Source of the DNA: Roseomonas haemaphysalidis | GTDB taxonomy: Bacteria; Pseudomonadota; Alphaproteobacteria; Acetobacterales; Acetobacteraceae | Reading direction: 5' to 3' | Length of the DNA stretch: 64,000 nt | Assembly: GCF_017355405.1 (NCBI RefSeq) | Contig: NZ_CP061177.1 | Span: 1,905,001-1,969,000 of the forward strand | Shown: positions 1-64,000 of the stretch, piece by piece | Position numbering within the stretch: position 1 is the stretch's first letter | Layout: each line of letters starts with the position of its first letter | Program-made: the position numbers and the translations under genes | Notes under the pieces: generated by a model | Seen by the model: only the letters and a program-made list of their open reading frames with translations | What the model was told of the DNA's origin: nothing | The model's database searches: none

Positions 1-231
1 GGCTACCACGTGCCCGAAGGCAGCACCTATTCGGTGGTGGAGGCCCCCAAGGGCGAGTTCGGCGTGTACATGGTGGCCGACGGCACCAACAAGCCCTACC
101 GCTGCCACATCCGCGCGCCCGGCTTCGCGCATCTGCAGGCCATGGAAGTGCTGTGCAAGGGCCACATGCTGGCCGACGCCGTGTCCGTGATCGGCAGCCT
201 GGATATCGTGTTCGGAGAGATCGACCGGTGA
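1..231 (+). CDS. nuoD: NADH-quinone oxidoreductase subunit D, 3' end only
   Basis: This is the C-terminal 76 residues of the 49-kDa quinone-module subunit of complex I; the 5' part lies before the window. The frame is open from base 1 and ends with the family's characteristic C-terminus [10 protein letters not shown]. The preceding [19 protein letters not shown] stretch belongs to the hydrogenase-like fold beside the quinone site. The stop codon TGA overlaps the GTG start of nuoE, so the two are probably translationally coupled. Identity is certain from the tail and the context; nothing can be said about the missing N-terminus. Confidence 0.96.
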
Positions 232-857
232 GCGCGCAGCATCACGAGGAGCCCAAGAGCTTCTCCTTCGACGCGGACAGCATCGCGCAGATCGACCGCA
301 TCGTCGCACGCTACCCCGAGGGCAAGCAGGCCAGCGCGGTGATCCCGCTGCTCTACGTCGCGCAGAAGCAGATGGGCCGCCTGACCGGCAGCGCCTGGGT
401 GCCGCGCGTGGCGATGGACGCGGTGGCCGTGCGCCTGGGCATGGCGCCGATCCGCGTCTACGAGGTCGCCACCTTCTACTTCATGTTCAACACCAAGCCG
501 ATCGGCCGCTTCCACCTGCAGGTCTGCGGCACGACCCCCTGCTGGCTGCGCGGCTCGGACGAGGTGCTGCGCGCCTGCAAGGACGCCGGTCACCTGAAGG
601 GCTACGGCGACAGCAGCGAAGACGGCTTGTTCACGCTGACCGAGGTGGAATGCCTCGGCGCCTGCGTCAACGCGCCGATCCTGCAGGTCGACGACGACTA
701 CTACGAAGACCTGACCTACGAGACCACGGTGCAGCTGATCGAGGCGCTGAAGCGCGGCGAGCGGCCCAAGCCCGGCAGCGTCATCGGCCGGCAGACCAGC
801 GCCCCCGCGGGCGGGCCGGACACGCTGCTCGACATCCCCATGATGGAGGTGAAGTGA
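228..857 (+). CDS. nuoE: NADH-quinone oxidoreductase subunit E (24 kDa, 2Fe-2S)
   Basis: This is the peripheral-arm subunit that carries the N1a [2Fe-2S] cluster next to the FMN subunit NuoF; 209 residues. The thioredoxin-like cluster motif is visible as C100-x4-C105 (CGTTPC) and C142-x3-C146 (CLGAC). I chose the GTG at 228, which overlaps the nuoD stop and follows a GGAGAGA ribosome site, because an upstream in-frame ATG at 153 lies deep inside nuoD and would add a non-homologous tail. It is followed four bases later by nuoF. Confidence 0.96.
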
Positions 858-861
858 CGCC

Positions 862-2172
<1,311 letters not shown>

Positions 2173-2178
2173 CGCGCC

Positions 2179-4239
2179 ATGGCGAAGGTCACGATCGACG
2201 GGATCGAGGTGGAGGTGCCCAACGGCTCCTCCGTGCTGCAGGCCTGCGAGGCCGCCGGCAAGGAGATCCCGCGCTTCTGCTACCATGAGCGGCTGTCCGT
2301 CGCCGGCAACTGCCGCATGTGCCTGGTGGAAGTGGAGAAGGCGCCCAAGCCCGTCGCCTCCTGCGCCTACCCGGTCGCCGACGGCATGAAGGTCTTCACG
2401 GACAGCGCGCTGGTGCGGAACGCCCGGCGCAACGTCATGGAATTCCTGCTGATCAACCACCCGCTGGATTGCCCGATCTGCGACCAGGGCGGCGAGTGCG
2501 ACCTGCAGGACCAGGCGGTGGGCTACGGCCGCGACGCCAGCCGCTACCGCGAAGGCAAGCGGGCGGTGAAGGACAAGTACCTGGGCCCGCTGGTCAAGAC
2601 GATCATGACCCGCTGCATCCAGTGCACCCGCTGCGTGCGCTTCGCGACCGAGGTCGCGGGCGTGCCGGAACTGGGGGCCACGGGCCGCGGCGAGGACATG
2701 CAGATCGGCACCTATGTGGAGCGGGCGCTGACCACGGAGCTGTCGGGCAATCTGATCGACATCTGCCCGGTGGGCGCGCTGACCAGCCGGCCTTACGCCT
2801 TCGTGTCCCGCCCGTGGGAGCTGCGCAAGACCGACAGCATCGACGTGCTGGACGCCCAGGGCGTCAACATCCGCGTCGATGCCCGCGGCCCCGAGGTGCT
2901 GCGCATCCTGCCTCGCGTCAACGAGGACGTGAACGAGGAGTGGATGGCCGACCGTGGCCGCTTCTCCTTCGACGGGCTGAAGCGCCGCCGGCTGGACCGC
3001 CCCTGGATCCGCCGCGACGGCAAGCTGGCGCCCGCCACCTGGCAGGAAGCGCTGGAGCATGTGGCGGCCAAGCTGAAGTCCATCCCGGGCGAGCGCATCG
3101 GCGCCGTGGCCGGAGACCTGGTGGACGTGGAAAGCGTCTTCGCGCTCAAGGCGCTGATGCAGGGCCTCGGCTCGCGCAACCTGGACTGCCGCCAGGACGG
3201 GGCGAAGATCGACGGCACGCGCCGCGAGCACTACCTGTTCAACAGCGGCATCGCCGGCATCGACGAAGCGGACGCGCTGCTGATCATCGGCAGCGACCCG
3301 CGCAAGGAAGCGCCGGTGCTCAACGCGCGCATCCGCAAGCGCTGGGCGTCCGGCCTGATGCCGGTGGCGCATGTCGGGCCACGCGACATCGACCTGACCT
3401 ACAACGCCGAGCACCTGGGGGAGGGCGCCGGCGTCCTCAACGCCCTGCTGGATGGCAGCAACGCCTTCGGCAAGGTGCTGACCGAAGCCAAGAAGCCCAT
3501 GATCATCCTGGGCCGCGGCGCGGTGGCGCGGGAAGACGGCGCGGCCGTGCTGGCCGCCGCCTGGGCGCTGGCCAACCAGGTCGGCGCGCTGACGGCGGAC
3601 TGGCATGGCTTCAACATGCTGCACCTGTTCGGTGGGCAGGTCGGCGCGCTGGACGCCGGCTTCCTGCCGGGCGAGGGCGGGCACGACCTGGCGGGCATGC
3701 TCAGCGGCGGCGTGGACGCGCTGTGGCTGCTAGGCGCGGACGGCTTCGAGCCGGCCTTCATCGCGCCCGGCACCTTCGTGGTCTACCAGGGCCACCATGG
3801 CGACCGCGCGGCGGGCCGCGCCGACGTCATCCTGCCCGGTGCCGCCTATACCGAGAAGGAAGGCACCTACGTCAGCACCGAGGGGCGGGTGCAGCGCGGC
3901 CGGCTGGCCGTGTTCCCGCCCGGCGAGGCGAAGGAGGACTGGCGCATCATCCGCGCCGCCGCCGCGCTGCTGGGCGTCGGCCTGCCCTTCGACACGCTGG
4001 ACGACCTGCGCGCCCGCATGGTGGACGCCAACCCGGTGTTCGGGCTGGTGGACGGCCGCATCAGCGGCGGCGCGCAGAGCCTGGCCGGCCCGCAGGCCGG
4101 CGGCACGCTGAGCGACACGCCGTTCAAGGCCAACCTGTCGGACTACTGGCTGGCGGACCCGATCAGCCGCGCGTCCGAGACGATGGCCGAATGCAGCCGC
4201 ATCTACAACGCGCCGCCCATGCCGGTCGCGGCGGAGTAA
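2179..4239 (+). CDS. nuoG: NADH-quinone oxidoreductase subunit G (75 kDa, Fe-S relay)
   Basis: This is the large iron-sulfur subunit of the peripheral arm; 686 residues, the usual alphaproteobacterial/mitochondrial length. The N-terminal [2Fe-2S] ferredoxin motif starts at C34 ([15 protein letters not shown]). Next comes the His/Cys N5 motif [18 protein letters not shown], then the N4 motif CIQCTRC with the distal DICPVGAL. The remainder is the molybdopterin-oxidoreductase-like domain that lost its cofactor. Six bases separate it from nuoF and seven from nuoH. The frame is intact. Confidence 0.97.
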
Positions 4240-4246
4240 GGGACCG

Positions 4247-5257
4247 ATGGACGCCTTTCTCAATTCCTCCATCGGCATCCTGGCCATCACCATCGCCCAG
4301 ACGCTGGCGATGCTGGTGCCGCTGCTGATCGCCGTCGCCTACATGACCTATGCCGAGCGCAAGATCATGGCGGCGATGCAGATGCGCGTCGGCCCCAACA
4401 TGGTGGGCCCGCTCGGCCTGCTGCAGCCCTTCGCCGATGCCGCGAAGATGCTGATGAAGGAGACGATCATCCCCTCCGGCGCCAGCCGCGGGCTGTTCAT
4501 CTTCGCGCCGATGCTGACCTTCCTGCTGGCCATGATCGCCTGGGCGGTGATCCCGGTGGCTGAAGGCTGGGCGATCGCCGACATCAACGTCGGCATCCTC
4601 TACCTCTTCGCCATCTCCTCGCTCGGCGTCTACGGCATCATCATCGCGGGCTGGGCGTCGAATTCGAAATACGCCTTCCTGGGCGCGCTGCGCTCGGCGG
4701 CGCAGATGGTGTCCTACGAAGTCTCCATGGGCTTCGTGATCGTCACCGTGCTGCTGTGCGTGGGCAGCCTGAACCTGACGGCCATCGTGCTGGCGCAGAA
4801 GACCGTGTGGTTCTTCATCCCGCTGTTCCCGATGTTCATCATCTTCTTCATCTCGACGCTGGCGGAAACCAACCGGCCGCCGTTCGACCTGGCGGAAGGT
4901 GAGTCGGAGCTCGTCGCGGGCTTCATGGTGGAATATTCCTCCATGACCTACGCGCTGTTCTTCCTCGGCGAATACGCCAACATGTTCCTGATGTCGGCGA
5001 TGACGACCACGCTGTTCCTGGGCGGCTGGCTGCCGCCGGTGGACGTGGCGCCGCTGAACTGGGTGCCGGGGCCGCTGTGGTTCATCCTGAAGGTGTGCCT
5101 GTGCATGTTCACCTTCGTCTGGGTGCGCGCCACCTTCCCGCGCTACCGCTACGACCAGCTGATGCGCCTGGGCTGGAAGGTGTTCCTGCCGATCAGCCTG
5201 GTGTGGCTGGTGCTGACCGCTTTCGTGCTGAAGCTGGCCGGGTGGCTGCCGGCATGA
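4247..5257 (+). CDS. nuoH: NADH-quinone oxidoreductase subunit H (quinone-site membrane subunit)
   Basis: This is the ND1-type membrane subunit that forms the quinone entry channel with NuoB and NuoD; 336 residues, with about eight hydrophobic helices visible. Conserved family stretches include [17 protein letters not shown] near residue 36 and the acidic loop [21 protein letters not shown] around residue 205, which are the signatures of ND1. It lies in the nuo operon, 53 bases before nuoI. Confidence 0.97.
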
Positions 5258-5310
5258 TCCACCTTCCGAACACGGAAAGCGCGGGCCCCGCCCGCGCCAC
5301 GAGGTAACAG

Positions 5311-5799
5311 ATGGCGACGCTCGACCGCGCGGCCTACAGCCTGCTGATGGCGGAGCTGGTGTCCGGCATGGCGCTGACGCTGAAGTACTTCTTCATGCCG
5401 AAGGCCACGATCAAGTACCCCAACGAGAAGATGTCGCTGTCGCCGCGCTTCCGCGGCGAGCACGCGCTGCGCCGCTACCCCAACGGGGAAGAGCGCTGCA
5501 TCGCCTGCAAGCTGTGCGAGGCGGTGTGCCCGGCGCTGGCCATCACCATCGAGGCCGAGCCGCGCGACGACGGCTCGCGCCGCACCACGCGCTACGACAT
5601 CGACATGACCAAGTGCATCTACTGCGGCATGTGCGAGGAAGCCTGCCCGGTGGACGCCATCGTCGAGGGTCCGAACCTGGAGTTCTCGACCGAAACGCGT
5701 GAGGAGCTGATCTACAACAAGGACAAGCTCCTTTCGAACGGCGACCGCTGGGAGCCGGTGCTCGCCAAGCGCCTCGAGCAGGACGCGCCTTACCGGTGA
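5311..5799 (+). CDS. nuoI: NADH-quinone oxidoreductase subunit I (TYKY, two 4Fe-4S)
   Basis: This is the 162-residue peripheral-arm subunit that holds clusters N6a and N6b and passes electrons towards N2. Two 8Fe ferredoxin motifs are visible: [12 protein letters not shown] and [12 protein letters not shown], about 40 residues apart. The N-terminal amphipathic part ([23 protein letters not shown]) is typical. The gene is preceded by a GAGGTAACAG ribosome site. A 127-base gap with a strong hairpin follows it, the longest break inside this operon. Confidence 0.97.
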
Positions 5800-5806
5800 G
5801 CCCGCA

Positions 5807-5835
5807 GCGGAGGGGGGCCGGCCGCGCCCCTCCGC
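5807..5835 (+). other. Intra-operon GC hairpin between nuoI and nuoJ
   Basis: Perfect 9-bp arms, GCGGAGGGG at 5807-5815 and CCCCTCCGC at 5827-5835, enclose an 11-base loop just after the nuoI stop. There is no T-run, so it is unlikely to be a standard intrinsic terminator. A processing or mRNA-stabilising hairpin that adjusts nuoI versus nuoJ levels is an inference. Confidence 0.5.
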
Positions 5836-5894
5836 ATCCCGACTTGCGGCCCCGCCCCCAGCCCGGGCGGTTCTCTGTCTTCTGGAACGGTGCC

Positions 5895-5930
5895 ATGACG
5901 CTGCAACAGCGCGGGGGTGGGGTGCGATGA
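5895..5930 (+). CDS. Possible 11-codon leader peptide overlapping the nuoJ start
   Basis: An ATG at 5895 opens an 11-residue frame ([11 protein letters not shown]). Its TGA at 5928-5930 overlaps the nuoJ ATG in the ATGA arrangement used by many real gene pairs in this window. A GGAA lies upstream. Such coupling could feed ribosomes to nuoJ after the hairpin at 5807. It is too short to support by coding statistics and may be chance. Confidence 0.25.
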   Translation: MTLQQRGGGVR

Positions 5931-6625
5931 TCGCGGCTCTGGCCTTCTATGTCTTCGCGGCCATCCTGATCGCGAGCGCGGTCATGGTGGTGACCAGCCG
6001 CAATCCCGTCCACAGCGTGCTTTTCCTGATCCTGGCGTTCTTCAACGCCGCGGCGCTGTTCCTGCTGGCGGGGGCCGAGTTCCTGGCGATGATCCTGGTG
6101 ATCGTCTACGTGGGCGCGGTCGCGGTGCTGTTCCTGTTCGTGGTGATGATGCTGGACATCGACTTCGCGCGGCTGCGCGAGGGCTTCCAGCGCTACCTGC
6201 CGATCGGCGGCATCATCGGCGGCATCCTGTTCCTGGAGCTGCTGTTCGTGTTCGGCTCGTGGCAGTTCGCCGACGATGCCGAGGGGCTGCGGCTCAACGC
6301 CGTGCCGGCGGACCCCGGCCTGACCAACACCCAGGCGATCGGCCGCATCCTGTACACGGACTACGTGTTCCTGTTCCAGGCATCGGGGCTGATCCTGCTG
6401 GTGGCCATGATCGGCGCCATCGTGCTGACGCTGCGCGAAAAGCGGACGGACAGCCGGCGCCAGAACATCGCGGTGCAGGTGGCGCGCACGGAGGCGGTGT
6501 CCATGCAGAACGTCCCGCCGCGCCAGGGCCTCGGCACGCTGGGCATCATCCGCCGCCCGCTGCCCGCGCCGCCCAAGCCGAAGGCGGTGGCGCATGACGA
6601 CCACGGGCATGGGGGACACCACTGA
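5927..6625 (+). CDS. nuoJ: NADH-quinone oxidoreductase subunit J
   Basis: This is the ND6-type membrane subunit of the proton-pumping arm; 232 residues with five hydrophobic helices. The conserved third-helix region [21 protein letters not shown] (residues about 55-75) contains the family's pi-bulge segment. The protein extends beyond the last helix by a long basic tail that ends in a histidine-rich [10 protein letters not shown]. Its stop is one base before the nuoK ATG. Confidence 0.95.
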
Positions 6626-6626
6626 G

Positions 6627-6938
6627 ATGCTGACCATCGGCTTGGCGCACTACCTGACGGTCAGTGCCATCCTCTTCGTGCTCGGCGTGCTGGGCATCTT
6701 CCTGAACCGCAAGAACATCATCGTCATCCTGATGTCGGTGGAGCTGATCCTGCTGTCGGTGAACCTCAACTTCGTGGCCTTCTCGGCCACGCTGCAGGAC
6801 CTCACGGGCCAGATCTTCGCGATGTTCGTGCTGACGGTCGCCGCCGCCGAGGCCGCCATCGGCCTCGCCATCCTGGTGATCTACTTCCGCAACCGCGGCA
6901 GCATCGAGGTGGACAACGTGTCCACGCTGAAGGGCTAG
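6627..6938 (+). CDS. nuoK: NADH-quinone oxidoreductase subunit K
   Basis: This is the ND4L-type subunit; 103 residues and three transmembrane helices. Two membrane glutamates used in proton transfer are visible, in the VELILLSVN and [10 protein letters not shown] segments. I chose the ATG at 6627, directly after the nuoJ stop. An upstream in-frame ATG at 6594 would add eleven residues read inside the nuoJ His-rich tail and does not fit the family length. Confidence 0.96.
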
Positions 6939-6942
6939 GCGC

Positions 6943-8859
6943 ATGTATCTCGGTGCCATCTTCTTTCCCGCCATCGGCGCCATCATCGCTGGCCTGTTCG
7001 GCCGGCTGATCGGCGACAAGGCGGCGCAGTGGACCACGGTGTTCTTCATGGCGCTGGCCGCGGTCTGCGGCCTGGCCAACTTCGCCAACGTCGCGCTCGG
7101 CCACGCGCCGACGACCATCGACCTCGGCACCTGGATCAACGTGGGCGGGCTGCAGTTCAACTGGTCGCTGCGCTACGACACGCTGTCGGCCGTGATGATC
7201 GGCATGGTCACGCTGATCTCGACCATGATCCACGTCTATTCCGTCGGCTACATGTCGCATGACCCGACGACGCCGCGCTTCTTCTCCTACCTGTCGCTCT
7301 TCACCTTCATGATGCTGATGCTGGTGACGGCCGACAACCTCGCCCAGCTGTTCTTTGGCTGGGAAGGCATCGGCCTCGCGAGCTACCTGCTGATCGGCTA
7401 CTGGTATGAGAAGGAAAGCGCCAACCGCGCGGCGATGAAGGCCTTCATCGTCAACCGCGTGGGCGACGTCTTCTTCATGCTCGGCATCGCGCTGACCTTC
7501 TGGACCTTCGGCACCATCGAGTTCGATGGCATCTTCCAGGGTGTCGCGGCCGCGCAGGCGCGCACCATCGGCGGCTATCCGGCGCTGGAGGTGATCGCCC
7601 TGCTGCTGTTCCTGGGCGCCATGGGCAAGTCGGCGCAGATCGGCCTGCACACCTGGCTGCCGGACGCGATGGAAGGCCCCACCCCGGTATCCGCGCTCAT
7701 CCACGCGGCGACGCTGGTCACCGCCGGCGTGTTCCTGATGGCGCGCATGTCGCCGGTCGTGGAATACGCGCCGCACGTGCTGGGCTTCATCACCTTCATC
7801 GGCGCCACCACGGCCTTCTTCGCGGCGACGATCGGCTGCGTGCAGAACGACATCAAGCGCGTGATCGCTTATTCGACCTGCTCGCAGCTCGGCTACATGT
7901 TCTTCGCGCTGGGCGTCGGCGCCTACCAGGGCGCCATCTTTCATCTGTTCACCCATGCCTTCTTCAAGGCGCTGCTGTTCCTGTCCGCCGGCTCCGTGAT
8001 CCACGCGATGTCGGACGAGCAGGACATCCGCAAGATGGGCGGCATCTGGAAGAAGATTCCGCTGACCTACGCGATGTTCTGGATCGGCTCGCTGGCCCTG
8101 GCCGGCATGCCCTTCTTCGCCGGCTACTATTCCAAGGACTTCGTGCTGGAAGCCGCCTGGGCCGGCCATGGCTGGACCGCCAGCTACGCCTGGATCATGG
8201 GCATGATCGCGGCACTGCTGACCGCCTTCTACTCCTGGCGCCTGATCATCATGACCTTCCACGGCACCCCGCGCGCCGACCATCACACGATGGAGCATGT
8301 GCACGAGAGCCCGGCGGTCATGACCCTGCCGCTGCTGGTGCTGGCCGCTGGCGCCCTGTTCGCCGGCGCCGTCTTCGCGCCCTACTTCACCGGCCACGAC
8401 TGGCTGGAGTTCTGGAACGGCTCCATCGTCAACCAGCCGGGCAACCACATTATGCACGACGCGCATGAGGTGCCGGAGTGGGTGGCGCTGGCGCCGACCG
8501 TGATCGGCCTGATCGGCATCGCCATCGGCTACGTGTTCTACATGTTCGCGCCGGCCATCCCGGCCCGCCTGGCCGCGGCCTTCCCGGGCGTGTACCGCTT
8601 CCTGCTCAACAAGTGGTACTTCGACGAGCTGTACGACTTTCTGTTCGTCCGCCCGGCGCGCCGCGCCGCGATGTGGCTGTGGAAGGTGGGCGACGCCAAG
8701 GTGATCGACGGCATGCCGAACGGCGCCGCGGCGCTGACGGCCAGCGCCGCCGGCCGCGTCACCCGCTTCCAGACCGGGCGCGTGGCCAACTACGCCTTCA
8801 CCATGATCGTGGGCCTCGTCCTCTTCGTGAGCATCTTCCTGTTCGGGATCGGCCGATGA
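6943..8859 (+). CDS. nuoL: NADH-quinone oxidoreductase subunit L (antiporter-like)
   Basis: This is the distal antiporter-like subunit of complex I with the long lateral helix; 638 residues. The core proton-channel signatures are present: FFGWEGIGLASYLLIGYWY near residue 137, then HTWLPDAMEGPTPVSALIH near 235 and the broken-helix region that follows. It overlaps nuoM by four bases (ATGA at 8856). It is paralogous to NuoM and NuoN and to MrpA and MrpD encoded later in this window. Confidence 0.97.
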   Translation: MYLGAIFFPAIGAIIAGLFGRLIGDKAAQWTTVFFMALAAVCGLANFANVALGHAPTTIDLGTWINVGGLQFNWSLRYDTLSAVMIGMVTLISTMIHVYSVGYMSHDPTTPRFFSYLSLFTFMMLMLVTADNLAQLFFGWEGIGLASYLLIGYWYEKESANRAAMKAFIVNRVGDVFFMLGIALTFWTFGTIEFDGIFQGVAAAQARTIGGYPALEVIALLLFLGAMGKSAQIGLHTWLPDAMEGPTPVSALIHAATLVTAGVFLMARMSPVVEYAPHVLGFITFIGATTAFFAATIGCVQNDIKRVIAYSTCSQLGYMFFALGVGAYQGAIFHLFTHAFFKALLFLSAGSVIHAMSDEQDIRKMGGIWKKIPLTYAMFWIGSLALAGMPFFAGYYSKDFVLEAAWAGHGWTASYAWIMGMIAALLTAFYSWRLIIMTFHGTPRADHHTMEHVHESPAVMTLPLLVLAAGALFAGAVFAPYFTGHDWLEFWNGSIVNQPGNHIMHDAHEVPEWVALAPTVIGLIGIAIGYVFYMFAPAIPARLAAAFPGVYRFLLNKWYFDELYDFLFVRPARRAAMWLWKVGDAKVIDGMPNGAAALTASAAGRVTRFQTGRVANYAFTMIVGLVLFVSIFLFGIGR

Positions 8860-10367
8860 ACGCCGCGGGTTTCCCCCTCCTTTCGCTGCTCACCTTCCTG
8901 CCGCTGGTGGGCGCGGGCGTCCTGCTGTTCATCCGGGGGGAGGAGGCGGTGGTCGCCGCCAACGCCCGCTGGACGGCGCTGTGGACCAGCCTGATCGTCT
9001 TCGGCCTATCGCTGATCCTGTGGTTCGCCTTCGACAAGTCGACGGCCGACTACCAGTTCGTCGAGCAGTTGGCCTGGATGCCGGACTTCGGCCTGGAATA
9101 CCACATGGGCGTGGACGGCATTTCCGTGCTGTTCGTGCTGCTGGCCACGCTGCTGACGCCCATCTGCATCCTCGCCTCCTGGGAAGCGGTGCAGACGCGG
9201 GTGCGCGAATACATGATCGCCTTCCTGGTGCTGGAAGCGATGATGGTCGGCATGTTCAGCTCGCTGGACATCCTGATGTTCTACATCTTCTTTGAAGGCG
9301 TGCTGATCCCGATGTTCCTGATCATCGGGGTGTGGGGCGGCGCGCGGCGGGTCTACGCCGCCTACAAGCTGTTCCTCTACACGCTGCTCGGCTCACTGCT
9401 GATGCTGCTGGCCATCCTGACGCTGTGGTACATGGCGGGCACCACCTCCATCCCGGCGCTGATGCGGCTGCAGATCGCGCCCAGCCTGCAGGTCTGGCTG
9501 TTCCTGGCCTTCTTCGCTTCCTTCGCCGTGAAGGTGCCGATGTGGCCGGTGCACACCTGGCTGCCGGACGCGCACGTCGAGGCGCCGACGGCGGGCTCGG
9601 TCATCCTGGCCGGCGTCCTGCTGAAGATGGGTGCCTACGGCTTCCTGCGCTTCAGCCTGCCGCTCTTGCCGCAGGCCACCGAGTGGTTCGCGCCCTTCAT
9701 CTTCGCGCTGTCCATCGTCGCTATCATCTACACCTCGCTGGTGGCGATGGCGCAGGAGGACATGAAGAAGCTGATCGCCTATTCCTCCGTCGCCCATATG
9801 GGCATCGTGACGCTGGGCATCTTCGCGCTGAACCACCAGGGCATCTCGGGCGCCATCTTCCAGATGCTGAGCCATGGCGTCGTGTCCGGCGCGCTGTTCC
9901 TGTGCGTCGGCGTCGTCTACGACCGGGTGCACTCGCGGGAGATCGCGCGCTACGGCGGCGTCGCCAAGGTGATGCCGTCCTACGCCATCGTCTTCATGCT
10001 GTTCACCATGGCTTCCATCGGCCTGCCGGGCCTCGCCGGCTTCCCGGGCGAGATGCTGGTGATCGTCGGCGCCTGGCGCGCCAACCCCTGGGTGGCGCTG
10101 CTGGGGGCTACCGGCATGGTGCTGGGTGCCGCCTACATGCTGTGGCTGTACCGCCGCGTGCTGTTCAGCCGCATCAGCAAGGACGAGATCCGCGCGCTGC
10201 TGGACCTCAGCCCGCGCGAATACGTCACCTTCGCGCCGCTGATCCTGCTGACCCTCTGGATGGGCCTCTACCCGTCTTCCTTCTTCTCTTTCTTCGAAGT
10301 CAGCGTCTCGGCGTTGCTGCAGCGGCATGAAGCCGCCATGGCCCTGCCGCGCATGGCGGGGATGTGA
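8856..10367 (+). CDS. nuoM: NADH-quinone oxidoreductase subunit M (antiporter-like)
   Basis: This is the ND4-type proton-pumping subunit; 503 residues from the ATG at 8856, which overlaps the nuoL stop. The frame is open further upstream inside nuoL, but the family start MNAAGFPLLSLLTFLPLVGA fits 8856. Conserved segments are FYIFFEGVLIPMFLIIGVWG (with the channel glutamate) and VHTWLPDAHVEAPTAGSVILAG. About fourteen hydrophobic helices are present. Confidence 0.97.
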   Translation: MNAAGFPLLSLLTFLPLVGAGVLLFIRGEEAVVAANARWTALWTSLIVFGLSLILWFAFDKSTADYQFVEQLAWMPDFGLEYHMGVDGISVLFVLLATLLTPICILASWEAVQTRVREYMIAFLVLEAMMVGMFSSLDILMFYIFFEGVLIPMFLIIGVWGGARRVYAAYKLFLYTLLGSLLMLLAILTLWYMAGTTSIPALMRLQIAPSLQVWLFLAFFASFAVKVPMWPVHTWLPDAHVEAPTAGSVILAGVLLKMGAYGFLRFSLPLLPQATEWFAPFIFALSIVAIIYTSLVAMAQEDMKKLIAYSSVAHMGIVTLGIFALNHQGISGAIFQMLSHGVVSGALFLCVGVVYDRVHSREIARYGGVAKVMPSYAIVFMLFTMASIGLPGLAGFPGEMLVIVGAWRANPWVALLGATGMVLGAAYMLWLYRRVLFSRISKDEIRALLDLSPREYVTFAPLILLTLWMGLYPSSFFSFFEVSVSALLQRHEAAMALPRMAGM

Positions 10368-10369
10368 CC

Positions 10370-11794
10370 ATGGATAGCTGGACCCTCGTCCTGCCCGAGC
10401 TGGTGCTGGCGCTGTGCGGCCTGCTGGCCCTGGCCGCCGGCGTGATCCCGAAGCGCGACACCAGCCACGCCGTCAACATGGGCGTCTTCGGCGCCCTGCT
10501 GCTGGCCGGCGTGCTGGTGCTGATGCAGCCGGAAGGCACCGCCTATGCCGGGCAATACGCGGTCGACGCCTTCAGCAAGTTCACCAAGCTGCTGGTGATC
10601 GCCGGCGCCGCGCTGGGCGTGCTGCTGGCGCTGGACTGGAACGTCAAGGAAGGCCTCGCCAAGTTCGAGTACCCCGTGCTGCTGCTGTTCAGCACGGTGG
10701 GCATGATGATCATGCTCTCGGCCAACGACCTGATGGCGCTCTACATCGGGCTGGAGCTGCTGTCCCTGTCGCTCTACGTTGTCGCGGCCTTTGACCGCGA
10801 CAACGCGCGTTCCTCGGAAGCGGGGCTCAAGTACTTCGTGCTGGGCGCGCTGGCCTCGGGCCTGCTGCTGTACGGCTCGTCGCTGGTCTACGGCTTCGCC
10901 GGCTCCACCAACTTCGACCGCATCGCCGATGCCGTCGGCACCACCGAGGGCGCGCCCTTCGGCCTGGTGGTGGGCCTGGTCTTCGTGCTGGCGGCGCTGG
11001 CCTTCAAGGTCTCCGCCGTGCCCTTCCACATGTGGACGCCCGATGTCTACGAAGGCGCGCCCACCCCGGTCACCGCCTTTTTCGCCACTGCCCCCAAGGT
11101 CGCCGCCATCGGGCTGCTGACGCGCGTGGCGGCCGGGCCGTTCGGGGATGTCGCGGCGCAGTGGCAGCAGGTGATCATCCTGTGCTCGCTGGGTTCCATG
11201 ATCCTCGGCGCGCTGGCCGCCATCGGGCAGAAGAACATCAAGCGCCTAATGGCCTATTCCTCCATCGGCCATGTCGGCTACGCGCTGATCGGCCTGGCGG
11301 TGGGCACCGAGCTCGGTGTGCGGGCGCTGCTGGTCTACATGGCCATCTACGTCTTCACCAATGTCGGCGCCTTCGCGGTGCTGGCGTCCATGCGCCGCCA
11401 GGGCCGTGCCCTGGAAGGCGTGGACGACCTCGCGGGCCTTGGCCGCACGGACCCCGCCATGGCCCTGGCCATGACGGTGTTCATGTTCTCCATGGCCGGC
11501 ATCCCGCCGCTGGCGGGCTTCTTCGGCAAGTACTTCGTGATCGGCGCGGCCATCCAGGGCGGCTACACCACGCTGGCCGTGGTGGCGGTGCTGACCTCGG
11601 CCGTGTCCGCCTACTACTATCTGCGCGTCATCAAGGTGATGTGGTTCGACACCGGCATCGGCGCGCTGGACCCGCGCCCGGCCAGCCTGTCCGTGGTGCT
11701 CGCAGGCACCGGGCTGTTCACGGTGTTCTTTTTCGCCTTCCCGGCGCCGTTCCTCGCCGCCGCCCAGGCCGCCGTCGCGGCGCTGGTGGGGTGA
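10370..11794 (+). CDS. nuoN: NADH-quinone oxidoreductase subunit N (antiporter-like)
   Basis: This is the ND2-type proton-pumping subunit; 474 residues and about fourteen helices. YIGLELLSLSLYVVAAFDR (the key glutamate helix) and FHMWTPDVYEGAPTPVTAFF are family signatures. I chose the ATG at 10370, three bases after the nuoM stop. A GTG at 10364 in the same frame overlaps the nuoM stop and is a possible alternative. The nuoN stop overlaps the GTG start of the next gene, so birA is probably co-translated. Confidence 0.97.
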   Translation: MDSWTLVLPELVLALCGLLALAAGVIPKRDTSHAVNMGVFGALLLAGVLVLMQPEGTAYAGQYAVDAFSKFTKLLVIAGAALGVLLALDWNVKEGLAKFEYPVLLLFSTVGMMIMLSANDLMALYIGLELLSLSLYVVAAFDRDNARSSEAGLKYFVLGALASGLLLYGSSLVYGFAGSTNFDRIADAVGTTEGAPFGLVVGLVFVLAALAFKVSAVPFHMWTPDVYEGAPTPVTAFFATAPKVAAIGLLTRVAAGPFGDVAAQWQQVIILCSLGSMILGALAAIGQKNIKRLMAYSSIGHVGYALIGLAVGTELGVRALLVYMAIYVFTNVGAFAVLASMRRQGRALEGVDDLAGLGRTDPAMALAMTVFMFSMAGIPPLAGFFGKYFVIGAAIQGGYTTLAVVAVLTSAVSAYYYLRVIKVMWFDTGIGALDPRPASLSVVLAGTGLFTVFFFAFPAPFLAAAQAAVAALVG

Positions 11795-12516
11795 GCGATC
11801 CGGCCGGGTGGCGGCTCGCCATCCATGCTGAACTGGCCAGCACGCAGGACAGCGTGCTGGCCGCCGCCGAAGCCGGGGAAGCCGAGGGGCTCGCCGTGCT
11901 GGCCCGCCGGCAATCCGCCGGCCGCGGCACCCAGGGCCGGCCCTGGGCCTCGCCCGCCGGCAACCTGTTTCTGTCCGTGCTGCTGCGCCCGGGCGGCCCC
12001 GCGCGCCTGCTGCCGCAATGGAGCCTGCTGGCCGGCGTGGCCCTGGCCGGCACCCTGGCGCCGCTCCTGCCGGACCCCGCGGCGCTGCGCCTGAAATGGC
12101 CCAACGACGTGCTGCTGAACGGCGCCAAATGCGCCGGCATCCTGTGCCAGGGCGGGGTGGACGCGGCCGGGCACATCGAATGGCTGGTGTTCGGCATCGG
12201 CGCCAACCTGGCCGTCGCGCCCGAGTTGCCGGACCGCCCCACCACCAGCATCGCCGCCGCCGCCGGCCACGCGCCCGCGCCCGAGCAGGTCGCGCGGCGG
12301 TTGCTGGAAGCGATCAGCCATTGGCGCGCCCAAGGGCTGGACGCGGTGCGGCAGGCCTGGGCCGCGCGCGGCCCCGCGCTGGACACGCCGCTGCGCCTGC
12401 GCCACGCCGGCACCCCGCGCGAAGGCCGCTTCGCCGGGCTGGACGCGGAAGGGCGGCTGCTGCTGGCCACGCCCGCCGGGCTCTTGCCCGTGGCGAGCGG
12501 CGAAGTCCTCGGTTGA
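11791..12516 (+). CDS. birA: Biotin--[acetyl-CoA-carboxylase] ligase, monofunctional
   Basis: This enzyme attaches biotin to the carrier protein of acetyl-CoA carboxylase and related enzymes. The 241-residue frame starts at a GTG that overlaps the nuoN stop. ELASTQDSV, the adenylate loop RRQSAGRGTQGRPWASPAGNL, and LKWPNDVLLNGAKCAGIL are the ligase core motifs, followed by a short C-terminal SH3-like domain. The N-terminal winged-helix repressor domain of E. coli BirA is absent, so it is probably an enzyme only. Position after nuoN and before coaX is usual in alphaproteobacteria. Confidence 0.93.
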   Translation: MSDPAGWRLAIHAELASTQDSVLAAAEAGEAEGLAVLARRQSAGRGTQGRPWASPAGNLFLSVLLRPGGPARLLPQWSLLAGVALAGTLAPLLPDPAALRLKWPNDVLLNGAKCAGILCQGGVDAAGHIEWLVFGIGANLAVAPELPDRPTTSIAAAAGHAPAPEQVARRLLEAISHWRAQGLDAVRQAWAARGPALDTPLRLRHAGTPREGRFAGLDAEGRLLLATPAGLLPVASGEVLG

Positions 12517-12569
12517 AACGATACGCCCGGTCAACGGGTTAGCACACAACCCCAGGGGAGGGGTCTGCC

Positions 12570-13385
12570 ATGCTGCTCGCCGTCGATGCCGGCAACACCA
12601 ACGTCGTCTTCGCCATCCATGACGGCACCGAATGGCGCGGCCGCTGGCGCATCGCGACGCGCGCGGACCGCACCAGCGACGAATACGCCGTGTGGCTGCT
12701 GGCGTTGCTGGCGCATTCCGGCATCCGCCCGGTGGAGATCGAGCGCTGCGTGATCGGCACCGTGGTGCCGGCGGCGCTGTACAACCTGCGCCGCCTGTGC
12801 CGCGAATGGTTCACCTGCGAGCCGCTGGTGGCCCGCTCCAACCTCGACTGGGGCTTCCACATCCGCGTGGACAACCCGGAGGAGGTGGGGGCCGACCGCC
12901 TGCTGAACGCGCTCGCCGCGCACCACCACTACCGGGGCCCCCTGGTGGTGATCGACTTCGGCACCGCCACCACCTTCGACATGGTGGATGCCGACGGCGC
13001 CTACCTGGGCGGCGTGATCGCCCCCGGCCTGCAACTTTCGATCGAGGCGCTGCACCGGGCGGCGGCGCGGCTGCCGCGCATCGGCATCGGCCGGCCGCAG
13101 TCGGTGATCGGGCGTTCCACCGTGCCGGCCATGCAGTCCGGCATCTTCTGGGGCTATGTGGGGCTGGTGGAGGGCATCGTCACGCGGCTGCGGGCCGAGT
13201 ACGGTGCGCCGCTCAAGGTCATCGGCACCGGCGGGCTGGCCCCGTTGCTGGCGGAGGGCACGCCGGTGATGGAATTCACCGACCCCGATATCACGCTGGA
13301 AGGGCTACGCCTGTTGGCGGATCGCAATCCCGTCCCCATTTTCCATAAAACGAGCCTGCCGGAACTGCGGGCCGAAACAGATTGA
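12570..13385 (+). CDS. coaX: Type III pantothenate kinase
   Basis: This enzyme phosphorylates pantothenate in the first step of coenzyme A synthesis; 271 residues of the ASKHA fold. The phosphate-1 motif is at the N-terminus ([14 protein letters not shown]). The [17 protein letters not shown] motif and the phosphate-2 motif [14 protein letters not shown] follow, and a late GTGGLAPLL closes the nucleotide site. A good ribosome site (AGGGGAGGG) precedes the ATG. It lies between birA and rnj. Confidence 0.95.
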
Positions 13386-13476
13386 GACACCCGGCCGGAT
13401 GCCGCGCCACAGCGTTGCGCGCCCGCCCGGGGGTCTCCTTGAGATCGACGACTATCAACGCTGACTGTGAGAATAC

Positions 13477-15135
13477 ATGAACACGATCACTGGCGACCTG
13501 GCCTTCATCCCGCTCGGCGGGGCGGGGGAAATCGGCATGAACCTGAATGCCTACCGCTGCGACGGGCAGTTCCTGGCCATCGACTGCGGCATCGGCTTCG
13601 GGGGCAACGACAACCCCGAGGCCGAGGTGATGACCCCCGACCCCGCCTGGCTGGCGCAGCGCCGCGACAAGCTGCTGGGCATCGTCATCACCCACGCGCA
13701 TGAGGACCATATCGGCGCGGTCGCGCATCTCTGGCCGCAGCTGCGCTGCCCGGTCTATGCCGGGCCCTTCGCCGCGTCCGTGCTGCGCCGCAAGCTGGGC
13801 GAGGCGAACCTCCTGCACCAGGTGCCGCTGCACACCATCCCGCTGGGCGGCAGCTTCACCGTCGGGCCCTTCGACCTCAGCTTCATCCGCGTCACCCATT
13901 CGGTGCCGGAGTCGCAGTCCATCGCCATCCGCACCCGCTACGGCACCGTGCTGCACACCGGCGACTGGAAGTTTGACCCCGACCCGCTGATCGGCGAGCC
14001 GGCGGACCTGGAGGCCTTCGCCAAGCTGGGCGAGGAAGGCGTGCTGGCCATGGTGTGCGACAGCACCAATGCCATGGTGGAAGGCCATTCGGGCAGCGAG
14101 GCGGAGGTGCGCCGCAACCTGGTGCCGATCCTGCGCCCGCTGCGTGGCCGCGTCGCCATCACCTGCTTCGCCACCAACGTGGCGCGCGTTGAATCCATCG
14201 CGCTCGCCGCCAAGCAGGTGGGCCGCAAGGTCGCGCTGTTCGGCCGCAGCCTGCGCAATGCCGAGGCCTCGGCGCGCGAATGCGGCTACCTGCGCAACGT
14301 CGGCCCCTTTATCAGCGAGGACGAGGCGGACGACCTGCCCGACCACGAGTTGCTGATCATCTGCACCGGCAGCCAGGGCGAGCAGCGCTCGGCGATGAGC
14401 AAGATCGCGGCCGACGTGCACCCGCGCATCTCGCTCGGCACCGGCGACACCGTGATCTTCTCCTCGCGCATGATCCCGGGCAACGAGAAGGCCGTGCTGC
14501 GCATGCAGGACGAGCTGACCCGCGGCGGCTGCAAGGTGATGACGGCCGAGGACCACATGGTCCACGTCACCGGCCACGCCTGCCGCGATGAGCTGAAGAA
14601 GCTGTATTCCCTGGTCAAGCCGCGCTTCGCTGTGCCGGTGCATGGCGAATGGCGCCACCTGCAGGAGCACGCTTCCCTGGCGCGCGAGATGGGCAGCACG
14701 CCGATCCTGGTCGAGGACGGCGACGTGCTGCGCATCGGCCCCGTGTCCGGCAACGAGAAGCCCGAGGTGGTGGAAGGCGTGCCGACCGGCCGCATGGTGA
14801 TCGACGGCGAGCGGCTGGTGCCGCTGGACGGCGGCGTCATGGGCGCGCGGCGCAAGATGCTGTTCAACGGCATCGTCGTCGCTTCCCTGGCGGTGGACCA
14901 GTCGGGCCGCGTGATGGGCACGCCGCAGGTCTCGGCCCCCGGGTTGTTTGAGATGACGGACCAGGAGCCGGGGCAGATCGCCGCCGAACTGGCCCGCAGC
15001 GTCACGGACCTGCCGGCCAACCTGCGGCGCGAGGATGACAGCCTGCGCGAAGCGGCCCGCGCCGCGCTGCGCAAGGCCGTCGGCCGCCGCCTGCGCAAGC
15101 GCCCGACGGTGGAGGTGCATCTGCTGCGGGTGTGA
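13477..15135 (+). CDS. rnj: Ribonuclease J
   Basis: This is a metallo-beta-lactamase/beta-CASP ribonuclease with endo- and 5'-exonuclease activity in the cytoplasm; 552 residues. The metal site is visible as H73-A-H75-E-D77-H78 (THAHEDHIG), with THSVPES and LHTGDWKFD further on. The beta-CASP domain is in the middle (TGSQGE, GTGDTVIFSSRMIPGNEK), then a metal-binding VHGEWRHL and a C-terminal domain. It is co-directional with coaX with a 91-base gap that could hold its own promoter. Confidence 0.95.
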   Translation: MNTITGDLAFIPLGGAGEIGMNLNAYRCDGQFLAIDCGIGFGGNDNPEAEVMTPDPAWLAQRRDKLLGIVITHAHEDHIGAVAHLWPQLRCPVYAGPFAASVLRRKLGEANLLHQVPLHTIPLGGSFTVGPFDLSFIRVTHSVPESQSIAIRTRYGTVLHTGDWKFDPDPLIGEPADLEAFAKLGEEGVLAMVCDSTNAMVEGHSGSEAEVRRNLVPILRPLRGRVAITCFATNVARVESIALAAKQVGRKVALFGRSLRNAEASARECGYLRNVGPFISEDEADDLPDHELLIICTGSQGEQRSAMSKIAADVHPRISLGTGDTVIFSSRMIPGNEKAVLRMQDELTRGGCKVMTAEDHMVHVTGHACRDELKKLYSLVKPRFAVPVHGEWRHLQEHASLAREMGSTPILVEDGDVLRIGPVSGNEKPEVVEGVPTGRMVIDGERLVPLDGGVMGARRKMLFNGIVVASLAVDQSGRVMGTPQVSAPGLFEMTDQEPGQIAAELARSVTDLPANLRREDDSLREAARAALRKAVGRRLRKRPTVEVHLLRV

Positions 15136-15168
15136 ATCCACTGCGCCAGATGAAATCTCGGTAAGATT

Positions 15169-15220
15169 GGCGCCACGCTTCTCACTTTCCTGGGGAGAAC
15201 CCCTTGGCGGGCGTGGCGCC
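15169..15220 (+). other. Nested inverted repeat downstream of rnj
   Basis: Ten-base arms GGCGCCACGC (15169-15178) and GCGTGGCGCC (15211-15220) flank a smaller hairpin GGGG-AGAA-CCCC at 15192-15203. It sits in the 221-base gap between rnj and the dehydrogenase operon. It has no T-run. It could be an attenuator-like leader structure of the downstream operon or a 3' stabiliser of rnj; the sequence does not decide. Confidence 0.45.
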
Positions 15221-15356
15221 GTATTGCCGAGTACACGCATCGCGCGCATAGCTGGGGCAGACTTCTCTGGCTGCCCTGCCCGGCGGCGCGCCCCGTGCCT
15301 TTGCTTGAACACGACGTGTCGCTGGACCGGTCCTGCCCTGCCTGCAAGGAACGGTG

Positions 15357-16112
15357 ATGCCTGTGACCACCCGACGCCAGTTGCTGGCCGCGACAGCGTT
15401 GATCGGCCTTTCCGCCGGCGATGCCGTCGCGCGGACCTATACCAACCGCCCGCCCATGCGGCCGGGCGAGGCCTACCCGCCCACTGACGCCTTCCGCCCC
15501 GGCGGCTGGCTGTTCCTGTCGCCGGCCGAGGCGGCGACGCTGGACGCCATCGTCGATCGGCTGATCCCGGCCGACGAGCTGGGCGCCGGCGGCAAGGAGG
15601 CGGGCTGCACCACCTTTATCGACCGCCAGCTGGCCGGGCCCTATGGCAGCTACGAGTGGCTGTACATGAAGGGCCCGTTCTCGGCCAAGCCGCTGCCCTT
15701 CCAGGGCATCCAGTCGCCGTTGACGCCGCGCGAGCAGTACCGCGCCGGCCTCGCCGCGCTGGCGCAGCACTGCCGCGACACCATGGGCGGCAAGACCTTC
15801 GAGCAGTTGGCCGGCCCCGACCAGGACAAGCTGCTGATCGCCATGGAAAAGGGCGAGGTCAGCCTGCCCGGCCTGGTGGCGCCGCGTCAGGACACCAAGG
15901 GCTTCTTCGCCCTGCTGCTGCAGAACACCATGGAAGGCTACTTCGCCGACCCGATCTATGGCGGCAACAAGAACATGGTGGGTTGGCGCATGCTCAACTT
16001 CCCCGGCGTCCGATACGATTTCCGCGATGTGCTGGACAAGCCCGGCCAACGCTACACCAAGCCGCCGGTGGCCATGATGGGCCGGCCCGAGTGGAACGGG
16101 AGGCCCGCATGA
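15357..16112 (+). CDS. Gluconate 2-dehydrogenase subunit 3 (small, Tat-exported)
   Basis: This is the small subunit of a three-part periplasmic FAD dehydrogenase; 251 residues from the ATG at 15357, which has an AAGGA site six bases before it. A GTG at 15354 is in frame but too close to that site. The N-terminus carries TTRRQLLAATALIGLSAGDAVA, a twin-arginine signal. In this family the small subunit exports the FAD subunit, which lacks a signal, by hitchhiking. The next gene overlaps it by four bases. The substrate (gluconate, 2-ketogluconate, another polyol or sugar acid) cannot be told from sequence. Confidence 0.88.
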   Translation: MPVTTRRQLLAATALIGLSAGDAVARTYTNRPPMRPGEAYPPTDAFRPGGWLFLSPAEAATLDAIVDRLIPADELGAGGKEAGCTTFIDRQLAGPYGSYEWLYMKGPFSAKPLPFQGIQSPLTPREQYRAGLAALAQHCRDTMGGKTFEQLAGPDQDKLLIAMEKGEVSLPGLVAPRQDTKGFFALLLQNTMEGYFADPIYGGNKNMVGWRMLNFPGVRYDFRDVLDKPGQRYTKPPVAMMGRPEWNGRPA

Positions 16113-17878
16113 GCAAGTTGCCCAAAAAGGACGTGGTGATCGTCGGTCTCGGCTGGACCGGCTCCATCATGGCCTACGAGCTGTCCAAGGCCGGCCTGGA
16201 CGTGGTGGCGATCGAGCGTGGCCCCTGGCGCGACACGGCGGCCGACTACAACCTGGCCACGGCGCCGGACGAGCTGCGCTACGCCATCCGCCAGGACATT
16301 TTCCTGCGCCCGGCGCAGGAAACGCAGACCGCCCGCAACACGCGCGACCAGGAAGCGCTGCCGATCCGCAAGTACGGCTCCTACCTGCCGGGCAACGGCG
16401 TGGGCGGCGCGGGCGTGCACTGGAACGGCCACACCTGGCGCTTTCTGCCGACCGACTTCAACCTGCGCAGCCACCTGACCGGCCGCTACGGCGCCGCCGC
16501 CATCCCGCAGGATTCCACCATCCAGGACTGGCCCGTCTCCTATGACGAGCTGGAGCCGCATTACGACTTCTTCGAGAAGGTCTGCGGCATCTCCGGCAAG
16601 GCCGGCAACATCAAGGGCGCCATCCAGGCCGGCGGCAACCCCTTCGAGGGCTGGCGCTCGGACGAGTACCCGACCAAGCCGCTGCGCATGAACCTGGCGC
16701 AGAACATGTTCCAGAAGGCGGCGACCGACCTCGGGCTGCATCCGTTCCCGCTGCCCTCGGGCAACATCTCGGAAGCCTATACCAACCCTTATGGCGTGCG
16801 GCTCGCGCCCTGCACCTATTGCGGCTTCTGCGAATGGTTCGGCTGCGCCAACTATTCCAAGTCCACGCCGCAGACCTGCGTGCTGCCGGCGCTGATGCGC
16901 CAAACGAACTTCGAGGCCCGCACGCTGTGCGAGGTCACCAAGGTCAACATGAGCGCCGACGGCAAGACCGCCACCGGCGTGACCTACGTGGACTCCGACG
17001 GCCGTGAGTGGGAGCAGCCGGCCGATCTGGTGCTGCTGTGCGCCTACCAGCTGTTCAACGTGCGGCTGCTGATGGTGTCGGGCATCGGCAAGCAATACGA
17101 CCCGGCGACGGGCGAGGGGACGCTGGGCCGCAACTACGCCTACCAGACCAACGTCGGCACCGTGGGCTACTTTGACAAGGACGTGAACTTCAACCCCTTC
17201 GCGGGTGCCGGCTCGCTCGGCATGATGGCCGACGACTACAACGGCGACGTGTTCGACCATTCGGGGCTGGGCTTCATCGGCGGCGCCAACCTGAACTGCA
17301 CCACCACCAACGGCCGGCCCATCAGCAACCGCCCGACGCCGCCCGGCACGCCCCGCTGGGGCGCGCAGTGGAAGAAGGCGACGGCCGAGACCTATGGCCA
17401 CACCACCAGCGTCGGCAGCCAGGGCAGCTGCTATTCCTACCGCGACAACTACCTGGACCTGGACCCGACCTACACGGACCGCCTGGGCCGCCCGCTGATG
17501 CGCATGACGTTCCAGTACAAGCCGAACGAGGTGAAGATGGCGGCCTACATCGCCGACCGCACCGCCGAGGTGATGCGCGCCATGGGCCCCAAGCAGATGG
17601 TCAAGGGCAACAAGGGCGCGCTGTGGGACGTCGTGCCCTACCAGACCACCCACAACACCGGCGGCACCGTGATGAGCAGCACCCCCGTGGACGGCGTGGT
17701 CAATCGCTACACCCAGCACTGGGACGTGCCCAACCTGTTTGTCGCCGGCGCCAGCCTGTTCCCGCAGAACGCCGGCTACAACCCGACCGGCACGGTGGGC
17801 GCGCTGGCTTATTGGGCGCTGGACGCCATCAAGAACCAGTACCTGAAGAACCCCGGCCAGCCGCTGGTGCAGGCGTGA
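16109..17878 (+). CDS. Membrane-type FAD dehydrogenase, GMC family (gluconate 2-dehydrogenase large subunit)
   Basis: This is the catalytic FAD subunit, 589 residues, which oxidises a sugar acid or polyol in the periplasm and passes electrons to the cytochrome subunit encoded next. The FAD-binding VGLGWTGSIMAYELSKAG lies at residues 10-30 and GMC motifs NGVGGAGVHWNGH and NPTGTVGALAYWALD follow; the late catalytic region has TTHNTGGTVM. A cysteine cluster CTYCGFCEWFGC near residue 235 matches the place where related dehydrogenases bind a [3Fe-4S] cluster. It has no signal peptide, consistent with co-export with subunit 3. Confidence 0.92.
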   Translation: MSKLPKKDVVIVGLGWTGSIMAYELSKAGLDVVAIERGPWRDTAADYNLATAPDELRYAIRQDIFLRPAQETQTARNTRDQEALPIRKYGSYLPGNGVGGAGVHWNGHTWRFLPTDFNLRSHLTGRYGAAAIPQDSTIQDWPVSYDELEPHYDFFEKVCGISGKAGNIKGAIQAGGNPFEGWRSDEYPTKPLRMNLAQNMFQKAATDLGLHPFPLPSGNISEAYTNPYGVRLAPCTYCGFCEWFGCANYSKSTPQTCVLPALMRQTNFEARTLCEVTKVNMSADGKTATGVTYVDSDGREWEQPADLVLLCAYQLFNVRLLMVSGIGKQYDPATGEGTLGRNYAYQTNVGTVGYFDKDVNFNPFAGAGSLGMMADDYNGDVFDHSGLGFIGGANLNCTTTNGRPISNRPTPPGTPRWGAQWKKATAETYGHTTSVGSQGSCYSYRDNYLDLDPTYTDRLGRPLMRMTFQYKPNEVKMAAYIADRTAEVMRAMGPKQMVKGNKGALWDVVPYQTTHNTGGTVMSSTPVDGVVNRYTQHWDVPNLFVAGASLFPQNAGYNPTGTVGALAYWALDAIKNQYLKNPGQPLVQA

Positions 17879-19107
17879 TGCGCGCGCATCTCCTGGCCGC
17901 CGCGCTGCTGACGGCCGGCCTGCTGGGCGGCCATGGCGCCAAGGCCGACCCGGACAACTTCACGGAAGTGGAGCGCGGCCGCTACCTGGCCACCGCCGGC
18001 GACTGCATGGCCTGCCACATCGGCGCGGACGGCAAGTCCATGGCCGGCGGGCACCGGCTGGAAACGCCCTTCGGCGCCATCGCCGTGCCCAACCTGACGC
18101 CGGACGACGAGACCGGCATCGGCCGCTGGACCTCCAACCAGTTCTGGCGGGCCATGCACGAGGGCATCGGCGCGCATGGCGAGCGGCTGTACCCGGCCTT
18201 CCCCTACACCGCCTTCACCAAGATGCCGCGCGAGGATGTGGACGCCGTCTACGCCTATCTCCGCACGCTGGAGCCGGTGCGCAACGCGGTGGACCGGGAC
18301 ACGCTGCCGTTTCCGTTCAACATCCGCCTGCTGATGGCCGGCTGGAACATGCTGAACTTCACCCCCGGCGTGTTCCAGCCCGACCCGGCCAAGTCGGCCG
18401 AGTTCAACCGCGGCGCCTATCTGGTGGAAGGCCCGGGCCATTGCGGGCTGTGCCACACGCCGCGCAACCTGATCGGTGGCGACAAGTCCGGCGCCCACCT
18501 GCAGGGCGGCGAGCTGCAGGGCTGGTTCGCGCCCAACATCACGGCCGACAAGCGCCAGGGCATCGGCGACTGGTCGGATGCCGAGATGGTGGAATACCTG
18601 CGCACCGGCCGCAACGCCCGCACCGCCGCCAGCGGTCCGATGGCCGAGGTGGTGGCCTATTCCACCAGCGCCATGACGGATGCCGACCTCAAGGCCATCG
18701 CGGTCTACCTGCGCGAGCGCGGCGCCGCCGGCGACCCGGCGCCCGCCGCGCTGGCCGCCGGCGACGCGCACATGACCACGGGTGCCGCCGTGTTCCAGGA
18801 CAGCTGCTCCGCCTGCCATGTCGGCAATGGCGAGGGCGTGGCCGGCATGTTCCCGCGCCTCGCCAACAGCCAGGTGGTGCAGCAAACCAACCCGACCACG
18901 GTGATCCGCGTGATCCTGGACGGCGCGCAGTCGGTGGCCACCCCCACCGCCGTCACCGCCCCCGCCATGCCCGCCTTCCACTGGCGCATGACGGACCAGC
19001 AGGTGGCCGACGTGTCCACCTACATCCGCAACAGCTGGGGCAATGCCGCACCGGCCGTGACGGTGGACCAGGTTCGCAAGGTGCGCGAGGAACTCGGCGA
19101 GCGCTGA
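17878..19107 (+). CDS. Triheme cytochrome c subunit of the FAD dehydrogenase
   Basis: This is the membrane-anchored electron-transfer subunit, 409 residues, that delivers electrons from the FAD subunit to ubiquinone. A Sec signal (residues about 1-22, ending GHGAKA-DP) is followed by three heme sites: C43-MA-CH, C189-GL-CH and C310-SA-CH. Its ATG overlaps the previous stop by one base (TGATG), and the operon ends 14 bases later in a strong terminator. Order and composition match gluconate and 2-ketogluconate dehydrogenases. Confidence 0.93.
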   Translation: MRAHLLAAALLTAGLLGGHGAKADPDNFTEVERGRYLATAGDCMACHIGADGKSMAGGHRLETPFGAIAVPNLTPDDETGIGRWTSNQFWRAMHEGIGAHGERLYPAFPYTAFTKMPREDVDAVYAYLRTLEPVRNAVDRDTLPFPFNIRLLMAGWNMLNFTPGVFQPDPAKSAEFNRGAYLVEGPGHCGLCHTPRNLIGGDKSGAHLQGGELQGWFAPNITADKRQGIGDWSDAEMVEYLRTGRNARTAASGPMAEVVAYSTSAMTDADLKAIAVYLRERGAAGDPAPAALAAGDAHMTTGAAVFQDSCSACHVGNGEGVAGMFPRLANSQVVQQTNPTTVIRVILDGAQSVATPTAVTAPAMPAFHWRMTDQQVADVSTYIRNSWGNAAPAVTVDQVRKVREELGER

Positions 19108-19121
19108 TCAGCGCCGCCGCG

Positions 19122-19165
19122 ACGAAAAAGGGCCGGGGGAAGCCATTCCCCCGGCCCTTTTTCGT
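19122..19165. terminator. Bidirectional intrinsic terminator between convergent operons
   Basis: A perfect 20-bp stem (19122-19141 with 19146-19165) has a four-base loop GCCA. The GC core GGGCCGGGGGAA is flanked by A5 on one side and T5 on the other, so it works as an intrinsic terminator in both directions. It separates the cytochrome gene (+) from the MBL-fold gene (-), whose stop lies three bases beyond. Confidence 0.92.
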
Positions 19166-19167
19166 TA

Positions 19168-19950
19168 TCAGCCCAGCAGCTCCACGTAGCGCGCGGCCGA
19201 TCGCGCCACCACGCCCGGCGCGTCCTCCGCCACCTCCTGCCCCTGGAAGGCGCCCAGGATGCGGCGGTATTGCAGCGGCGCCAGCCGCGCGGCGACGGCG
19301 CGGATCTCCCCGGCCGGCAGCGGCATCATGTTGGGGTAGCTCCACATGAAGGACACCCGCCGCCCGCCCGGCGCCACCTGCACGATGTCGCCGGTCAGCA
19401 GCGTGTCGCCCCAGTGCAGCACGCTGCCGCCAGGGAAATGCCCGCCGATGCGGTGCAGGACAACGCCCGGCAGCGCCTCCAGCCTGTCGCCCTCCCAGAA
19501 GCGCAGCGCGGGGGAAGGCTGCATCACCCAGTCGCGGTCGGCCGCGTGCAGGTGGACCGGGCAGCCGAAGGCCGCCGCCCAGTCCTGCATGGTGGTGTAG
19601 TAGTGCGGGTGGCTGATGGCGATGCCGTGCAGCCCGCCCAGCCCCCGCACCAGCGCCAGGGTGGCCTCGTCCAGCAGGGCGATGCAGTCCCACAGGATGT
19701 TGCCGGCGGGCGTGCGCAGCAGAAAGGCGCGCTGGTTGATGGCGAAGGCCGGCACGGTCTGGAGGGTCAGCAGCCCGGGCGCCGCCTGCTGCCAGGCGTT
19801 GCGGTGCCCGGCGGCCAGCTTGGCGGGGGTGGTCCAGCTTTGCCCGGCGGCGGGCACGTATTGCCGCTCGTCCTCGCACACGGGGCAGCCGGTGGGCGGC
19901 GCCCCGGCCGCGGCGTAGGCGGTGCCGCAGGCCGTGCAGATCCAGCTCAT
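19168..19950 (-). CDS. Rubredoxin-like zinc ribbon plus metallo-beta-lactamase fold protein
   Basis: A 260-residue protein that starts with a four-cysteine knuckle (C5-x2-C8 and C22-x2-C25, like rubredoxin) followed by an MBL-fold domain. Metal ligands visible are H114-P-H116, H171 (RIGGHFPGG) and D188 (LTGDIV). The second half of the usual HxHxDH motif is replaced by YYTTM, so only a partial metal site remains. The function is unknown; the family is annotated only as MBL-fold hydrolase. Its ATG overlaps the stop of the M23 gene upstream, so it belongs to the xseA operon. Confidence 0.8.
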   Translation of the reverse strand: MSWICTACGTAYAAAGAPPTGCPVCEDERQYVPAAGQSWTTPAKLAAGHRNAWQQAAPGLLTLQTVPAFAINQRAFLLRTPAGNILWDCIALLDEATLALVRGLGGLHGIAISHPHYYTTMQDWAAAFGCPVHLHAADRDWVMQPSPALRFWEGDRLEALPGVVLHRIGGHFPGGSVLHWGDTLLTGDIVQVAPGGRRVSFMWSYPNMMPLPAGEIRAVAARLAPLQYRRILGAFQGQEVAEDAPGVVARSAARYVELLG

Positions 19951-20798
19951 GCGGCGGGCAGCAGCGGCCTCGGGTCCACCGCCGTGCTGAACCAGCTGAC
20001 GCCGAGGTGCAGGTGCGGCCCCGTCACGCGCCCCGTGGCACCGGTCAGGCCGATTCGCTGGCCCTGGCGCACGCCGGCACCCTCCGCCACCTCGATGGCC
20101 GACAGGTGGGCGTAGAGGCTGGTCAGACCGTGGCCATGCTGGATGATCACGGTGTTGCCGGTGAAGTAGAGGTCGGCCGCCAGGGCCACCCGCCCGCCGC
20201 CCATGCTGCTGCAGGGCGTGCCGGTGGGGGTGGCGATGTCCAGCCCCAGATGCGCCGCGCGCGGCTCCCCGTTCAGGATGCGCTGGCTGCCGTAGACGCC
20301 GCTGATGCGGCCGCGCGCCGGCCAGGCGAAGGGCTCGGCGAAGAACGGCATCTCGCTGTCATCGGCGCGGGCGGCGTTGATGCGCTTCTGCTCCGCCTGG
20401 ATGCGCGCCAGCTGCTGCGCGTTGGGCGAGACCATGGCCGGCGGCAGCCCGTTCAGCCGCTGGATGTCCCAGTCCCGCTTGGCGATGGCCAGCTCGCGCG
20501 TTTCGCTGCCGCCGGGGCCGCTGACGGCCAGCCGCGCCACCGGCCCCGCGTCCCGCGCGAAGCCGACGATGAAGCGCCCGTCCGGCGCCACGCGCACCGC
20601 CCGGCCATCCAGCGTCACGCGGCTGCCGGGGGCCGCCTGTCCCAGCGCCAACCCGCCCTGGCTCAGCCCCTCCGGCCCGATGCTCAGGCCGCGCGGCGTG
20701 GCCGTGGCGGCGGCGGGCTGCGCCTCAGCGGCGGGCTGGCGGGCGCAGCCGGCGGCGGCCAGCAGCAGGGTGGCGGCGGCGCGACGGGAAATGATCAT
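19947..20798 (-). CDS. M23 family peptidase lipoprotein
   Basis: A 283-residue cell-wall peptidase of the lysostaphin/LytM class, acting in the periplasm on peptidoglycan cross-links or regulating amidases. The N-terminus MIISRRAAATLLLAAAGC has a lipobox (AAGC), so it is probably a lipoprotein. A beta-rich linker domain follows. The M23 zinc motifs are HLGLDIATPTGTP and the C-terminal HLHLG, with the intervening LTGATGRVTGP. The start ATG overlaps the xseA stop (ATGA), which sets the start despite the open frame running further upstream. Confidence 0.9.
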   Translation of the reverse strand: MIISRRAAATLLLAAAGCARQPAAEAQPAAATATPRGLSIGPEGLSQGGLALGQAAPGSRVTLDGRAVRVAPDGRFIVGFARDAGPVARLAVSGPGGSETRELAIAKRDWDIQRLNGLPPAMVSPNAQQLARIQAEQKRINAARADDSEMPFFAEPFAWPARGRISGVYGSQRILNGEPRAAHLGLDIATPTGTPCSSMGGGRVALAADLYFTGNTVIIQHGHGLTSLYAHLSAIEVAEGAGVRQGQRIGLTGATGRVTGPHLHLGVSWFSTAVDPRPLLPAA

Positions 20799-22384
20799 AG
20801 GAGCGATCCCTGTTCGGGCTTGGGGGCGGGGCGGGGGCGCTTTTGCGGTGCGCTGCCGTCGGCGGTGGCGTGCAACGTGCCGTCCCGCAGCGTGATGGCG
20901 AGGCGCGCACCGGCCGGAACCTCGCCGGCGGCGGTGACGGGCGGCCCGTCCTCCAGGCGCACCAGCGCGAAGCCGCGCGCCAGCACGCCCTGGTAGGACG
21001 CGCCCTCCAGCCGCGCGGCGAGGCCGGACAGCGTCAGCCGTGCCTCGCGCAGCGAGGCCGCCACGCGGGTGCCGGGGTCCGGCAGGCGGTGCAGCCGGGC
21101 CTGCTGCTGCTCCAGCACGCGCCGCAGCGCCTGCCCGGCATCCGGAATGCGCGCCAGTGCCGCGTGCCGCTGGTCCACCATGCGGCGCAGCGCATTGGCC
21201 GGGTCCGGCACGCGGGCGAGGCGCGCGTGGCTCTGGTCGGTCAGGCGCTGCAGGGCGGCGGTGGCGCGCGTCGCGGCCTGGGCCACGGCGTGGCGGTGCC
21301 CGGCCAGGGTTTCGCGCGGGTGGGGCAGGCGGGGGGCCAGCGCGTCCAGCGCCGCGCGCTTGCGGGCGAGCAGCGCGGCGGGGGCCAGCACCAGCCGCTC
21401 CGCCCGGTCGTCCAGCCGTTGCCGCGCGGCGCCGACGATGCCCGGCAGGTCTGGCATCCGCGCCTCGGTGCGGCTCAGGCGCAGGCGCGCGTGGTTCAGC
21501 GCCGCCTGGCCCGATTGCAGCAGCCGGGCGGAGCGCTGCGCCAGCGCCGCCAGCAGCTCCGCCCGCGCCGGCACCGCCAGCTCGGCGGCGGCGGTGGGGG
21601 TGGGCGCGCGGCGGTCGGAGGCGAAGTCGACCAGGGTGGTGTCCGTTTCGTGCCCCACGGCCGAGATGACCGGGATGGGGCAGGCGGCCACGGCGCGGAT
21701 GACGGCCTCGTCGTTGAAGGCCATCAGGTCCTCCAGGCTGCCGCCGCCGCGCGCCACGATCAGCACGTCTGGGCGCGGCATGCCGGCCGGCAGGCGGGAA
21801 AAGCCATGGATGGCGGCGGCGATCTGCTCCGCCGCGCCCTGGCCCTGCACCGGCACCGGCCACAGCAGGATGTGGCTCGGGAAGCGCCGGGCGATGGTGG
21901 TGCGGATGTCCTGGATCACCGCGCCCTTTTCGGAGGACACGACGCCGATCACGCGCGGCAGCCGGGGCAGGGGCTTCTTGCGCGCCTCGTCGAACAGCCC
22001 CTCGGCGCCCAGCTTCTTGCGCAGCGCCTCGATGCGCGCCAGCAGGGCGCCCTCGCCGGCATATTCCAGGCGGTCGATGATGAGCTGGTAGTCCGACCGC
22101 TCGCCATAGGCCGAGACCTTGCCGGTGGCGATGACCTCCACCCCGTTCTCCGGCTTCAGGCTCAGCTTGGGCACCGCGAAGCGCCAGATGATGGCGCGGA
22201 TCTTCGCGCCCTCGTCCTTCAGCGCCAGGTAGATGTGGCCGGAGGGATAGGCCTTCAGCTCCGTGATCTCGCCGCGCACGCGCACGCGGCCGAACTCGCC
22301 TTCCAGCGTGCGCTTGATGGCGCCGCTGATCTCGGACACGGTGAATTCGGGGGCATTGGTGCGGGCGGGGGTGTCGGTGTCCAT
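20795..22384 (-). CDS. xseA: Exodeoxyribonuclease VII large subunit
   Basis: This subunit makes up most of the single-strand exonuclease ExoVII; 529 residues. An N-terminal OB-fold (FTVSEISGAIKRTLEGEFGRVRVRGEI) leads to the catalytic domain with GVVSSEKGAVIQDI, DVLIVARGGGSLEDLMAFN and SAVGHETDTTLVDFASDRR, all family signatures. A long coiled-coil region rich in Ala, Arg and Leu comes before the C-terminal ARGFALVR. It heads a four-base-overlapped operon with the M23 and MBL genes. xseB is not in the window. Confidence 0.95.
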   Translation of the reverse strand: MDTDTPARTNAPEFTVSEISGAIKRTLEGEFGRVRVRGEITELKAYPSGHIYLALKDEGAKIRAIIWRFAVPKLSLKPENGVEVIATGKVSAYGERSDYQLIIDRLEYAGEGALLARIEALRKKLGAEGLFDEARKKPLPRLPRVIGVVSSEKGAVIQDIRTTIARRFPSHILLWPVPVQGQGAAEQIAAAIHGFSRLPAGMPRPDVLIVARGGGSLEDLMAFNDEAVIRAVAACPIPVISAVGHETDTTLVDFASDRRAPTPTAAAELAVPARAELLAALAQRSARLLQSGQAALNHARLRLSRTEARMPDLPGIVGAARQRLDDRAERLVLAPAALLARKRAALDALAPRLPHPRETLAGHRHAVAQAATRATAALQRLTDQSHARLARVPDPANALRRMVDQRHAALARIPDAGQALRRVLEQQQARLHRLPDPGTRVAASLREARLTLSGLAARLEGASYQGVLARGFALVRLEDGPPVTAAGEVPAGARLAITLRDGTLHATADGSAPQKRPRPAPKPEQGSLL

Positions 22385-22501
22385 CGCCGCCCATCATGCG
22401 CCGGGCGGGCGTTTCTGGCTATCGGGGCGGTGCGGTGGCCGGCCCGGGCGCGGCGCCTGCATCCCGTCCGAAAGGGTGACGCCACGCCCCCGCCATGCTA
22501 G

Positions 22502-22528
22502 CCCGCCGCCAGTTTCAGCAGCGGCGGG
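22502..22528 (+). promoter_or_regulatory. Hairpin overlapping the purD ribosome-binding region
   Basis: CCCGCCGC (22502-22509) pairs with GCGGCGGG (22521-22528) around an 11-base loop. The 3' arm overlaps the GGCGGGGA purine run that would serve as the purD Shine-Dalgarno site ten bases before its ATG. It could damp translation, but GC-rich DNA throws up such stems by chance. Confidence 0.3.
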
Positions 22529-22538
22529 GATTGGCGCG

Positions 22539-23807
22539 ATGAAGGTGCTTCTGGTGGGCGGCGGCGGGCGCGAGCACGCGCTGGCCTGGGCGCTGTCCGC
22601 GTCCCCCATGCTGACCAAGCTCTGGTGCGCCCCCGGCAACGCGGGCATCGCCGAGCTGGCCGAATGCGTGGCCATCGGCGCCGAGGACGTGGCCGCCCTG
22701 GTCGCCTTCGCGCGCGACAAGGCCGTGGACCTCGTGGTGGTCGGTCCGGAAGCGCCGCTCACGCTGGGGCTGGCCGATGCCTGCGCCGCCGCCGGCCTGC
22801 GCTGCTTCGGTCCTTCCGCCGCCGCCGCGCAACTGGAAGGCAGCAAGGTCTTCACCCGCGAGGTGACCACCGCCGCCGGCGTGCCCGGCGCCGAATGGGC
22901 GCAGTTCACCGACCCCGGTGCCGCCCGCGCCTACCTGCGGGACAAGGGTGCCCCCATCGTGGTCAAGGCCGATGGCCTCGCCGCCGGCAAGGGCGTGGTG
23001 GTCGCCATGACGGTGGAGGAGGCCGAGGCCGCCATCACCGACATCATGGAAAGCCGCGTGCATGGCGAGGCCGGCGCCTCCATCCTGCTGGAAGAATGCC
23101 TGATGGGGCAGGAGGTCTCCTTTTTCGCGCTGTGCGACGGCACCACCGCCCTGCCCATGGCCGCCGCCCAGGACCACAAGCGCGTGGGTGATGGCGACAC
23201 CGGCCCCAACACCGGCGGCATGGGCGCCTATTCCCCGCCGCCCGCCTTCACCCCGGCGCTGGAGGCGGAGGTGATGGAGCGCATCGTGCGCCCCTCTCTC
23301 GCCGAGATGGCCCGGCGCGGCACGCCCTTCCGCGGCGTGCTGTTCGTGGGCCTGATGCTGACGGAGCAGGGGCCGAAGCTGATCGAGTTCAACGTGCGTT
23401 TCGGCGACCCGGAATGCCAGGTGCTGATGCTGCGCCTGCAATCCGACCTGCTGACCGCGCTGCTCGCCGCCTGCGACGGCGAGCTGGACCGCTTCTCGCT
23501 CCGCTGGTCGGACGAGGCTGCGATGGTGGTGGTCATGGCCGCCCGCGGCTACCCCGGCGCCTACGCGAAGAACACCGCGATCGAGGGGCTGGAGGATGCC
23601 GCCCGCATCCCCGGCGCGCAGGTGTTCCACGCCGGCACGACGCGGGCAGAAGACGGCGCGCTGGTGTCCACCGGTGGCCGGGTGCTGGGCGTGGCCGGCA
23701 CCGGCGCCACGCTGCAGGCGGCGCGTGACGCGGCCTATCAGGCGGTGGATGCCATCCGCTGGCCGGAAGGCTTTTGCCGCCGCGACATCGGCTGGCGAGC
23801 CTTGTGA
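22539..23807 (+). CDS. purD: Phosphoribosylamine--glycine ligase
   Basis: This enzyme catalyses the second step of purine synthesis, joining glycine to phosphoribosylamine with ATP; 422 residues. The N-terminus MKVLLVGGGGREHALAWAL is diagnostic. ATP-grasp motifs include PIVVKADGLAAGKGVVVA, HKRVGDGDTGPNTGGMGAYSP and FNVRFGDPECQVLM. The ATG at 22539 is chosen because that N-terminus begins there, although the frame is open much further upstream. Its stop overlaps the GTG of the next gene. Confidence 0.97.
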   Translation: MKVLLVGGGGREHALAWALSASPMLTKLWCAPGNAGIAELAECVAIGAEDVAALVAFARDKAVDLVVVGPEAPLTLGLADACAAAGLRCFGPSAAAAQLEGSKVFTREVTTAAGVPGAEWAQFTDPGAARAYLRDKGAPIVVKADGLAAGKGVVVAMTVEEAEAAITDIMESRVHGEAGASILLEECLMGQEVSFFALCDGTTALPMAAAQDHKRVGDGDTGPNTGGMGAYSPPPAFTPALEAEVMERIVRPSLAEMARRGTPFRGVLFVGLMLTEQGPKLIEFNVRFGDPECQVLMLRLQSDLLTALLAACDGELDRFSLRWSDEAAMVVVMAARGYPGAYAKNTAIEGLEDAARIPGAQVFHAGTTRAEDGALVSTGGRVLGVAGTGATLQAARDAAYQAVDAIRWPEGFCRRDIGWRAL

Positions 23808-24328
23808 TCGTCTTTCTCGACTTCGAGGCCAGCAGCCTGGCCAAGCGCGGCTATCCCATCGAAGTCGGCTGGGCAGCCGAGGACGGCAGCGGCGAGGGCC
23901 ACCTGATCCGCCCCGCCCCGGACTGGGTGGATTGGAGCGCCGAGGCCGAAGCCATCCACGGCATCACCCGCCACACCCTGCTGCGCGATGGCACGCCGCA
24001 CGACGTTGTCGCCCGCCGCATGGTCGAGGCGCTAACCGGGCACGACCTCTACGCCTCGGCCCCCTCCTGGGACGGCAAGTGGCTCAGCGCCCTGCTGCGC
24101 GCCGCCGGCCTGCCGCGACACGCGCTCCGCCTGCGCGACACGGAGGAGGCGCACCGCGCGGTGCTGCTGGCCGCCGGCCTGCCGCCGGAACAGGCGGAGG
24201 CACTGCTGCCGGACGAGCCACCCGCGCACCGCGCGCTGGAGGATGCGCGGCGGGAACTGCGGCGGTGGCGAGGGTTGCGGGAAAAGGTCGGGGGAAAGAA
24301 TTCCCCCGAACCCCCATCTTCTTTTTGA
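23804..24328 (+). CDS. DEDDh-type 3'-5' exonuclease
   Basis: A 174-residue RNase T/DNA polymerase epsilon-subunit-like exonuclease. Exo I is at the very N-terminus (VFLDFEASSLA, D6 and E8), a SAEAEAIHGITRHTL segment follows, and the Exo III region DEPPAHRALEDARR provides the late His and Asp. The GTG start overlaps the purD stop. The last fifteen or so residues (KVGGKNSPEPPSSF) are read through a terminator-like repeat and are probably not part of the fold. Substrate (DNA or RNA) is unknown. Confidence 0.82.
   Translation: MIVFLDFEASSLAKRGYPIEVGWAAEDGSGEGHLIRPAPDWVDWSAEAEAIHGITRHTLLRDGTPHDVVARRMVEALTGHDLYASAPSWDGKWLSALLRAAGLPRHALRLRDTEEAHRAVLLAAGLPPEQAEALLPDEPPAHRALEDARRELRRWRGLREKVGGKNSPEPPSSF
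24288..24325 (+). terminator. Terminator-like repeat, copy A, inside the end of the exonuclease gene
   Basis: TCGGGGGAA (24288-24296) pairs with TTCCCCCGA (24301-24309) round an AGAA loop, and a T-rich tract CTTCTTTTT ends at 24325. It terminates the purD operon but lies within its last codons. Copy B at 24440-24487 is nearly the same sequence in the opposite orientation. Confidence 0.75.
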
Positions 24329-24439
24329 TCTGATTTCGGGAGTGGACGTGACAGGTGGAGCGATAAGTCTGCTGGCCTGAGCTGGTATTTTTAAGATCAC
24401 TACTGCGGCCGCAGCGCACCGCCACCACGGCCGCCTCGG

Positions 24440-24487
24440 AAAAACAGCCAGAAAGAGAAGAAGGGGTCCGGGGAATTCTTTCCCCGG
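24440..24487 (-). terminator. Terminator-like repeat, copy B, for the radical SAM gene
   Basis: Read on the minus strand, CCGGGGAA-AGAA-TTCCCCGG (24468-24487) is followed by ACCCCTTCTTCTCTTTC and a T5 run at 24440-24444. Core, loop and pyrimidine tract match copy A. It lies 12 bases after the stop of the radical SAM gene. The roughly 110 bases between the copies are comparatively AT-rich and hold no gene. Confidence 0.7.
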
Positions 24488-24499
24488 CCTTCTCGCCCA

Positions 24500-25633
24500 T
24501 CAGAACAGCGCCAGCTGCGTCGCCTCGCCCGGCCGGTGCGGCACGCTGAACAGGTCCGTCCGCAGCCCGGTGACGCCGGTGTGCCCCTGCATGGTGGGGT
24601 CCAGCCCCAGCCGCTTCACCGCCACCGAGAAGCGGCGGGCCAGCATCTCGGCATAGGGTCCGCTGCCGGTCTGGCGCTGGCCGAAGCGGCTGTCATAGGT
24701 CTGGCCGCCGCGCGTCTGGCGCACCAGGGCCATCACCTTGGCGGCGCGCTCGGGCATGTGGGTGTGCAGCCAGGCCTCGAAGATCTCGCCGATCTCCAGC
24801 GGCAGGCGCAGCAGCACGTAGCCGGCGCGGGTGGCGCCGTGGCTGGCGCCGCGTTCCAGGATGCGCTCCAGCTCCATGTCGTTGACGGCCGGGATCATCG
24901 GCGCGGCCAGCACCGCCACGGGGATGCCGGCGGCGGCCAGCTTCTCCACCGCGTCCAGCCGCCGCTCCGGCGTCGCCGCGCGGGGTTCCAGGATGCGCGC
25001 CAGCCCGCGGTCCAGCGTGGTGACGGACAGGCACACCCGCGCCAGCCCGCGTTCCGCCATGCGCCCCAGGATGTCGATGTCGCGCACCACGTTGGCCGAT
25101 TTGGTGACCACGGCGACGGGGTGGTTGAAGCGGTCCAGCACCTCCAGCACCGCGCGCGTCAGCTTCAGCGTGCGTTCCACCGGCTGGTAGGGGTCGGTAT
25201 TGCTGCCGAGCGCGATGGTGGCGGGCTGGTAGCCCGGCTTGCGCAGCTGCGCTTCCAGGAGCTCGGCGATCTGCGGCTTGAACAGGAGCTTGGTTTCGAA
25301 GTCGAGCCCCGGCGAGAAGCCGAGATAGGCATGCGTCGGCCGCGCGAAGCAATACACGCAGCCATGCTCGCAGCCCCGGTACGGGTTGATGGAGCGGTCG
25401 AAGCCGAGGTCCGGGGAGTTGTTGCGCGCCAGCGCCGTGCGGCTGCTGTCCTTGATCAGCGTGGTGGCCAGCGGCGGCAGGTCCGCCTGTTCCTCTTCCC
25501 AGCTGTCCCAGCCGTCGTCGAAGGCCACGGTGCTGTGGCGGTCGAAGCGGATGGCGGGGTTGGTGGTGGCGCCGCGCCCGCGCCGGGCGCCGTGCAGCAG
25601 GGCCGAGGCATCGTGGATGCTACCTTCCGGCAT
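24500..25633 (-). CDS. PA0069-type radical SAM protein
   Basis: A 377-residue radical S-adenosylmethionine enzyme related to spore photoproduct lyase. The [4Fe-4S] ligands form C88-x3-C92-x2-C95 (CEHGCVYC) after NPYRG, a family signature. SNTDPYQPVE and TKSANVVRDIDIL belong to the TIM-barrel core. The ATG at 25633 is preceded by GAAGGGGG, so I prefer it to the ORF start 66 bases upstream. The cellular substrate of this widespread family is unknown to me; a nucleic-acid role is only suggested by the SplB similarity. Confidence 0.85.
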   Translation of the reverse strand: MPEGSIHDASALLHGARRGRGATTNPAIRFDRHSTVAFDDGWDSWEEEQADLPPLATTLIKDSSRTALARNNSPDLGFDRSINPYRGCEHGCVYCFARPTHAYLGFSPGLDFETKLLFKPQIAELLEAQLRKPGYQPATIALGSNTDPYQPVERTLKLTRAVLEVLDRFNHPVAVVTKSANVVRDIDILGRMAERGLARVCLSVTTLDRGLARILEPRAATPERRLDAVEKLAAAGIPVAVLAAPMIPAVNDMELERILERGASHGATRAGYVLLRLPLEIGEIFEAWLHTHMPERAAKVMALVRQTRGGQTYDSRFGQRQTGSGPYAEMLARRFSVAVKRLGLDPTMQGHTGVTGLRTDLFSVPHRPGEATQLALF

Positions 25634-25737
25634 GCTGGCGTTCCCCCTTCGTTCGGCCTCACCCTGTCCGATCGGAGCTGACAGAGTCAAGAACATCAAT
25701 AGAACGATTGGTTAACAACCCAGGCGCGAGGCCCGCG

Positions 25738-26352
25738 TCACCGGCTGAGCGCCAGCTTCACCCCGAAGCCGATGAACACGCCGCCTGTCAGCCGGTCCAG
25801 CCACCGCACCACCGCCGGCCGGCGCAGGACGCGGCCCAGCGGCCGGGTGGCGCCGATCAGCAGCGCGCACCACAGCAGCCCCATCAGCACGTGCAGGCAG
25901 GCCAGCCCGAAGGTCCAGGCGCCCGGCGCCATGCCCGCCGGCACGAACTGCGGCAGAAAGGACACGTAGAACACGCCGATCTTGGGGTTCAGCAGGTTGC
26001 CCAGCAGACCGCGCAGAAACCAGGCGCGGCCGCTGGCCGCGGCGGCCTCCGCGCCGTGCTGCATGCTGCTGCGCGGCCGCAGCAGCATGCGCAGCCCGAG
26101 CCAGCACAGATAAGCCGCGCCCGCCCAGCTCAGCAGCGCATAGGCCAGCGGCGCCGAGTTCAGCAGCGCCGCCAGCCCCACCGCCACCGCCGCCCCCCAC
26201 ACCAGGCAGCCGAGGCCGATGCCCAGCGCCGCCAGCGCCGCGCGGCGGGTGCCTTCCACCGTGGCGGCGCGCAGCACCAGCGCGGTGTCCACCCCCGGCG
26301 TCACGGTCAGCAGCCCGGCGGCCAGCACAAAGGCGAGCAGCGAGGCCGCCAC
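25738..26352 (-). CDS. LysE/RhtB family amino-acid exporter
   Basis: A 204-residue inner-membrane exporter with about six hydrophobic helices. The first helix is followed by TVTPGVDTALVLRAA, the TPGPD-like motif of LysE/RhtB proteins, and a GLGCLVWG segment. The GTG start at 26352 lies six bases past the moaB stop and gives the family's usual length; the frame is open further upstream inside moaB. The substrate cannot be predicted. Confidence 0.85.
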   Translation of the reverse strand: MAASLLAFVLAAGLLTVTPGVDTALVLRAATVEGTRRAALAALGIGLGCLVWGAAVAVGLAALLNSAPLAYALLSWAGAAYLCWLGLRMLLRPRSSMQHGAEAAAASGRAWFLRGLLGNLLNPKIGVFYVSFLPQFVPAGMAPGAWTFGLACLHVLMGLLWCALLIGATRPLGRVLRRPAVVRWLDRLTGGVFIGFGVKLALSR

Positions 26353-26357
26353 GGCGC

Positions 26358-26900
26358 TCAGCCCGCCGCCTTCAGGTGTTCCTGCAGCCGCGGCATCAGC
26401 TCCACCAGGTTGCAGGGCTTGTGCCGGGCGTCGAGCTGAAAGCGCAGGATGTCGTCCCACGCGTCCCGCACCGCGCCGGAGGAGCCGGGCAGGGCGAACA
26501 GATAGGTGCCGCCCGCGACCCCGCCCAGCGCGCGCGACTGCATGGTGCTGGTGCCGATCTTGGCGTAGCTCAGCATGCGGAACAGCTCGCCAAAGCCGCC
26601 GATCTCCTTGTCCAGCACGCGGGCAAAGGCCTCGGGCGTCACGTCGCGGCCGGTGATGCCGGTGCCGCCGGTGGTGATGCCCACGTCCACCGCCGGGTCC
26701 GCCACCCAGCGGCGCAGCACCGCCTCGATCGCATCCGCCTCGTCGCGCACGATGCGGCGGGACTGCACGTTGTGGCCGGCCGCCGCGATGCGGTCGGCCA
26801 GCAGCTGGCCGGACTTGTCCGTGGACAGGTCGCGCGTGTCGGACACGGTCAGCACGGCGATGTTGACCGGCACGAAGGGCAGGCTCTCGTCGATCGGCAT
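26358..26900 (-). CDS. moaB: Molybdenum cofactor biosynthesis protein B
   Basis: A 180-residue MogA/MoaB-fold protein, probably acting in adenylylation of molybdopterin. NIAVLTVSDTRDLSTDKSGQ at the N-terminus, ITTGGTGITGRDVTPEA with the pterin-binding GGTG, and ALPGSSGAVRDAWDDIL are diagnostic. It is the first gene of a two-gene unit with the LysE-type exporter. No other moa gene is near. Confidence 0.94.
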   Translation of the reverse strand: MPIDESLPFVPVNIAVLTVSDTRDLSTDKSGQLLADRIAAAGHNVQSRRIVRDEADAIEAVLRRWVADPAVDVGITTGGTGITGRDVTPEAFARVLDKEIGGFGELFRMLSYAKIGTSTMQSRALGGVAGGTYLFALPGSSGAVRDAWDDILRFQLDARHKPCNLVELMPRLQEHLKAAG

Positions 26901-26978
26901 GGGAAGGCTCCTCCTGTCACGGGGGAGATTCGCCCGCCCGGCCCGGATGTCGAGAGGTTTCTTGGCGCGGCGCGCGGC

Positions 26979-28622
26979 TCAGCCCGGCCCGCGCACCTGA
27001 TTCCGCCCCGCCCGCTTGGCGGCGTAGAGCCCGGCATCGGCCGCGGCGATCAGCGCCTCGGCCTCGGCATGCGCGCCGCTGCCGGCGACGCCCGCGCTGA
27101 AATGCACGCGGAACGGCGCCTCCGCCCCCGCGAAGGGCGTTTCGCCGAAGCGCTCGCGGACGCGGTCCAGCCGCGTGGCGGCGGCCTCGGGCGGGGTGTT
27201 GGGCAGCAGCACGGCGAATTCCTCGCCACCGTAGCGGCCGATCACGTCCGTGCGGCGGAGCTGCTTCTGCAACGCCCGCGCCAGGCCGCGGATCACCCGG
27301 TCCCCCACCAAGTGGCCGTGCGTGTCGTTGACCGACTTGAAGTGGTCGAGGTCGATGATGCCGAGGCTCAGCACGCTGCCTTCCCGCGCCGCGCGCTCCA
27401 GCTCCAGCGCCAGGCGTTCCTTGAAGCGGGCGTGGTTCAGCAGGCCGGTCAGGCTGTCGCTTTCCATCACCGCGCGCAGCGCCCGCGCGCGCTCGGCGCG
27501 CAGCCGCACCAGCGTCACCAGCCGGTCCAGCTCCACGGGCTTGGGGATGAAGTCGTCGCCGCCCAGGCGGCGGGCCATGATCTGCCGGCCGCTGTCCTGC
27601 TCGGCGGACAGGAACACGATGGGTACGGACAGGTGCCGCCGCGTTTGCCGGATCACCCGCGCCAGCTCGATGCCGTCCACCTCCGGCATCTGCACGTCCA
27701 TCAGGATCAGGTCCGGGTGGGCGGCGGACAGCGCCTCCATGGCGCGGGATGGGTCGCTCACCACCGTCACCACCATGCCGGCACGGCGCAGCGCCAGGGC
27801 ATAGGCCTCGGCCAGCAGCGGGTCGTCATCCACCACCAGGATGGAAAAGCGCGCCTCGTCGCCGCGCGCGGCGAAGTGGTCCAGCCAGTCGGCCAGCTCG
27901 TTCACCGCCAGCGGCTTGGCCACCACGGCGGCCACGCCGGCACGCGCCGCCGCCAGCCGCGCCGCGAAGCCGCCTTCCTGCGCCAGCAGGATCACCGGGC
28001 AGCGGCCGGCCAGGGCGGCGCAGATCGCCGCGGCATCGGGCAGGGCGTCGTCCACCACCGCGGCGGTCAGGCGCCCGGGGGGCAGGTCCTCCAGCGCGTC
28101 GCCGTCGCGTGCCAGGTGCAGCGGGTAGCCGAGGTTGCCGATGATGGCCGCCAGCTCCGCCTGCTCCTCCGGCACCGCGAACAGGTAGATGCCCTCGGCC
28201 CCCTCGGCCGTGTCGGTGGCCGCGGCGTCCGGCTCGGCGCCGCCGCCCGCCTCGGGGCCGCCGGCCCAGGCGTCGCGCACGGCATCCACGAAGCGCGTGG
28301 TCTGGCTGCGCCGGTCGGCGCCGGGCGCCTCGGCCTCGGCCAGCCCCAGCAGCATCACCTCCAGCGGCGCGGCGGCGGCCGAGATGCCGGGAAAGCCGAA
28401 GGTGCCGCCGGCGCCGGCCAGCCGGTGCGCGCTGGCGGCCAGCGCCCGCGCGTCCTGCCGCGCGGCGGCGCCCCAGCCCGGCAACGCGGCCAGGCGGGAC
28501 CAGCCTTCCACCACCTCCGCCACCCGCTCGCCCAGGCGCTGCACGCCCTCGGCCCGCAGGCGGCGCAGCGCGTCGCGGATCTCGCCCTCGGGGCTGCCGG
28601 TCGTGTCCATGCCGTCAGGCAT
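26979..28622 (-). CDS. Hpt-REC-REC-GGDEF diguanylate cyclase response regulator
   Basis: A 547-residue cytoplasmic signalling protein. An N-terminal Hpt-like domain has H66 in ASAHRLAGAGGTFGF. A degenerate receiver (about 143-245) and an intact receiver with D309 (LILMDVQMPEVDG) follow. The cyclase domain has GGEEF at 465-469 and a c-di-GMP inhibition site RRTD at 456-459, so it should make c-di-GMP under feedback control. The ATG overlaps the stop of the receiver gene upstream by eight bases; an ATG at 28610 is an alternative start. It ends the kinase operon. Confidence 0.9.
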   Translation of the reverse strand: MPDGMDTTGSPEGEIRDALRRLRAEGVQRLGERVAEVVEGWSRLAALPGWGAAARQDARALAASAHRLAGAGGTFGFPGISAAAAPLEVMLLGLAEAEAPGADRRSQTTRFVDAVRDAWAGGPEAGGGAEPDAAATDTAEGAEGIYLFAVPEEQAELAAIIGNLGYPLHLARDGDALEDLPPGRLTAAVVDDALPDAAAICAALAGRCPVILLAQEGGFAARLAAARAGVAAVVAKPLAVNELADWLDHFAARGDEARFSILVVDDDPLLAEAYALALRRAGMVVTVVSDPSRAMEALSAAHPDLILMDVQMPEVDGIELARVIRQTRRHLSVPIVFLSAEQDSGRQIMARRLGGDDFIPKPVELDRLVTLVRLRAERARALRAVMESDSLTGLLNHARFKERLALELERAAREGSVLSLGIIDLDHFKSVNDTHGHLVGDRVIRGLARALQKQLRRTDVIGRYGGEEFAVLLPNTPPEAAATRLDRVRERFGETPFAGAEAPFRVHFSAGVAGSGAHAEAEALIAAADAGLYAAKRAGRNQVRGPG

Positions 28623-29007
28623 CCTCCCGCCGCTCCCAGATGCCGCGCACGGTGGCCGACAGCGTCATCGGGTCGAAGGGCTTGGAAATCACGTCCAGGC
28701 TGCCGAGCGAGCGGTAGTGCGACACCTCGTGCGGCTGCACCTTGGCGGTCATGAACACCGCCGGCGTGCTGGCCGTCGCTTCCAGCTGGCGCAGCCGCGC
28801 CAGGGTGGTCGGGCCGTCCATGCCGGGCATCATCACGTCCAGCAGCAGCAGCTGCGGCGCGAAAAGCTCGGCCTTGCTCAGCGCTTCCTCGCCGGAGGCG
28901 CAGGCTTCCACGGTGAACTTGCCCACCATCTTGAGCGCGAAGGTGGCGACTTTGCGCACGTCGGCATCGTCCTCGACATAGAGGATGCGGGCGAGGGGGG
29001 TGGTCAT
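28615..29007 (-). CDS. Single-domain response regulator
   Basis: A 130-residue stand-alone CheY-like receiver. The acidic pair is in ILYVEDDADVRKV, the phosphorylation site in LLLLDVMMPGMDG, and the conserved Thr and Lys in VFMTAKV and ISKPFDP. Its ATG overlaps the kinase stop (ATGA) and its own stop overlaps the cyclase start, so the three genes are translationally linked. It could shuttle phosphate between the kinase and the Hpt domain of the cyclase protein. Confidence 0.93.
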   Translation of the reverse strand: MTTPLARILYVEDDADVRKVATFALKMVGKFTVEACASGEEALSKAELFAPQLLLLDVMMPGMDGPTTLARLRQLEATASTPAVFMTAKVQPHEVSHYRSLGSLDVISKPFDPMTLSATVRGIWERREDA

Positions 29008-31523
29008 GCGGTCGGTGTCTCCGTTGCCGGCGGCAGGCTCTCGATCAGGTGGCGGATGGTGTTGTGCAGCTCGCGGTTCTCCGTGCGGCTCTTGACCAGC
29101 GAGGCGGCGACATGGCGCGCCGTGCCCGGGTCGTAGTCGCTGGCCGAGAAGATCAGCACCGGCGGCGGCTTGGGCAGGTGGCGCAGCTCTCCCAGCAGGT
29201 CGAGCCCGCTGCCGTCCGGCAGCCCGACATCGACGATCACCAGCGCGAAGTGCGGGTCGGCGGCCAGGATCGCGCGCGCGTCGGCCAGGCTGCGGGCAGG
29301 CACGATCTCCGCCTCGTCGCCCATCACGGCCGCCACCACGCGGACGATGTCGTGGTCGTCCTCCACGTGCAGGATGCGCGCGCCGCCGTCGCTGCTGTGC
29401 AGCGCATGGCGCAGCGCGTCGCGCAGGCGGGACTGGTCGATCGGCTTGTCCAGCCAGTCCACCACGCCCACCGCGTCGCCGTTCAGCTGCACCCGCCCCT
29501 GGTCGGCGATGGCGGAAATCACGATCACCGGCAGCGCCCGCCCGTCCGGCCGCTGGCGCAGGCGGCGGAACAGCGACAGCCCGTCCTCGTCCGGCAGCAT
29601 CAGGTCCAGGGTCAGCGCGTCGAAATGGCTGCGGTCCAGGCTTTCAAAGGCCTCGCTGGCGTCGCGCGCCACCTCGCTGTCCCAGCCATGCTGGCCCAGG
29701 ATGCGGCCGAGCAGCAGCGCCACGTCGGCGTCGTCCTCCACCACCAGGGCGCGGCGGCGCGGCTGCTCGCGCCCGTCGGCCGCGGGGCCGGCGGCGGGGG
29801 CGGGGCGGATCACCCGCTCGGCCAGGCGCGGCAGGCTGAACCAGAACAGCGTGCCGCCCCCCGGCGCGTCCTCGAAGCCGATGGCGCCGCCATGGTGCTC
29901 GACGATCGCCTTGCTGATGGACAGGCCCAGCCCGGTGCCGCCCTTCTGCCGCACGTCGGAACTGTCGGCCTGGGCGAAGCGCTGGAAGATGCGGTTGCGG
30001 AACTCGGCCGGGATGCCGCGCCCGTGGTCGCGCACCCGGAACACGACGTCGCCCGCTTCCACCGTCACGCCGGCCTCCACCGTGCCGCCGGGGGGCGAGA
30101 ACTTGGCGGCGTTGGACAGCAGGTTGGCCAGTACCTGCTGGATGCGGGCCGCATCGGCGTAGACGGCCGCCTCCGCCGCGCCTTCGCGCGGCAGCAGGCG
30201 GAAGTCCACGCCGAACTGCGCCCCATAGGCGCGGTTGGATTCCACCGCCTGCTCCAGCAGCCGCGCGGCCGGCTGCCGCTCGCGGCGGAACTCCAGGCGG
30301 CCGCTTTCGATCTTCTCCATGTCCAGGATGTCGTTGACCAGCAGCACCAGCCGCTCGCTGTTGTTGTGCGCGATCTCCAGCAGCTCGCGCACGTCCTCCG
30401 ACACCTCGCCCGCCACGCCGCCGACCACCAGGCCGAGCGAGGCGCGGATGGAGGTCAGCGGCGTGCGCAGCTCGTGGCTGACGGTGGACACGAACTCGCT
30501 TTTCAGCTGCTCCAGCCGCCGCCGCTCCGTCACGTCGCGCAGCACGCAGACGGAGGCATCGCCCCCCGCCTCGCTGTAGCGGCCGATGGAGATCTCGGCC
30601 GGAAAGCTGCTGCCGTCGGCGCGCAGCGCCAGCACCTCGCGGCCGTGGCTGCCATAGGCCGGCACGAAGTCCAGAATGGGGCGGCCCACCATGTCGGCGG
30701 CGGGCAGGCCGAACTGCTCCGCGGCGGCGGCGTTGGACACCGCCACCCGGCCGCCGTCGCGCACCAGCAGGATGGGGTCGCGCGCGTGGTCCAGGATGGA
30801 TTGCAACCGCTCCTGGCTTTCCGCCAGCGCGGCATTGGCGGCCTCGGCCGCGCGCTGCGAGCGGGCGAGGTCGTCATAGCGGGCGGCGGAGCCGCGCAGG
30901 TGGCGGTACAGCGCCCACAGCCCCAGACCGCTGGACAGCACGGCGCAGCCCAGCAGCACCACGAACAGCAGCGACAGCCGGTCCGCCACCTCGTCGGCGC
31001 TGCGCAGCCGCTCGTCCAGCAGGCGGCGCTCGGCGGCGGTCACGTCGCCGGTCAGCGCCAGAAGGCTGCGGCGCAGCGTTCCCGCCTCGCGCACCAGCCC
31101 CGGCAGGTCGGGGGCCAGCACGCGCTCGCGCCGCACCAGACTGTCGCGCAGCCGGTTGTCCAGCTGGCGGAAGCCGGCCAGCAGCGCCTGGGCGCGGCGC
31201 TGCTGCGTCGGGTTGTCGGTGGTCAGCGCCACCAGGTCGGCCGCCGCCTGGTCGCCGCGCACCAGGGCGGCATCCATGGCCGCCACCTGCCGCGCCTCGC
31301 CGCCGGTCAGCGCCTGGTTCCGCTCGGCGATGGCTTCCAGCATGCTGGCCTCGGCGGCCTGGGCGGTTTCGATCACCTGGTGGGTGTGGTCCACCAGCGC
31401 CCGCTGGCGCACGCCATCGCGCAGCACCCACCAGCCCGTGGCGCCGCCCGCCACGAACAGCAGGATCAGCAGCCCGGCGGCGACGGCCGTGGCGGCGCGG
31501 ATGTTGATGGATTGGATCGGCAT
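29004..31523 (-). CDS. Membrane hybrid sensor histidine kinase (CHASE3-like, PAS, HisKA, HATPase, REC, REC)
   Basis: An 839-residue sensor kinase. A transmembrane helix lies at about residues 9-28, then a helical periplasmic domain of the CHASE3 type, a second helix near 185-205, a PAS domain, HisKA with H350 (SHELRTPLTS), an HATPase with NLLSNAAKFSPPGG and GTGLGLSISKAIVEHHGG, and two receivers (LTLDLMLPDEDG and VIVDVGLPDGSG). I chose the ATG at 31523 (MPIQSINIRA), since the upstream 34 codons read through an AT-rich, promoter-like stretch. It heads the three-gene operon. The signal is unknown. Confidence 0.9.
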   Translation of the reverse strand: MPIQSINIRAATAVAAGLLILLFVAGGATGWWVLRDGVRQRALVDHTHQVIETAQAAEASMLEAIAERNQALTGGEARQVAAMDAALVRGDQAAADLVALTTDNPTQQRRAQALLAGFRQLDNRLRDSLVRRERVLAPDLPGLVREAGTLRRSLLALTGDVTAAERRLLDERLRSADEVADRLSLLFVVLLGCAVLSSGLGLWALYRHLRGSAARYDDLARSQRAAEAANAALAESQERLQSILDHARDPILLVRDGGRVAVSNAAAAEQFGLPAADMVGRPILDFVPAYGSHGREVLALRADGSSFPAEISIGRYSEAGGDASVCVLRDVTERRRLEQLKSEFVSTVSHELRTPLTSIRASLGLVVGGVAGEVSEDVRELLEIAHNNSERLVLLVNDILDMEKIESGRLEFRRERQPAARLLEQAVESNRAYGAQFGVDFRLLPREGAAEAAVYADAARIQQVLANLLSNAAKFSPPGGTVEAGVTVEAGDVVFRVRDHGRGIPAEFRNRIFQRFAQADSSDVRQKGGTGLGLSISKAIVEHHGGAIGFEDAPGGGTLFWFSLPRLAERVIRPAPAAGPAADGREQPRRRALVVEDDADVALLLGRILGQHGWDSEVARDASEAFESLDRSHFDALTLDLMLPDEDGLSLFRRLRQRPDGRALPVIVISAIADQGRVQLNGDAVGVVDWLDKPIDQSRLRDALRHALHSSDGGARILHVEDDHDIVRVVAAVMGDEAEIVPARSLADARAILAADPHFALVIVDVGLPDGSGLDLLGELRHLPKPPPVLIFSASDYDPGTARHVAASLVKSRTENRELHNTIRHLIESLPPATETPTA

Positions 31524-31713
31524 GCCGTCGTGGCCCCTTGCAGCGCCCCGGGCAGCCGATGGCGGCTTTGAGGGGTATCGGGCGGGACTATGCACGCGGA
31601 CAGCGACGCCGCAACATGTTTGCACGCATGAAGTGCAATCATGTTACCTCTGGAGAAAATTTCTTACGATTCAGCGTGGTGGCCGGCGGGCGCCGCAGCG
31701 CCCGCCAGCTAGC

Positions 31714-33549
31714 TCACCGGGCGGCCGCGCGGCGCAGGCCCGGCGGGTCGCCACGCCCGGCCACCGCCGTCGCGGCGTCGGGGTGGAAGCGCGGAAAGGC
31801 ACCGCTGGCCAGGGCATCCAGGCTGGGCGCCGGCAGGCCCAGCCGGCTGGCATAGATCCAGGAATACGCCAGCACGCGCTGCACATAGGCCCGCGTCTCG
31901 CCCACCGGGATCGCCTCGATGAACATGAACGGGTCGCCGCGATAGGTGGCGGCGGGCGACCAGCGCGCCACGTTGCCCGGCCCGTTGTTGTAGGCCGCCA
32001 GCGCCTTGATCAGGTCGCCGTCCACCGTGTCGGTGGACACCAGGTGGTGCAGGTAGCGCTGCGCCATTTCCAGCGAAAAGGCGGGGTCGTTGAGCCGCCC
32101 CACGCCGGCGCCGCGCAGGCTGGGGTCGCCCGCGATAAAGGCGGCGGTGGCGGGCATGATCTGCATCAGCCCGCGCGCGCCCGCGGGCGAGACGGCGCGC
32201 GCATCGAAGCGCGATTCCTGCAGCGCCAAGGCGTAAAGCAGCGCGGGGTCGATGCTGAAGCCGCCGGACGGCTTCAGCGCCGGCAGCGGAAAGCGGTCGA
32301 AGTCGCGCGGCCGGCCGTCGCTGGTCTGCGCCAGGCCGGCCACCTGCGCGGTCAGGTCCGTCATGCCCGCCGCGCGGGCCACGGCCAGCATGGCGCGCTG
32401 CAGGCTGGGGTTGTTCTGCGCCACGGGCCACAGGCGGCGCAGCTCGCCTTCCGCGCGGTCCTTCTGGCCGATCTGCAGCAGCGCCAGCGCGCGCCAGCCG
32501 GCGGCGGTTTCGGCCAGCGCCACGCCCTCGGCCTCGCCGGCAATCTCGCGTTCCCAGGCGAAGCCGGGCGCGAGGCCCAGCACCCGCCGCGCGATCAGCC
32601 CGTAGAAGGTGCGCGGCTCCTGCGCCGCCTGCAGCATCCAGGGCACGTAGAGCTGCGGGCGGCGGGTGCGCACGGCGGCGCGCGCCGTCCAGAAGGCGGC
32701 CGCCGCGCGCAAGGCGGGCGGGCCGATCTCGGCGCGGGCCGCGGCCTCGAACTGCGGCAGCGCGCGGTCCGGGCGGCCCAGGCCCCAGGCGGCCAGCCCG
32801 GCCACGAAGGCGGGGTGGGCGATGGTGGGGTTCTGCCGCGCCACTTCGGCCGCCAGGCCATAGGCCTCCTCGTCGCGCGACTTGTGGAACAGCGCCAGCG
32901 CCACCTCGCCGCGCAGCAGCGCGGCATAGGTGCCGGTGGCGCCCTTCGAGATCGCGGCCAGCGCGCCATCGGCGTCGCCGTCATAGGCGCGGGCGCGCAC
33001 CAGGCGGTCCAGCCGCGCATCGCGCTCGATGCCGCGGCTGGCGGGGTCGCGCTCCTCGGGCACCGCGTCGGCGTCCGGCGACAGGGCGTTGTCGATCGGC
33101 GCCGGCGGCTGCGGCGCGCCCTGCGGCAGGCGGCGGCGCAGCGCCGCGTGCATCTGCAGCGCGTCCGGGTGGTCGGCGTATTCGGCCAGCCAGCCGGACA
33201 GCTCGGGCAGCGTCGGCTCGGCGCCGCCCGGGCGCAGCCAGCGGTCGGCCAGCACGTGGCCCATCAGCCGGCGGTCGTCCAGCCGCTCGGCTTCACGGAT
33301 GGCCGTTGAAATCTCTCCCCGCGCCTGGAGATCGAAGATGCGGCCCAGCCGGGCTGCATCGGACGGGGCCAGGACCTGCGGCACGCCCGCCACCCCGCGA
33401 GGGGAGGTGGGGCGCGGCAGGCTCATCGCCCGTTCGGCGGGGGCGAACTCTGCGGCCCCTTGCGACCACGCCGGTGCCTGAACACCGAGGGTGGACGTCG
33501 CCACCACGCCGAGGCCGAGCAGGGCCAGGGCGGGGCGGCGCAGGGCCAT
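31714..33549 (-). CDS. Soluble lytic murein transglycosylase
   Basis: A 611-residue periplasmic enzyme that cleaves peptidoglycan glycan strands. It has a Sec signal (residues about 1-30), a long alpha-superhelical middle rich in Ala and Arg, and a C-terminal SLT domain. The SLT signatures are LQESRFDARAVSPAGARGLMQ, with the catalytic glutamate in QESRFD, MQIMPATA, and YNNGPGNVARW. The ATG at 33549 gives a clean signal peptide; one at 33567 would add six residues. A hairpin CCCACCGG-AGC-CCGGTGGG lies about 35 bases upstream. Confidence 0.92.
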   Translation of the reverse strand: MALRRPALALLGLGVVATSTLGVQAPAWSQGAAEFAPAERAMSLPRPTSPRGVAGVPQVLAPSDAARLGRIFDLQARGEISTAIREAERLDDRRLMGHVLADRWLRPGGAEPTLPELSGWLAEYADHPDALQMHAALRRRLPQGAPQPPAPIDNALSPDADAVPEERDPASRGIERDARLDRLVRARAYDGDADGALAAISKGATGTYAALLRGEVALALFHKSRDEEAYGLAAEVARQNPTIAHPAFVAGLAAWGLGRPDRALPQFEAAARAEIGPPALRAAAAFWTARAAVRTRRPQLYVPWMLQAAQEPRTFYGLIARRVLGLAPGFAWEREIAGEAEGVALAETAAGWRALALLQIGQKDRAEGELRRLWPVAQNNPSLQRAMLAVARAAGMTDLTAQVAGLAQTSDGRPRDFDRFPLPALKPSGGFSIDPALLYALALQESRFDARAVSPAGARGLMQIMPATAAFIAGDPSLRGAGVGRLNDPAFSLEMAQRYLHHLVSTDTVDGDLIKALAAYNNGPGNVARWSPAATYRGDPFMFIEAIPVGETRAYVQRVLAYSWIYASRLGLPAPSLDALASGAFPRFHPDAATAVAGRGDPPGLRRAAAR

Positions 33550-33691
33550 GGGGCAGATCGCTTGCATGGCGGGGCAGCGTTACCCACCGGAGCCCGGTGG
33601 GCGCAATGCCGAACAGCGAGGCAAATCCCGCGCCATGAGACGAGGCGCGCATTAACAGGGGCGTAGGGGCCGACGTTCCTTCACGAATTCG

Positions 33692-34549
33692 TTATTCTTT
33701 GGGTGGCGCGGGCTGCCGGGCGGCGTCCAACTGGCGACGCAGCAGCAGCAGGTCGGCCCAGGAGTCGCGCTTGGCGGCCGGGTTGCGCAACAGGTAGGCC
33801 GGGTGCCAGCTCGGCAGCGCCGGCAGGGGGCCGGCCTCGCCCTGCAGCTCGTGCCAGCGCCCGCGCAGCCGCGTGATGCCTTCCTTGGTGCGCAGCAGCG
33901 CCTTGGCCGACACGCCGCCCAGCAGCAGCACGTGGCGCGGCCGCGCCAGGGCGATGTGGCGCAGCACAAAGGGCAGAAACAGGGCCACCTCGGCGTCCGT
34001 CGGGTTGCGGTTGCCGGGCGGGCGCCAGGGCAGGATGTTGGTGATGTAGAAGGCGCCGTCCGGCTCCCCGGCCTTCCGGTCCAGGCCGATGCTGGCCAGC
34101 ATGCGGTCCAGCAACTGGCCGGACACGCCCACGAAGGGTTTGCCCTGCCGGTCCTCGTCCGCGCCCGGCGCCTCGCCGATGATCATCACCGGCGCACCGG
34201 CCATGCCGTCGGAAAACACCAGGTTGGTGGCGGTTTCCCGCAACGGGGTGTCCACCTGGGCGATGGCCTCGCGCAGCGCGTCCAGGCTGTCGGCCGCGGC
34301 GGCCAGGCTGGCGGCGGCCGGGGCGGCCGGCTGCAAGGGCCGCGCGGCGGGGCGGCGTGGCCGGGCCGCGCTGGCGGCGGGCGCGGCGGGTGCCTCGGCC
34401 GGCGGCGGGGCGGGGCGGGGGGGCGGCGCGGCGAGGCGGTCCAGCGGCGCCTCGCCCAGCGCCTCGTCCACGCCCCAGTCCAGCTGCAGCCGCAGCGCCG
34501 CCAGCAGGGCGGCGGCCTCGGGGCCGGGGGCGGGGGGCGGGGCGTTCAT
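33692..34549 (-). CDS. Uracil-DNA glycosylase, family 4-like, lacking cysteines
   Basis: A 285-residue base-excision repair enzyme that removes uracil from DNA. Motif A is [19 protein letters not shown] (GEAPG at 125-129), then [15 protein letters not shown], and the late motif [10 protein letters not shown] supplies the catalytic-loop His. Residues 40-85 are an Ala/Pro-rich linker. Family 4 enzymes normally bind [4Fe-4S] through four cysteines, but this protein has no cysteine at all (VDTPL replaces CxxCPL, LPW replaces the KC position). The ATG at 34549 is preferred to one twelve codons upstream. Confidence 0.87.
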
Positions 34550-34638
34550 GCCGCTGATATCGGTCCACGCCAGGGTTCCGCGCAACCCATGAACCGGTTA
34601 AGCCCTGTGCGGCGGGAACGAACCGGGAAGGACAGCGC

Positions 34639-36267
34639 ATGAGCGAACGGGAAAGCATGGAATTCGACGTGCTGGTGGTGGGCGCCGGCCCGTCCGGGCT
34701 GGCCGCCGCGATCCGCCTCAAGCAGGTGTCGCCGGACCTGTCCGTTTGCGTGGTGGAAAAGGGCTCCGAGGTCGGCGCGCATATCCTGTCCGGCGCGGTG
34801 ATCGAGCCGCGCGCGCTGGACGAGCTGCTGCCCGGCTGGCGCGACGCCCCGCCCGCCCTGGCCACGCCCGCCGGCGACGACAGCTTCATGTTCCTGACGG
34901 AAACCCGCGCCTTCAAGCTGCCCACCCCGCCGCAGATGCACAACCACGGCAACTACGTGGTCAGCCTGGGCAACGTGTGCCGCTGGCTGGGCGAACAGGC
35001 CGAGGCGCTGGGCGTCGAGATCTACCCCGGCTTCGCGGCGTCCGAGACCATCATCGAGGACGGCCGGGTGCGCGGCGTGGTGGCCGGCGTCATGGGCATC
35101 GAGAAGAACGGCGAGCCGGGCCCCAACTTCCAGCCCGGCATGGAGCTGCGCGCCACCTACACCCTGTTCGGCGAGGGCTGCCGCGGCTCGCTGACCAAGC
35201 GCCTGGAAGCCGAGTTCAACCTGCGCGACGGCGTGCAGCCGCAGACCTACGCGCTCGGCATCAAGGAGCTGTGGGAGATCCCGGCCGCCGCGCACACGCC
35301 TGGCAAGGTGTGGCATTCCGTCGGATGGCCGCTGAAGTCGGACACCTATGGCGGCGCCTGGCTTTACATGTTCGGCGAGAACCTGGTGTCCATCGGCTTC
35401 GTGGTCGGGCTGGACTACCCCAACACCTTTCTCTCGCCCTTCGACGAGTTCCAGCGCTTCAAGACCCACCCCGAGGTCCGCAAGATGCTGGAAGGCGGCA
35501 AGCGCGTCGCCTACGGCGCCCGCGCGCTGAACGAAGGCGGCCTGCAATCCATCCCGAAGCTGGTGTTCCCGGGTGGCGCGCTGATCGGCGACACGGCGGG
35601 CTTCCTGAACGTGCCCAAGATCAAGGGCACCCACACCGCCATGAAGACCGGCATGCTGGCCGCCGAGGCCGCCGCCGCCGCCCTGGCGCAGGGTGAGGCC
35701 GCGCCCGCCGTGCTGGACGGCTATCCCGCCGCGCTGCGCGACAGCTGGGTGTGGAGCGAGCTGCAGGCGGTGCGCAACATCCGCCCCGGCTTCGCCAAGT
35801 GGGGTCTGTATGGCGGCATGCTGAACGCGGCGGCCGAGACCTACCTGTTCCGCGGCAAGGCGCCCTGGACCATGGGTCACCACACCGATTACGGCGCCAC
35901 CAAGCCCGCTGACCAGTGCGCGCCGATCAGCTACCCCAAGCCGGACGGCAAGCTGACCTTCGACCGCCTGTCCTCGGTGTTTCTGAGCAACACCAACCAC
36001 GAGGAAGACCAGCCGGCGCACCTGAAGCTGCGCGACCCTGCGCTGTGGAAGCCGGAGAACTGGGACCGCTACCGCTCGCCCGAAAGCCGCTATTGCCCGG
36101 CCGGCGTGTATGAGGCGGTGGGCGTGGAGGAAGGCGAGCCGCGCCTGGTGATCAACGCGCAGAACTGCGTGCACTGCAAGACCTGCGACATCAAGGACCC
36201 GCGCCAGAACATCGACTGGTGCACGCCCGAAGGCGGCGGCGGGCCGAACTACATCGGCGGCATGTAG
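34639..36267 (+). CDS. Electron transfer flavoprotein-ubiquinone oxidoreductase
   Basis: A 542-residue membrane-associated enzyme that passes electrons from ETF (fatty-acid and amino-acid oxidation) to ubiquinone. It has an FAD-binding VVGAGPSGLAAAIRLK near the N-terminus, a GTHTAMKTGMLAAEAA segment, and a C-terminal [4Fe-4S] ferredoxin-like domain with YCPAGVYE and NCVHCKTCDIKDP. The length and the end GGGGPNY are typical. It has a good AAGGACAG ribosome site and looks monocistronic; etfA and etfB are not here. Confidence 0.95.
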   Translation: MSERESMEFDVLVVGAGPSGLAAAIRLKQVSPDLSVCVVEKGSEVGAHILSGAVIEPRALDELLPGWRDAPPALATPAGDDSFMFLTETRAFKLPTPPQMHNHGNYVVSLGNVCRWLGEQAEALGVEIYPGFAASETIIEDGRVRGVVAGVMGIEKNGEPGPNFQPGMELRATYTLFGEGCRGSLTKRLEAEFNLRDGVQPQTYALGIKELWEIPAAAHTPGKVWHSVGWPLKSDTYGGAWLYMFGENLVSIGFVVGLDYPNTFLSPFDEFQRFKTHPEVRKMLEGGKRVAYGARALNEGGLQSIPKLVFPGGALIGDTAGFLNVPKIKGTHTAMKTGMLAAEAAAAALAQGEAAPAVLDGYPAALRDSWVWSELQAVRNIRPGFAKWGLYGGMLNAAAETYLFRGKAPWTMGHHTDYGATKPADQCAPISYPKPDGKLTFDRLSSVFLSNTNHEEDQPAHLKLRDPALWKPENWDRYRSPESRYCPAGVYEAVGVEEGEPRLVINAQNCVHCKTCDIKDPRQNIDWCTPEGGGGPNYIGGM

Positions 36268-36279
36268 CCGCCGCCCGGC

Positions 36280-37008
36280 TCAGGGCCAGGGGATCTCGGA
36301 GCGGCCGCAGGCGGAGATGTTGCGCCGCTCCTGGATCCGCCCGGCGCCCAGCACCACGCGGATGTCCACCTCGCAGCCGCCGGTGACGCTGACCGGGCGG
36401 CTGGCGCCGGCGGCCAGGGTGTCGCGCCCCAGCCGGTCGCGGCCCCAGTTGTCGTCGCTGCTGGACGACACATAGAGCTCCTGGATCGTCTCGCCCGTGC
36501 GGTTGACGAAGCGGAAGGAGGCGTTGCCCGCCCGCCCGCTGCCGCCCCCTTGCACGCTGCCGCCGGAGCCGCCGCCGGAACGGGGCGGCGGCGCGTCGTC
36601 GCCCCGGCTGACGCTGCCGCCGGCACCGCCATCGGCCGTCTCGATCGTGCCGCCGGCGCCGCCGCCGCGGTCGGCGCGGCCATTGGGGTTGGTGAAGATG
36701 ACGCGGTCGGTGCGGCAGGCGTTGACCTTCATCTTCTCCTCTTCCTGCCCGCCCTCGTAGGTCACCTTGATATCCAGCTCGCAGTCGCGCGCGGCGGGGG
36801 TGACGCGCACTTGGTCGCCGGCCGACAGCGTGGTGCGGCCCAGGATGTCGCTGCCCCAGTCGGACAGGCGCGACGGCGAGACATAGGCCCGCTCGATGGT
36901 CAGGCCGGAGTTGTTGACCAGCCAGAAGCGGTTCTGCGCCATGGCGGGCGCGGCTGACAGCGCGCTGCCGGCGAGCATCAGGGCCAGGACAGTCAGGATC
37001 GAACGCAC
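36280..37008 (-). CDS. Secreted protein with two duplicated two-cysteine domains
   Basis: A 242-residue protein of unknown function with a Sec signal (cleavage near AMA-QN, residue 24). Residues 28-105 and 165-240 are copies of one domain: FWLVNNSGLTIERAYVSPS matches FRFVNRTGETIQELYVSSS. Each copy has a pair of cysteines 22 residues apart (C76/C98 and C212/C234) that may form disulfides. A Gly/Ser-rich linker of about 55 residues joins them. It is transcribed alone, convergent with the ETF-QO gene and divergent from the TPR gene. Confidence 0.8.
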   Translation of the reverse strand: MRSILTVLALMLAGSALSAAPAMAQNRFWLVNNSGLTIERAYVSPSRLSDWGSDILGRTTLSAGDQVRVTPAARDCELDIKVTYEGGQEEEKMKVNACRTDRVIFTNPNGRADRGGGAGGTIETADGGAGGSVSRGDDAPPPRSGGGSGGSVQGGGSGRAGNASFRFVNRTGETIQELYVSSSSDDNWGRDRLGRDTLAAGASRPVSVTGGCEVDIRVVLGAGRIQERRNISACGRSEIPWP

Positions 37009-37206
37009 GGAACTCTCCTTGAGAGCGGGTGGGGGGCGCGAGGCACGGCAAGCGGCCCGGAACCGGGGGATCGGGCCTGGCTTCGTGTAACATCATGCGG
37101 CGAAGCCACCGCTGCGGGGAAGGGGGCGCGCGGTGCCAAGCGCGCGAGTCCGGCGGTTTCCCATGGGCGTTTCCAGAGCGGGCGAAATGGCCCTAACCTC
37201 CTGTCC

Positions 37207-38898
37207 ATGGTCGTTCTCCTCCTCCCCCGCCGTGCCGCCCTTCTCGCCGCCGCCCTGCTGGCCGGCTGTGCCGCGGGCGGTGCCCCGGATTCCGGTGCCC
37301 CCGGCGGCCGGGCCCCGGGGCGGATGAGCGCCTCGGGCGCCTATCTGGCCGGCAGCTACGCCGTCAGCGAAACCGACACCGCCGCCGCCGCCGACCTGCT
37401 GCTGGAAGCGCTGCGGCAGGCGCCCGAGCAGCCCGAGGTGATCAACAAGGCCTTTCTGGCCACCGTGCTGGACGGCCGGCCCGAGGCCACCCGCGTGGCC
37501 CGCCAGCTGCCCGACAACGAGCTGGCGGCGCTGCTGCTGGCCGGCGCCGACGCCCAGGCCGGGCGCTGGGAGCGGGCCGAGACCCGGCTGCGCGCCATGC
37601 CGCGCCAGGGCGCGGGCGCCGTGCTGTCGCCGCTGCTGCTGGCCTGGGCGCAGGCCGGCCGCGGCAACACCGACACGGCGCTGGCCACCCTGAAGCCGCA
37701 GGTGGAAGGCTCGCGCCTGTCTGGCCTGGCCGCGCTGCACGCCGCCATGATCGCCGACCTGGGCAACCGCCCGCGCGAGGCGGACCGGCTGATCCGCGTG
37801 GCGCTGGCCAACACGCCCGAGGTCAACCTGCGGCTGGTGCAGATTTCCGCCGGCATCCTGGGCCGCGCCGGCAAGGAAGCGGAAGCCATGAAGCTGGTGG
37901 AAAGCATCTCCACCGGCAGCGACGATCTGGCCATGCTGGGCACCCCCGAAACCCGCCGCCGCATGCTGACCGAGCGCGCCGTGGCCTCCCCCGTGGAAGG
38001 CATGGCGGAAGCCGAGCTGGCGCTGGCCGCGGCGCTGCGCGGCCAGGGCGGGCCGGAACTGTCGCTGATCCTGGCGCGGCTCGCCTTGCGGCTGCGGCCC
38101 GACTTCACCCCCGCCAAGCTGGTCGCCGCCGAGGCCCTGGCCGACCAGAAGCATGCCGAGAACGCCCTGGCGCTGCTGCAGGACATCCCGCGCGACGACG
38201 TGCTGCTGCCGGCCGTGATGCTGCGCCGCGCGACCCTGCTGGACCGCCTGAACCGGCCGGACGAGGCAATCGCGGTGCTGCGGGAGCTGTCGGCCCAGCG
38301 CCCCGCCGCGCCGCAGCCCGCCGCCCGCCTGGGCGACCTGCTGCGCGTCCGCGGCCGCTTTCCCGAGGCGGTGCAGGCCTACGACCAGGCGCTGAGCCGC
38401 GCCGGCGACCAGACGCCCGCCAGCTGGCCGCTGCTGTATGCCCGCGGCATCGCGCTGGAGCGCTCGGGCCAGTGGCCGCGCGCCGAGGCCGACTTCCAGC
38501 GCGCCCTGCAACTGGTGCCGGAACAGCCCTACGTGCTGAACTACCTGGGCTACACCTGGGTGGAGCGTGGCGAGCACCTGGCCGAGGCGCGCGGCATGCT
38601 GGAACGCGCCATGGCGCTGCGCCCGCAGGACGGCAACATCGCCGACAGCCTGGGCTGGGCCCTGTTCAAGCTGGGCGACCTGCCCAACGCCACCAAGTGG
38701 CTGGAAAAGGCGGCCGAGCTGGAATCGCGCAACGCCACCATCAACGACCATCTGGGCGACGCCTACTGGGCGGCCGGGCGGCGGCGCGAAGCGGTGTTCC
38801 AATGGCGCCGCGCCCTGACGCTCGACCCCGAGCCCGCCGAATCGCCGCGCATCGAGGCCAAGCTGCGCGAACGGGAAGCCATCCCGGCGTCCCGCTGA
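37207..38898 (+). CDS. TPR-repeat lipoprotein
   Basis: A 563-residue envelope protein. The N-terminus MVVLLLPRRAALLAAALLAGC has a lipobox with C21, so it should be acylated. The rest is helical tetratricopeptide repeats, clearest at the C-terminal end (YVLNYLGYTWVERGEHLAEARGML and AYWAAGRRREAVFQWRRAL). Such proteins scaffold outer-membrane or cell-division complexes, but no specific role can be assigned. The ispE GTG follows after ten bases, so the two are co-transcribed. Confidence 0.85.
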   Translation: MVVLLLPRRAALLAAALLAGCAAGGAPDSGAPGGRAPGRMSASGAYLAGSYAVSETDTAAAADLLLEALRQAPEQPEVINKAFLATVLDGRPEATRVARQLPDNELAALLLAGADAQAGRWERAETRLRAMPRQGAGAVLSPLLLAWAQAGRGNTDTALATLKPQVEGSRLSGLAALHAAMIADLGNRPREADRLIRVALANTPEVNLRLVQISAGILGRAGKEAEAMKLVESISTGSDDLAMLGTPETRRRMLTERAVASPVEGMAEAELALAAALRGQGGPELSLILARLALRLRPDFTPAKLVAAEALADQKHAENALALLQDIPRDDVLLPAVMLRRATLLDRLNRPDEAIAVLRELSAQRPAAPQPAARLGDLLRVRGRFPEAVQAYDQALSRAGDQTPASWPLLYARGIALERSGQWPRAEADFQRALQLVPEQPYVLNYLGYTWVERGEHLAEARGMLERAMALRPQDGNIADSLGWALFKLGDLPNATKWLEKAAELESRNATINDHLGDAYWAAGRRREAVFQWRRALTLDPEPAESPRIEAKLREREAIPASR

Positions 38899-38908
38899 GC
38901 ATCCCGCC

Positions 38909-39763
38909 GTGCTGCAAGCCGCGCCGGCCAAGGTGAACCTGTTTCTGCACGTCACCGGCCGCCGCGCCGATGGCTATCACCTGCTGGATTCGCTGGTGGT
39001 GTTCCTCGCCGCCGCCGATTCGCTGCACTGGGCGGAGGCGCCGGCGCTGTCGCTGTCGCTGGACGGGCCGGAAGGCGGCGCCCTGCGGGCGGAGCCGGAC
39101 AACCTGGTGCTGCGCGCCGCCCGCCTGCTGGCCGAGGCCACCGGCGTTTCGCCGCGCGGCTTCCTGCGGCTCGACAAGCACCTGCCCGTCGCGTCGGGCA
39201 TCGGCGGCGGCTCGGCGGATGCCGCGGCGGCGCTGCGGCTGTTGTGCCGCGCCTGGAACGTGGCGGTGCCGCCGGATGCCATGGCGGCGCTGGCGCTGCG
39301 GCTCGGGGCCGACGTGCCGGTGTGCCTGGCCAGCCGGCCCGCGCGCATGGAGGGGGTGGGGGAACTGCTGGGCCCGGCGCCGGCGCTGCCACCCGGCCTC
39401 GGCATGGTGCTGGCCAACCCGCGCGTCGCCCTGGCCACCCCGGCGGTGTTCCGCGCCCGCGCCGGCGGCTTTTCCCCCCGCGCCGCGCTGCCCCCCGGCT
39501 GGGCCGACGCGGCGGCCATGGCGCGCGACCTGTCGGCCTGCCGCAACGACCTGGAAGCCCCCGCCATCGGCCTGTGCCCGGCGGTGGGCGAGGTGCTGGC
39601 GGCCCTTCGCGCCTTGCCCGGCTGCCTTTTGGCGCGGATGAGCGGCTCCGGCGCCACCTGCTTCGCGCTGCTGCCCGACGCCGCCGCGGCCACCGCCGCC
39701 GCCACGCTGCTGCCGCCGGAATGGTGGCGTTGGGGAGGGGGGCTTTACGAAACCCCCGCCTGA
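38909..39763 (+). CDS. ispE: 4-(Cytidine 5'-diphospho)-2-C-methyl-D-erythritol kinase
   Basis: This GHMP kinase performs the fourth step of the non-mevalonate isoprenoid pathway; 284 residues. The N-terminal APAKVNLFLHVTGRRADGYH and the Gly-rich phosphate loop LPVASGIGGGSADAAAAL (92-109) are diagnostic, and MSGSGATCFAL is the third GHMP motif. It starts at a GTG close behind the TPR lipoprotein gene. tRNA-Gln follows 21 bases after the stop. Confidence 0.95.
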   Translation: MLQAAPAKVNLFLHVTGRRADGYHLLDSLVVFLAAADSLHWAEAPALSLSLDGPEGGALRAEPDNLVLRAARLLAEATGVSPRGFLRLDKHLPVASGIGGGSADAAAALRLLCRAWNVAVPPDAMAALALRLGADVPVCLASRPARMEGVGELLGPAPALPPGLGMVLANPRVALATPAVFRARAGGFSPRAALPPGWADAAAMARDLSACRNDLEAPAIGLCPAVGEVLAALRALPGCLLARMSGSGATCFALLPDAAAATAAATLLPPEWWRWGGGLYETPA

Positions 39764-39784
39764 CGCTTATTCAGCGGCAGCCGG

Positions 39785-39859
39785 TGGGGCGTAGCCAAGC
39801 GGTAAGGCAGCGGTTTTTGGTACCGCCATTCCCAGGTTCGAATCCTGGCGCCCCAACCA
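39785..39859 (+). tRNA. tRNA-Gln (anticodon TTG)
   Basis: A complete cloverleaf: acceptor TGGGGCG pairs with CGCCCCA, the anticodon stem GCGGT/ACCGC encloses the loop TTTTGGT with anticodon TTG at 39817-39819, and the T arm CCAGG-TTCGAAT-CCTGG is intact. A discriminator A and an encoded CCA end it at 39859. It reads CAA, and CAG by wobble. Confidence 0.97.
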
Positions 39860-39895
39860 GCGCTCCGGCGCTGATCCCGCTGAAAGCCATGCCCC

Positions 39896-40390
39896 ATGTT
39901 CGAACTGCGCGCTTCCACCGCCACCGATGCCGCCACGCTGCATGAGGAGCTGGCCGGGATGCTGTCGGCCCTGCTGGCCGGCGAGCGCGACCCGGTCGCC
40001 AATGCCGCCAACACCTCGGCCCTGCTGTTCCAGATGTTGCCGGACCTGAACTGGGCCGGGTTCTATTTCCTGCGCTACGGGGGCGAGCTGGTGCTGGGCC
40101 CCTTCCAGGGCAAACCGGCCTGCGTGCGCATCGCCTTCGGGCGCGGCGTCTGCGGGGCCGCGGTGGCGCGCAAGCAGTCCATGCTGGTGGAGGACGTGCA
40201 CAGCTTTCCAGGCCACATCGCCTGCGACGCCGCGTCCCGCTCCGAACTCGTGGTGCCGCTGCTGCGGGACGGTGAGGTGCTGGGCGTGATCGACCTGGAC
40301 AGCCCGCGACCGGCCCGCTTCACCCCCGCCGACCAGGCGGGGCTGGAGCGGGTCGCGGCCCTCTACGTGGCGGCGTCCGCCACGCCCTGA
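39896..40390 (+). CDS. msrC: Free methionine-(R)-sulfoxide reductase (GAF domain)
   Basis: A 164-residue GAF-domain enzyme that reduces free methionine-R-sulfoxide with thioredoxin. The three catalytic cysteines C76, C86 and C110 have the spacing (10 and 24) of E. coli fRMsr C84, C94 and C118. VEDVHSFPGHIACDAASRSELVVP is the family signature. It starts 37 bases after tRNA-Gln and is convergent with a small gene on the other strand. Confidence 0.93.
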   Translation: MFELRASTATDAATLHEELAGMLSALLAGERDPVANAANTSALLFQMLPDLNWAGFYFLRYGGELVLGPFQGKPACVRIAFGRGVCGAAVARKQSMLVEDVHSFPGHIACDAASRSELVVPLLRDGEVLGVIDLDSPRPARFTPADQAGLERVAALYVAASATP

Positions 40391-40396
40391 TGCCCG

Positions 40397-40708
40397 TCAG
40401 ATGAACTGGCTGCGCAGAAAGCCCAGCGCCGGCAGCGGCTTCCAGGCCCGCGGCAGGTCCGCCCGGCGGATGGCCGACACGCTGTAGTTTGGCATAGGCA
40501 TGGCGGAGGAGCGCAGGAACCCCGCATAGGCGCGCACCTGCTGTTCGCGCCATTGCCGGTCGGCATCCGCCGCGGCGCGGTTGGCATAGATCTCGGCGAT
40601 GCGGTTTCGGCGGCCGACCGAGGCCACCACCGCCCAGAGCTTGGCTTCGCGCGAACCTTCCAGGCTCACGACCTTGTCGGAAAAGCCTTCGGCGGGCGCC
40701 TGGCTCAT
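40397..40708 (-). CDS. Conserved-looking small hypothetical protein
   Basis: A 103-residue soluble protein from the ATG at 40708 (MSQAPAEGFSDKVVSLEGSR). It has no signal, no membrane helix and no motif I recognise. It is rich in Arg, Ala and Trp with a central helical WREQQVRAYAGFLRSSA. The frame is open further upstream, but the GGACACCCGCAG before this ATG looks like a weak ribosome site. It ends six bases from the msrC stop. A function cannot be assigned. Confidence 0.6.
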   Translation of the reverse strand: MSQAPAEGFSDKVVSLEGSREAKLWAVVASVGRRNRIAEIYANRAAADADRQWREQQVRAYAGFLRSSAMPMPNYSVSAIRRADLPRAWKPLPALGFLRSQFI

Positions 40709-40836
40709 CTGCGGGTGTCCTTCCGCCCGGCGCTGCCGGTGTGGTGGTCGGCTGTCGCATCCATCCGGCAAATCTGTGCCCGCCCCCCGCGCCATGCAAG
40801 GGCGGAGTGCCGGCCGGCGCGCCTGGCGCCGGCCGG

Positions 40837-40868
40837 GCCAGGGGAAAGGCCAGGGGAAAGGCCAGGGG
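40837..40868 (+). repeat. 12-bp direct repeat, about 2.7 copies
   Basis: The unit GCCAGGGGAAAG occurs exactly at 40837-40848 and 40849-40860, and a third partial copy GCCAGGGG begins at 40861. It lies against the stop codon of the following minus-strand gene. No role is evident. Confidence 0.7.
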
Positions 40869-40869
40869 G

Positions 40870-42456
40870 TCAGGCCAGGAACACGTCGTCGTAGCTGGCG
40901 TGGTCGCCGGTGCCGAGCTGCACGGCGTTGCGCAGCCGCTTGTCGGTGACGGTGGGGTAGTTCACCTCCACCACCCACAGCAGCGGCATCTCGTCCACCA
41001 GGATCTTCTGCACCTCCGAGAAGGCGCTCCGCCGGGCCGCCTCCGTGGCGCCGGTGCGGGCGGCGGCGAACAACTCGTCCACCCTGGGGTTGGAATAGCC
41101 GGCGGTGTTGGTGAACAGGATCTTCTGGATGTTGGAGGACACGTAGGAACGCTCCACCCCCAGCGTCGGGTCGCCGTATTGGTACAGCACGTTGGAGGTC
41201 GATTCGTAGTCCCAGTTGGCGATGCGCGACGCCCAGGTGCCCGCATCGGTCGATTCCAGCGTGACGTCGAAGCCGACCTGGCGCATCGCCTGGCGGAAAT
41301 ACTCGCCCATCCGGTTCCAGATCTCGCCATAAGGCGGGATCACGTATTTGAAGCTGCCGCGGATGCCCTGGGCATTGGCGCGCACCCCCGCCTCGTCCAG
41401 CAGTGCGCGCGCCTTCGCCACGTCGAAGGGCGCCAGCTTGGCGTCCGCGTCATGGAAGCGGGTGGTGGAGCTGACCGGGCCGGTGGCCGGCTTGCCCAGG
41501 CCGAACCACAGCCGGTTGACAATGAAGTTGCGGTCCAGCGCCATGCTCATCGCCTGCCGCACGCGCTTGTCGTCGAACGGCTTCACGCGGTGGTTCAGCT
41601 CGAACCAGAACAGCGGGGAGAAGTATTCCCAGCCCTTGGTGGTGACGTCGAGGTTGGGCGCCTGGCGCAGCGCCGGGATGTCGAAGGGCTCGATGTCGGT
41701 GGCCGTGCTCATCTGCACCTGCCCGCCCTCGATCGCCAGCCGCCGGCTTTGCCCGTCCGGGATCACCCGCCACAGGATGCCGTCCAGGTAGGGCTGACCC
41801 GGTTTCCAGTAGTCGGCGAAGCGCTCCATGCGCAGGAAGTTGCCGCGCTGCCATTCCACAAAGCGGAACGGCCCGGTGCCCACCGGCTTCAGGTTGGCCG
41901 GGTTGGTGCGGATGTCCGTGCCGTCGTAGACGTGCTTGGCGACGATCGGCAGCGCCGTGGCGTCGAAGCACAGCAGGAACGGCTGGAACGCCTGCTTCAG
42001 TACGAAGCGCACGGTCAGCGGGTCCGGCGCCGTGGCTTCCGCGATGCCCGCCAGCACGCCGCGCAGGCGGGGCGCGATCTCGCGGTTGAAAGTGGTCACG
42101 GAATAGATCACGTCATCCGCCGTGAAGGGGCGACCGTCGTGCCACTTCACGTTCTCCTGCAGCTTGAACACGTATTCCAGCCCGTCGGGGCTGACGGTCC
42201 AGCTTTTCGCCAGCTCCGGCAGCGGTTCCAGGCTGGGCGAGAACTTCAACAGCCCCTGCGTCATCTTGGTGCCGCAGATCAGCGTCGGCGTCTGGTTGTT
42301 GACGCCGATCTGCAGGATCGGCGGCTCGGGGTTCAGGATGACGTTGAGCACCCCGCCGCGCTTGGGCTGGATGCCCTGGGCCATCGCGGCCGTGGCAGAC
42401 AGGAGCACCGGGGCGGTGGCGGCTCCGGCAAGCAGGTGGCGGCGCGTCATGGGCAT
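40870..42456 (-). CDS. ABC transporter substrate-binding protein, family 5 (peptide/opine/nickel type)
   Basis: A 528-residue periplasmic solute-binding protein. The N-terminus MPMTRRHLLAGAATAPVLLSATAAMAQ is a twin-arginine or Sec signal. LEYVFKLQENVKWHDGRPFTADDV is the family 5 signature, and VKPFDDKRVRQAMSMALDR and ARALLDEAGV follow. No permease or ATPase gene is adjacent, so it is an orphan that must work with a transporter encoded elsewhere. Ligand unknown. The start is set by the signal; upstream in-frame ATGs give an unlikely leader. Confidence 0.87.
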   Translation of the reverse strand: MPMTRRHLLAGAATAPVLLSATAAMAQGIQPKRGGVLNVILNPEPPILQIGVNNQTPTLICGTKMTQGLLKFSPSLEPLPELAKSWTVSPDGLEYVFKLQENVKWHDGRPFTADDVIYSVTTFNREIAPRLRGVLAGIAEATAPDPLTVRFVLKQAFQPFLLCFDATALPIVAKHVYDGTDIRTNPANLKPVGTGPFRFVEWQRGNFLRMERFADYWKPGQPYLDGILWRVIPDGQSRRLAIEGGQVQMSTATDIEPFDIPALRQAPNLDVTTKGWEYFSPLFWFELNHRVKPFDDKRVRQAMSMALDRNFIVNRLWFGLGKPATGPVSSTTRFHDADAKLAPFDVAKARALLDEAGVRANAQGIRGSFKYVIPPYGEIWNRMGEYFRQAMRQVGFDVTLESTDAGTWASRIANWDYESTSNVLYQYGDPTLGVERSYVSSNIQKILFTNTAGYSNPRVDELFAAARTGATEAARRSAFSEVQKILVDEMPLLWVVEVNYPTVTDKRLRNAVQLGTGDHASYDDVFLA

Positions 42457-42614
42457 GGCGGCATCTCCGGCTGCGATGGAACCGTTGACGCTACGCATCA
42501 TTCCGCGCTGCGGCAAACATTGTTGTACGGCGCTCCGGGGCCGGGGCGGGGCGCGCTTGACCGCCCGGCGGGGCGCTGCCTAGCCTCGCCGGCGGCGGCA
42601 GCGAAGGGACGGGG

Positions 42615-43577
42615 ATGACGGCAGCGGTGGGCCGCAGGGCACTGACCCTGGGGGGCTTCCTGGCCCTGGGCGCGACGGCCGCGCGGGCCGCGCGGCCGGT
42701 GCGGCTGGTGGTGCCCTATGCGCCCGGCGACGGGCCGGACCTGTTCGCGCGCCGCTTCGCGCAGGGCATGGCCGAGCGCATCGGCCTGCCGGTGGTGGTC
42801 GACAACCGCCCCGGCGCCGCCACCATGATCGGCACGGAATACGTGGCGTCCGCGGTGCCCGATGGCCTGACCCTGCTGCTGGCCACCTCCACCACCTTTG
42901 CCGCCAACCCGCACCTGTTCCGCCAGCTCAACTATTCCATCGCGCAGTTCCAGCCCATCACCCTGCTGGTCCGCGTGCGCCTGGCGCTTTACGCCAGCAC
43001 CGGCTTCGGGGCGCGCGGCATGGCGGCGGTGCTGGCCGGCGCGCGGGCGGCGCCGGACCCGCTGCAATACGGCATCACCGCGCGCGGCGATGCCACCCAC
43101 CTGGCGGGCGAGGCGCTGCAGCAGGCCGCCGGCATCGTCCTGCAGGACGTGCCCTACCGCGGCACCGCCCTGATGCAGCAGGGGCTGCTGCGCGACGACA
43201 TCCCGCTGGCGATCGACGGCATCGGCGCCTACCTGAACCTGCTGGGCAAGGGCCGGGTGAATGCCATCGCCGTCACCGGCGCGGCGCGCGTGGCGGTGCT
43301 GCCGGACACGCCCACCTTCGCCGAGGCGGGCATCGCCGAGCTGGGGCGGCAGCCCTGGTACGGGCTGCTGGCGCCGGCCGGGCTGGACCCCGAGGTGCTG
43401 GCCGACCTGAATGCCGCCGCCGTCGACACCATGCGCGCCGCCGGCCTGCGCGACGCGCTGGCGCGGCAGGGGGCGGCGGTGGAAACCCAGTCCCCCGCCG
43501 CGTTCGCCACGCTGATCGCCGAGGAAACCGAGGCCTGGGGCGCCATCATCCGCCGCGTTGGGCTAAGCATGGATTGA
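42615..43577 (+). CDS. Tripartite tricarboxylate transporter receptor (TctC/Bug family)
   Basis: A 320-residue periplasmic solute receptor. The signal peptide spans about residues 1-24 (ending TAARA-AR). RPVRLVVPYAPGDGPDLFAR, VVVDNRPGAATMIGTEYVASA and LPDTPTFAEAG are Bug-family motifs; these proteins bind carboxylic acids. No tctA or tctB is nearby, so it is an orphan receptor, common in this group of bacteria. It diverges from the family 5 binding protein across 158 bases. The start gives a clean signal peptide. Confidence 0.88.
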   Translation: MTAAVGRRALTLGGFLALGATAARAARPVRLVVPYAPGDGPDLFARRFAQGMAERIGLPVVVDNRPGAATMIGTEYVASAVPDGLTLLLATSTTFAANPHLFRQLNYSIAQFQPITLLVRVRLALYASTGFGARGMAAVLAGARAAPDPLQYGITARGDATHLAGEALQQAAGIVLQDVPYRGTALMQQGLLRDDIPLAIDGIGAYLNLLGKGRVNAIAVTGAARVAVLPDTPTFAEAGIAELGRQPWYGLLAPAGLDPEVLADLNAAAVDTMRAAGLRDALARQGAAVETQSPAAFATLIAEETEAWGAIIRRVGLSMD

Positions 43578-43871
43578 GGTTGCCGACGTGGTCACCACGG
43601 CACGCGAAGGTTGCAATGCCGGGGCCTGGGACCTGTCATGTGGCGCCTGAGGCACAAACCAGTTTCATAGCTTTGCACCTGCCTTGAAAAAACTCTATGA
43701 GAGGTGATCCTGTCGGTGGTCCGGCCCAGCGCTGCGCCGGTCGCTGACGTGTCGGCCCGTGGCGTCCGTGCGAACCAAGGAACTGCGTAGTATGGCCCAT
43801 CGGCGGACACGGCATGATGCCACGCATCGATGCGCGGCATGGCTGCCGCGGCGTGTACGCGGAGCGTTCCC
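43578..43871 (+). promoter_or_regulatory. Gene-free region upstream of the signalling cluster, with a possible promoter
   Basis: I find no supported gene in these 294 bases. TTGCAC at 43673-43678 and TATGAG at 43696-43701 are 17 bases apart and resemble a weak sigma-70 promoter in the least GC-rich part. It would drive the REC-PAS-GGDEF-EAL gene and probably the RpfC-type kinase behind it. The match is partial. Confidence 0.35.
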
Positions 43872-45998
43872 TTGCCGCTGATCGCCATCATCGACGACCA
43901 GAGCACCAACCGCCGCATCTACAGCATGCTGGTCCGCTCCTGCGGGCCGGACATGGAGGTGCGCGACTTCGCGGACCCGCTGCTGGCGCTGGAATGGATG
44001 GCGTCGAGCCGCCCCGACCTGATCATCACGGACTACCGCATGCCTGGCATGGACGGTGCCGACATGGCGCAGGCCGTGCGCTCCATCCCGCACTGCCTGC
44101 ACACGCCGGTGATCGTGATCACCGCCTATGACGAGCCGAACTTCCGCCTGCGGGCGCTGGAAGCCGGCGCCAGCGACTTCGTGCAGACGCCGATCCGCCA
44201 TTCCGACTTCCAGGGCCGCGTGCGCGCCATGCTGGACGGCCAGGTGGCGCCGCCGCCGCCGCCGCTGCCCGTGCCGGAGGCGCCGCGCCCCGGCCTGCCG
44301 CCGGCCGCCTTTCCCCTGATGCAGGTGGACGGGCTGATGCAGGTGATCGGCACCATCCCGGCGCTGATCTCCGTGTCCGACCTGCAGGGCGTCTGCCAGT
44401 TCGCCAACGCCGCCTTCGCCAAGCATGTCGGGCTATCCGCCGCCGAATGCGTCGGCCGCCCGGTGGTGGAGCTGATCCGCGACCAGGAAGGCCGGCGCGT
44501 GGCGCTGAACCGCCTGGTGATGGAGCGCGGCGAACAGCTGCCGAGCTACGAGGAAAGCGTGGCCGACCCGGACGGCGTGCCGCTGACGCTGCTCACCACC
44601 AAGTCGCCGCTGCGCGACGCCGAGGGCGCGGTGGTCGCCATCCTGACCACCTCCATCGACATCACCGACCAGAAGAACGCGCAGTGGCACCTGCAGCACC
44701 TGGCCGGGCATGACGCGCTGACCGGCCTGCCCAACCGCTCGCTGCTGACGCGGCGGATCGAGAGCAGCCTGGCCCAGGCGGCCCAGGCGGGGGAGCAGGG
44801 GGCGCTGCTGTTTCTCGACCTCGACCACTTCAAGACCGTGAACGACTCCCTCGGCCACGTGTTCGGCGACCAGCTGCTGGTGGCCGTGGCCCGCATCCTG
44901 CGCGACAACGTCGGCCCGCGCGACACCGTGGCCCGCCTGGGCGGCGACGAGTTCGCCATCCTGCAGGAAGGCATCAACGGGCCGGGCGACGCGGCGGCGC
45001 TGGCCGGGCAGATCGGCCACGCGCTGAGCCAGCCGCTGAACCTGCGCGGGCACAGCATCAACATCAGCTCGTCCATCGGCATCACCATGTTTCCGCAGGA
45101 CGCCAACGGCAGCGACGAGCTGTTGAAGAACGCCGACCTCGCGATGTACGGCGCCAAGGCCGAGGGCCGGCACGGCCACCGCTTCTTTTCCATCGAGCAG
45201 CGCCGCAAGGTGGAACACGCCCAGTCGCTGGACACGGGGCTGCGCGAAGGGCTGCGGGCCAACGAGTTCCTGCTGCACTACCAGCCGCAGTTCCACCTGG
45301 GGAGCGGCCGCGCCACCAGCGTCGAGGCGCTGATCCGCTGGCAGCGCCCGGGCCACGGGCTGGTTTCCCCCGGCACCTTTCTGCGCGCGGCCGAGGACAG
45401 CGGCTTTATCGTGCAGATCACCGAATGGGTGGTGCGCCAGGCCTGCGCGCAGATGCGCGCCTGGATGCAGCGCGGCATCGCGCCCGACCGGGTGGCGATC
45501 AACGTCTCGCCCACGCTGTTCCGCCGCCTCGACATGCACCGGCTGGTGACGGAAGCCGCCCGCACCGCCGGCGTGCCGCTGTCCATGCTGGAGCTGGAGC
45601 TGACCGAGGGGGTGATGATGGACCGCTCGGCCGCCACGCTGGAAACGCTGCACGCCCTGCGGCGCGACGGCGTCAGCCTGGCGCTAGACGACTTCGGCAC
45701 CGGCTTCTCCTCGCTCGACTACCTGCGGCGCTTCAAGGTCAACCGCATCAAGATCGACCAGTCCTTCGTGCGCAACCTGCCGCAGAACGGGGAGGACGCG
45801 TCCATCGTGCGCACCATCATCGGCCTGACCCACGGGCTCGGCCTCCTGGTGGTGGCCGAGGGGGTGGAAACACAGGAGGCGCTGGACTTCCTCCGGGCCG
45901 AGGGTTGCGACGAGGTGCAGGGCTTCCACCTCGGCCGCCCCTGCGGCCCGGACGACTGCGCGCAGAATTTCCTTGTCCTGCGCCGGGCCGCCGGCTAG
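43872..45998 (+). CDS. REC-PAS-GGDEF-EAL c-di-GMP response regulator, partner of the RpfC-type kinase
   Basis: A 708-residue cytoplasmic regulator. The receiver has D54 in LIITDYRMPGMDG, then a PAS domain (about 155-270; MQVIGTIPALISVSDLQGVCQF), a GGDEF domain with intact GGDEF near 357, and an EAL domain (SVEALIRWQRPG, LALDDFGTGFSSLDYL, ITEWVVRQAC). Both cyclase and phosphodiesterase motifs look usable; no RxxD inhibition site precedes GGDEF. I chose the TTG at 43872, eight bases after GGAG, because it puts the receiver Asp at 54; ATG at 43830 is the alternative. It lies 63 bases before the RpfC-type kinase. Confidence 0.88.
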   Translation: MPLIAIIDDQSTNRRIYSMLVRSCGPDMEVRDFADPLLALEWMASSRPDLIITDYRMPGMDGADMAQAVRSIPHCLHTPVIVITAYDEPNFRLRALEAGASDFVQTPIRHSDFQGRVRAMLDGQVAPPPPPLPVPEAPRPGLPPAAFPLMQVDGLMQVIGTIPALISVSDLQGVCQFANAAFAKHVGLSAAECVGRPVVELIRDQEGRRVALNRLVMERGEQLPSYEESVADPDGVPLTLLTTKSPLRDAEGAVVAILTTSIDITDQKNAQWHLQHLAGHDALTGLPNRSLLTRRIESSLAQAAQAGEQGALLFLDLDHFKTVNDSLGHVFGDQLLVAVARILRDNVGPRDTVARLGGDEFAILQEGINGPGDAAALAGQIGHALSQPLNLRGHSINISSSIGITMFPQDANGSDELLKNADLAMYGAKAEGRHGHRFFSIEQRRKVEHAQSLDTGLREGLRANEFLLHYQPQFHLGSGRATSVEALIRWQRPGHGLVSPGTFLRAAEDSGFIVQITEWVVRQACAQMRAWMQRGIAPDRVAINVSPTLFRRLDMHRLVTEAARTAGVPLSMLELELTEGVMMDRSAATLETLHALRRDGVSLALDDFGTGFSSLDYLRRFKVNRIKIDQSFVRNLPQNGEDASIVRTIIGLTHGLGLLVVAEGVETQEALDFLRAEGCDEVQGFHLGRPCGPDDCAQNFLVLRRAAG

Positions 45999-46061
45999 CG
46001 CCGGAGGGTTCGGGCAAGGCCTGGCACCAGAGCCGGGCCGCCTGGCGGGATATCTGGTGCG

Positions 46062-48542
46062 ATGCTGAGGAAAGCCGTTCAGCGGTTCGCGGCGCGCCTG
46101 CGGGCGCGGCCCGACAAGGAACACGAGATCACCCTCAACCGGCTGGTGATCGCGCTGGTCGTCGGCTTCTACCTGTTCCTGCTGCTGCCGGCCGACCCGG
46201 CGCTGGACACCGCGCGCCTGCTGTGCGCCGCCTTCGTGCTGGGCGCCATCGGCCTGTCCGCGCATCTGGCGTGGCGGCCCGGCGTGTCCGTGCCGCGGCG
46301 CATCTGCGGCATGCTGCTGGACCTCGGCGTGCTCACCGCCGGCATGGCCGTGGCGGCGCCGGTGATCGCGGCGCTGTACCCGCTCTACCTGTGGGTGATC
46401 CTGGGCTACGGCTTCCGCTACGGGCTGCGCTACCTGTTCGCGGCGGCGGGGCTGTCGGTCGGGCTGTTCGGCGGCATCGTCCACCTGACGGACTACTGGC
46501 AGCAGAACTACCCGCTCGGCATCGGGCTGCTGCTGGGGCTGGTGATCCTGCCGCTCTACGCCGCCAGCCTGGTGCGCAAGCTGTCCCACGCGCGCGACGT
46601 GGCCCAGCAGGCCAACGAGGCCAAGAGCCTGTTTCTGGCCAGCGTCAGCCACGAGCTGCGCACGCCGCTCAACGCCGTCAGCGGCATGAGCGACCTGTTG
46701 CGCAATTCCGGCCTGAACCCGGCGCAGCTCGACATGCTGCGCACCATCCGCGCCTCCACCGGCCGGCTGGTGTCGCTGATCGACGACCTGCTCAACGTGT
46801 CGCGCATCGATGCCGGCCACGTGACCTTCGAGGCGACGCTGCTGGACCCGGTGGAGGTGCTGCGCGACACCATGCGGCTGGTGGCGCCGCAGGCGCTGGA
46901 AAAGGGCCTGCGGCTGTACCTGCACGTGACGCCGCGCACCGCCCGCGCCGTGCTGGCCGACCGCCGGCGGCTGGGCGAGATCACGCTGAACCTGCTGGCC
47001 AACGCCGTGAAGTTCACCCGCCAGGGCGCCGTCACCGTGTTGCTGGACGTGGAGGACGGCGGCGCGCAGCGCGGCCCCGTGCTGCGGGTGGAGGTGGAGG
47101 ACACCGGCATCGGCATCGCGCCCGCCGCGCAGGAGCGGATCTTCGACACCTTCACCCAGGCCGACAAGACCATCGCCAACGACTTCGGCGGCACCGGGCT
47201 CGGCCTCGCCATCTCGCGCCGGCTGGTGCGGCTGCAGGGCGGCGACATCGGCGTGCGCAGCCAGCCGGGGCGGGGCAGCACCTTCTGGTTCACCCTGCCG
47301 GCACCGCTGGGCGCCGCGCCGGCGCTGCCGATCGGGCGCTGGCACGTGGTGCTGCAGGGCATGGAGCCGGAGGACCGGGCTGCCGTCGGCGCCGTGCTGG
47401 CGGCGGAGGGGCTGGAATTCACCGAAACGAATTGGGGCACACCGCTGCCGCCATCCCTGCCGCGCGACGTGGTATTGATGCGCTCCGCCGCGCCGCCCGC
47501 CACCAACGAACCCGAGGAAGACTCCGCCGACATGCCGCTGCTGCTCGTTGAATCCCGCAGAAACGGAGCCGAGCTTCCGGGGCTGCCGGCGGCCGGCCAG
47601 CGCGGCCGCGCCTTCGCCACCCTGGCCGCGTCCCGCCTGCGGGCCGAGCTGCCGGCGGCATTCCGCGCGCTGACCACGGCGCGCCAGGCCGCCAACGACG
47701 ACGACGTGCCGATGATCCGCCGGCGGGACAACGGCCGGCGCATCCTGGTGGTGGACGACAACCAGGTGAACCGCATGGTCATCTCGCGCATCCTGGAAGC
47801 GGGCGGCCACCACGTGACGCTCGCCAGCGACGGCGAGCAGGCGCTGGACCGGCTGGAGGATGGCGCCTTCGACCTGGTGGCGATGGACCTCAACATGCCG
47901 GTGATGGACGGGATCGAGGCCACCAAGCTGTACCGCATGGCCTCGCTCGACCGCCCGCACCTGCCGATCGTGGCGCTGACCGCCGATGCCACCGCCTATG
48001 CGCGGGAGCGGGCGCTGGACGCCGGGATGGATGCCTGCGTCACCAAGCCGGTGGACGCCGTGGCGCTGCTGGAGCTGGTGGACAGCCTGGTGGAAGGCCG
48101 CCCCGCCGTGCTGCCCCGGGTGGTGGTGGCGCCGGCCCCGCCGCCGCCGGCCGCCGCCGCGCCGCAGCGCGCCGCCGGCGTGCTGAACCTGCGCATGCTG
48201 GACGACCTGATGCTGCTGGGCGGCAGCGAGTTCGTGTCGGACGTGATCGCCACCTTCATCAGCGACTCCGCCCGGCACCTGCAGGCCCTGCAGCAGGACG
48301 CCGTGCGGGTCGATGCGCGGGCGTTCCGCGATAGCCTGCACGCGCTCCGCTCCGTCGCCTCCAATGTCGGCGCCGTGGCGCTGGCGGACCTGTGCGGCAC
48401 CTGGCAGGGGATCGAGGCCCCCGCCATCCAGGCCAACGGCCCGCAGATGACCGAACAGGTGAGCGAGGCGGTGCAGGCGGCGCGGGCGGCGCTGCTGCGC
48501 TGGCAGTCGCCGCCCCCGGTGCTGGTGTCCCGCAGCGGCTGA
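46062..48542 (+). CDS. RpfC-type hybrid sensor kinase (DSF receptor candidate)
   Basis: An 826-residue inner-membrane sensor. A short N-terminal segment (about 1-24, ending RPDKEHEITL) precedes five or six transmembrane helices (25-170), then HisKA with H197 (SHELRTPLNAV), an HATPase (NLLANAVKFTRQG, DTGIGIAP, GTGLGLAISRRLV), a receiver with D609 (AMDLNMPVMDG) and a C-terminal Hpt domain with H760 (DSLHALRSVASNVGA). This order and the N-terminus match RpfC of xanthomonads, whose N-terminus binds the fatty-acid signal DSF. A convergent rpfF-like gene starts 40 bases beyond. Assignment as DSF receptor is inference from architecture and context. Confidence 0.83.
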   Translation: MLRKAVQRFAARLRARPDKEHEITLNRLVIALVVGFYLFLLLPADPALDTARLLCAAFVLGAIGLSAHLAWRPGVSVPRRICGMLLDLGVLTAGMAVAAPVIAALYPLYLWVILGYGFRYGLRYLFAAAGLSVGLFGGIVHLTDYWQQNYPLGIGLLLGLVILPLYAASLVRKLSHARDVAQQANEAKSLFLASVSHELRTPLNAVSGMSDLLRNSGLNPAQLDMLRTIRASTGRLVSLIDDLLNVSRIDAGHVTFEATLLDPVEVLRDTMRLVAPQALEKGLRLYLHVTPRTARAVLADRRRLGEITLNLLANAVKFTRQGAVTVLLDVEDGGAQRGPVLRVEVEDTGIGIAPAAQERIFDTFTQADKTIANDFGGTGLGLAISRRLVRLQGGDIGVRSQPGRGSTFWFTLPAPLGAAPALPIGRWHVVLQGMEPEDRAAVGAVLAAEGLEFTETNWGTPLPPSLPRDVVLMRSAAPPATNEPEEDSADMPLLLVESRRNGAELPGLPAAGQRGRAFATLAASRLRAELPAAFRALTTARQAANDDDVPMIRRRDNGRRILVVDDNQVNRMVISRILEAGGHHVTLASDGEQALDRLEDGAFDLVAMDLNMPVMDGIEATKLYRMASLDRPHLPIVALTADATAYARERALDAGMDACVTKPVDAVALLELVDSLVEGRPAVLPRVVVAPAPPPPAAAAPQRAAGVLNLRMLDDLMLLGGSEFVSDVIATFISDSARHLQALQQDAVRVDARAFRDSLHALRSVASNVGAVALADLCGTWQGIEAPAIQANGPQMTEQVSEAVQAARAALLRWQSPPPVLVSRSG

Positions 48543-48581
48543 GCGGCCCGCGCCCAGCCGTGCCACGGGTGCCGCCGCCGT

Positions 48582-49532
48582 TCATTCGGCGGCCATGATC
48601 ATGCTGGACGACCGGTCGCGCCGCCGGTCCTGCGCCGCCGCCAGCCGCTCCATCTTGCGCAGGTCGGGCGCTTCCAGCCGCATTGCGGTGTCCACCCACA
48701 CGTCCACGATGTCGCGCAGTTCCTGCAGCGTGACGGGGGTGGCCAGGTTGCGCGCCTTGTGCACGGCGGCCATGGAGACATGGCGGCGGCCCTGCTTGCG
48801 GATCCAGGCCTGCAGCTCGGACACGCCCTGGCCCGGGGTCAGCAGCAGGTCCACCAGCCCGATCTCATGCAGTTCCTCGGCGGTGTAGATGCGGCCGCTC
48901 ATGATCATGCGCTCGGCCTGCACGGCACCGATGCGGCGGGCGATCAGGCTATAGGCGCCCATGCCGGGGAACAGGTTGAACAGCACCTCCGGCAGGCCGA
49001 ACTTGGTGCCGCGCTCGGCCGCGATCATGCCGCAGGACAGCGCCGTCTCGAAGCCGCCGCCCAGCGCGTCGCCCTGCACCAGCGCGATGGTGACCAGCGG
49101 CTGGTGATAGCAGGTGAGGTTGTTGTGCACGACCTCCACGCAGCGGTAGGCGTATTGCTGCAGCAGCGAACGATGCCCCTGGCGGACGGATTCCGCGAAC
49201 AGCCGCAGGTCGCCGCCCAGGTTGAACACGCCCGGGATGTTGGACGCGACCACGAAATGGTCGAAGGGGCGGGACTCATCGTTGGCGCCGGCCATCCAGC
49301 GGGTCAGGTCGGACTGCATGGTGCTCAGGTCGCGCAGCACGCTGGGGGACACGCAGGGGCGGCCGGTGGGCTGCAGGTTGCACCAGAAGGTGCGCTCGGC
49401 ACTGTCCAGGTGAACGCTGATATCCGTGAAGTTGCGGTCGAATACCTGAGTCGGCGCCAATGCGCGCGAGTGATTGACAGAAGACGCCGCAGTGGCTTCA
49501 GAAACGGCGAAGAAGGGGGGGATTTGCGTCAT
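48582..49532 (-). CDS. rpfF: RpfF-type DSF synthase (crotonase fold)
   Basis: A 316-residue crotonase-fold enzyme matching RpfF, which makes cis-2-unsaturated fatty-acid signals from acyl-ACP by dehydration and thioester cleavage. NIPGVFNLGGDLRLFAE, ALVQGDALGGGFETALSC and GLPEVLFNLFPGMGAYSLIARR are RpfF signatures. The catalytic glutamates are E162 (GGGFE) and E182 (LPEVLFN), 20 residues apart as E141/E161 in Xanthomonas RpfF. I chose the ATG at 49532, seven bases after GGAG. Ordinary enoyl-CoA hydratases are shorter and lack the GMGAYS stretch. It is convergent with the RpfC-type kinase gene. Confidence 0.87.
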   Translation of the reverse strand: MTQIPPFFAVSEATAASSVNHSRALAPTQVFDRNFTDISVHLDSAERTFWCNLQPTGRPCVSPSVLRDLSTMQSDLTRWMAGANDESRPFDHFVVASNIPGVFNLGGDLRLFAESVRQGHRSLLQQYAYRCVEVVHNNLTCYHQPLVTIALVQGDALGGGFETALSCGMIAAERGTKFGLPEVLFNLFPGMGAYSLIARRIGAVQAERMIMSGRIYTAEELHEIGLVDLLLTPGQGVSELQAWIRKQGRRHVSMAAVHKARNLATPVTLQELRDIVDVWVDTAMRLEAPDLRKMERLAAAQDRRRDRSSSMIMAAE

Positions 49533-49909
49533 AGGAAATCTCCGTTGCATGGCGGTCGTTTCGACACGGACGCGAAATGCGTCTTTGCCCGCCAGGCACA
49601 GATGATATTCTTTTTTCAGCCGAACATTATCATTGGCAAATCAATGCCCCGCAGATTCAGCTTTCTTGTGCGAATCGACACCGAATCGTCTCAATAACAA
49701 AACGGAGTCCACGCAGCGGATTCGTTGATAACCAAAGAATTAACGCCGTCTATGCGAAAAACCGCGGGTTGCATGCAACCGATGCAAACCCGATTCGGCG
49801 CCAAGCCGCCCGGCCTCGCGCTGATGCGAAACGCCGGCAGGTTTACAGGCCAGGGACGGAGGGGGCGGGGAGGGGGCGGCGGCCGGTCGCCGCCGCCCCT
49901 TTGTCCGGC
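49533..49909 (-). promoter_or_regulatory. AT-rich regulatory region upstream of rpfF, with a 14-bp palindrome
   Basis: These 377 bases hold no supported gene and are clearly richer in A and T than the neighbours (about 49600-49770), as expected of the rpfF promoter. A perfect palindrome GGTTGCATGCAACC lies at 49767-49780, about 240 bases upstream of the rpfF start, and could be an operator. The right end borders the stop of the binding-protein gene. I could not fix a convincing -35/-10 pair. Confidence 0.5.
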
Positions 49910-51532
49910 TCAGCGCGGGGCGCGCCGGATGTTCCACAGCACGGGGAAGCCGAAGTCGACCACCCCCTGCAGCTCGCGCCGCCACGCGGCGGGGCTGGAG
50001 AACTGCCCGGTGAGCGGGAAGTTCACGTTGAGCAGCGCCTGGCGGTTGATGTCGGCCATGATGGCCCGGCGGCGCTCCGGGTCGGCTTCCGCCTCGAAGC
50101 GCCGCAGCAGGGGCGTCATCGCCTCGTCGCAATACAGCCAGGGCGCCGTGCCGGTGCAGTTGTAGCCGATGCCCACGTTGCTGAGCGGGTCCGACATGTC
50201 GAAGCCCGTGTAGATCACCGGCACCGCGCTCCAGCCGCCGCGCTCCACCGGCTCGCGGCTCAGCCACCGCTGCGCCGCCGTGGCCCAGTCGAGCGTCTGC
50301 TGGTCCACGTTCAGGCCGATCCGCTTCATGCGGTCGGCCACCACCATGGCCATGGGGTTGATCAGCGCGGAATCCGCCGGGTGCAGCAGCACCACCCGCT
50401 CGTTGTTGTAGCCGGAGTCCCGCAGCATCTGCCGCGCCCGCTCCAGGCTCTGGTCGCGCAGGGCCTCGCCGCCCGCCTCGCTGCTGTAGCGCGTGCCGCA
50501 CAGGGTCATGGACTGGCAGCTCGGCAGGAACATGCCGTCCGGCAGCCCGTGCACCGCCACGATCTCCGACTGGTCCAGCGCCATCTGCAGCGCCTGGCGC
50601 ACCTTCAGGTTGTTGAAGGGTGGCTGCGCGTGGTTCAGCGCCACCCCGCCCATGATCTGCGCGATGCCGCCGGGCTTGGCGATCACCAGGTTGCGGTCGC
50701 GCGACAGCACCGGCAGGAAGTCCAGCGGCGCGTATTCCAGGTAGTCCACCTCGCCGTTCTGCAAGGCCGCGGCGCGCGTCGCGGGGTCGGAGATGTTGAT
50801 CATCTCCGCCCGCTCGATGAACACCGCCTTGCCGCCGGCCAGCCCGTCCGCCGGCTCGTCGCGCGGCTTGTAGCGGGGGTTGCGGCGGAAGGTGGCGCGC
50901 TCGCCCGGCACCCACTGGTCGGCCTGGAACAGGAAGGGGCCGGAGCCCATGATCTCCTTGACCGCTTCCGTCGGCGGCGTGCTGCCGGCGATGCGCGCCG
51001 GCATCATGAAGGGCACGTGCACGCTGGGCTTGGCCAGGGCATCCAGCACGCCCCCGAAGGGCCGGGACAGTTGCAGCACGAAGCGGTCCGGCGCCTCGGC
51101 CCGCAGTTCCTTTGTCGCGGCCAGCAGGCGGCGCCCGGAGGAATCCCGCCCGCCCCAGCGGCGGAGGGAGGCGACGCAGTCCTCCGCCGTCACGGGCGTG
51201 CCGTCGTGCCATTCCAGGCCGGGGCGCAGCGTGAAGGTATAGGTCAGCCCATCGTCGCTGACCGTCCAGCCTTGCAGCATCTGCGGCCGGATCTCGCCCT
51301 TGCCGTCCAGCGCCACCAGGGTGTCGAACACCATGTAGGCGAAGTTGCGCGTGACAAAGGAGGTGCCGACGATCGGGTCCAGCACCTGCAGCCCGACATT
51401 GACCACCAGCCGGAGCGGCCGCTCGGCCGGCTGCGCGCCGGCGGCACCGAGCCCGGCGCCCAGCAGCGCCGCCGCCAGCACCCCGCGCCGCAGCCAGCGG
51501 CCGGGGCGGGCCATCACGTCACTTCGCTTCAT
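49910..51532 (-). CDS. ABC transporter substrate-binding protein, family 5
   Basis: A 540-residue periplasmic binding protein, last gene of the IclR-controlled operon. The signal includes ARPGRWLRRGVLAAALLGAG and ends near GAAGA-QP. LTYTFTLRPGLEWHDGTPVTAEDCV is the family 5 signature; FNNLKVRQALQMALDQSEIV and ERARQMLRDSGYNNE follow. The ATG at 51532 overlaps the deacetylase stop by 14 bases; an ATG at 51514 is possible. No permease genes are present, so it must share a transporter. It is a distant paralogue of the protein at 40870. Confidence 0.87.
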   Translation of the reverse strand: MKRSDVMARPGRWLRRGVLAAALLGAGLGAAGAQPAERPLRLVVNVGLQVLDPIVGTSFVTRNFAYMVFDTLVALDGKGEIRPQMLQGWTVSDDGLTYTFTLRPGLEWHDGTPVTAEDCVASLRRWGGRDSSGRRLLAATKELRAEAPDRFVLQLSRPFGGVLDALAKPSVHVPFMMPARIAGSTPPTEAVKEIMGSGPFLFQADQWVPGERATFRRNPRYKPRDEPADGLAGGKAVFIERAEMINISDPATRAAALQNGEVDYLEYAPLDFLPVLSRDRNLVIAKPGGIAQIMGGVALNHAQPPFNNLKVRQALQMALDQSEIVAVHGLPDGMFLPSCQSMTLCGTRYSSEAGGEALRDQSLERARQMLRDSGYNNERVVLLHPADSALINPMAMVVADRMKRIGLNVDQQTLDWATAAQRWLSREPVERGGWSAVPVIYTGFDMSDPLSNVGIGYNCTGTAPWLYCDEAMTPLLRRFEAEADPERRRAIMADINRQALLNVNFPLTGQFSSPAAWRRELQGVVDFGFPVLWNIRRAPR

Positions 51533-52349
51533 GGGCGGCGCTCCAGGCCTCGGCCACCTCGGCACCGGTGGCGAACCAGACATCGGGAAAGGTCTTGATC
51601 CACTGGATCATCTCGCGCAGCAGCGCGACGCGCCCGGGGCGGCCGCTGATCTGCGGGTGCATCACCAGGTTGTACAGCCCGCCCCAGCGGTAGATCTCGC
51701 GGAACTCGTCCTGGAAGATCTCGCGCAGGTGGCTGTTGGGAAAGATCGGCCGCGGGCTCTTGATGGAGAACAGCGCGTGCGGCGCGTCGTCCAGGCTCCA
51801 GTGCCAGGGCAGCTCGATCGGCCCGCGCCCGCCATCCGGCAGCTCCAGCCGGTAGGGGTTGATGTCGGACATCAGCGAGCTGTCGTAGAGAAAGCCGTGC
51901 TTCTGCAGCAGCCCCACCATGCTGTCGCTGCTTTCGCCGGCGGGCGAGCGGTAGCCGCGCGGCGTCACGCCCAGCACGCGCTTCAGCGCGTCCAGGCCCT
52001 TTTCCATCTCCTCGACCTCCTTGTCCGGGAAGTCGGGGTCGATCCAGTTGTGGGAATAGGAGTGGTGCGCCACCTCGTGGCCACCGCGCAGGATCATCTC
52101 GCCACGGCTGGCATGGTTCTCCACCGTCCAGCCGGGCACGAAGAAGGTGGCCTTGACCTCCTCCTCCGCCAGGGTTTCCAGGATCTTGGGCACCGCCACC
52201 CGGGCGCCGTAGACGCCCTGGGACAGGATGCCGGGGCGGCGCGCATTGGCCGGGTCGCGCGACAGCCACAGCGTTTCCGCGTCGAAGTCGAAGGTCAGCA
52301 TCACGGCGACGCGGGCGCCGTTGGGCCAGTTCACTCGCATGTCGATCAA
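51519..52349 (-). CDS. Polysaccharide deacetylase-fold hydrolase
   Basis: A 276-residue NodB/PuuE-type carbohydrate-esterase-fold protein. The metal and acid site is visible as TFDFDAETLW (catalytic and metal Asp) and the HHSYSHNWIDP His motif, with GYRSPAGESS and the late NLVMHPQISGRPGR. It has no signal peptide, so it acts in the cytoplasm. Members of this group with a neighbouring ABC binding protein and dehydrogenases tend to act on amides or imides rather than polysaccharides, but that is inference. It lies ten bases after the SDR gene upstream. Confidence 0.85.
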   Translation of the reverse strand: MIDMRVNWPNGARVAVMLTFDFDAETLWLSRDPANARRPGILSQGVYGARVAVPKILETLAEEEVKATFFVPGWTVENHASRGEMILRGGHEVAHHSYSHNWIDPDFPDKEVEEMEKGLDALKRVLGVTPRGYRSPAGESSDSMVGLLQKHGFLYDSSLMSDINPYRLELPDGGRGPIELPWHWSLDDAPHALFSIKSPRPIFPNSHLREIFQDEFREIYRWGGLYNLVMHPQISGRPGRVALLREMIQWIKTFPDVWFATGAEVAEAWSAAHEAK

Positions 52350-52359
52350 GCTGTGTTCC

Positions 52360-53133
52360 TTAGCTGCGGTCCGCGTCGCGCGGGGGGTTGCGCCCGTCCA
52401 GCCAGCCGCCGTCCGCCACGATCACCTGCCCGGTGACGAAGCTGGCATCGGCGGAAGCCAGAAAGGCGATGACGGCGGCGATCTCTTCCGGCCGCGCGCT
52501 GCGGCGCAGCGGCGTGGCGTCCAGCATGGCGCGGCGGTAGTCGGGGTTGCGCAGGTGCCCCTCGGTCATCGCCGTTTCGATCACGCCGGGCGCCACGGCG
52601 TTGACGCGCAGCCCGCGCGGCCCCTGCTCGGCGGCGAGCTGCCGGGTGAACTGCGCGATGCCCGCCTTGGCCGCCGCATAGGCCGCCGTGCCGGGGTAGC
52701 CCGCCAGCCCGAACACCGAGGACAGGTTGACCACCGCGCCGCCCGGCCGCGCCAGGTGCGGCAGCACGTCCCGCGTGACGCGCAGCACGGCGCCCAGGTT
52801 GGTGTCCAGGAACCGCGCGATCAACGCGTCGTCGCTGGCTTCCAGCGAGCCGGAGCCGCCGATGCCGGCGTTGTTGACCAGGATGTCGATGCGCCCGAAG
52901 GCGGCCAGCGCCGCTTCCGCCAGCCGCCGGCCCGCATCGGGCGCGGTGATGTCGAGCTGCAGGGTGGCGGCGTTCGCGGGCGGCTGCGGGATGGGCGCGC
53001 GGTCGGCCAGCAGCACCCGCGCGCCTTCCGCCGCCAGCCGCGCGGCGGTGGCGGCGCCGATGCCGCCGGCCGCCCCCGTGACAATGGCGGCCAGGCCGGC
53101 AAAGCGCGTCGGGTCAGGCAAGGCGGCCTCCAT
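52360..53133 (-). CDS. SDR family oxidoreductase (first of two)
   Basis: A 257-residue classical short-chain dehydrogenase. It has the NAD(P)-binding TGAAGGIGAATAARLA, the NNAG motif in LVNNAGIGGSGS, the catalytic Ser in NLSSVFG, and YAAAKAG with the catalytic Tyr and Lys. The ATG at 53133 lies inside the end of the upstream SDR gene (20-base overlap). It is a paralogue of that neighbour, probably acting on the same pathway. Substrate unknown. Confidence 0.88.
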   Translation of the reverse strand: MEAALPDPTRFAGLAAIVTGAAGGIGAATAARLAAEGARVLLADRAPIPQPPANAATLQLDITAPDAGRRLAEAALAAFGRIDILVNNAGIGGSGSLEASDDALIARFLDTNLGAVLRVTRDVLPHLARPGGAVVNLSSVFGLAGYPGTAAYAAAKAGIAQFTRQLAAEQGPRGLRVNAVAPGVIETAMTEGHLRNPDYRRAMLDATPLRRSARPEEIAAVIAFLASADASFVTGQVIVADGGWLDGRNPPRDADRS

Positions 53134-53869
53134 CCACGGGCAGCGACACGCCGGTGACGAAGCCCGCGCCCTCGCCCAGCAGAAACAGCACGGTATCCGC
53201 CACCTCGCGCGCTTGGCCGAAGCGGCCCAGCGGGTGGCGGGCGCGGAACTCGGCCATGCGCGCCGCCGGGTCGGCGGCGGCGGCGAAGGTGGCATCCAGC
53301 ATGGGCGTCTCGATGGAGCCGGGGCAAACGCAGTTGACGCGGATGCCTTCCGGCGCGTGCGCCAGCGCCAGGCTGCGGCTGAGCATCACCACCGCGCCCT
53401 TGCTGGCGGAATAGGCGGGCAGGGACAGCGAGCCGGTGAGCCCCGCCGCCGAGGCCAGCGTCACCACCGCGCCGCCGCCCGCCGCGCGGATCTGCGGGAT
53501 GAAGCACTTGGCCGCCAGCCAGGTGCCCTTGACGTTGACGTCGAACAGCCGGTCCCAGTCGGCCTCTTCCGCTTCCACCGCCGGTGCGGTGGGCCCCAGC
53601 ATGCCGGCGGCGGTGACCAGCAGGCTGGCGGGGCCGAAGCGGTCGAGCCCCGCGGCCGCCGCCCGCGCCATGTCGGCGGCGGAGCTGACGTCGATCACCA
53701 CTGTCAGTGCGTCCGGGCAGCGGGCGGCCAGCGCCTCCAGCCCGGCGGCGTCGCGGTCCATCAGCAGCAGGCGGGCGCCTTCCGCCGCGAGCGCTTCCGC
53801 GACGGCGCGGCCGAGGCCGGATGCGGCGCCGGTGATGGCCGCCACGCGGCCCGCGAAACGTCCCGTCAT
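53114..53869 (-). CDS. SDR family oxidoreductase (second of two)
   Basis: A 251-residue classical short-chain dehydrogenase, first gene of the operon. TGAASGLGRAVAEALAAEG binds NAD(P). The NNAG position reads VTAAGML, a less common variant. LASAAGLTGS and YSASKGA carry the catalytic residues, and CPGSIETPM follows. The ATG at 53869 has a GGAGG site eight bases before it. It diverges from the IclR gene across the double palindrome. Confidence 0.88.
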   Translation of the reverse strand: MTGRFAGRVAAITGAASGLGRAVAEALAAEGARLLLMDRDAAGLEALAARCPDALTVVIDVSSAADMARAAAAGLDRFGPASLLVTAAGMLGPTAPAVEAEEADWDRLFDVNVKGTWLAAKCFIPQIRAAGGGAVVTLASAAGLTGSLSLPAYSASKGAVVMLSRSLALAHAPEGIRVNCVCPGSIETPMLDATFAAAADPAARMAEFRARHPLGRFGQAREVADTVLFLLGEGAGFVTGVSLPVDGGRLA

Positions 53870-53918
53870 GCAGACCCTCCGGTCGTGGCCAGGACGCGTC
53901 GCTGGACGTCCGGCCGTA

Positions 53919-53950
53919 TTGCTGAGCAATATGGTCGCATTGCTCAGCAA
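53919..53950. promoter_or_regulatory. Paired palindromic operator in the SDR/IclR divergent promoter
   Basis: Two 11-bp palindromes, TTGCTGAGCAA at 53919-53929 and TTGCTCAGCAA at 53940-53950, are centred 21 bp apart, two helical turns. They sit between the divergent SDR operon (start 53869) and the IclR gene (start 53996). That placement, spacing and dyad symmetry are what a dimer-of-dimers regulator such as IclR would use. It probably represses or activates both directions. Confidence 0.7.
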
Positions 53951-53995
53951 GGGTATGAAGCAGTGGAGCGGCTGTCAAAGGGAAAGGACCCCGGG

Positions 53996-54754
53996 GTGGA
54001 CGAGCGGCTGTTCCTGCAGTCGCTGGCGCGCGGCCTGCAGGTGCTGGAAGCCTTCGAGGGCGTGGCGCAGCCCTTGTCGCTGGGCGGGCTGGCGGCGGCC
54101 ACGGGGCTGGACAAGAGCGCCACCCAGCGCATCGCCCACACCCTGCTGGCGCTGGGCTACCTGGAGCGCGACCCGGGCGGGCAGGGGCTGGTGCCGGGCA
54201 AGCGCCTGCTGGACCGCGCCTTCGACATGCTGCGCCTCAACCCCCTGGTGCAGCGCGCGACGCCCGTGCTGCAGGAGCTGCGCCGCACCGTGCAGGAACG
54301 CGTGGACCTCAGCTTGCCGGATGACACGCAGATCATCTACGCGGTGCGGCTGCAAAGCCGGCGGGACACGTTGTCGGCCACGCTGGTCGGCCGCCGCATG
54401 CCCGCCTTCGCCACCTCCGGCGGGCGGGCCATGCTGGCGGCGATGCCGGAAGCGGAGGCGGAGGACATCCTGGCGCGCTCCGACCGCCGGCCGCTGACGC
54501 CGGCCACCATCACCGACCTGCCCGGGCTGCGCGGCAAGCTGGCGGAAGCGCGGCGGGACGGCTTCAGCATGGCGCTGGAGGAATCGCTGCGCGACGAGGT
54601 GGTGCTGGCGGCGGCGGTGCTGGATGCGCAGGGCCGCCCGGTGGGGGCGGTGCACGTGGCGGGCTCGCTGGCGGAATGGGACGCGCAGCGGTTCCGCCGC
54701 CGCATCGGCCCGCTGGCCATGCAGGCGGCGCGCGCGCTGGGCGGCTTCGCCTGA
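53996..54754 (+). CDS. IclR family transcriptional regulator
   Basis: A 252-residue regulator. An N-terminal winged helix (LARGLQVLEAFEGVAQPLSLGGLAAATGLDKS, about residues 8-60) is followed by an IclR effector domain with ATSGGRAMLAAMP and DGFSMALEESLRDEVVLAAAV. I chose the GTG at 53996, eight bases after AAAGGA; a GTG at 53963 is the alternative. The frame upstream reads through the operator, so it is not coding. It should bind that operator and respond to a small aromatic or carboxylic ligand of the divergent operon. Confidence 0.88.
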   Translation: MDERLFLQSLARGLQVLEAFEGVAQPLSLGGLAAATGLDKSATQRIAHTLLALGYLERDPGGQGLVPGKRLLDRAFDMLRLNPLVQRATPVLQELRRTVQERVDLSLPDDTQIIYAVRLQSRRDTLSATLVGRRMPAFATSGGRAMLAAMPEAEAEDILARSDRRPLTPATITDLPGLRGKLAEARRDGFSMALEESLRDEVVLAAAVLDAQGRPVGAVHVAGSLAEWDAQRFRRRIGPLAMQAARALGGFA

Positions 54755-54821
54755 CGGGGCGGGAGAACGATCAGGCCGTTGCGGCGTTACCAGCGCACCC
54801 ATACCGAGCAAGGACATGAGC

Positions 54822-55196
54822 ATGGATGACGACCGCGTCTGGACCTTCGAGGAAAGCCTCTGGACCGCCGATGCCGAGCATTACCGCGAGTCGATCGACG
54901 ACGAATGCCTGATGGTGCTGCCGGCGCCCCCCTTCGTGATGAGCGGCCAGCAGGCCGTGCAGGCCGTGACCGAAACGCCGCGCTGGTCCAAGGTGGAACT
55001 CTCCGAGCGGCAGGTGAAGCGGCCGCAGGAAGGGCTGATCGTCATCGCCTACAAGGCCAGTGCCGAGCGTGACGGCATTCCGCCCTACGTGGCGCACTGC
55101 ACCTCCACCTACCGCCGCCTGTCGCATGAGAACTGGAAGGTGGTGCAGCACCAGCAGACGCCGCCGCTGGTGTCCTCCTCCGCCGCCGACGACTAA
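54822..55196 (+). CDS. NTF2/SnoaL-like (DUF4440-type) small protein
   Basis: A 124-residue soluble protein resembling the cone-shaped NTF2 fold: a helical N-terminus (VWTFEESLWTADAEHYRESI), then strands (CLMVLPAPPFVMSG, WSKVELSERQVKRPQEGLIVIAYKASAER) and a final STYRRLSHENWKVVQHQQTPP. Role unknown; such proteins are often small-molecule isomerases or hydrolases. I chose the ATG at 54822 (AAGGA eight bases upstream) over one two codons earlier. Its stop overlaps that of the convergent mrpG. Confidence 0.75.
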   Translation: MDDDRVWTFEESLWTADAEHYRESIDDECLMVLPAPPFVMSGQQAVQAVTETPRWSKVELSERQVKRPQEGLIVIAYKASAERDGIPPYVAHCTSTYRRLSHENWKVVQHQQTPPLVSSSAADD

Positions 55197-55639
55197 GGGG
55201 CGGGGGGCGCCGGCTCCGGGGCCGTGTCCCCGGGGCCGGGCTCGCCGCGCGGCGGCGGCACGCCGGCATGGCCTTCCAGCCGGTCGCGGTGCAGCGCGGC
55301 GCGGGCCACCAGCATCAGCGTGACCGGCGTGGTGGCCAGCACCAGGATGCCGATCAGCACCTCGTGCAGCACCAGCCGGGTTTGCAGCACCGAAAAGAAG
55401 ATCACGGACGCTAGTAGGATGCAGGCCATGCCGTAGGAGGTGCCGATGGTCGGCGCGTGCAGCCGCTCGTAGAAATCCTTGAGCCGCAGCAGGCCGATCG
55501 AGCCGGTCAGCGCGAAGCCGGCGCCGGCCAGCAGCAGCAGCGCCACGGGAATGGCCGCCCAGATCGGCAGGTCCGCCACGTTGGCCCAGGGCGGCAGCTC
55601 GGCGGCGTGGCGCCAGAAGCCGATATCCACCTCCCTCAT
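55193..55639 (-). CDS. mrpG: Mrp/Pha cation/proton antiporter subunit G
   Basis: A 148-residue small membrane subunit with three helices. LTGSIGLLRLKDFYERLHAPTIGTSYGMA is the MnhG/PhaG signature. A proline-rich tail ends it. It is the last gene of the mrp operon; the ATG overlaps the mrpF stop, and the stop overlaps the convergent NTF2-like gene. Confidence 0.93.
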   Translation of the reverse strand: MREVDIGFWRHAAELPPWANVADLPIWAAIPVALLLLAGAGFALTGSIGLLRLKDFYERLHAPTIGTSYGMACILLASVIFFSVLQTRLVLHEVLIGILVLATTPVTLMLVARAALHRDRLEGHAGVPPPRGEPGPGDTAPEPAPPAP

Positions 55640-55917
55640 TCGATCACCTCGCCGCGCATCAGGAACTTCGCCAGGGCCGCCGTGCTGACGAAGCCCAGCA
55701 GCGCGATCACCAGCGCCGCCTCGAAATACAGCACGGTGCCGGAGCGGATGCCGAAGGTCAGCAGCAGCAGCATGCCGTTGATGTAGAGGGTGTCGAGGCC
55801 CACCACCCGGTCCTGCGCGCGGGGGCCGCGCACGGCGCGCCAGCAGGCGCACAGCATGCCGGCACCCAGCATCACCTGCGCCAGCAGCAGCGACCAGCCC
55901 AGCAGCGCGGCGCTCAC
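55636..55917 (-). CDS. mrpF: Mrp/Pha cation/proton antiporter subunit F
   Basis: A 93-residue three-helix subunit. GPRAQDRVVGLDTLYINGM is the MnhF signature (DRVxxLD). It starts at a GTG that overlaps the mrpE stop; the frame is open further upstream, but that would give a large non-membrane extension. Confidence 0.92.
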   Translation of the reverse strand: MSAALLGWSLLLAQVMLGAGMLCACWRAVRGPRAQDRVVGLDTLYINGMLLLLTFGIRSGTVLYFEAALVIALLGFVSTAALAKFLMRGEVIE

Positions 55918-56420
55918 CGGCGTGGCTCCGCCGCGGCGGGGAAGATCTGCAGCAGCGGCGCCTCGTAGCGCTCCTTGACGATACGCACCCACTCCTCCTC
56001 GTCGATCAGGTCCAGCACGTGCAGCAGCAGCCAGCCGTCGTCGCTGTCGAATTCCACCCAGGCGGTGCCGGGCGTGGCGGTCAGGATCACGGCCAGCACC
56101 GCCAGCGCCTGCGGGTCGCGCAGCGCCAGCCGGATGCGGATGAAGCCCGAGCGGCGGTCCGCCCGCCGGTGCAGGATCACCCGCGCCACGGCGATGTTGG
56201 AGCGCAGCGTGTCCGCCGCCACGGTGCCGATCAGGCGCAGCACCAGCAGGGGGCGGCGCAGTCGCGCGCGGCCCGGGCGCAGCGCGGCCATGGCCCAGCC
56301 GCAGCCCAGCGCCACCGCCAGCCCGACCAGCGCCGGGCCGGGCGCGGCGCTTTCGGCCAGGAGCAGCCACATGACGAACAGCCCGGCCGAGACGACCGGG
56401 TGTGGCAGCAGGCGCCTCAT
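55914..56420 (-). CDS. mrpE: Mrp/Pha cation/proton antiporter subunit E
   Basis: A 168-residue subunit with two or three N-terminal helices and a conserved cytoplasmic part. SNIAVARVILHRR, ILTATPGTAWVEFD and LHVLDL are MnhE motifs. The ATG overlaps the mrpD stop (ATGA). Confidence 0.92.
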   Translation of the reverse strand: MRRLLPHPVVSAGLFVMWLLLAESAAPGPALVGLAVALGCGWAMAALRPGRARLRRPLLVLRLIGTVAADTLRSNIAVARVILHRRADRRSGFIRIRLALRDPQALAVLAVILTATPGTAWVEFDSDDGWLLLHVLDLIDEEEWVRIVKERYEAPLLQIFPAAAEPRR

Positions 56421-58048
56421 CGCGCGGCCCCCGCGGGGGCGGACAACTCGCGCCCCGTCACCTGCCGCACGTAGTCCTCCGGCGCATGCAGCGCGATGGC
56501 GGCCTGGTCCATGTAGCGCAGCACCGGGCCGGCGGCGGCGGTCATGCCGATGCAGGTGCCCAGCAGCAGCAGCACGGGCGCGATCTCCACCACGCCGACG
56601 CGCGGCACCACGCGGTCGGATGCCGCCCAGATCACGCGGATGCCCGCGCGCGTCATGGCGATCACGGTGGCCAGCCCCGACAGCACCAGGGCCAGCAGCA
56701 GCGCCCAGCCGCCGGTGGATACCGCCGCCGGGCCGCGGCCCAGGCCCTGCGGGTTCAGGATGCCGCTGAGCATGGCGAACTTGGCCACAAAGCCGGACAA
56801 GGGCGGCAGCCCGGCCAGGAGCAGGGCGCAGCACAGGAAGCTGAGGCCCAGCACCGCCATGGTGGCGGGAATGGCGACGCCCACCTCGTCGTCGTCCTCG
56901 TCATCCTCCTCGCCGTCGCCGAAGGCTTCCAGCGTCACGGCCAGAACGTCGGCGCCCACGTCGCGGCCGCGTTCCAGCAGGTCGATCAGGAGAAAGAACG
57001 CGCCGATGGCGAGCGAGGAGGTGGCCAGGTAGTACAGCGCGCCGCCGGTGACGGAAACCTGCCCCGCGCCCACCGCCGCCAGCAGCGTGCCCGACGAGAT
57101 CAGCACGCTGGCGCCGGCCAGCCGCGACAGGTCCTGCGTCGCCAGCACGCTGATGGCGCCAAAGGCGATGGTCATGATGCCGCCGGCCAGCAGCCAGCTG
57201 CCGCCGAAGCCGGCGGAGCTGCCCGCGTCGTCGCCGAACAGCAGCAGCGACAGGCGCAGCACGGCGTAGACGCCCACCTTGCTCATCATGGAGAAGATGG
57301 CGGCGGCGGGCGGGCTGGCGGCGGCGTAGGTGCGGGGCAGCCAGAAGCCCAGCGGCCACATCGCCGCCTTGACCAGGAAGGCCATGCCGAGCAGCGCGGC
57401 GCCGGCTTCCATCAGCGGCCGGTCGGCTGGCGGCAGCTGCGGGATGCGCACCGCGAGGTCGGCCATGTTGAGCGTGCCGCCGACGCCGTAGATCATGCTG
57501 ACGCCGATCAGGAACAGCAGCGAGGCGGCGAGGTTGATGGCGATGTAGTGCAGCCCCGCCTTGACCCGCGCGACCCCCGAGCCGTGCAGGGCGAGGCCGT
57601 AGGAGGCCGCGAGCAGCACCTCGAAGAAGACAAACAGGTTGAACAGGTCGCCGGTCAGGAAGGCGCCGTTCAGCCCCATCAGCTGGAACTGGAACAGCGC
57701 CTGGAAATGCGCGCCCACGCGCTGCCAGCGCGACAGCGAGAACAAGAGGGCCGCCAGCCCCAGCACCGCCGTCAGCACCAGCATCAGCGCCGCCAGCCGG
57801 TCCGCCACCAGCACGATGCCGAACATCGCCGGCCAGTTGCCCAGGCGGTACACGCTGACCGCGTCCGCCCCGCCGGCATCGGCGCGCAGCAGCAGCAGCA
57901 CGGCCACCACCAGCATGGCCACGGCCGACAGCACGCCGATGGCGCCGCGCACCTGGCCGCGCTGGTCTTCCAGCGGGATCATCACGGCGCCTGCCAGCAG
58001 CGGGATCAGGATCGGCAGGATGACCAGGTGTTGCAGCCAGCCGCTCAC
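56417..58048 (-). CDS. mrpD: Mrp/Pha cation/proton antiporter subunit D
   Basis: A 543-residue antiporter-like subunit homologous to NuoM/NuoN with about fourteen helices. FVFFEVLLAASYGLALHGSG carries the channel glutamate and GMAFLVKAAMWPLGFWLPRTYAAASPPAAAIFSMM is the second signature region. An acidic insert EEDDEDDDE lies near residue 375, unusual for the family. The GTG start overlaps the mrpC stop; the frame upstream would read into mrpC. Confidence 0.93.
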   Translation of the reverse strand: MSGWLQHLVILPILIPLLAGAVMIPLEDQRGQVRGAIGVLSAVAMLVVAVLLLLRADAGGADAVSVYRLGNWPAMFGIVLVADRLAALMLVLTAVLGLAALLFSLSRWQRVGAHFQALFQFQLMGLNGAFLTGDLFNLFVFFEVLLAASYGLALHGSGVARVKAGLHYIAINLAASLLFLIGVSMIYGVGGTLNMADLAVRIPQLPPADRPLMEAGAALLGMAFLVKAAMWPLGFWLPRTYAAASPPAAAIFSMMSKVGVYAVLRLSLLLFGDDAGSSAGFGGSWLLAGGIMTIAFGAISVLATQDLSRLAGASVLISSGTLLAAVGAGQVSVTGGALYYLATSSLAIGAFFLLIDLLERGRDVGADVLAVTLEAFGDGEEDDEDDDEVGVAIPATMAVLGLSFLCCALLLAGLPPLSGFVAKFAMLSGILNPQGLGRGPAAVSTGGWALLLALVLSGLATVIAMTRAGIRVIWAASDRVVPRVGVVEIAPVLLLLGTCIGMTAAAGPVLRYMDQAAIALHAPEDYVRQVTGRELSAPAGAAR

Positions 58049-58392
58049 CGCGAGCGCCCCCCCTTGCCGTCCACGTGGTCGCCGCCGGTCAGGCCGCGCG
58101 AGGCGAGCATGACCACCAGAAACAGCGCCGTGGTGGCGAAGCCGATGACGATGGCCGTGAGCACCAGCGCCTGGGGCAGGGGGTCGGCGTAGACCGCCGG
58201 GTCGCCCACGCCGCCGGGCTCCAGCACCGGGGGTGCGCCGACGGGAAAGCGGCCCATGCTGAAGATGAACAGGTTCACCGCGTAGGACAGCAGCGACAAG
58301 CCGATGATCAGCTGGAAGGTGCGCGGCCGCATGAGCAGCCACACGCCCGATCCGCCGAGCACGCCGATGCTGAGGGCCAGGATCAGTTCCAT
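58045..58392 (-). CDS. mrpC: Mrp/Pha cation/proton antiporter subunit C
   Basis: A 115-residue NuoK-like subunit with three helices. GVWLLMRPRTFQLIIGLSLLSYAVNLFIF and DPLPQALVLTAIVIGFATTAL are MnhC signatures. It overlaps mrpD by four bases and its ATG overlaps the mrpAB stop by one base. Confidence 0.94.
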   Translation of the reverse strand: MELILALSIGVLGGSGVWLLMRPRTFQLIIGLSLLSYAVNLFIFSMGRFPVGAPPVLEPGGVGDPAVYADPLPQALVLTAIVIGFATTALFLVVMLASRGLTGGDHVDGKGGRSR

Positions 58393-61262
58393 CAGTCGTC
58401 CCCCCCGGGAATCTGGGCCACCGGCGGGGCGGCGCGCTGGCTGCGCACCGACTGGTGCGCGATGGCGATCAGCATCAGCACCGTGGCGCCGAACACCAGG
58501 GCGAAGACGCCGATGTCGAACAGCATGGCGCTGGCCACCGGCAGCTTGCCGAACCAGCCCAGGTCGGCATAGGCGAAGTAGGAGGTCAGGAACGGCACGC
58601 CCGCCACCAGGGCGCCGGCGCCGGTCAGCGCCGCCAGCAGGAGGCCCGCGCCCATCCAGCGCAGCGGGTGCACGCGCAGGTGGTCCTCCACCCAGCGGGT
58701 GCCGCCGGCCATGTATTGCAGCAGGATGGCGACGGAAGCCATCAGCCCCGCCGCGAAGCCGCCGCCCGGCAGGTCGTGGCCGCGCAGCAGCAGGTACAGC
58801 GCGACCAGGCAGATGACCGGAAACATCAGCCGCATCAGCACGGCCGGCACCAGGAGCCAGTCGCGCGCCTCGCCCTGCTGCTGGTCGGGCGTGCCGATGC
58901 TTTCCGGCGCGGGCCGGAAGCGGCGCAGCAGCGCGAAGACCGTGAGCGCCACGATGCCCAGCACCGCGATCTCGCCCAGGGTGTCGAAGCCGCGGAAATC
59001 CACCAGGATGACGTTGACCACGTTGGTGCCGCCGCCCTCGGTATAGGCGCGCTCCAGAAACGCACGCGAGATACCCTCGGGCGAGGCGCGGGTCATGGTG
59101 GCGTAGGAGATGGCGGTGAGCCCGGCGCCGGCGGCGACCGCGATGCCGAAGTCGCGGTAGCGGCGCAGCCGCGCGGACATGTGGCCGGGGCCCGCGCTTT
59201 CCTGCCGCTTGGGCAGCCAGCGCAGGCCGAGCAGCAGCAGCACGGTGGTGACCACCTCCACCAGCAGCTGGGTCAGCGCCAGGTCGGGCGCGGAAAACCA
59301 GACAAAGGTGAGGCAGGTGACCAGCCCGGCGCCGCCCAGCAGGATCAGCGCCGCGAGGCGGTGGTACTTGGCCTGATAGGCGGCGCCGATGGCGCAGGCG
59401 CCGCCCACCGTCCACATCAGCGCCACCACGGGGTCGATGCCGGTGAGCGACACGTCGCCGGCGCGCAGGCCATAAGGCAGCAGCGCCAGCACGGCGGCGG
59501 CGAAGGACACGCAAACCAGCAGGCGGAGCTGCATCTGCAGCCCGGCGGTGTGCAGCAGCCGTTCCAGCGTGCGGGCAAAGCGCCACGACAGGAAGACCAT
59601 CACCTGGTCGAAGATGCGCCGCCCGTCCAGGCCGCGCAGCAGCGGCGTGCCGTCCACGCCCGCGCGCAGGTGCGGCTGCAGGAGGCGGTACAGCAGCACG
59701 CCGGCGGCCAGCGCGATCAGGCTCATCACCAGCGGCAGGTTGACGCCGTGCCACACGGCCAGGCTGTAGTCCGGCGTGCTGTCGCCCAGCACGGAGCGGA
59801 CGGCGACGGCCAGGAACGGCCCGATGGTGGCCGCCGGCAGGATGCCCACGACCATGCAGCCGAACACCAGCACCTCCACCGGCACGCGCATGAACTGCGG
59901 CGGCTCGTGCGGGGTGCGGGGCAGGTCAGCCGTGACGGGGCCGAAAAAGGCGCCGTGGATGAAGCGCAGCGAATAGGTGACGGCGAAGATGCCGGCCAGC
60001 AGCGCCGCGCCGGGCAGGATGCCGTGCAGCCAGGTGGGGGCGCCGGCGGCCGACACGGCCTCGGTAAAGAACATCTCCTTGGAGATGAAGCCGTTCAGCA
60101 GCGGCACGCCGGCCATGGCGGCGGCGGCCACCAGCGCCAGCCGCGCCGTGAAGGGCATGGTCTCGTTCAGCCCGGACAGGCGGCGGATGTCACGCGTGCC
60201 GGTTTCGTGGTCGATGATGCCGGCGGCCATGAACAGCGACGCCTTGAAGGTGGCGTGGTTCATGGTGTGGAAGATGGCGGCGACCATGGCCAGCTCGCTG
60301 TTCAGCCCGAGCAGCAGGGTGATCAGGCCCAGGTGGCTGATGGTGGAATACGCCAGCAGCGCCTTCAGGTCGTGCTGGAAGATGGCGACATAGGCGCCGA
60401 CCAGCAGGGTGATCAGCCCGGAGGTGGAAACGATCCAGAACCACGCGTCGGTGCCGGCCAGCACCGGCCACAGCCGGGCCATCAGGAAGATGCCCGCCTT
60501 CACCAGCGTGGCCGAGTGCAGGTAGGCCGACACGGGGGTGGGCGCCGCCATGGCCTGGGGCAGCCAGAAGTGGAACGGGAACTGCGCGCTCTTGGTCAGG
60601 GCGCCGAGCAGGACCAGCACCAGCATGGGCAGGTAGAGCGCGTGCGCGCGGATGGCATCGCCCGCCGCCAGCACGACGTCGAGGTCGTAGGAGCCGACGA
60701 TGTGGCCGAGCAGCAGCATGCCGGCGAACAGCGCGAGCCCGCCCGTGGCGGTGATGGTCAGCGCCATGCGGGCGCCGTCGCGCGCCGGGGCCGCGTGCTG
60801 CCAGTAGCCGATCAGCAGAAAGGAGAAGAGGCTGGTCAGCTCCCAGAAGAACACCAACTGGATGATGTTGCCCGACAGCACGAGGCCCATCATGGAGCCC
60901 ATGAAGGCGAGCAGAAACGCGAAGAAGCGCGGGATCGGGTCGTCCGGCGACATGTAGTAGCGGGCGTAGAGCACCACCAGAAAGCCGATGCCCGCCACCA
61001 TGGCCGCGAAGACCGAGGCCAGCCCGTCCATCCGCAGAACCAGGTTCAGCCCCAGCTCGGGCACCCAGGGGATCTCGAACCGCGCCACCCCGCCATCGGC
61101 GATGCCGGCGTAGAGCAGCCACACCATGACCAGCGACAGCAGCGCCACGCCGCCGGCCAGCCAGGCTTCCAGGTTGCGGGCATTGGCCGGCAGCAGCGCC
61201 GCCACCAGGGCGCCCAGATAGGGCAGGGCGATCGCGGCCGAGAGATAAAGGGCGTCATGCAT
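58392..61262 (-). CDS. mrpA: Mrp/Pha antiporter fused subunit AB
   Basis: A 956-residue fusion of the large NuoL-like subunit A with subunit B, as in PhaAB of rhizobia. Residues 1 to about 500 are the antiporter core (FFWELTSLFSFLLIGYWQ, FHFWLPQAMAAPTPVSAYLHSATLVKAG, HTMNHATFKASLFMAAGIIDHE). The middle and C-terminal part carry the MrpA extension (GADLALTQLLVEVVTT-like region) and the MrpB domain (GHDLPGGGFAAGLMASVAILLQYMAGG) near the end. It is the first subunit gene of the operon, 75 bases after ptsN. The complex exchanges Na+ or K+ for H+ across the inner membrane. Confidence 0.94.
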   Translation of the reverse strand: MHDALYLSAAIALPYLGALVAALLPANARNLEAWLAGGVALLSLVMVWLLYAGIADGGVARFEIPWVPELGLNLVLRMDGLASVFAAMVAGIGFLVVLYARYYMSPDDPIPRFFAFLLAFMGSMMGLVLSGNIIQLVFFWELTSLFSFLLIGYWQHAAPARDGARMALTITATGGLALFAGMLLLGHIVGSYDLDVVLAAGDAIRAHALYLPMLVLVLLGALTKSAQFPFHFWLPQAMAAPTPVSAYLHSATLVKAGIFLMARLWPVLAGTDAWFWIVSTSGLITLLVGAYVAIFQHDLKALLAYSTISHLGLITLLLGLNSELAMVAAIFHTMNHATFKASLFMAAGIIDHETGTRDIRRLSGLNETMPFTARLALVAAAAMAGVPLLNGFISKEMFFTEAVSAAGAPTWLHGILPGAALLAGIFAVTYSLRFIHGAFFGPVTADLPRTPHEPPQFMRVPVEVLVFGCMVVGILPAATIGPFLAVAVRSVLGDSTPDYSLAVWHGVNLPLVMSLIALAAGVLLYRLLQPHLRAGVDGTPLLRGLDGRRIFDQVMVFLSWRFARTLERLLHTAGLQMQLRLLVCVSFAAAVLALLPYGLRAGDVSLTGIDPVVALMWTVGGACAIGAAYQAKYHRLAALILLGGAGLVTCLTFVWFSAPDLALTQLLVEVVTTVLLLLGLRWLPKRQESAGPGHMSARLRRYRDFGIAVAAGAGLTAISYATMTRASPEGISRAFLERAYTEGGGTNVVNVILVDFRGFDTLGEIAVLGIVALTVFALLRRFRPAPESIGTPDQQQGEARDWLLVPAVLMRLMFPVICLVALYLLLRGHDLPGGGFAAGLMASVAILLQYMAGGTRWVEDHLRVHPLRWMGAGLLLAALTGAGALVAGVPFLTSYFAYADLGWFGKLPVASAMLFDIGVFALVFGATVLMLIAIAHQSVRSQRAAPPVAQIPGGDD

Positions 61263-61337
61263 CGGGCGCCGGGGTCTCCTGGGTGGCGTGGTGGCCTGGC
61301 GGTTCGCGGCAACCGGCCGGGGCCGGGGTGGCGGCGG

Positions 61338-61805
61338 TCAGTCCTGGTCGGTGGCTTGCAGCATGGCCAGCGCCTCGGCCGGGGAACGGGCCTGGCGCAG
61401 CTGGCGCGGCAGCTGGTTGTTGCGCAGCACCCGGCAAACATTGGCCAGCGCCGGCAGAAAGCCCTCGGACGCCGCCTCGGGCCACAGGATCAGGAACACC
61501 AGATCCACCGGCTCGCCGTCACGCGCCTCGAAGTCGATCGGCCGCGACAGGCGGGCGAGCAGCGCGAGCTGGGTGTCGAGCCCCGGCAGCCGGGTGTGCG
61601 GCATGGCGACGCCCCGGCCGAGCGCGGTGGGCCCCAGGCGTTCGCGCGCCTGCAGGGCATCCAGAATGTCCTCCCGCGGGCGGTTCAGGCGGCGCGACGC
61701 CTCGTCCGCCAGCAGGCCGAGCAACTCGGACTTGTCGGCGGGCGCCAGGGTCAGCACGTCGCCGGCGGCGGGAAACAGGTCGGAGATGGTCGTTGCGGTC
61801 TTCAA
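61338..61805 (-). CDS. ptsN: PTS nitrogen-type IIA component (PtsN-like)
   Basis: A 155-residue EIIA-Ntr-fold phosphocarrier. The phosphorylated histidine is H70 in GRGVAMPHTRLPG (E. coli H73), and DLVFLILWPE follows. It probably regulates potassium or nitrogen functions rather than sugar uptake. I chose a TTG start at 61805 (AAGG nine bases before it), which gives the family length; an ATG at 61862 would add nineteen residues of low similarity. It is 75 bases upstream of mrpAB in the same direction. Confidence 0.82.
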   Translation of the reverse strand: MKTATTISDLFPAAGDVLTLAPADKSELLGLLADEASRRLNRPREDILDALQARERLGPTALGRGVAMPHTRLPGLDTQLALLARLSRPIDFEARDGEPVDLVFLILWPEAASEGFLPALANVCRVLRNNQLPRQLRQARSPAEALAMLQATDQD

Positions 61806-61868
61806 GAGAGGCTGCCTTGCTCCGGAACGGGAGAAATGGGTGGGGCGGCACGGCGGGCGCAAAACAGC

Positions 61869-62906
61869 TTAGATCGCCCCGGCATGCAACCGCGAGGATG
61901 ACCTTTCTGTCATATCCGGCACCAGCATCGCCTGGTAGGCCGCGAGGTAGCCCGCCACCATGCGGTCCACGGAGAACCATTCGGCGCGGGCCCGGGGGCC
62001 GGCGCGGGGCAGCGCCGGCAGCCCCGCCACGGCGGCCACGGCGGCGGCCTCGTCCTCCACCAGAAAGCCGCTGATGCCGTGCTCGACCAGCTCCGGCATG
62101 CTGCCGCGGCGGAAGGCCACGACCGGCGTGCCGCAGGCCATGGCCTCCACCACGGACAGGCCGAAGGGCTCGTCGAAATGGATCAGGTGCAGCAGGCCCA
62201 GCGCGCCACCCAGCAGCGCGTCCCGCTCGGCCGGCCCGGCGACGCCGACATAGCGCACCCGGTCGGACAGGTGGGGCGCCACCTCGCGGTCGAAATAGCC
62301 CTGGTCCTGCACCAGCCCGGCCAGCACCAGCGGCAGCCCGGCCGCCCGCGCCACGCGGATGGCGTCCGCCGCCCCCTTGTCCGGATGGATGCGGCCGAAG
62401 AACAGCAGATAGCCGCCCGGCTCCGGCCGGAAGGTGAACTCCGCCGCCGGGATGCCGTGGTGCACCGTGCTGAGGTAGCGCAGCGCCGGGTGCCGGTCGG
62501 CGTCCGAGATCGCCACGAAATGGGTTTTCCCGTCAAAGGCGCGGTAGGCGGGCAGGATGCGCTCGCCGGAAAAGCCGTGGATGGTGGTGACCATCGGCGT
62601 TGGCACCAGGCTGGCATAGCTCAGCGGCAGGAAGTCGTAGTGGTTGTGCAGCAGGTCGAAGCCGGCGGCGCCGCCGAAGGCATGGGCGAGGTGCAGCGAT
62701 TCCCACACCTTGGCATCCATGCCCGGCGTTTCTTCGTAGGGCGTGGGCACCACGGCGCTGAGCCGCGCACCCGTCTGTGCATCGGCGGTGGCGAACAGCG
62801 TCACCTCGGCGCCCGCCGCCACCAGCCCCTCGGTCAGCAGCGACACCACGCGCTCCCACGGGCCGTAGCGGCGCGGCGGCACCCGCCAGGCGATCGGCGC
62901 GATCAT
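61869..62906 (-). CDS. GT4 family glycosyltransferase
   Basis: A 345-residue GT-B glycosyltransferase. The N-terminal half begins with MIAPIAWRVPPRRYGPWERVV, and a nucleotide-sugar site HIHP-like FFGRIHPDKG follows. The C-terminal donor site is FDEPFGLSVVEAMACGTPVVAF, with the EX7E-type glutamates of GT4. The sugar transferred is unknown. It lies 54 bases after the helical-domain gene and 64 before ptsN, all on one strand. Confidence 0.88.
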   Translation of the reverse strand: MIAPIAWRVPPRRYGPWERVVSLLTEGLVAAGAEVTLFATADAQTGARLSAVVPTPYEETPGMDAKVWESLHLAHAFGGAAGFDLLHNHYDFLPLSYASLVPTPMVTTIHGFSGERILPAYRAFDGKTHFVAISDADRHPALRYLSTVHHGIPAAEFTFRPEPGGYLLFFGRIHPDKGAADAIRVARAAGLPLVLAGLVQDQGYFDREVAPHLSDRVRYVGVAGPAERDALLGGALGLLHLIHFDEPFGLSVVEAMACGTPVVAFRRGSMPELVEHGISGFLVEDEAAAVAAVAGLPALPRAGPRARAEWFSVDRMVAGYLAAYQAMLVPDMTERSSSRLHAGAI

Positions 62907-62960
62907 GCCGACGCGCAGCGCGCGATCGGCCCGGGGGTGGCGGGCCAGGGGGTGCAGCGC

Positions 62961-64000
62961 TCAGTCCCCCGCCGGCGCGGCGACGGCGCGCGGCGGCATC
63001 ACCGGACCGGACGGCAACAGGGCGGCCACCGACGCCGCCTCGTATTCCGCGACGCCGAGCCACAGGGCCAGGGTGCTTTCGGCGCCCTGGTTGGCGTTGA
63101 GGCGGTCCCGGTGCAGGCCGTCCCGGCAGCCGCCGGTGCTGGCGTCGTACAGGCTGAGCTTCAGGGGGTTGCGCCCCAGCAGCCATTCCAGCGCGCGGCG
63201 GGCGGCGGCCAGCCACGACGCGTCGCCGGTGGCGCGGTGCGCTTCCAGCACGGCGGACACGGTGGCGTAGACCTCGATCGGCTGGCCGTCCCACAGCGGG
63301 CGCGCCTCGCCGGCGGCATAGCAGCGTTCCGAGCCCACCGGCAGAAAGCCGCCGTCGGGCGCGGTCTGCTGCTGTTCCAGCCAGCGCAGCGTGCTCAGCC
63401 CGGTGGCCAGCGCCGTGGCGTCCCCGAAGGCCCGGCCAAAGGCGATCAGCCCGTGCGGCAGCTTGGCGTTGCTGTAGCTCAGCGTGCTCTCGAACCAGGG
63501 CCAGGCGGGGGTGGCCACGGCGGCGTGCAGGCGCAGCAGGTTGGCGGCGTAGCGCCGGGCCAGAACGGCGCGCTGCAGCTCGTGCCCGCTTTGCAGCGCG
63601 TGCTCGGACAGCGCCATCAGCGCGATGGCCTGGGCGCGCGGGCTTTCCAGGGCACCGATGGCGGGCCAGGCGCGGTTCAGCACCTCTGCCGCCGCGCGCC
63701 CGATGCCGCCGCCGCCGCCGGCCGCCGCGACCAGGGCGCGCAGGCAGCGGGCCTGGGTGTTGTCGCCGCCGTCCTCGTCCAGCCAGCGGCGGTCATAGCC
63801 CATGAAGTTGCGGAACCGCCCGGTGGCCGGGTTCAGCCCGTGGTGCAGAAAGGACAGCGCCCGCCCGGCGATGCGCGCCGCCTCCGGCCGCTCCGGCAGC
63901 AGCGCCGCCAGGTGCAGCGCCCGGGCGTTGTCGTCCACTGTGTAGCCTTCGGACAGGTTGGGCAGGGCGTGCAGGGCGTGCTGGAACATGCCCGTGTCGT
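62961..64000 (-). CDS. Glycosyltransferase-associated alpha-helical domain protein, 5' part missing
   Basis: The last 346 or so residues of a larger protein that runs off the window; the frame is open through base 64000, so ATG 63989 is not the start. DTGMFQHALHALPNLSEGYTVDDNARAL is the conserved entry to an (alpha/alpha)-barrel domain found C-terminal to family 1 glycosyltransferases. Further repeats are GRFRNFMGYDRRWLDEDGGDNTQAR and PHGLIAFGRA. It may be a fusion with a glycosyltransferase. Next to the GT4 gene, a role in making or breaking a mannose-type glycan is likely, but the substrate is unknown. Confidence 0.75.
   Translation of the reverse strand, partial: DTGMFQHALHALPNLSEGYTVDDNARALHLAALLPERPEAARIAGRALSFLHHGLNPATGRFRNFMGYDRRWLDEDGGDNTQARCLRALVAAAGGGGGIGRAAAEVLNRAWPAIGALESPRAQAIALMALSEHALQSGHELQRAVLARRYAANLLRLHAAVATPAWPWFESTLSYSNAKLPHGLIAFGRAFGDATALATGLSTLRWLEQQQTAPDGGFLPVGSERCYAAGEARPLWDGQPIEVYATVSAVLEAHRATGDASWLAAARRALEWLLGRNPLKLSLYDASTGGCRDGLHRDRLNANQGAESTLALWLGVAEYEAASVAALLPSGPVMPPRAVAAPAGD

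Follow-up and report, generated by a model that had tools for sequence, protein, structure and literature searches.

The locus described here raises the question of whether three neighbouring genes of an Acetobacteraceae-like chromosome make up a DSF-family signalling module and, if so, to which output the signal would be passed. Two textbook DSF pathways are known, the RpfC–RpfG route discovered in xanthomonads and the RpfR route discovered in Burkholderia (PMC4504480, cited here and below for the sections available). Within the window, the 64,000-nucleotide stretch of the Roseomonas haemaphysalidis chromosome that was analysed, positions 43872–49532 carry the genes of a c-di-GMP response regulator (+), an RpfC-type hybrid histidine kinase (+) and an RpfF-type crotonase (−), a set that had been proposed in a preliminary description and that is present, intact and supported by Pfam. 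We consider it probable (roughly 0.75) that this set constitutes a DSF-family signalling module, working from a fatty-acid signal through an RpfC phosphorelay to an output-swapped regulator and c-di-GMP.

The regulator gene (43872–45998, +) and the kinase gene (46062–48542, +) are adjacent on the same strand, separated by only 63 bases, and therefore no rpfH lies between them. The kinase and crotonase (48582–49532, −) genes are convergent, as had been described, although the gap between them (48543–48581) measures 39 bases rather than the 40 reported; this xanthomonad-like layout matches that of the Xanthomonas locus (PMC4504480, same sections). No rpfB, encoding an acyl-CoA ligase, was found among the four neighbouring genes scanned. 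Compared with 11 related loci, six flanking proteins of the window were unmatched except for two, at 32–33% identity, so conservation is confined to the module. Among the best 80 of 587 relatives, and over segments of 230 residues or more, the window’s group of loci (f1) includes some whose RpfF core is identical to that of named Gluconacetobacter, Acidocella and Plastoroseomonas records, and the assignment to the Acetobacteraceae is therefore right in the broad sense.

The rpfF open reading frame extends over 48582–49550 (−), with an ATG at 49532, preceded by GGAGA, that defines a protein of 316 residues. The glutamates first numbered E162 and E182 are E168 and E188 of the longer frame, which is open from 49550, and align with E141 and E161, the catalytic glutamates of Xcc RpfF (PMC9040811; two such glutamates are also described in the available part of PMC4504480), so that both are kept. 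Across 182 loci the first is glutamate in 181, with one gap, and the second in 176, with aspartate in the other six. The protein carries the general ECH_1 domain and scores 243.8 bits against the NCBIfam RpfF equivalog NF053515, under its cut-off of 550, and passes the broader crotonase model NF006452 (355.6 against 177). Both the general domain and the missed cut-off would suit an ordinary enoyl-CoA hydratase of fatty-acid oxidation lying beside an unrelated two-component pair. In a PDB search, however, solved RpfF-type proteins matched at 170–210 bits and the best other crotonase at 65 bits, and the best other crotonase of the same genome reached 53 bits. The placement proposed earlier as a test points the same way: in a tree of 92 rows, drawn from a random part of the classes and with its four outgroup crotonases on long branches, 88 RpfF-type rows, among them the window protein and the solved 3m6m, 7zq7 and 6dgn, split from the outgroup, and the window RpfF with them from three of its genome’s other crotonases, with a support of 99 (starred). 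Together with the genomic linkage, this leaves the hydratase reading scarcely credible. Because its score falls below the equivalog cut-off, the window protein is placed in a broader RpfF clade, outside the close xanthomonad type.

The closest match of the window RpfF is from Aureimonas, at 59–61%. A transfer of the whole module is not claimed from this match, the kinase and regulator having other nearest relatives. Among eight genomes of the window’s genus, two (the window’s own and G107) have this RpfF type, four have another, 46–49% identical to the window protein, and two have none; the distribution is patchy, and only patchiness is claimed.

The kinase, of 826 residues, follows the RpfC architecture, in which a five-segment membrane input with an N-terminal sensor segment precedes HisKA, HATPase, REC and Hpt domains. 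All four domains score over their Pfam cut-offs, and hydropathy permits five or six membrane segments. Residues H197 (HisKA), D609 (REC) and H760 (Hpt), highlighted in the preliminary description together with the RPDKEHEIT segment at residues 16–24 (46107–46133, +), do not vary among 13 aligned sequences, that of the window and those of 12 relatives. When residues 1–180 were searched in nine whole genomes (E 0.001), the sole match was the RpfC open reading frame at the rpf locus; in one genome (G391) the query matched two stretches of a single such frame.

The RPDKEHEIT segment aligns where Xanthomonas RpfC has its DSF-binding segment; in that kinase R15, D17, S18, E19 and Q22 are essential for DSF sensing (PMC5391125, available sections). 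Placed by way of RpfC proteins from genomes whose RpfF is placed beside that of Xanthomonas, and not through X. campestris RpfC itself, these five positions hold R, D and E unchanged in the window kinase, with K for S18 and I for Q22. Because two of the five essential residues differ, perception of DSF by this kinase, as predicted from sequence, is less sure than in Xanthomonas RpfC. Outside the class, 22 of 23 RpfC proteins have Q at the position of Q22 (the other has a gap), whereas 67 of the 70 GGDEF-EAL loci of Alphaproteobacteria have M, I, L or T there. Sorted by regulator output, Q occurs at 21 of 22 histidine-kinase loci, 9 of 10 HD-GYP loci (one gap) and 2 of 70 GGDEF-EAL loci. A co-change of this residue with the output was nevertheless rejected: the kinase tree (112 rows) needs one residue change and four output changes, and in neither of the two independent pairs on starred branches does the residue change along with the output. 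The change at Q22, being a single event on the tree, is a lineage marker and by itself no sign of a changed ligand.

These substitutions, including the lysine at S18, bear on a reading in which the sensor answers to something other than the product of its own RpfF, or to a non-DSF cue such as another fatty acid or a membrane property, while RpfF, with its known broad thioesterase activity (PMC4504480, same sections), mainly trims acyl-ACPs. We hold this to be unlikely, given that E19 is kept in 67 of the 70 GGDEF-EAL loci, that R, D and E persist in the window, that the Q22 change arose once and that RpfF and RpfC distances correlate across loci (r 0.81).

The regulator open reading frame spans 43830–45998 (+) and is open from an ATG at 43830; the TTG at 43872, preceded by GGAG, is more likely to be the true start, since this is where the relatives seen begin. 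From there the protein has 708 residues in the order REC-PAS-GGDEF-EAL (PF00072, PF08448/PF00989, PF00990 and PF00563). Its GGDEF and EAL motifs are both intact; across 72 regulators they are exact in 63 and 68, respectively. With the window REC as query, the receiver of the RpfG-type HD-GYP regulator at the rpf locus was the top match in all seven genomes having one (72–96 bits, against 48–59 bits for the runner-up). In a tree built from a random part of the loci, 43 rpf-locus receivers form one clade (support 98, starred) against 21 other receivers, taken from L243–L263, loci that make up most but not all of the next-best matches, two rows being identical. On the strength of these matches and this clade, the receiver is that of RpfG, and the output differs from RpfG’s.

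In the window regulator Pfam finds GGDEF-EAL in the place of HD-GYP, and the genome’s sole HD_5 match lies elsewhere, in a 253-residue open reading frame too short to include a complete receiver. We therefore do not class the regulator as RpfG. The gene identities first described hold up, but the term ‘complete-looking’ conceals that an RpfG receiver is joined here to a PAS-GGDEF-EAL output. Nor is it RpfR, a PAS-GGDEF-EAL protein without a receiver that lies next to rpfF where there is no rpfC; here both a receiver and rpfC are present. In a GGDEF-EAL tree of a random part of the loci, nine RpfR rows from beyond the Alphaproteobacteria make up a separate group (100, starred), linked to the regulators with a support of only 85. 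Descent from an RpfR that gained a receiver is not claimed on this tree. As a query, the window PAS-GGDEF-EAL had an rpfF-linked GGDEF-EAL protein as its best match in two of five genomes having one (G619 and G336) and not in the other three (G546, G576 and G568).

The 182 loci were derived from 218 fetched stretches by identity of a 100-residue RpfF core; the stretches took in every one of the 72 other family genomes with a match and of the 24 other places at class level, and 42 of the 62 phylum-level places besides the window, with L299 and L300 left out. In this sample, which leans to close relatives, 104 alphaproteobacterial loci have RpfC and a regulator of the RpfG-receiver type, with an output of GGDEF-EAL in 70, a histidine kinase in 22, PAS alone in 12 and HD-GYP in none; outside Alphaproteobacteria the output is HD-GYP in 10 of 10 such loci. 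The three genes are not invariably found together: of 146 alphaproteobacterial loci, 36 lack RpfC in the fetched stretch, 10 of them with less than 3 kb left downstream. Across the 70 GGDEF-EAL loci the distances of RpfF, RpfC and regulator correlate pairwise (r 0.75–0.88, with none of 2,000 permutations as high), a result of which shared ancestry alone could yield part. The recurrence of the gene set and these correlations mean that the grouping is not due to chance. The sequences show the gene families, the common descent of the receiver and sensor, intact catalytic motifs and a conserved gene set.

RpfC might instead mainly hold RpfF through its REC, controlling signal synthesis, and leave the linked regulator to another kinase. 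RpfF and the RpfC receiver were solved together in entry 3m6m, and three near kin (L042–L044) carry RpfF and RpfC but lack a regulator there. That arrangement is quite improbable for the window, where the regulator gene directly precedes the kinase gene in the same orientation and the regulator carries the RpfG-type receiver; the regulator–kinase correlation (r 0.88) is also the highest of the three.

In the preferred reading, a signalling module, RpfF would most likely convert 3-hydroxyacyl-ACP to a cis-2-unsaturated fatty acid by dehydration and thioester cleavage, and membrane RpfC would most likely detect this fatty acid, once it has accumulated, by means of the N-terminal segment that flanks the membrane. 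RpfC would then probably autophosphorylate at H197 and hand the phosphate on, via D609 and then H760, to the linked regulator’s receiver. This receiver shares an ancestor with the Xanthomonas-type RpfG receiver, its HD-GYP output having been replaced by PAS-GGDEF-EAL, so phosphorylation would be expected to shift a protein with cyclase and phosphodiesterase domains and thereby change c-di-GMP. The signal, its binding, the phosphorelay and any net rise or fall in c-di-GMP are inferred. REC-PAS remains in the 12 loci without an enzymatic output, and PAS is kept in all five histidine-kinase versions scanned with Pfam, which gives indirect support to a further, rather unlikely reading of the regulator as a double-input receiver whose REC takes phosphate from RpfC and whose PAS binds the fatty acid directly, like that of RpfR; the Xanthomonas and Burkholderia circuits would then be merged in one protein.

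The locus is thus assigned to a variant of the DSF system, in Acetobacteraceae and other Alphaproteobacteria, in which the RpfG output is replaced. IMG gene names already include ‘DSF synthase’ and ‘RpfC’; a description of an output-swapped variant was not found in the open literature searched. The circuit known from plant-pathogenic Xanthomonas has, it seems, been rewired in this class of bacteria, the loci examined keeping synthase, sensor and receiver and exchanging the output for PAS-GGDEF-EAL, a second histidine kinase or nothing. If signalling holds, DSF-type communication would reach other orders of the class as well as the Acetobacteraceae (Gluconacetobacter, Acidocella and Roseomonas-type bacteria), and the variants would serve as a natural test of what is transmitted at the receiver–output junction and which residues of the sensor determine ligand specificity.

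Among known systems, the Rpf/DSF locus of Xanthomonas campestris likewise has an RpfF-type synthase gene convergent with rpfC and a regulator gene that precedes rpfC in the same orientation (PMC4504480, same sections), with the same RpfC domain order and sensor segment and a regulator receiver from the same clade. The window differs from it in a PAS-GGDEF-EAL output instead of HD-GYP, in the absence of rpfH and, among the four neighbours scanned, of rpfB, and in the K and I that replace S18 and Q22 of the sensor. The RpfF/RpfR systems of Burkholderia and enterobacteria resemble it in that a PAS-GGDEF-EAL protein adjoins the RpfF gene, but RpfR has no receiver and its fetched loci no RpfC, whereas in the window RpfC lies between the two and the GGDEF-EAL tree does not place the regulator in the RpfR clade. 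PA1396–PA1397 of Pseudomonas aeruginosa shares a kinase with an RpfC-like input domain; that kinase lacks an Hpt domain, an orphan Hpt protein passes the phosphate to a DNA-binding regulator, and the system answers the signals of other species (PMC4504480, same sections), whereas the window kinase has its own Hpt domain and is linked to both a GGDEF-EAL regulator and an RpfF.

The module comprises three immediately neighbouring genes, assigned by their domains: a REC-PAS-GGDEF-EAL response regulator (43872–45998, + strand), a hybrid histidine kinase that carries HisKA, HATPase, REC and Hpt domains (46062–48542, + strand) and a crotonase (48582–49532, − strand). Judged from its sequence, it is a DSF-type module, conserved in Alphaproteobacteria, that has another output in place of RpfG's, and its function is predicted. 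The kinase and crotonase genes are convergent, as the preliminary description had it, with 39 bases rather than 40 counted between them. A purine-rich stretch precedes both putative starts, TTG at 43872 for the regulator, which is the point where inspected relatives begin, and ATG at 49532 for the crotonase. In a census of 182 distinct rpfF loci (146 alphaproteobacterial and 36 from outside the class), the proportions of which are biased by a named set consisting of the best 80 of 587 relatives, RpfC and RpfF were convergent in 120 of the 133 RpfC-bearing loci, with a median gap of approximately 47 bases as estimated from stop-to-stop frames.

The solved structures closest to the window crotonase are of the RpfF type (7zq7 and 3m6m at about 210 bits; 5fus and 6dgn at about 170 bits), and the next solved crotonase scores 65 bits. 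One RpfF-type protein is present in the host genome (8 contigs, 4.9 Mb), where the second-best crotonase scores 53 bits. The RpfF type proposed earlier was borne out by phylogeny: in a tree of 92 rows, the 88 RpfF-type rows, including the solved references 3m6m, 7zq7 and 6dgn, were split with a starred support of 99 from four long-branched outgroup rows, namely three host-genome crotonases and one plant enzyme. Across the 182 loci, the two catalytic glutamates are conserved in 181 and 176 cases, respectively, and the counted glycines of the FNLGG and GGGFE motifs in 180 or 181, with gaps at the remaining glycine positions. Because the window protein scores 243.8 bits against the NCBI RpfF equivalog model (cut-off 550) and passes the cut-off of a broader NCBI crotonase model, and groups with RpfF-type proteins in the tree and in the search of solved proteins, it is assigned to the RpfF clade, not to the narrow equivalog.

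When nine whole genomes were searched with kinase residues 1–180, nothing but the rpf-locus RpfC ORF was matched (64–125 bits outside the host genome), and the kinase is classed, on sequence grounds, as RpfC type. Its N-terminal RPDKEHEI aligns to RPDSEHGQ in genomes whose RpfF adjoins Xanthomonas RpfF in the tree. At the positions of R15, D17, S18, E19 and Q22, described as essential for DSF in Xanthomonas campestris RpfC (PMC5391125), the window kinase has R, D, K, E and I. Among 70 alphaproteobacterial loci with a GGDEF-EAL regulator, the E19 position is E in 67 and the Q22 position is Q in only 2; outside the class the latter is Q in 22 of 23 cases and a gap in the remaining one, and this residue underwent one change on the kinase tree.

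The regulator combines a familiar receiver with a different output. With the window REC as query in seven genomes whose rpf locus includes an HD-GYP regulator, the top match was that regulator's REC in all seven (71.9–96.3 bits; runner-up 48–59 bits). In the REC tree, 43 rpf-locus receivers with four kinds of output lie on one side of a branch (starred support 98), and 21 other receivers from nine genomes on the other; few columns and long branches, that of the window REC included, make the inner order unsure. The regulator is thus an RpfG receiver bearing another output. Its GGDEF and EAL motifs are intact, as they are in 63 and 68 of 72 regulators, respectively. The complete-looking DSF module of the preliminary description has RpfF, RpfC and the RpfG-type receiver, with GGDEF-EAL in place of the HD-GYP output.

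RpfC and an rpf-type regulator occur together in 104 of the 146 alphaproteobacterial loci, with GGDEF-EAL outputs in 70, histidine kinase outputs in 22 (among them two from Skermanella, assigned by Pfam HisKA_2) and PAS alone in 12; HD-GYP, sought with a single query domain and by motif in earlier scans, was found in none of the 104. Six further loci have RpfC without such a regulator, and 36 have no RpfC in the stretch fetched. Outside the class, RpfC and a regulator are present in 10 of 36 loci, all 10 with HD-GYP, and RpfC without a regulator at the locus in 13; 12 of the remaining 13 are of the RpfR type, with a GGDEF-EAL protein and neither receiver nor RpfC. REC-PAS regulators without enzymatic output (loci L057, L062, L082, L085, L112, L140, L142, L163, L172, L173, L180 and L187) include those of Roseicella, Crenalkalicoccus and several Roseomonas. 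In L112 (G088:C1:4491903-4492756), rpfF is broken across two frames beside RpfC and the regulator; the synthase may have decayed, or the break may be a sequencing error.

With the host genome counted, RpfF was detected in 73 of 299 family genomes (E 1e-25), 24 of 385 class-sample genomes and 62 of 398 phylum-sample genomes (both E 1e-30). In the family group, some loci have an RpfF core identical to that of records named as Gluconacetobacter, Acidocella or Plastoroseomonas, and an Acidiphilium locus (L178) has all three genes. Within the host genus the distribution is patchy: the window RpfF type is present in two genomes, a type 46–49% identical in RpfF in four and neither in two, and flanking genes are hardly shared. 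Alphaproteobacterial-type rpfF also occurs in L117 and L130, from records titled Mycobacterium and Terriglobia, probably through wrong titles or contaminated bins.

Matching proteins are named 'DSF synthase' and 'two-component system sensor histidine kinase RpfC' in IMG; parts of the module are therefore already annotated. An acidophile survey including Acidiphilium places DSF systems in Leptospirillum and Acidithiobacillus (PMC9040811), and the main text of an Acetobacteraceae metabolite survey mentions neither DSF nor rpf (PMC8776678). Open-access searches for rpfF or DSF in Acetobacteraceae or acetic acid bacteria returned only an exopolysaccharide review (PMC10304161); those joining RpfF, RpfC, Alphaproteobacteria and GGDEF returned none, and likewise for Acidocella. 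Open-access papers do combine diffusible signal factor, alphaproteobacteria and RpfC, and an RpfB-like FadD in Bradyrhizobium is the topic of PMC10226988.

RpfF is described as dehydrating 3-hydroxyacyl-ACP and releasing a cis-2 fatty acid, the perception of which by RpfC is linked to regulator phosphorylation; RpfC also restrains DSF synthesis (PMC4504480). The window module would be expected to run the same chain from RpfF through RpfC to the receiver as in established RpfF/RpfC/RpfG work, and beyond the receiver its regulator would act through the GGDEF and EAL domains.

Some loci vary in their input. Inquilinus-type loci (L117, L118 and L121) carry one or two extra genes with RpfC-like membrane input between the regulator and rpfC, the two of L121 having only a HisKA domain in a Pfam scan; they recall Xanthomonas rpfH, which itself encodes an RpfC-like input domain. 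In L204 (G391:C23:6615-7703), two RpfC input domains precede the kinase core in a single 924-aa frame, as though rpfH had been fused to rpfC or the two shared a frame, and L212 and L220 have frames of equal length. RpfC–RpfG has been reported in alphaproteobacteria from KEGG orthology (PMC8895600); no HD-GYP protein occurs among the in-locus alphaproteobacterial regulators covered in this analysis.
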